Of a stretch of DNA of 18,986 bases, positions 1 through 18,986 are shown one piece after another. The first letter of the stretch is position 1. Each line of letters opens with the position of its first letter. The translations under genes and the position numbers were made by a program. Under the pieces are notes generated by a model, which saw only the letters and a list, made by a program, of their open reading frames with translations, searched no databases and was not told where the DNA came from. The DNA is from Sulfurimonas sp. (GTDB lineage: Bacteria > Campylobacterota > Campylobacteria > Campylobacterales > Sulfurimonadaceae), in contig NVUO01000010.1 of NCBI GenBank assembly GCA_002733155.1, positions 59,856 through 78,841 on the forward strand. The letters are read 5' to 3'.

Positions 1-1
1 G

Positions 2-742
2 CCTGTACTTAATTTTGGGGTAAATGCTGGTGTCTTACTGCCTTACACACTTTATAAGGCTAAAGAAGTAATTAATAGCGGTGATATTGTTTTGCTTCCT
101 CTTGAGTACCCAATGTACAACTATGATGGTATACCAAATTCACAGATGATTGACTATATATTTGCTAGGGATAAAAAAGCATTTTACCAACTTAGTTTAC
201 TAGAGCAGTTTTATATGTCTTGGAATATTACACTTGAAAGGTTATATGAAGGTTATAAAGCTAAAAAATCTGAAGCAATAAAAGTTGGACTTTATGGGGC
301 TCATAATGTAGATGAGAATGGTGATCAAATAGGTGCTAGTTTAAAAACTAAGTCCAAGGCTATAGCAGCTGAGTTAGATGCCTTAGTCGCAAATAAGTAT
401 GGTGAGAAATTTGATGAAAACTCTTTAGGTTTTGAGTATCTAAAAGGATTTGTAAACTGGTGTGAGGCTAAGGGTGTTAGATGTATCTTTATGCCTAGCA
501 CTTTGATGTATTTTGAGACTTACAAGAGTGAAAAAAAAGAAAGATGGTTTTATGAGAATTTAGCTGATGTTGTTAGAAGCAAAGGCTGGGAATTTGTTGG
601 AGAACCTTATGTGTATATGTATGATAAGAAGTTCTATTTTAATACTGATTTTCATTTAGTAGCTGAAGCAAGGGAAGTTAGGACTAAGCAGATGGTGAAG
701 GATTTAGCTGTGGTGATAGATTCCAAGTCAAGCTTGGAATGA
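2..742 (+). CDS. SGNH-fold-like protein, 5' end cut by window edge
   Basis: The frame is open to the left edge, so the true start is outside the window. A TTG at 92 could be read as a start, but 30 in-frame codons precede it and they look like real protein. I see NFGVNAG near the beginning, which resembles the block with the conserved Gly/Asn of SGNH hydrolases. Near the C-terminus NTDFHL resembles the Asp-x-(x)-His block. This would fit the acetyltransferase/esterase-like SGNH proteins that accompany surface polysaccharides, but the nucleophile Ser block would lie upstream and cannot be checked. No substrate can be assigned. The last eight codons and the TGA stop are supplied by a palindromic repeat beginning at 717 (C-terminus IDSKSSLE), so the original C-terminus was probably replaced. 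The gene converges with the GIY-YIG gene. Confidence 0.6.
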   Translation, partial: PVLNFGVNAGVLLPYTLYKAKEVINSGDIVLLPLEYPMYNYDGIPNSQMIDYIFARDKKAFYQLSLLEQFYMSWNITLERLYEGYKAKKSEAIKVGLYGAHNVDENGDQIGASLKTKSKAIAAELDALVANKYGEKFDENSLGFEYLKGFVNWCEAKGVRCIFMPSTLMYFETYKSEKKERWFYENLADVVRSKGWEFVGEPYVYMYDKKFYFNTDFHLVAEAREVRTKQMVKDLAVVIDSKSSLE

Positions 743-889
743 CGTGGGTTGGAGTTTGGAATGACGTGGATTTTGGTTTGGAGTGACGAGTTGTTTTGGT
801 TTGGAGTGACGAGTTGTTTTGGTTTGGAGTGACGTGGGTTTTGGTTTGGAGTGACTAGACTGTCATCCTGAACTTGATTCAGGATCTAC
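717..889. repeat. Palindromic repeat module 1 (head, six right half-sites, inverse tail)
   Basis: A head palindrome with arms ATTCCAAG/CTTGGAAT around TCAAG starts at 717. The right half-site (GGAATGAC, later GGAGTGAC) then recurs six times with periods of 22, 22, 23, 23 and 22 bp. The module closes with a palindrome in the opposite orientation, with arms ATCCTGAA/TTCAGGAT around CTTGA, ending in ATCTAC. It fills most of the gap between the convergent genes at its sides and overlaps the 3' end of the left gene. There is no T-tract after the hairpins, so a classical intrinsic terminator is not evident. Confidence 0.9.
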
Positions 890-934
890 TTGATAGTGTA
901 AAAATAACTACATCAATCTAATAAAATACTCAAC

Positions 935-1219
935 TTATAACAAACTTTCATACAAGTCATTCCAAGACTTATTAAAACTCTCTATAAGTTCTATTTTCCA
1001 TGCTCTTTTCCAAGATTTTAACTGCTTTTCTCTTTTTATCGCCTCTTTTATATCTTCATATATTTCATAATAAACTAGTTGCTTTAAATTATACTTAGCT
1101 GTAAAGCCGTCTGTTAAGGAATTTTTATGTTCATAAATTCTTTTTACTATATCGCTAGTAACACCTACATATAATGTTCCATTAATTTTATTAGTCATTA
1201 TGTATATGTATGAGTTCAA
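935..1219 (-). CDS. Small GIY-YIG domain protein (COG2827 type)
   Basis: This 94-residue protein is essentially one GIY-YIG nuclease domain. Residues 4-6 (YIY) and 17-19 (YVG) form the namesake motif. Arg27 in VKRIYEH and Glu64 in KREKQLK sit where the family has its catalytic Arg and Glu, and the end NKSWNDLY matches the family's usual N-P-x-W-x-D-L ending. Such stand-alone proteins are common in bacteria and their role is mostly unknown, with DNA end or repair functions suggested for the superfamily. The start is TTG at 1219, supported by AAAAGG six bases upstream; a stop codon closes the frame not far upstream. The gene is flanked on both sides by palindromic repeat modules (717-889 and 1250-1356), and an extended -10 box abuts the second one. 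Confidence 0.85.
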   Translation of the reverse strand: MNSYIYIMTNKINGTLYVGVTSDIVKRIYEHKNSLTDGFTAKYNLKQLVYYEIYEDIKEAIKREKQLKSWKRAWKIELIESFNKSWNDLYESLL

Positions 1220-1225
1220 GGGATG

Positions 1226-1231
1226 CCTTTT
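1226..1231 (-). promoter_or_regulatory. Ribosome binding site deciding a TTG start
   Basis: AAAAGG on the minus strand, six bases before the TTG at 1219, supports TTG as the start of the GIY-YIG gene. No ATG is available upstream before an in-frame stop. Confidence 0.5.
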
Positions 1232-1240
1232 AAATTCTAG

Positions 1241-1249
1241 AGTATATCA
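1241..1249 (-). promoter_or_regulatory. Extended -10 promoter for the GIY-YIG gene
   Basis: The minus strand reads TGATATACT (TG-N-TATACT), an extended -10 form, 22 bases before the start codon. It lies directly against repeat module 2, so any -35 contact would fall inside the palindrome. The repeat carries TTGACT at 1259-1264, but its 12-bp spacing is too short for a standard -35. Confidence 0.4.
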
Positions 1250-1356
1250 TAGATTCCAAGTCAAGCTTGGAATGACTGGGCATGGAGGTTTGGAATGACT
1301 GGGCTTGGGGCTTGGAATGACAATAAAAGTCATCCTGAACTTGATTCAGGATCTAC
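1250..1356. repeat. Palindromic repeat module 2
   Basis: Head palindrome with arms ATTCCAAG/CTTGGAAT and loop TCAAG, two further right half-sites GGAATGAC at periods of 23 and 22 bp, then an inverse tail palindrome with arms ATCCTGAA/TTCAGGAT ending in ATCTAC. The module lies between the serine protease gene and the GIY-YIG gene and has the same polarity as module 1. Confidence 0.9.
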
Positions 1357-1367
1357 TCACTCACAAC

Positions 1368-2846
1368 TCATACAAAACTTATATCTGAATAATCATCTTT
1401 AGTTAGGCCTGTTAAAACAATATAAGAATCTTCATCTTCATATAAAACTAAATCACTACTTCCATCAACATTTGCCATTTTTAGATTTTGAGGTGTAACT
1501 AAGAAGTGTATCTTATCATTTGCTAAATCAAAGTCGGTTATAGTATCTATGCCAGCTTGGCTTAAATCAAAAACAAAATAGTCTGAACCATCGCCACCAG
1601 TTATAGTATCATTACCAATATTACTATATAAATAATCATCACCAGCTAAGCCACTAATAACATCATCTCCAGCCCCAGCATCTATATAGTCATCTAAATC
1701 AGTTAAAGTGAAAATTTCATTACTTGATGTTCCAGCTATCTCTCTTGAGAAACTTTCAAACACATTGTGCCAAATTGTATATGTATTTAATGATTGGCTT
1801 TCCTTATACTCTACAGATTCTAAAAACCCACTAACTACTTTTTCTTTTGAAGCTGCAGTAGCTAACTCATTTAGCCAATACTCTAATCCTGAAGAATCTG
1901 CCTCTCTTAATAAAATATTTTTGTATAAATTTGTTATAAAACTTTGATCATCTCCTGTATAATCAAAGTTAGTATTTAACTCATCTGAATCTAAAAAACT
2001 GCCGATGATGTCATAATACAAAGCATCTTTATTCATCTGATTAGTCCAATACTTTAAACCATCTTCATCTGGTGCACGATTAAGTAAACCAAGATATAGT
2101 AATGATATATCTTGTACATCTTCAAACTTGTATACTGTAGTTTTTGGTGGACTTAGATTTTCATCATTTGTTTTTACCCATTCATCTATATTTGCAACTG
2201 AATCTGCAGTTAATGCAAGAATACCATTTTCATCAGGAAAATAACTTTGATGAGATACTAAACCTATAACTATATCATCCTGAGTATCAGTAGATGTTAA
2301 AACAGGACTTCCACTTTGTCCCCCAGATGCATCTAAATCATCTCTAAATAATAAAATATTTCCATTTACTGCATCTGGTGTACCTGATGTAGATAAAAGG
2401 TAATCTGCATTTTTTACATCACTAGTATAACCATAAGATGTCATTAAAGTATCTGCAGTAGTTGTTAAATCATTTATATAACCATAATTAGCCCAACCAG
2501 TTTGATAACCTATTGGGGATGCTAAAGATATTACACCATAATCATACTGATATGATTGATTTAGTGTCCACTCATCTGTTAAATAAAAATGATCAGCTGT
2601 AGTAGTTCCAAAAGGTTTGTAATCATTAAAACTAGACGGAGTGACCTCCACACTAGTAGCTAATCCACCATTTTCTACAGAATAAAAAGTATGTGCAGCT
2701 GTTAGGACATCGTTTACATCTACCATTACACCACTACCTAGCAAAGTAACACCATTTGAAAATGTAGACTTTATTTGAACAAATCTACCATCTGGATTTG
2801 TGTAATCCACTAAGACTCTGTCGTCAGTACCAAAAATCATTTTCAT
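1368..2846 (-). CDS. Secreted trypsin-like serine protease with DUF4214 and RTX repeats
   Basis: Up to 492 residues. The N-terminal half is an S1-type protease: His52 in LTAAH, Asp102 in YDYG and Ser178 in GQSGSP form a complete triad (numbering from the first ATG). Residues about 245-345 are a DUF4214 region with two similar units, YLGLLNRAPDEDGLKYW and YKNILLREADSSGLEYW. Residues about 385-425 carry glycine/aspartate-rich RTX-like nonapeptides (AGAGDDVISG, GNDTITGGDGSDYFVFD), followed by a hydrophobic/acidic C-terminus. The lack of an N-terminal signal peptide together with the RTX repeats suggests type I secretion and calcium-dependent folding outside the cell. No type I secretion genes are in the window. 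The first ATG lies directly against AAAGG, so the second ATG (2840, six bases away, 490 residues) is the likelier start. It shares DUF4214 with the M10 protease at 10685-12499. Confidence 0.88.
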   Translation of the reverse strand: MKMIFGTDDRVLVDYTNPDGRFVQIKSTFSNGVTLLGSGVMVDVNDVLTAAHTFYSVENGGLATSVEVTPSSFNDYKPFGTTTADHFYLTDEWTLNQSYQYDYGVISLASPIGYQTGWANYGYINDLTTTADTLMTSYGYTSDVKNADYLLSTSGTPDAVNGNILLFRDDLDASGGQSGSPVLTSTDTQDDIVIGLVSHQSYFPDENGILALTADSVANIDEWVKTNDENLSPPKTTVYKFEDVQDISLLYLGLLNRAPDEDGLKYWTNQMNKDALYYDIIGSFLDSDELNTNFDYTGDDQSFITNLYKNILLREADSSGLEYWLNELATAASKEKVVSGFLESVEYKESQSLNTYTIWHNVFESFSREIAGTSSNEIFTLTDLDDYIDAGAGDDVISGLAGDDYLYSNIGNDTITGGDGSDYFVFDLSQAGIDTITDFDLANDKIHFLVTPQNLKMANVDGSSDLVLYEDEDSYIVLTGLTKDDYSDISFV

Positions 2847-2851
2847 CCTTT
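2847..2851 (-). promoter_or_regulatory. Ribosome binding site favouring the second ATG of the serine protease
   Basis: AAAGG immediately precedes the ATG at 2846 and is six bases before the in-frame ATG at 2840. Normal Shine-Dalgarno spacing therefore favours 2840. Confidence 0.5.
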
Positions 2852-2862
2852 GTTTTTTAAAT

Positions 2863-2946
2863 TAGATTCCAAATCAAGTTTGGAATGACGTGCTGGTCAT
2901 ATTTAGAATAATAAGCTCCGTCAGTCTGAGCTTGACTCAGAATCTA
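2863..2946. repeat. Palindromic repeat module 3
   Basis: Head palindrome at 2863-2890 with arms ATTCCAAA/TTTGGAAT and loop TCAAG, then 29 bp of spacer without clear half-sites. An inverse tail follows at 2920-2946 (AGTCTGAG/CTCAGAAT, one mismatched pair, loop CTTGA). The outer CTA of the tail (2944-2946) is the TAG stop codon of the large glycosyltransferase, so the repeat lies exactly at the gene end. Confidence 0.85.
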
Positions 2947-5900
2947 AAGTAAACTATTGTAGAATTTTTTACTTATATTTTGCCAGCTATTATCATAGCA
3001 CCACTGTTTTTGTTTTGTATTATCAAAGTTTTTCTCTAATAAACTTCTTATTGTTTCTGATATTTCTTTAATAGAATTATATTGTATTTGTGTAACTACA
3101 GACTTAACATCATCAAAAATACCCAACTTACTTGTAATTACTTCTTTTTGAGATAATAAGCCCATACGAACAGCTGCGGATGAGCTTTCTTGTGTATCTT
3201 TGTAAAGAAATAAAATCTTATCTGCGAGTGAGAGTTTATTTACTATCTCTTCTTCGCTTAAAAAATTTGTATTTAAGGTTATGTAAGAGTTTAGTCCGCT
3301 CTCTAAAATCTTTTGTTTTAGCTCTATTTCAAGCTGTTTTGAGATAGGAGCTGGGTGGATTGAGCATAATAATAATAATTTTACATTTGTACCTTTAGAG
3401 TGTAAGTATTTTACTATATCTACTAATTCTAAGATACCTTTTTGTGGAAGAAGGAAACCGAAGCTTGCTAAGGTTGGGTTGGTAGATTCCGTGTCAAGCA
3501 CGGAATGACGAGTTTCTTGTTCTACATGACGAGTTTGTTGTTCTACATTACGAGTTTGTTGTTCCCAATGATGAGTTTCTTGTTCTACATGACGAGCTTG
3601 TTGTTCTACATGACGAGTTTGTTGTTCCCAATGATGAGTTTGTTGTTCAAAATAGCAGTCTTTGTCATCCTGAACTTGATTCAGGATCTCCATATTTATG
3701 CCATGTGTGAAAAGATATGTATTTTTATATATATTAAAATTTTTTAGATAGTTCATATCACTTAGAGTGTGCATATATATCTTAGTCACTTTTTGAAGTG
3801 CCAAAGTTATAAAACTAAAGGAATCTGTATATGTCTCTTCAACTACGTCTTTACTAGAATGTAAAAAAAGATGGGTATTTATTTTGTTTTTAAAACAAAA
3901 ATTTAATAACTCTTCTAAAAGTTTTAGTGGTAAAAAACTAAAGTTATATTGTAAAATAAGAGTATCTATATTATTAGATAAAAGTTTCTCTTTTAATAAA
4001 CTTATATCTTTAGTATCTCGTCCATCACTCCAGCATCTAATTATGTTTGAGCTGTCTTGCTCTAGTAATTTATCATTAGAAAAATTTGCTAAAATTAAAG
4101 GCTTTTCTTTAAATGAGGAAATTAAATATTTAGAGTACATAGCTATGCCACATTTTGTATTATAAGTTGAGAATAAGGCTATTTTTTTTAGCTCTTTTTT
4201 ACTTGGATAATTTTTAATTGCTTCTTGTATATTTAAAGATATTTGTTTAGATGAGTAATTTTTAAAAATATACTCTTTTGCTTTTGTAGTTTTTATTTTT
4301 ATCTTAGCTAAATTTAAATTGTATAACTTTTGTATAGAATCTTTTATCGATTGTACTTTTGGAACTGCCCAAATAGATGAGTTTAGATTCATATGTGAGT
4401 GAGAATATTCAAAATCAAAATCAAGAAGCCAAGAGTTTTCTTGCATACAAAAATCAGTTTGACCTCCATAAGCTGTAGTTAAAACTGGAAGTTCTAAAAG
4501 CATAGCCTCAGCCATAGGAAAACCAAAACCCTCACCAAAACTAGGTGCTACTAAAAGATCTGAATTTTCATATAAATATCTGATATTTTCTTGGCATATG
4601 TCTTTGTTTATAAGTAAAATTTGTTTTGTGTCTTTGGTATAAAGTGTTACATCTTTTTCATATATTTTACTAACTTTAAAGCCTAAATCTTGAATTTGTT
4701 TTATAGTTTTATTGTGTGGGTTTGGGAATGTTTTTATGATAAGCGAAATGTTGTAAGTAGATTCCAAATCAAGTTTGGAATGACGGGCTTCTTGTTTGGA
4801 ATGACTTAGTACTTCGTCATTCTGAGCTTGACTCAGAATCTCTTGATTTGGAATCTCATTAAAAGCTTCTAAGAGTTTATCTAAACCTTTTCTAGGAAAT
4901 GCTGATGAGATATGAAGTAGTTTAAAGTTTTTTGGCAACTCAAATGAAAATGATTTAGCTTCTACTTTTAAAATATCTTCAACTACTAAACCTATAGTTT
5001 TTACAGGGCTATATACACCATTATCTTTTAAAAGGTTTGTTACATACTTTGACATAGTAAAAATCATAGTTGTTTTTTTGTTAAACCATTCTACATATTC
5101 AGATGGGAACTTTGATTCTTCCCAGCCATATGGACCTATGATTTTTTGATAACCACTCATAGCATTTGTTCTTGGTGGGTATAGGTTTCGTATAGTTATG
5201 TCAATGTTATCTAGTTTTTTATTTGATAGATCCTGAATCGAGTTCAGGATGACGGATTGGTTGTTCAGGATGACGGATTGGTTGTTCAGGGTGATATACT
5301 CTTTATTTGGTTCAAAATCTCCAGCACCTTCTGTTGAATATAAGGCTACATTTGAATTTGTGTTATCATTTAAAGCTAAGGCTATGGTTTTGTTTACAAT
5401 AGCTAGTGAGTATGAACTGTCGAATGGTCCTTCGATTTGGTAGGTAGATTCCGTGTCAAGCACGGAATGACGGGTATTATTCAGAATTTCTACATCTATG
5501 GAGATTAAATACTCGACTAATCTTCTTTTCATATTCTCATAAGAAAAACTTTTTAGGTGCTGTTTTTGTGCCTTTAAAAGTTCTACCCTAAAATATGGGT
5601 CATTTTGAAGTTTAATAATTTCTTTTGCTATATATCTAGGTGATTTTTTTTCTAATAAAGATAATGCTGTAACAGTTGAGGAAATTCCACCAGCATTATA
5701 AGTTAATATTGGTATATCGTACTTCATTGCTTCAATAAACGGCATACCAAAACCCTCATGTTCACTCAAAGACAAATATAAGTCTGCTGATTTATAATAA
5801 GCTGCTAAATCTTCATCACTTACTTTATTTGTAATTATAATATTTGTATTTAAACCTAAATCTGTGGAATAATTGTGTAAAAATTCGAAATAGTGAGGCT

Positions 5901-6558
5901 GGGAGACCCCACCTACTATAAAAAGTTTTATATTTGACTCGCCTAAGAGTTTTAACTCTTGGAGTACATCTATGAGTTGATGTTGGCATTTGTTTTGTAC
6001 TACCCTACCTACAAATAAAATATTATATGAAAACGAGTATTTTTTTACTATATCTTCGTTGGCTATAACTGAACTTTTTTTGTTTAAATCTAAAAGTAGA
6101 GCTAAGCTAGTTGGATTTGGATAATTAAGAGATTTTAACTCTTTACAATTATAATCTGAATCTCCAAGTGAGCCTATAAAATTCTTTACAGCATCTTTTA
6201 ACTGTACCCTACCATCATCACAAGCTATTTGTAAATGCTTTTCATCTTTAAAAAAATGCGATGGGGTAATGTTGTGATATATCAATACTTTTTTATCTGC
6301 AAAAGACATTATCTTATCATGACAAATATGTCCTATGGAATGATGATAAAATAATATATGATTTTCATCTTCTTTATACTGGCTTATATGATAAATTTCA
6401 TTTTTAAAATCTATATCTATAATTTTATCACAACAGTATATATTTGATTCAAAACCTAAGGCAAGAAGTATTTTTTGTGTAAACAACAATCCATTTGATA
6501 CACTATCACCATAAGCTACAGTTGGTGTAAATTGATGAATAACCTTATAGTTTTTCAT
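2944..6558 (-). CDS. Three-module GT-B glycosyltransferase with in-frame repeat insertions
   Basis: This 1204-residue protein carries three glycosyltransferase family 4-like modules, probably cytoplasmic enzymes that build the exported polysaccharide. Module 1 (about 1-352) has GDSVSNG near the N-terminus, VGRVVQNK at 183 and an EX7E pair, Glu268/Glu276. Module 2 (about 373-785) has FPRKGLDKLLEAF at 554 and Glu676/Glu684. Module 3 (about 790-1204) starts KKIALFSTYNTKCGIAMYS and has LLPQKGILEL at 1036; its second EX7E Glu is missing (Glu1124, Met1132), within ESSSAAVRMGL. Four stretches are encoded by palindromic repeats: about 357-372, 424-445, 567-602 and 957-1027. The last contains seven heptapeptides of the type EQQTRHV. 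The insertions seem to sit in loops between recognisable segments. The start overlaps the upstream gene by 14 bp. Linkage and sugar cannot be told from sequence. Confidence 0.9.
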   Translation of the reverse strand: MKNYKVIHQFTPTVAYGDSVSNGLLFTQKILLALGFESNIYCCDKIIDIDFKNEIYHISQYKEDENHILFYHHSIGHICHDKIMSFADKKVLIYHNITPSHFFKDEKHLQIACDDGRVQLKDAVKNFIGSLGDSDYNCKELKSLNYPNPTSLALLLDLNKKSSVIANEDIVKKYSFSYNILFVGRVVQNKCQHQLIDVLQELKLLGESNIKLFIVGGVSQPHYFEFLHNYSTDLGLNTNIIITNKVSDEDLAAYYKSADLYLSLSEHEGFGMPFIEAMKYDIPILTYNAGGISSTVTALSLLEKKSPRYIAKEIIKLQNDPYFRVELLKAQKQHLKSFSYENMKRRLVEYLISIDVEILNNTRHSVLDTESTYQIEGPFDSSYSLAIVNKTIALALNDNTNSNVALYSTEGAGDFEPNKEYITLNNQSVILNNQSVILNSIQDLSNKKLDNIDITIRNLYPPRTNAMSGYQKIIGPYGWEESKFPSEYVEWFNKKTTMIFTMSKYVTNLLKDNGVYSPVKTIGLVVEDILKVEAKSFSFELPKNFKLLHISSAFPRKGLDKLLEAFNEIPNQEILSQAQNDEVLSHSKQEARHSKLDLESTYNISLIIKTFPNPHNKTIKQIQDLGFKVSKIYEKDVTLYTKDTKQILLINKDICQENIRYLYENSDLLVAPSFGEGFGFPMAEAMLLELPVLTTAYGGQTDFCMQENSWLLDFDFEYSHSHMNLNSSIWAVPKVQSIKDSIQKLYNLNLAKIKIKTTKAKEYIFKNYSSKQISLNIQEAIKNYPSKKELKKIALFSTYNTKCGIAMYSKYLISSFKEKPLILANFSNDKLLEQDSSNIIRCWSDGRDTKDISLLKEKLLSNNIDTLILQYNFSFLPLKLLEELLNFCFKNKINTHLFLHSSKDVVEETYTDSFSFITLALQKVTKIYMHTLSDMNYLKNFNIYKNTYLFTHGINMEILNQVQDDKDCYFEQQTHHWEQQTRHVEQQARHVEQETHHWEQQTRNVEQQTRHVEQETRHSVLDTESTNPTLASFGFLLPQKGILELVDIVKYLHSKGTNVKLLLLCSIHPAPISKQLEIELKQKILESGLNSYITLNTNFLSEEEIVNKLSLADKILFLYKDTQESSSAAVRMGLLSQKEVITSKLGIFDDVKSVVTQIQYNSIKEISETIRSLLEKNFDNTKQKQWCYDNSWQNISKKFYNSLL
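3483..3690. repeat. Palindromic repeat module 4, in frame inside the glycosyltransferase gene
   Basis: Head palindrome at 3483-3510 (ATTCCGTG/CACGGAAT, loop TCAAG, preceded by G so the edge reads GTAG). Seven tandem units of exactly 21 bp follow (3507-3653), then an inverse tail palindrome at 3664-3690 (ATCCTGAA/TTCAGGAT). Read on the minus strand it gives EILNQVQDD, seven heptapeptides (EQQTRHV, EQQTHHW and similar), then RHSVLDTEST. It lies between the two Rossmann-like halves of glycosyltransferase module 3, between THGIN and NPTLASFGFLL. Confidence 0.92.
4757..4857. repeat. Palindromic repeat module 5, in frame inside the glycosyltransferase gene
   Basis: Head palindrome (ATTCCAAA/TTTGGAAT, loop TCAAG, left edge GTAG), one extra right half-site 21 bp further on, then an inverse tail palindrome at 4816-4842 (ATTCTGAG/CTCAGAAT) followed by one more half palindrome (4842-4857). 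On the minus strand it encodes EIPNQ, EILSQAQNDE, HSKQEA and RHSKLDLEST. It interrupts module 2 after LLEAF and before ISLIIKTFPNP. Confidence 0.88.
5227..5295. repeat. Palindromic repeat module 6, in frame inside the glycosyltransferase gene
   Basis: Head palindrome with arms ATCCTGAA/TTCAGGAT and a variant loop TCGAG, then two tandem right half-sites at exactly 21-bp spacing. There is no recognisable tail. On the minus strand it encodes NNQSVILNNQSVILNSIQDLS, in the N-terminal part of module 2. Confidence 0.87.
5445..5492. repeat. Palindromic repeat module 7, single copy inside the glycosyltransferase gene
   Basis: A perfect head palindrome at 5445-5472 with arms ATTCCGTG/CACGGAAT and loop TCAAG, left edge GTAG. 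It is followed by a weak half-tail (ATTCAGAATTTCTA) to about 5492. On the minus strand it encodes EILNNTRHSVLDTEST, between modules 1 and 2 of the glycosyltransferase. The arms are identical to those of module 4. Confidence 0.8.
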
Positions 6559-8047
6559 TTTTCAGCTCAATCTTAGTATCAAAAATAAACTGGTCTATTC
6601 TTTGCTGAAATGAAACAGACTGATATGAAATTTGTTTTGCAATTTTTGTATCTATGCTACTTTGTAAAGAGATAATTTCAAGTTCTCTTTTAGTCAATTT
6701 CAACTCTAGTTTATCTATAAGAATTTGCTGTTGCTTAAGCTGAGATTGTTGAGTGTTGATTAAAGTTTGATGTATATATACAGAGTGTTTAATATTATTT
6801 AGCCTTAAAAGATTATAACTCCATCTTAAAAACCAGCCAAGTATAGGGATTTTTTTTATACTTTGTTTAAATGATTTTTTATTTTTTTTCAAATTTTTTA
6901 TTTTAGTTGGTTTAAACTTTTTATCAAATTTTTTGATTTTTTCAAATAGTAACTCTGTACTTTCATTCCAGTTTATCCATCTAAAATCAGCTGGAACTTG
7001 TAAAGATTCTGATATACCAGTTTCTTCAAATTTTGATATTTGAGATACTAAATCGTTCTTGTTTTGCAAATCAAAATATCCTATCCTTTGTGATCCAACT
7101 TCTCTGTGTATAGGTATATCACTAGCTAAAACTGCTAATTTGTTATTTAAACTCTCAATAATAGGAAGACCAAAACCCTCTATAAATGATGGAAATAAAA
7201 GCATTTTAGAGTTTTTATAACAATAAGTTAACTCTTCATCATTTAAGTTGCCAAAATGAAAAAGTTTTGTATTGTAGTATTTATGATTATAAATTCTAAG
7301 CATCAAATCATCTACCTTCCAACCTATTTTACCTACGATATTTAAGGTAACATCTATATTATTTTCCCACAATATATCAAATACATCTAATAAATATTTG
7401 TGGTTTTTTCTAGGTTCTAATGTACATACAATTAAGTATATACTTTTGTTTTGTTTTTTATATAATGAGATTAAAGATTTATTTATCTCTATAGTTTGTA
7501 TATCTGATTTTTTGGACTTAAAATCAGAACCTAATAAAAAGTGATCAAAAAACTTACTTTTTACCTTATCTGGGTATTTATTTTCTAAATATTTTTTCAA
7601 GTCATTTTCTACAGTTTTAGAGATTGTAATAAAAGCATCAATAAGCTCTATAGCCTGATTAAACCATTCATTAAACAATTTAACTAAGACCTCATCACAA
7701 TACTGAGGATGCGATATTGGTATAAGGTCATAAATAACTCCTATAACCATAGCCCCAGTTGATTTTACATACATTACACTAGCCCAGGTATCTAAATGCC
7801 ACGAGGAATCTAAAAGTAATAAGACATCACCTTTTTTTGTTTTTATATTTCCATCAAGTTCAGATTTATTATTATTTTGTGAAATTTCTCTTAAGATTCC
7901 ATTCTCTAAAACAACTTCCATTACTTCATATTCACTAAGCTCACAGATGCCATAAATATTTTCTAGAACCTGTCTAACTACTCTTTGAATTCCTGTATTT
8001 AAGTTTGTTGTGCTTATGAATGAACAATCAATTAATAATTTTTTCAT
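6545..8047 (-). CDS. Family 4 glycosyltransferase with C-terminal coiled coil
   Basis: 500 residues. The N-terminus has the motif TGIQRVVRQVLE (18-29), shared with the next upstream gene. The donor-binding half has CTLEPRKNH (208-216), IVGKIGW (237-243) and an intact EX7E pair Glu290/Glu298 in FIEGFGLPIIES. Residues about 1-375 are therefore a GT-B enzyme that probably adds a nucleotide-activated sugar to the growing surface glycan. After a very lysine-rich stretch (about 371-400), which could contact membrane or nucleic acid, and a short hydrophobic/aromatic stretch (ILGWFLRWSYNLL, 402-414), residues about 424-495 are rich in Gln, Leu, Lys and Ile with coiled-coil character. The start ATG has AGAGGA upstream and is 8 bp after the preceding stop; the 3' end overlaps the next gene by 14 bp. 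Confidence 0.88.
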   Translation of the reverse strand: MKKLLIDCSFISTTNLNTGIQRVVRQVLENIYGICELSEYEVMEVVLENGILREISQNNNKSELDGNIKTKKGDVLLLLDSSWHLDTWASVMYVKSTGAMVIGVIYDLIPISHPQYCDEVLVKLFNEWFNQAIELIDAFITISKTVENDLKKYLENKYPDKVKSKFFDHFLLGSDFKSKKSDIQTIEINKSLISLYKKQNKSIYLIVCTLEPRKNHKYLLDVFDILWENNIDVTLNIVGKIGWKVDDLMLRIYNHKYYNTKLFHFGNLNDEELTYCYKNSKMLLFPSFIEGFGLPIIESLNNKLAVLASDIPIHREVGSQRIGYFDLQNKNDLVSQISKFEETGISESLQVPADFRWINWNESTELLFEKIKKFDKKFKPTKIKNLKKNKKSFKQSIKKIPILGWFLRWSYNLLRLNNIKHSVYIHQTLINTQQSQLKQQQILIDKLELKLTKRELEIISLQSSIDTKIAKQISYQSVSFQQRIDQFIFDTKIELKNEKL

Positions 8048-8055
8048 TTTATCCT

Positions 8056-9228
8056 CTATTTAATTACTGTATAGCTTAATGTATTTGATATGTTTGTATA
8101 AAAATTATCCCAGATTGGGGCTTTATAATTAGATTTTATATATTTTATTCTTTTATTATAAATAGAAGGATTATCTAAATACTTAGATATTATATCTACC
8201 AATTTATTTTCATCTTTATCTAATATATAATCAGCACAATCAGTTCCAACCTCTTTCATAGAGCTATTGTCCAAAACTATAGTTATGTTTGAATGCTTAA
8301 GTGACTCTACTACAGGGAGACCGTACCCCTCATATATTGAAAGATATGTAACAAGAAAAGCCCTATCATAAAAAAAACTTAACTCTGCATCATTTACCTC
8401 ATCGAGATGGTGAATATAACTATTTTTTAATGGATGTTTATTTAATATCTCAGCAAATTTTTCTATATTCCAACCTACTTTCCCAATCAATACTAAATGT
8501 AGGTCTGGATAGCTAATGTGTAATTTCTCAAAGGCTTTAAGAACTTGGTCTTGACATTTTCGTGGCTCCAATGTAGCTACAAACAATATATATTTTTTTG
8601 ACAATAAACTTTTATAATTATTTGACATCAGGTCAAGTTTAGGATTTTGTAATAAATTTAGTGATGAAAAATCTGAGCCTAAATAAACAACCTTTTTGTT
8701 TATATTTTTTCTATTTATATAAACTGGCTGGAGTTTATCAAAGTCATCTAAGGCAGATTTAGAATCAAAAAATACTAAATCACTATATTTATATACAGAA
8801 TCTAAAAAAGATTGAAAATTTTGTTTAGTATTATCTTTTACGAAATCTGGGAAAAGCATTGGTATTAAATCATATATAAAATTTACTATTTTAAAATTAT
8901 GATTTTTTAGTTTTTTGTATAGTGTAAATCTTTTTTGTGAAGCATTCCAAACAGAATCCATATCAAAAAATACTTTTGTACTTTTTGAATTTTGAAATAA
9001 ATCTAGTTCTTTGTTCGTTTTAAACTCATAATTTTGTACGTCTTTTAAAAAAAGCACCACCTCTTTATTATCTAAAAGTTGGTATATAGATAAGCTAGCA
9101 TTATAAATAATTACATTAATATTATTTTGCTTATTTATCGCTCTTTGTAAATATTCTCTAACTACCCTTTGAATTCCAGTAGTAATCCGAGTTCTCAAAA
9201 ACTCAGATATATCTAAATAAATAATCAT
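8056..9228 (-). CDS. Family 4 glycosyltransferase
   Basis: 390 residues, a single GT-B enzyme. TTGIQRVVREYL (16-27) near the N-terminus matches the same motif in the neighbouring 500-residue protein. FVATLEPRKCQDQVLKAF (216-233), LIGKVGWN (247-254) and the EX7E pair Glu300/Glu308 in YEGYGLPVVES mark the nucleotide-sugar half. The two neighbouring transferases are clearly related and may have arisen by duplication, but the sugar and linkage are unknown. It lacks the basic and coiled-coil tail of its neighbour. Its ATG overlaps the wzt stop as TAATG, which implies translational coupling. Confidence 0.88.
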   Translation of the reverse strand: MIIYLDISEFLRTRITTGIQRVVREYLQRAINKQNNINVIIYNASLSIYQLLDNKEVVLFLKDVQNYEFKTNKELDLFQNSKSTKVFFDMDSVWNASQKRFTLYKKLKNHNFKIVNFIYDLIPMLFPDFVKDNTKQNFQSFLDSVYKYSDLVFFDSKSALDDFDKLQPVYINRKNINKKVVYLGSDFSSLNLLQNPKLDLMSNNYKSLLSKKYILFVATLEPRKCQDQVLKAFEKLHISYPDLHLVLIGKVGWNIEKFAEILNKHPLKNSYIHHLDEVNDAELSFFYDRAFLVTYLSIYEGYGLPVVESLKHSNITIVLDNSSMKEVGTDCADYILDKDENKLVDIISKYLDNPSIYNKRIKYIKSNYKAPIWDNFYTNISNTLSYTVIK

Positions 9229-10442
9229 TACTTATTTATTTCTACAAGTTTTATGCTTGGTTCAAGTCTACAAAGACCTATAAAAAAATCATCCCTAGAG
9301 GCTGATATAGTAAAGTTTAGTGCATTGTCTAACCAATGATAACACTGCTCAGTATGCCAATCTCCCGTATGAATTGCTAAACCTAGGCTGTATTTTCCAA
9401 CACCTATATTAAAAGGCATAGTATAGGTACATAAATAAGTATTATTTGCCTCTAGTTTCATAACCTGTTTTTTATAAAAAGTATTTGTACCATATATATC
9501 TTGGGCAAATTTATCTCGTATATGCATACCAATAGTAGCATTAGATACATCAATCTTTGCGTCTAGTTCTATCTCAATATCTACAATATCACCTGTCTGA
9601 ATATCTTTTACAATATTTCCATCTTTTTTAATATTTACACTTTTAATCTCAACCTCAAAGGTACCAAAAGAGTTCTTTTTGTCCATATCTATTTTAATAT
9701 TAGATTCATCATCATTTAGTTTTGCTATTAAAAAGTTATAATTATTTATAACATTCTCCGGAGTATCTGTTATGACGACTTCACCCTTATGTAAAAGAAT
9801 AGCCCTGTCACATAAAAGTTTTAGAGAATTTAAATCATGGGATACGTAAATAATTGACATGTTTTTTTCTTTTCTAGACTTTAGTGCCTTTGAACATTTT
9901 GCAGAAAAGTGAGCATCTCCAACAGAGAGAGCTTCATCAACTATAAGTACCTTAGGGTTTGAAAAAATAGCAATAGAAAAAGCTAGTCTCATCTGCATAC
10001 CAGAGGAGTAGGTTCTTATAGGCTCATTTATATAATCACCTAATTCACTAAACTCTATAATATTTTTTAAATTTTCATCTATCTCTTTATTACTCATACC
10101 AATAAGAGTTCCGTTTAGATAGATATTATCCCTTCCGTTTTGCTCATTGTTAAAGCCAGTACCAAGTTCTAAAAGAGCGGTAACCCTACCGTGCCTTATA
10201 ATTTCACCAGATGTTTGGCTTATAACACCAGCAATAAGTTTAAGTATAGTTGATTTTCCAGCACCGTTTACACCAATAATGCCTAGAGTCTCACCCTCAT
10301 ATAAATCAAAGGATATATCTTTGTTTGAGGTAAACTCTTTATGATAGTCTTTTTTTAAAAAAATCTCTTTTAATCTATCAAAATTATTTTTGTATATTTT
10401 ATAGATTTTAGTTATATTTTTAACTTCTAATATTTTATTCAT
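9228..10442 (-). CDS. wzt: Polysaccharide export ABC transporter ATPase with C-terminal glycan-binding domain
   Basis: 404 residues. The ATPase half has Walker A GVNGAGKST (57-65), ABC signature YSSGMQMR (145-152), Walker B VLIVDEAL (165-172) and the switch His202. Residues about 250-385 form an extra C-terminal beta-rich domain (IGMHIRDKFAQDIYGTNT, then YTMPFNIGVGKYSLGLAIHTG). This is typical of Wzt proteins that recognise the finished, end-modified polysaccharide before export, as in the E. coli O9a type. The partner permease is the wzm gene at 12499-13272, separated from wzt by the metalloprotease gene. No terminal-modification enzyme of the WbdD type is seen in the window. The ATG is weakly preceded by purines, and an extended -10 promoter lies about 55 bp upstream. 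It is followed immediately by three glycosyltransferase genes. Confidence 0.93.
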   Translation of the reverse strand: MNKILEVKNITKIYKIYKNNFDRLKEIFLKKDYHKEFTSNKDISFDLYEGETLGIIGVNGAGKSTILKLIAGVISQTSGEIIRHGRVTALLELGTGFNNEQNGRDNIYLNGTLIGMSNKEIDENLKNIIEFSELGDYINEPIRTYSSGMQMRLAFSIAIFSNPKVLIVDEALSVGDAHFSAKCSKALKSRKEKNMSIIYVSHDLNSLKLLCDRAILLHKGEVVITDTPENVINNYNFLIAKLNDDESNIKIDMDKKNSFGTFEVEIKSVNIKKDGNIVKDIQTGDIVDIEIELDAKIDVSNATIGMHIRDKFAQDIYGTNTFYKKQVMKLEANNTYLCTYTMPFNIGVGKYSLGLAIHTGDWHTEQCYHWLDNALNFTISASRDDFFIGLCRLEPSIKLVEINK

Positions 10443-10497
10443 TGTCTATTTTAATTCTTTCACAAAACTCTTTACTTGTAAGTATCATTTTATGCGT

Positions 10498-10506
10498 ATT
10501 ATAGCA
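10498..10506 (-). promoter_or_regulatory. Extended -10 promoter for wzt and the glycosyltransferases
   Basis: The minus strand reads TGCTATAAT, a perfect extended -10 (TG-N-TATAAT), 56 bases upstream of the wzt ATG in the 242-bp gap after the metalloprotease gene. No convincing -35 is seen at 17 bp, which extended -10 promoters do not need. It suggests that the wzt-glycosyltransferase block is a separate transcription unit. Confidence 0.5.
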
Positions 10507-10517
10507 TATACATAACT

Positions 10518-10672
10518 GTCATTCTGAACTTGAACATATGTCATTCCGTGCTTGACACGGAATCTAAGCTAAAATACTAGACCCTGAATCAAGTTCAGGG
10601 TGACGGTCGAGCAAGTTCAGGGTGACGGTTAATTTGGTTCATGGTGACGGTTAATCTAGTTTCTGGTGACGG
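10518..10672. repeat. Palindromic repeat module 8 between metalloprotease and wzt
   Basis: From left to right: a half-palindrome (from 10518), a full inverse palindrome at 10540-10566 with arms ATTCCGTG/CACGGAAT and loop CTTGA, a short spacer, and a head palindrome from 10578 (ACCCTGAA/TTCAGGGT, loop TCAAG). The right half-site GGGTGACGG or TGGTGACGG is then repeated three more times, each 22 bp apart. It lies between the metalloprotease stop and the wzt promoter. Confidence 0.88.
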
Positions 10673-10684
10673 ATATATACATCT

Positions 10685-12499
10685 TTAAGCTATTAATATA
10701 TCTGGTGTATAGACAATACCATCAGCTAAAGATATAGCCTCAATATTTACAAAATTTACTTCATATATATCTGTTTTTAAATTATATGTATCATCTGCTA
10801 ATTTACTTAAGTTTATCTGCTCTTTAAAGAGATTTAAATAGATAGTATCGTTACCAATACCGCCATCTACATAATCACTCCCGCCATTACCTAGGTATAT
10901 TTTATCATCACCAAATGAGCTAAAAATATTGTTATCCACCTCATTATCTGTAATAATATCATCCCCAAAACCTGTTAATACATTTTCTATAATAGTACCA
11001 ATAGCTATACCTAAGTTATTTTTACCTGTATATAACTTAGCATCTGTATATAAACTTGTTAAAGTCTCTTCAATAAATATTTTCCAATAATCATCACTTA
11101 TTAAACTTTGATGAAGTTCGACTACCTGAGCTAATGTATATACATCTACACTGTTTAATGAACCTGAACGTAAATCTATATTACTTGTGCCTATAGCTGA
11201 AGACAAGTCAATAGTATCATTGCCCCCAGCATCATAAATAGTCTGTATCTTATAATCTGTATAACTAAGTGTATATACATCATCACCTGTATTTGTATCT
11301 GGATTAACTCCATATATAGCCTGCAGAGTTGCTATATCATATAAAGAAAAAAGCTCTGGCTGAAAAGGTGCTGCTACATAAGAGATTGTATTTTGATTTA
11401 CGCTAAAGCTAGGTACATAATTAGAAGCTGAATTATAAGACATTACAGTATGATTAACATCATTTAAATCAGCTTTAAGAGTATTTGCACCTTCAAAGGG
11501 ATGTTTTAAACCTAAGGCATGTCCAAATTCATGTACAATTGTTGCATAACCTTGTTGTGATACTTCTAAGCCGAAGTCTTGTGTAGTATTAAATTCTGTG
11601 CTAAGAAAAATATCCCCATCTTCTGGATTAACTGGACCTGGCAAAAAAGCAAAACCTGAAGTATTAGCATCCATTTTAATAATATTTAAAGCAATATCCC
11701 CACCTGAGCTGACCTCTTCTAATGATATACCTAAGAGTTTATTTATCTCTTGTGTAATATTTACAACTGTATCTTTTTGATTTTGATTTAAAGCTGTCCA
11801 GTTTGTAGTAAGTTCAGCACTTCCTACAAAATTATTATAAGTATAATAAGATGATGGTATAGTTTCATTAAAACTAAAGGTAATAGTATCTGAAGTATTC
11901 CAATATGAAGTAGAGGCTAATGATGATACACCAGCTGTATTAAAATCACTTAAATCTCCAAGTCCAGTATTAATATTAGACAAACTAGTAGATAAGTCAA
12001 CTACTGAACTTAGGAAGATAATATTACTTTGAGCAAGCTGCACACTTGCTAAATCATCTGTAACTTTTAACATAACATCTTTGGCATCTTGTATATTATC
12101 AAGTCCAGCATCTGCAAAACTAATGCCAACTATAGTTTTATTTTCCATCCTAGTAGCATCGTTTCCGTTCACATCATCTAAGGCACCATTTATCAAGGCT
12201 TGAAGCATAAGACTTTGAGTAATTCTTCCGCTATCTAGTTCATTCACCCAATAAGCTAATCCTTGTGCATCTGGTAATCTTGAAAAAAGGTTTTGGTATG
12301 CTATAGTCACCGCAGAAGTTGATGATGTAGCCTCTGAATAAATTAATTTAGCCTCAGGCTGATCAAAAAAGCTACTTGCTACATCCTCTATGTTTGTAAA
12401 ACCTGATAAGTTAATCCAGTAATCCAATCCTGCTGCATCCGGCGCACGATTAAATGTAGCTATATATACCTTTGCTACTTGTTCCCTTGTAAATGCCAT
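10685..12499 (-). CDS. Secreted M10 zinc metalloprotease with DUF4214 and RTX-like repeats
   Basis: 604 residues. The N-terminal ~110 residues are a DUF4214 region with two units (YIATFNRAPDAAGLDYW at 12-28 and YQNLFSRLPDAQGLAYW at 68-84). A serralysin-like catalytic domain follows, with the zinc site HEFGHALGLKH (323-333, ligands His323, His327, His333, catalytic Glu324) and a Met-turn at Met353 in VMSYNS. Residues about 505-555 carry glycine/aspartate repeats (GFGDDIITD, SFGDDKIYLGNGGSDYVDGG). There is no N-terminal signal peptide, so type I secretion via the C-terminus is the likely route. The domain order is unusual for serralysins, which generally have no N-terminal DUF4214. The ATG overlaps the wzm stop as TAATG, so translation is coupled to a polysaccharide exporter gene. 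The substrate is unknown. Confidence 0.9.
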   Translation of the reverse strand: MAFTREQVAKVYIATFNRAPDAAGLDYWINLSGFTNIEDVASSFFDQPEAKLIYSEATSSTSAVTIAYQNLFSRLPDAQGLAYWVNELDSGRITQSLMLQALINGALDDVNGNDATRMENKTIVGISFADAGLDNIQDAKDVMLKVTDDLASVQLAQSNIIFLSSVVDLSTSLSNINTGLGDLSDFNTAGVSSLASTSYWNTSDTITFSFNETIPSSYYTYNNFVGSAELTTNWTALNQNQKDTVVNITQEINKLLGISLEEVSSGGDIALNIIKMDANTSGFAFLPGPVNPEDGDIFLSTEFNTTQDFGLEVSQQGYATIVHEFGHALGLKHPFEGANTLKADLNDVNHTVMSYNSASNYVPSFSVNQNTISYVAAPFQPELFSLYDIATLQAIYGVNPDTNTGDDVYTLSYTDYKIQTIYDAGGNDTIDLSSAIGTSNIDLRSGSLNSVDVYTLAQVVELHQSLISDDYWKIFIEETLTSLYTDAKLYTGKNNLGIAIGTIIENVLTGFGDDIITDNEVDNNIFSSFGDDKIYLGNGGSDYVDGGIGNDTIYLNLFKEQINLSKLADDTYNLKTDIYEVNFVNIEAISLADGIVYTPDILIA

Positions 12500-13272
12500 T
12501 ATATGATATCCTTAATTGTGCCAATCATTTTTTTATATAAAAAACCAGCTATAACAAGAGTGGAAAAGCTAATTATCATTATCGTAACTAATAGTTCTAA
12601 AGAGGGAGCTTTTGAGTATAAAAAAATATCTTGATATATTTGTGCATAAAAATAAAATGGATTGTAATTCAGTATAAATGGATAATTTTTTTCTAACATC
12701 TCTTTCATATAAATAATAGGTGACATCCAAAACCATAATTGAATTATTATAGGTATAGCCTCTTTTAAATCTTTAAAAAATGGGGTAAATAATGAAAGTA
12801 TTACACCTAAGGCAAATACAAACATAGTTTGTAAAAACATTATCGGTAAAATCCAAAGAAAAGTCCATGTTACATCCTGTCCAACTATAAGTAAAAATCC
12901 AATACCAAGTAAGATAGAAAGCATAAAAAGAAAAAATTCAGTTATTGTGATAGCTATTTGAAAAGTAAACATAGGGACATTTATTTTTTTAATAAGGTTT
13001 GCTTTTTGTTCAAAAGAGGTATTTAGCCTAATTAATATAGTACTAAAAGATGTCCAAGCTAGTAAACCTGGTACTAAGTAAATACTATATGCGTAAGTAT
13101 TATCAACAATATTCATCTTCATTTTCATAAAATCTGAAAATATTACTGTATATATAAATATAGTAATTATTGGTGATAATACATACCAAAGTTGTCCTAG
13201 TCCAGTACCAATGTATCTTTCTTTAAAATCTCTTAGTGCAAAACTAAATGCAAGTAATAAGTTATGCTTCAA
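12499..13272 (-). CDS. wzm: Polysaccharide export ABC-2 permease
   Basis: 257 residues with about six membrane segments (roughly 28-48, 64-84, 104-129, 138-161, 173-190, 226-246). The cytoplasmic N-terminal motif RDFKERYIGTGLGQLWYVLSP is characteristic of Wzm/KpsM-type ABC-2 permeases, which with Wzt move lipid-linked polysaccharide across the inner membrane. The start is TTG, directly after the manC stop, supported by AAAAGG six bases upstream. Its stop overlaps the metalloprotease ATG as TAATG. Its cognate ATPase, wzt, lies one gene further on rather than immediately next to it, which is unusual. Confidence 0.92.
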   Translation of the reverse strand: MKHNLLLAFSFALRDFKERYIGTGLGQLWYVLSPIITIFIYTVIFSDFMKMKMNIVDNTYAYSIYLVPGLLAWTSFSTILIRLNTSFEQKANLIKKINVPMFTFQIAITITEFFLFMLSILLGIGFLLIVGQDVTWTFLWILPIMFLQTMFVFALGVILSLFTPFFKDLKEAIPIIIQLWFWMSPIIYMKEMLEKNYPFILNYNPFYFYAQIYQDIFLYSKAPSLELLVTIMIISFSTLVIAGFLYKKMIGTIKDII

Positions 13273-14655
13273 CTAAAGCCTTTTATAATCATCTTCTAAT
13301 CTAATTATATCATCCTCACCAAGATAATCACCAATTTGTGCCTCAATTATAATTAAATCTAATTTACCTGCATTTTCTAGTCTATGAATTTCACCCATTG
13401 GTATATATATAGATTCATTAGAACGGACTGCAATCTCCTCTTTTCCTAAGGTAACTATAGCTGTCCCGCTAACTACAGTCCAATGTTCACTTCTATGTTG
13501 ATGTTTTTGCAAGGATAATCTTTGACCTGGTTTTACAATTATTTTTTTTATTTTATATTTTTCTTCATCTTGTAGTATTGTATAATTGCCCCATGGTCTA
13601 TGTGCAGTTAAATGGATATTATGTAATTGAGTATTTTTTCTTATCTCTTTAACTATTCTTTTAACTTTTTGTGATGAACCTTTTTTACTAATAAGAAGGG
13701 CATCTGATGTATCAACAATTATTAAATCTTCAACATCTACTGTTGCAATTTTCCTCTCATTTCCATAAATAAGGTTATTTTTACTGTCAATTGATATATG
13801 TTTGTCATTAATAGTATTTCCATGGGCATCTTTATTAAACTCTTCATATAAGGCATCAAAACTTCCTAAATCAGACCAAGACATATCTGAGGGGATTACT
13901 TTTACCTTTGATGACTTCTCCATTACTGCATAATCTATAGAGTCTTCAGGTATAGCTAACATATTTTCTTCTTTGATTCTAATAAGCTTATTAATATCAT
14001 CTCCATCTATATGTGCATTATTTAAAGCAGTTGCAGCTGTCTCATAAATATCTGCTGAGTATTTTTTAAGCTCACTTAAAAATACTCCAGCCTTAAAACA
14101 AAACATTCCACTATTCCAGTAGTAGTTTCCAGCTTCTAAGTATAAACTAGCTGTTTGAAAATCTGGTTTTTCATGAAAAGCTTTAACATCTTTACCATCA
14201 GCTTCTATATATCCAAAACCCGTCTCTGCAAAACTTGGTTTTATGCCAAAGGTAACAAGGTAACCATTATCTGCCATCTCTTTTGCATCAGATACAACTT
14301 TTTTATAAGCATCTTCATTTTTAATTACATGGTCACTTGGGGTCACTAATACTATCTCATCTGGATCTAAATGTAGACATGCCAAAGCTATAGCTGGGGC
14401 TGTATTTCTTCCAACTGGTTCTAATAAATATTTATTTTGTTTTTTATTTAATTCATTTAATTGGTCTAAGGCTAAAAAGTATTGATCTTTATTTGAGATG
14501 ATAAACTTACCATCACATAGTTTAGAATTTCTTTGTACAGTAAGCTGAAATAATGATTTATCATCAAAAAGTTTTACAAATTGTTTAGGCATAAGAGTAC
14601 GACTAATTGGCCATAATCTTGTACCGTTACCACCACATAAAATTATATTAATCAT
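13273..14655 (-). CDS. manC: Mannose-1-phosphate guanylyltransferase / mannose-6-phosphate isomerase
   Basis: 460 residues, the normal length of the bifunctional GMP-PMI (ManC/AlgA) family. The nucleotidyltransferase domain has GGNGTRLWP (8-16) with the catalytic Lys24 in MPKQF, TPSDH (105-109), and HEKP (161-164). The isomerase cupin has HRPWGNY (352-358) and QKHQHRSEHWTVVSGTA (383-399) with the metal-binding His cluster, plus GEIHRLEN (421-428). It makes GDP-mannose from GTP and mannose-1-phosphate, and can also interconvert fructose- and mannose-6-phosphate. GDP-mannose is the donor for mannose and the precursor for sugars such as rhamnose or fucose. No phosphomannomutase gene is in the window. 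AAGGAA lies upstream of the ATG, and the three-unit repeat 14671-14793 precedes it. Confidence 0.95.
   Translation of the reverse strand: MINIILCGGNGTRLWPISRTLMPKQFVKLFDDKSLFQLTVQRNSKLCDGKFIISNKDQYFLALDQLNELNKKQNKYLLEPVGRNTAPAIALACLHLDPDEIVLVTPSDHVIKNEDAYKKVVSDAKEMADNGYLVTFGIKPSFAETGFGYIEADGKDVKAFHEKPDFQTASLYLEAGNYYWNSGMFCFKAGVFLSELKKYSADIYETAATALNNAHIDGDDINKLIRIKEENMLAIPEDSIDYAVMEKSSKVKVIPSDMSWSDLGSFDALYEEFNKDAHGNTINDKHISIDSKNNLIYGNERKIATVDVEDLIIVDTSDALLISKKGSSQKVKRIVKEIRKNTQLHNIHLTAHRPWGNYTILQDEEKYKIKKIIVKPGQRLSLQKHQHRSEHWTVVSGTAIVTLGKEEIAVRSNESIYIPMGEIHRLENAGKLDLIIIEAQIGDYLGEDDIIRLEDDYKRL
13279..13284 (-). promoter_or_regulatory. Ribosome binding site deciding the wzm TTG start
   Basis: AAAAGG within the last manC codons is six bases before the TTG at 13272. 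The TTG follows directly after the manC TAG, so reinitiation or coupling is likely. Confidence 0.5.
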
Positions 14656-14670
14656 ATATCAGAATTCCTT

Positions 14671-14793
14671 ATCTTTAGATCCTAAATCAAGTTTAGGATG
14701 ACGATTGTATCTTTAAATCATAAATCAAGTTTAGGATGATGATTGTATCTTTAAACCCCAAATCAAGTTTAGGATGACGATTATATCTTTTTT
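14671..14793. repeat. Palindromic repeat module 9, three 38-bp tandem units
   Basis: Three 38-bp units (14671-14708, 14709-14746, 14747-14784) are followed by ATCTTTTTT. The first has the full palindrome ATCCTAAA/TTTAGGAT with loop TCAAG. In the second and third the right arm is unchanged while the left arm has decayed (ATCATAAA, ACCCCAAA). The cluster lies between the permease gene and manC and has the same polarity as the other modules. Confidence 0.9.
14780..14785 (-). promoter_or_regulatory. Possible -10 box for the manC operon, carried by the repeat
   Basis: On the minus strand the third 38-bp unit carries TATAAT, and the first two carry TACAAT at the same place (14704-14709 and 14742-14747). 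A clear -35 is not visible. The distance to the manC ATG is about 125 bp. This would let manC-wzm-protease be transcribed apart from the flagellar block, but the boxes may be chance in AT-rich DNA. Confidence 0.35.
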
Positions 14794-14826
14794 GTACTTG
14801 TAATATTCTTACCGCTTGTAAATGAA

Positions 14827-15624
14827 CTAATTTTGTATCTCTCTTTTATTTGTTAATTGTTGGAGATAGTTTGAAATATTTATAAGAGAAAAAGTCACTA
14901 AAAATATCATAAGTCCAGGGAAAAAACTAACCCACCAAGCTATTTCTATAAGTTCCTTACCCCCACTTAAAATAGTTCCCCAACTCATCTGTGGAGCTAC
15001 AATTCCTAGACCCAAAAAACTAAGTCCTGATTCAGCAAGTATAGCCCCACCAACTCCAAAAGTAAAACTAACAAAATAAATTGGGGCTAATATTGGTGCA
15101 TAATATTTAAAAAGTATCTTTGTTTTAGAAACTTTTGCGAGATTTAAAATCTTTATAAAAGGCTCATGTGTTATTTTAAAACTCTCTGATCGTATAAGTC
15201 TTGCAGTAGTCATCCATCCAGTTATGGAAATGATAAGTATTAAAACCCAAGCTGAGGCATTTACATAAGATACTAAGGCTAAAAGTAAAAAAAATGTTGG
15301 AAAAGTTAAAAACAAATCAACTATAACTATAAATGTTTTATCAATATATCCGCGAAAATACCCAGCCATTGAACCTAAAATCAGACCAATTAATGAAGCT
15401 ATAAAAGCGGAGCCTACACCAATTATAAGTGATATTTTACCACCCTCCATAAGTCTAGCCAAGATATCCCTGCCTAACCTATCTGTACCTAAAAAATGTG
15501 CCTCTGATGGGGCTAATAAAATAGCATTTGCATCCAAATTATATGCATCTAGACTATAAAAATAACCACCAATAAAAGAGAGTAAAAAAATGAATATTAA
15601 AATTAATATACTGATTTTAGGCAT
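14827..15624 (-). CDS. DppC/OppC-type ABC transporter permease
   Basis: 265 residues with an N-terminal membrane anchor (about 4-22) and several further membrane segments between about 65 and 255. HFLGTDRLGRDILAR (43-57) and ESGLSFLGLGIVAPQMSWG (198-216) are hallmarks of the second permease of peptide/nickel/oligopeptide importers. The region aligned with the EAA loop (about 154-181) is poorly conserved. The partner permease (DppB), ATPases and binding protein are not in the window downstream, and upstream is flgK, only 16 bp away. GGAAGA precedes the ATG by six bases. It is thus probably co-transcribed with the flagellar genes, with its partners elsewhere. The substrate cannot be predicted. 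Confidence 0.85.
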   Translation of the reverse strand: MPKISILILIFIFLLSFIGGYFYSLDAYNLDANAILLAPSEAHFLGTDRLGRDILARLMEGGKISLIIGVGSAFIASLIGLILGSMAGYFRGYIDKTFIVIVDLFLTFPTFFLLLALVSYVNASAWVLILIISITGWMTTARLIRSESFKITHEPFIKILNLAKVSKTKILFKYYAPILAPIYFVSFTFGVGGAILAESGLSFLGLGIVAPQMSWGTILSGGKELIEIAWWVSFFPGLMIFLVTFSLINISNYLQQLTNKREIQN

Positions 15625-15640
15625 ATATATCTTCCAATAT

Positions 15641-17524
15641 TTACTGTTTCATTCCAAGAAGAGTTTGCATCATCTGATCAATAGTAGATATAATTTTTGC
15701 GGCAGCCCCATAAGAGTTTTGGTATTTTATAAGATTAGTCATCTCCTCATCAATACTTACTTTTGAAACTGAGGCATATTCTAACTCAACTGCATTAAAC
15801 TGTGCGGTTACTGTTTGATTATCTAATATAGCTTCATTTGTTTCAATACCTACACTTGTAGCTATTACATCAAACATACCATATATAGTTGTATTAAAAA
15901 CTTCATCACCTGTATCAAACTTGTAGCTCTCAAACTGTTGTTGAATCATAGATAGTGCTATTACATTATCCCCTGCTACAGGTGATTTACCAGCAGCTAT
16001 ACTAGTTGGAGTATTTTTAAATTTTGAATTTAAGTCTATATTTTTTGCATTATCACCATCAAAAAATCTATTTAAACCTAAGGCTCCTGCAAAATTTGAT
16101 CCAGAATCATATTCTAAAGTCTTTAAATTATCTTCAATTGCAAAAGTATAACCTTTTGAAGCTGATAAAGCATCCATATCTAATTCTAAAGCTTTATCTC
16201 CACTAGAATATGTAGCCCAATTAAAATTAATATAATCATCTATATTATTATTAGCATTTCCATCATTATTATCATCTAGACTATCTTTTATCTGACCCTC
16301 GATAGAATTTGATGATACTACACCTGTTATAGTTGTAGCTGTATTTATATTTATAGTTCTTCTAGCTGTTTCATTACCGTCTATATCATAAATAACTATA
16401 TCAAAGGCACCCGCTTTAATATTTAAAGATGAGTTAACTAAAGAGTTTGTTCCATTTAAATCTAGGATATTTGATTCCATTTTGGTTGTGGATGTAGCTG
16501 CGTAAAGGTTATTTGCTGATTCTATTAAACCTTTTGCAAATGTATCCATTTTAGTAATTACATTTTGTAAAGTACCACCTGTTAATGCTGTAGAATCATA
16601 TCTATCTATTCTTTCACCTCTTAAATCCAAGATAGAGCCAATTCTACCCCCATTTATAGTCCTATCCATAGGAATTAGTACACCATCTTGTCTTTCATAA
16701 GATATTTTATAAAATCCATCAGCACTATCTTTATTACTGATATTTAAGGGATGAAAGCTTTGTCCATCTACTATAGTAAAACCATTTACACTAAGACTAT
16801 AACTTCCAGTTGCAGTATTTGACGAGCTATCAATCTGAATATTTGATGTAGTTTTCCCACTAGTAACTTCAGCACCAATTAATCGTGCTAAACTTCTCTC
16901 AATTACATTTCTTCTATCCCTTAAATCATTTGCAGTAAATCCTCCACCAGATTCAGCTACACCTATAGAGCCGTTTAACTTAGCCAACTCTTGTGCTAAA
17001 GAATTTACCTCATTAATATTTACAGATAATTTATCATTAATCTGATCTTGAAGTTTCACTACTTGATTTTGAGTATATTTTATGCTATTTGCTAAACTTT
17101 CCGTTTGTTTTGCTAAAGCTAGTTTTATAGAATCATTATCAGGGTTATCCGCAAAGGTTTGCCACATATTATAATATTCTTTTAAATCTGCTTTTATACC
17201 AACCTCATCAATCTCTGGAAAATAAGTTGACAACTCCTCTAAGGTTTTTTGTGAAAAATCTGCATACTCTTTTTCTGCAGATATACCAGTATATTTATCA
17301 AATACAAAGTTATCAAAAATTCTTTGTATATCTTGGATTTGAGTACCATTACCAATATTACCTAGACCAGTATTTAGTGGTACAGTTGCAGCTTGAACAA
17401 CTCTTTGTCTGGTATATCCATCACTTTCAGCATTTGAAATATTCTGAGATGTGGTTTCAACACCAACTTGAGCTGCACTTAAACCAGAATAAGCGATACT
17501 TAGAGAGTTGTAGATAGACCCCAT
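15641..17524 (-). CDS. flgK: Flagellar hook-associated protein 1 (FlgK)
   Basis: 627 residues. The N-terminus MGSIYNSLSIAYSGLSAAQ with NISNAESDGYTRQRV is the conserved D0 segment of FlgK, and the C-terminus DEEMTNLIKYQNSYGAAAKIIS with IDQMMQTLLGMKQ is the matching D0 helix. FlgK forms the first ring of the hook-filament junction outside the cell after export by the flagellar type III apparatus. The middle part (about 210-520) is the variable exposed region, with Gly/Asn/Ser-rich stretches. The ATG has AAGGG seven bases upstream and follows the FlgN-like stop by one base. The downstream neighbour is a peptide-type permease 16 bp away. Confidence 0.97.
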   Translation of the reverse strand: MGSIYNSLSIAYSGLSAAQVGVETTSQNISNAESDGYTRQRVVQAATVPLNTGLGNIGNGTQIQDIQRIFDNFVFDKYTGISAEKEYADFSQKTLEELSTYFPEIDEVGIKADLKEYYNMWQTFADNPDNDSIKLALAKQTESLANSIKYTQNQVVKLQDQINDKLSVNINEVNSLAQELAKLNGSIGVAESGGGFTANDLRDRRNVIERSLARLIGAEVTSGKTTSNIQIDSSSNTATGSYSLSVNGFTIVDGQSFHPLNISNKDSADGFYKISYERQDGVLIPMDRTINGGRIGSILDLRGERIDRYDSTALTGGTLQNVITKMDTFAKGLIESANNLYAATSTTKMESNILDLNGTNSLVNSSLNIKAGAFDIVIYDIDGNETARRTININTATTITGVVSSNSIEGQIKDSLDDNNDGNANNNIDDYINFNWATYSSGDKALELDMDALSASKGYTFAIEDNLKTLEYDSGSNFAGALGLNRFFDGDNAKNIDLNSKFKNTPTSIAAGKSPVAGDNVIALSMIQQQFESYKFDTGDEVFNTTIYGMFDVIATSVGIETNEAILDNQTVTAQFNAVELEYASVSKVSIDEEMTNLIKYQNSYGAAAKIISTIDQMMQTLLGMKQ

Positions 17525-17525
17525 T

Positions 17526-17954
17526 TTATACCCTTACTTCTAAAAAAGAAGGTTTTTTTGACGCAACTTTGTTATATCCTTGCATCTCTGTAGGTACTAA
17601 TCTTTCTAAAAAAGTATTGTATAAATTGCTAACCACTAAAACTAGTTTTGCATAACTTTTATTTGCTATTTGAAGTTTAGACAATTCTTTTTTTAAGTTG
17701 TCTAATGAAGTATGTTGCTCTTGATTTAAAAGTTGTGGTAAGTCTCGCTCAGGGTTTGAAGTCATTAAAGAAGATATTTCATGGTCAATCATAGCTTTTT
17801 TTTGCTCAAAACTTTTTAATTTTTCTTCTTTAAGTGATAATCTCTCAAATTGAGGATCATTCTTCGCTAATTTGATATCTTCTATATCTGAATTTGTTAT
17901 TTCAATTAAGTCCCTTAAATCACTTAAGGCACCTTCTAGGTGATATGACAACAT
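17526..17954 (-). CDS. flgN: FlgN-like flagellar export chaperone
   Basis: 142 residues, nearly all predicted helix with many Leu, Lys and Glu residues (LRDLIEITNSDIEDIKLAK, LSLKEEKLKSFEQKKAMIDHE, LKKELSKLQIANKSYAKLV) and no membrane segment. This fits the small helical FlgN family, the cytoplasmic chaperone of FlgK and FlgL, but there is no motif sharp enough for certainty. The position between flgM and flgK, with the stop one base before the flgK ATG, is the main support. A weak AGGGG lies upstream of its ATG, 26 bp after flgM. It could also be an unrelated flagellar helical protein occupying this slot. Confidence 0.65.
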   Translation of the reverse strand: MLSYHLEGALSDLRDLIEITNSDIEDIKLAKNDPQFERLSLKEEKLKSFEQKKAMIDHEISSLMTSNPERDLPQLLNQEQHTSLDNLKKELSKLQIANKSYAKLVLVVSNLYNTFLERLVPTEMQGYNKVASKKPSFLEVRV

Positions 17955-17980
17955 AATTAACCCCTGTTATAGTTAAAAAC

Positions 17981-18190
17981 CTACAGTAACTCGTCGGCTA
18001 TCTTTTGTGATAGTGCCTGTAAATTTATTTTGTATTCACCAGAGTCAAGAGCCTCTTTAATCTGATCTACCTTGCTTTTATCCCCTTGGGAGGATATAGT
18101 AGCGTTTGATGTTTTTGCAGTTTCTTTGTTAGCGTTTACATTTTTTGCGTAAGTGCTTGTAACTGCTGCATTATTTATTTGAGAAATCAT
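17981..18190 (-). CDS. flgM: Anti-sigma-28 factor FlgM
   Basis: 69 residues. The C-terminal half has VDQIKEALDSGEYKINLQALSQKIADELL, matching the sigma-28-binding helices of FlgM; the N-terminal half is polar and probably disordered, as in the family. FlgM holds FliA inactive until the hook is complete and it is exported. It is shorter than enterobacterial FlgM (about 97) and similar to Campylobacterota versions. The start is supported by AAAGGATG a few bases upstream. A sigma-28-like promoter lies immediately upstream, suggesting feedback by FliA. Confidence 0.88.
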   Translation of the reverse strand: MISQINNAAVTSTYAKNVNANKETAKTSNATISSQGDKSKVDQIKEALDSGEYKINLQALSQKIADELL

Positions 18191-18208
18191 AATTCATCCT
18201 TTTAGACC

Positions 18209-18236
18209 ATATCGGCAAAAGTAAAATAAACATTAA
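18209..18236 (-). promoter_or_regulatory. Sigma-28 (FliA)-type promoter of flgM
   Basis: On the minus strand TTAA (18233-18236), 16 bp, then GCCGATAT (18209-18216), close to the sigma-28 pattern TAAA-N15-GCCGATAA and to the Campylobacter CGATWT core. Transcription would start about 12 bases before the flgM ATG, just ahead of the ribosome binding site. The gap also holds a nine-base T tract (18237-18245) with no obvious role. Confidence 0.6.
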
Positions 18237-18279
18237 TTTTTTTTTAAAAAATTTAGTTTATTTTATAAAAGCCCATATT

Positions 18280-18579
18280 TTATTTTCTACTCAAATAATT
18301 ATACAACATTGAAGAAAACCCAAAACTACCTGCACTAGTTTTTGCTAGTTCATCCCTATACATTGACTTATATATTTTATCCCCAGGATCATTCTGCTCT
18401 GAAAAAAGATTCTTTTCATCTTTCATAGCATTATCCAATAACATTTTTAATATCACTGATTCAAAGGCATCAGTTTGCTTTCTTAAAGAAGCATCTTCAG
18501 CTTTTGGATCAATTTTTGGAATTTGATGTTGTTGAGATATACTTAAGGCTTGTATCCCAATAGAATTTAAATTATTCAT
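18280..18579 (-). CDS. flgJ: FlgJ-type flagellar rod-binding protein, short form
   Basis: 99 residues. RKQTDAFESVILKMLLDNAMK (33-53) and DKIYKSMYRDELAKTSAGSFG (67-87) match the FlgJ N-terminal rod-binding domain, a scaffold for rod assembly in the periplasm. The peptidoglycan-hydrolase domain of enterobacterial FlgJ is absent, as is usual in Campylobacterota, so the muramidase must be another protein. AAGGAGAG, overlapping the flgI stop, is a strong ribosome binding site five bases before the ATG. Confidence 0.9.
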   Translation of the reverse strand: MNNLNSIGIQALSISQQHQIPKIDPKAEDASLRKQTDAFESVILKMLLDNAMKDEKNLFSEQNDPGDKIYKSMYRDELAKTSAGSFGFSSMLYNYLSRK

Positions 18580-18589
18580 TATTCTCTCC

Positions 18590-18986
18590 TTATATGATTT
18601 CTAAATCAGCTGCTATACTTCCAGCTATTTTCATTGTCTCTAAAATAGAGATAATATCTTTTGGTGTAGCACCTAATTTTTGTAATGATCTAACTAAGTT
18701 TGCTACAGTAGTAGTTCCATTTTTTGTATATATCTCATTTTCATTAAGACCAATTATCAAATCATCATCAATTACCATTGAGCCAGCAGGTTTACTTAAA
18801 ATATCTTGTTCTTTAATCTTAATAGTAATATCTCCGTGAGTCATAACTATTGGTTTAATCTTTATACCAATACCAGCAATTATAGTTCCTGTTCTCTCAT
18901 TAATAATAATTTTATTTTTAGGTTTATAGATTATATCTATATCTTGTACCTCAGCTAAAAACTCTATCATACTTTTATCTTTTGGT
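18590..18986 (-). CDS. flgI: Flagellar P-ring protein FlgI, C-terminal part
   Basis: The frame remains open to the right edge (PKDKS before the ATG at 18970), so that ATG is internal and the N-terminus lies outside the window. About 131 residues are visible of an expected 350 or so. EFLAEVQDIDI, KIIINERTGTIIAG, and the end LETMKIAGSIAADLEII match the C-terminal third of FlgI, which forms the P-ring around the rod in the periplasm. Its stop is 10 bp before the flgJ start. Confidence 0.93.
   Translation of the reverse strand, partial: PKDKSMIEFLAEVQDIDIIYKPKNKIIINERTGTIIAGIGIKIKPIVMTHGDITIKIKEQDILSKPAGSMVIDDDLIIGLNENEIYTKNGTTTVANLVRSLQKLGATPKDIISILETMKIAGSIAADLEII

Follow-up and report, generated by a model that had tools for sequence, protein, structure and literature searches.

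In an 18,986-nucleotide stretch of Sulfurimonas sp. DNA (hereafter the window), palindromic repeats of a single family lie in frame at four places in a glycosyltransferase gene, and we consider it very likely (probability roughly 0.87) that they are CGTC-tagged REPs whose in-gene copies survive in frame in flexible segments and expand there by whole codons. Five observations carry this reading: the identity of the repeats, their near-total absence from homologous proteins, their recurrence in other genes and genomes, their position in flexible segments and the codon periodicity of the arrays beside them. The original prediction, made from the letters of the window, had described the in-frame palindromes and compared them with Rickettsia palindromic elements; both the observation and the parallel are supported, and together they make a strong new case of protein-coding palindromes. 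The window belongs to contig C32 in a MAG of 2.29 Mb (genome G000; 44 contigs, 84% complete). The glycosyltransferase with inserts is known from this one MAG, and the closed genomes discussed below show the in-frame phenomenon in genes other than this one.

Repeat clusters in the glycosyltransferase gene

The features of the window are collected in Table 1. The original prediction held that four palindrome clusters, of the same family as fills the intergenic gaps, are translated within the gene into six recognisable peptides and have undergone tandem expansion. All six peptides are indeed present in the open ORF, the clusters are in frame at sites 1 to 4, the window's intergenic copies match the same family, and the expansion inside the gene is real and takes the form of codon-periodic arrays. 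At site 4 the array comprises about seven tandem copies of 21 bp, for which TRF reports a period of 63 (3 x 21). The size of the insertions had been put somewhat too high, at about 140 residues or 12% of the protein; a recount gives 388 bp for the four clusters summed, which is 129 residues or 10.7% of the 1204. The three modules proposed for the protein are borne out for two, in that Pfam matches Glycos_transf_1 (PF00534) at two stretches, and the third finds no support in Pfam. All 1204 codons of the frame are free of stops, and translation probably proceeds through the repeats.

Table 1. Features of the window (positions counted from its first nucleotide; a point in the strand column marks features given without strand)
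Feature	Position	Strand	Remarks
Inverted palindrome pair around 22-bp tandem array	717..888	.	starts inside 3' end of ORF 92-742
GIY-YIG nuclease gene, 94 aa	935..1219	-	PF01541, E 1.2e-17; palindromes 47 and 31 bp away on the two sides
Intergenic inverted palindrome pair, 23-bp units	1250..1355	.	
Inverted palindrome pair over stop codon of glycosyltransferase gene	2863..2946	.	
Glycosyltransferase gene, 1204 aa, multi-module	2944..6558	-	ORF; two PF00534 stretches; 1196 homologous proteins
Site 4: inverted palindrome pair around 21-bp tandem array, EILNQVQDD ... (VEQQTRH)n ... RHSVLDTEST	3483..3690	-	residues 957-1026
Site 3: inverted palindrome pair, peptides EILSQAQND and RHSKLDLEST, helix-strand loop of module 2	4758..4842	-	residues 573-601
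Site 2: palindrome and 21-bp tandem units, peptide ...SVILNNQSVILNSIQDL	5227..5294	-	residues 422-444
Site 1: single palindrome, peptide RHSVLDTEST, linker of modules 1/2	5445..5471	-	residues 363-372
Intergenic palindrome pair and 22-bp tandem array	10540..10672	.	
Intergenic palindromes within 38-bp tandem array	14670..14790	.	

Homologues of the glycosyltransferase almost all lack the repeats. The search found 1196 proteins and listed 120 of them, named as Campylobacterota, Sulfurimonas, Thiovulaceae and an Arcobacter sp., among others; in alignment A1 the window protein stands beside 26 homologues. A motif search detected the repeat peptides in none of the 26 other aligned proteins and in one of the 120 listed homologues. 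The original prediction had named as evidence against itself the same peptides at the same places, without the nucleotide palindromes, in homologues from unrelated genera; such peptides are lacking from 119 of the 120 homologues listed, the one remaining protein (P0028) having them at sites 1 and 3. Columns in which at least 80% of the 26 homologues are gapped correspond to residues 424-438, 570-598, 961-1004 and 1010-1022, and the median length of 54 homologues is 1105 aa, against 1204 aa in the window. The expectation that all four segments would be missing from homologues thus holds for sites 2 to 4, which are net insertions, but fails at site 1, where we reject a net insertion because repeat-free homologues carry a linker of similar length in other letters. 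With the aligned homologues only 47-72% identical, exact insertion points in the gene cannot be given.

P0028 is a fragment of 836 aa, 70% identical and known as a protein only. REP peptides occur in it at sites 1 and 3, in different copy numbers, whereas sites 2 and 4 have none and are particular to the window gene. As P0028 and the window gene have the places of sites 1 and 3 in common but differ there in repeat content, these two sites should be older or recurrent. A search of genome contigs for relatives of the glycosyltransferase locus found none. Another listed homologue, P0036, has a different repeat, of the VIASEARQS type, within the linker of modules 2/3.

When the sites were mapped on a predicted structure, a check proposed with the original prediction, sites 1 and 4 fell in segments of low confidence and site 3 in a confident loop. 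The AlphaFold2 model used was that of homologue P0001 (55 sequences, mean pLDDT 90.2), whose internal segments with pLDDT below 50 are residues 363-367, 369-372 and 930-936. The first two coincide with site 1 and the third with site 4, and site 2 corresponds to blocks of 76-78. Site 3 is a short loop between helix 555-563 and strand 571-577, modelled confidently and not disordered. Together with the model of a second protein described below, these predictions place the surviving in-gene copies in flexible segments, that is, in predicted disordered linkers and loops.

Identity of the repeats and periodicity of their arrays

A degenerate 27-mer for the family, with up to three mismatches allowed, matches 240 times in the 2.29-Mb genome and not once when the pattern is read backwards, which rules out chance palindromes. 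Folding the copy at 3483-3509 gives a stem of 8 bp and a loop of 5 nt, in agreement with the description of CGTC REPs (8-9 bp starting A-T, T-A for the stem, 4-5 nt for the loop). The pattern ends in GAC(G), which is (C)GTC, the tag of a class that also admits TGTC and CCTC. A tail is present as well, mostly CTA, CTT or CTC in Campylobacterota copies and CCA in many proteobacterial ones. By tag and predicted fold, the repeats are assigned to the CGTC-tagged REPs, a class that includes RPE-4 and RPE-6 of Rickettsia and dRS3 of Neisseria. Among the stretches taken from G000, neighbours separated by at most 200 bp are head-to-head in 41 cases, tail-to-tail in 37 and in the same direction in 23, so head-to-head pairs do not predominate; because dimer orientation is a described tendency and not a rule of tag or structure, we retain the assignment. 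One exact 27-mer of the family occurs in at least 116 stretches of GTDB genomes, with many phyla among the 80 loci listed.

According to the available text of Di Nocera, De Gregorio and Rocco (2013; PMC3733652), RPE-4 and RPE-6 are CGTC REPs and CGTC-1 of Neisseriae is dRS3, which makes the Rickettsia parallel closer than originally claimed. The same text describes CGTC REPs as apparently lacking a dedicated transposase, states that REP-bearing species can lack RAYT genes, and reports intragenic copies in other bacteria, in highest number in R. conorii, with clusters encoding 43-82 aa in Thauera and R. conorii; the in-gene copies themselves are therefore already known. Our repeats resemble the families treated there in the CGTC tag, an 8-bp stem beginning AT, the 5-nt loop and short tail, inverted dimers, intragenic copies and the lack of a RAYT link. 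They differ in having a tail that is mostly CTA, CTT or CTC where that text gives mostly CCA, tail-to-tail pairs about as frequent as head-to-head ones where it calls the former rare, long codon-periodic arrays, and an adjoining GIY-YIG gene, a term absent from the paper's main text.

Like Rickettsia palindromic elements, these are short palindromes in frame in a conserved protein whose homologues are without them (P0028 at sites 1 and 3 excepted), but here the host is a Sulfurimonas-type member of the Campylobacterota, a gene can hold up to five arrays, tandem expansion is codon-periodic, and inserts make up as much as 37% of a protein (MBOAT, below). ERIC/RU-1 and other MITE fusions are likewise small mobile elements joined in frame to ORFs; in the available text on them (Delihas 2007; PMC2229807), however, ERIC/RU-1 are 127-bp units with 7-bp terminal repeats, whereas here the palindrome itself is the repeated unit. 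That text reviews RPE and ERIC fusions and cites a guanylate kinase assay in which the effect was neutral or slightly detrimental. In the available text of the RepRanger paper (PMC12306157), Sulfurimonas is named once, in a table of REP counts.

The arrays adjoining palindromes differ sharply in period according to where they lie. TRF periods are divisible by three in 16 of 16 intragenic arrays as against 17 of 44 intergenic ones (Fisher p 1.2e-5), a count that leaves out one array of duplicate units and eight that overlap ORF ends (2/8 divisible by three) and is partly conditional on an open ORF, in which an array of another period could still persist if its total length fits. Under a stricter filter the figures are 15/15 and 16/34 (p 2.5e-4). 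Because intragenic periods are all divisible by three, we infer that units are gained and lost in frame inside genes. Judged by the available text of the papers cited here, codon-periodic expansion appears to be a new feature of protein-coding palindromes.

In the explanation that we prefer, REPs with the CGTC tag, 8-bp stem and 5-nt loop would insert genome-wide, singly or as inverted pairs, and those that land in a reading frame would survive if the frame, the lack of stops and the protein fold permit. On our reading of the consensus, most variants should be readable in three of the six frames of the palindrome and in a fourth after a change of the first base of TAG. All four readable frames are represented in the genes found, and the glycosyltransferase gene alone uses three. 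Arguments from frame and stops are partly conditional, since a gene that an insertion has broken is not counted as an ORF. Once inside a gene, an array would grow or shrink by multiples of three bases, and the loop that it encodes would thereby change by whole codons. For the enzymes concerned, the inserts are probably close to neutral. Movement of repeat pairs as units may be reflected in two intergenic REP pairs of the closed genome G071 that are absent in G048: the two differ there by blocks of about 114 bp, which include AT-rich arms outside the REPs, and one of the two blocks folds closed with its ends paired. A target duplication could not be defined for these blocks.

In-frame repeats in other genes and genomes

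A more extreme case than the glycosyltransferase lies just outside the window, with its end about 240 bp upstream of position 1. It is an MBOAT gene (C32:57475-59613) whose protein has 712 aa, compared with a median of 449 aa in 17 homologues, and contains five inserts that total 262 residues, or 37% of its length. In a model of this protein (mean pLDDT 65, 18 sequences), all five inserts overlap segments with pLDDT below 50, between helices. The same genome has further in-frame cases in an aldolase/short-chain dehydrogenase gene, galU and a methylase-like gene; of its 83 classified palindrome clusters, 8 lie well inside ORFs, 13 over ORF ends and 62 between genes. G071 adds a BtuF-like gene, two epimerase-like genes, rfbB-like and rfbD-like genes and priA. 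Among the proteins with inserts, galU, PriA and the aldolase/SDR score above the equivalog cut-offs of NCBIfam. Those called BtuF-like, epimerase-like, methylase-like and MBOAT match NCBIfam models of the respective kinds with scores short of the cut-off; rfbB, rfbD and the other epimerase names are our own reading of the sequences. One epimerase-like gene has the repeat at what appears by eye to be the same place in G071, G048 (also closed) and G021. Comparisons with homologues that established the absence of inserts covered the glycosyltransferase, MBOAT and PriA; the BtuF-like gene was compared with G048 alone, where it is 81 bp shorter than in G071.

PriA offers the clearest view of recurrence at one place. 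Twenty loci, out of 98 genomes searched, were aligned over the linker that joins the N-terminal domain to the helicase. CGTC-REP peptides occupy this linker in G071, G058, G055, G016 and G068, and a VIASEARQS-type repeat occupies it in G004 and part of it in G055. The linker is short in G048, G006, G009, G041, G056, G059 and G061, longer with no recognised peptide in G063, G053, G050, G011, G060 and G072, and not alignable in G021. Since different elements have recurrently entered one linker, the place is presumably tolerant rather than a DNA target. The large CGTC REP set of Sulfurimonas-type genomes, two of them closed, and the repeated colonisation of the PriA linker are new. As mobile DNA is here turned into protein sequence in the PriA linker and in whole-codon arrays, the Sulfurimonas-type set provides relatives in which this process can be studied. 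The genome G053 is palindrome-rich, and its longer PriA linker shows no recognised repeat peptide.

The spread of carriers bears on whether the inserts are adaptive, supplying useful flexible segments to surface-glycan enzymes, which we consider unlikely. Many carriers in G000 and G071 do resemble sugar or glycan enzymes, and the epimerase-like gene shared by G071 and G048 has 18-bp arrays in both that differ in length. However, priA, methylase-like and BtuF-like genes carry inserts too, and the array changes preserve the frame and so do not switch a gene off. The surface-glycan setting suggested originally is too narrow for the phenomenon. That the glycosyltransferase is instead a decaying gene that tolerates junk, a reading to which large inserts in a gene of one MAG lend some colour, is hardly credible, because its 1204-codon frame is intact and the window protein agrees with all 165 columns that are invariant across the 26 other homologues.

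A GIY-YIG nuclease gene as candidate enzyme

An unexpected observation that goes beyond the original prediction is the small GIY-YIG gene flanked by palindromes of the window (Table 1). Genes of this kind with palindromes on both sides number 44 among those counted, with 41 distinct proteins, in which the conserved residues are Y6 (39 proteins), Y17 (39), G19 (39), R27 (39), H31 (40), E64 (41) and N83 (40). Y, Y-x-G, R, H, E and N are the conserved residues of the GIY-YIG domain. The gene in the window is the best candidate for the enzyme behind the repeats, a role that we consider somewhat more likely than not.

Early samples from palindrome-bearing genomes had both flanks occupied for 6 of 33 small GIY-YIG genes and 21 of 1336 control ORFs from the same four sets; in the set fetched for the GIY-YIG family alone, the count was 2 of 27 among those 33. 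The next sample gave 4/48 against 3/191 for both sides (p 0.03) and 8/48 against 19/191 for any side (p 0.20). In a tree of 88 small GIY-YIG proteins, the nine both-flanked ones all fall in one group of 15 rows with weak support (89/50). Within this group, palindromes no more than 200 bp away stand on both sides of nine rows, on a single side of four and on neither side of two, and among the other 73 rows none are both-flanked and two (L309, L371) are flanked on one side. Because the genes in the tree came mostly from genomes known to hold the repeat, the next genomes were taken regardless of it.

These were drawn from the phylum of G107, which we take to be a Methylotenera genome and hence a member of the Pseudomonadota. 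Among 398 genomes, 28 usable best-match loci were obtained, and CGTC palindromes lie within 250 bp on both sides of 12 and on any side of 15. Leaving aside G107, which had been reached through the repeat, 11 of 27 proteobacterial clade genes unselected for repeats are both-flanked. At the places that follow in the proteobacterial list, 14 of 41 genes are flanked on both sides and 21 of 41 on any side, compared with 0 and 17 among 181 control ORFs taken from these stretches (p 6.6e-12 for both sides); the 41 GIY-YIG frames lie in 39 stretches, and the control ORFs exclude those less than 600 bp from the GIY-YIG gene. Motifs with five permuted tags, sought around the same 41 genes, gave 0/41 for both sides and 1-3/41 for any side. 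The Campylobacterota members of the clade show 7 of 23 flanked on both sides (two of the seven, L427 and L428, repeat a gene or genome already counted) and 10 of 23 on any side, compared with 0 of 25 other GIY-YIG genes on both sides. Loci without a usable frame made up 2 of 30 in the proteobacterial set and 1 of 24 in Campylobacterota. No CGTC palindrome was found within 250 bp of 13/23 Campylobacterota and of 13/28 and 20/41 proteobacterial clade members, and in 10 of 23 proteobacterial stretches with the motif further away the GIY-YIG gene is unflanked.

The distribution of the clade gene was followed across 30 genomes of the same genus that we selected: every one of the 11 holding 10 palindromes or more, one genome each with 7 and 3, and 17 that hold none. 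With the gene defined by E <1e-30, and with limits set after seeing the counts, it is present in 4 of the 6 genomes that reach 50 palindromes, compared with 2 of the 17 that have none (p 0.02); when the limit is lowered to 10, the figures are 5 of 11 and again 2 of 17 (p 0.076). Five Sulfurimonas-type genomes combine the clade gene with 10 or more palindromes, and all five have palindromes on either side of it, which is not so in the two genomes that carry the gene but no palindromes. A strict requirement of the gene for the repeats is unsupported, since the palindrome-rich genomes G053 (241) and G068 (294) are without it. An empty site corresponding to the GIY-YIG gene of G071 was not found among twenty G048 loci.

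Taking these patterns together, we lean by a small amount towards the proposal that CGTC REPs have their missing dedicated enzyme in the clade of about 95-aa GIY-YIG proteins. The autonomous element would then consist of the gene together with its terminal palindromes, and the hundreds of REPs, including the translated ones, would be its non-autonomous offspring, spread and tandemly expanded through the repair of nuclease-induced breaks. Alternatively, the gene may be a homing parasite that targets CGTC REPs without itself spreading them, a reading that we regard as possible but doubtful. In its favour, homing endonucleases can contain a GIY-YIG domain, the PDB gives a weak match to I-TevI (1MK0; E 0.059), and the palindrome-rich G053 and G068 show that repeats can be abundant where the clade gene is lacking. 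Against this, the density of CGTC palindromes in the 39 proteobacterial stretches is 21 times higher next to the GIY-YIG gene than away from it, and away from it they only equal the permuted-tag controls; such a density is in keeping with palindromes that form part of the gene's own unit. In 10 of 19 cases the two sides of the gene carry the same stem, which is compatible with both homing and an own unit.

If the GIY-YIG gene does serve the repeats, it would be the part of this work that matters most, as a CGTC counterpart of RAYT/REPIN systems built on an unrelated enzyme. CGTC REPs occur in many phyla and inside genes, and with a specific candidate enzyme adjoining them in several phyla, the question of what serves them would become one for an assay. 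The likeness to REPIN/RAYT (REPtron) systems lies in a nuclease-type gene flanked by REPs that it possibly serves and in REP pairs that vary between strains as a unit; the difference is that the enzyme here is a GIY-YIG nuclease with the tag CGTC, there an HUH tyrosine transposase with the tag GTAG. In the open literature (most subscription journals and all preprints being outside the scope of the search), we found no report that links GIY-YIG with REPs or palindromes.

It is very unlikely that RAYT (Y1, HUH) transposases move the present repeats. GTAG REPs are held to be moved by such enzymes, and G000 encodes six Y1_Tnp matches, several of them on palindrome-rich contigs. Nevertheless, Y1_Tnp is absent from the closed G071 with its 110 palindromes and from G048 (16) and G058 (26), and the pairing of Y1 transposase with REPs typical of REPtrons breaks down: of the 11 genomes that hold 10 palindromes or more, six have no Y1_Tnp match (among these six, G051 is 68% complete and G074 81%). 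Conversely, G083 has nine Y1_Tnp matches and no palindrome. The available text of Di Nocera et al. (PMC3733652) likewise reports no tyrosine transposase gene flanked by CGTC repeats, and on the presence and absence of Y1_Tnp relative to palindromes we reject RAYT as the mobiliser. A single palindrome does lie about 390 bp downstream of one RAYT-like gene, in locus L106.

In-frame repeats in other proteins

In-frame repeats of this kind extend beyond the glycosyltransferase of the window: five in-frame arrays account for 37% of the residues of an MBOAT acyltransferase, and in several species differing repeat peptides fill the inter-domain linker of PriA (loci L334-L353). In the protein sequence of P0028, a relative of the glycosyltransferase, sites 1 and 3 hold REP peptides and sites 2 and 4 hold none. 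VIASEARQS peptides form a second repeat family, likewise inserted in linkers of glycosyltransferase and PriA proteins.

Palindromes and candidate enzymes

CGTC palindromes also flank relatives of the window's GIY-YIG gene across several phyla. Pair orientation in the G000 stretches is nearly balanced, with 37 tail-to-tail and 41 head-to-head pairs, and in this near-equality the G000 REPs differ from the published CGTC families. Five pairs in this genome contain identical palindromes spaced 36 bp apart and may belong to a multicopy insertion sequence. The HUH region of the Y1_Tnp-like protein looks degenerate; this protein may be a domesticated RAYT.

Coordinates of the features discussed
Feature	Position	Remarks
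MBOAT acyltransferase gene	L106:17476-19614 (G000 C32:57475-59613)	immediately upstream of the window
GIY-YIG nuclease gene, small	window 935-1219	palindromes immediately on its flanks
DUF4214 protein	window 1368-2846	also trypsin and RTX matches
DUF4214 protein	window 10685-12499	also metallopeptidase matches
Y1_Tnp-like protein, 461 aa	L105:4635-6020	adjoins type I secretion-like genes
Palindrome pairs, 36-bp spacing	L086:718-780; L088:7362-7424; L091:12457-12519; L094:255-317; L096:14109-14171	
VIASEARQS-type carriers	P0036; L337 and L338	P0036, glycosyltransferase homologue; L337 and L338, PriA of G004 and G055
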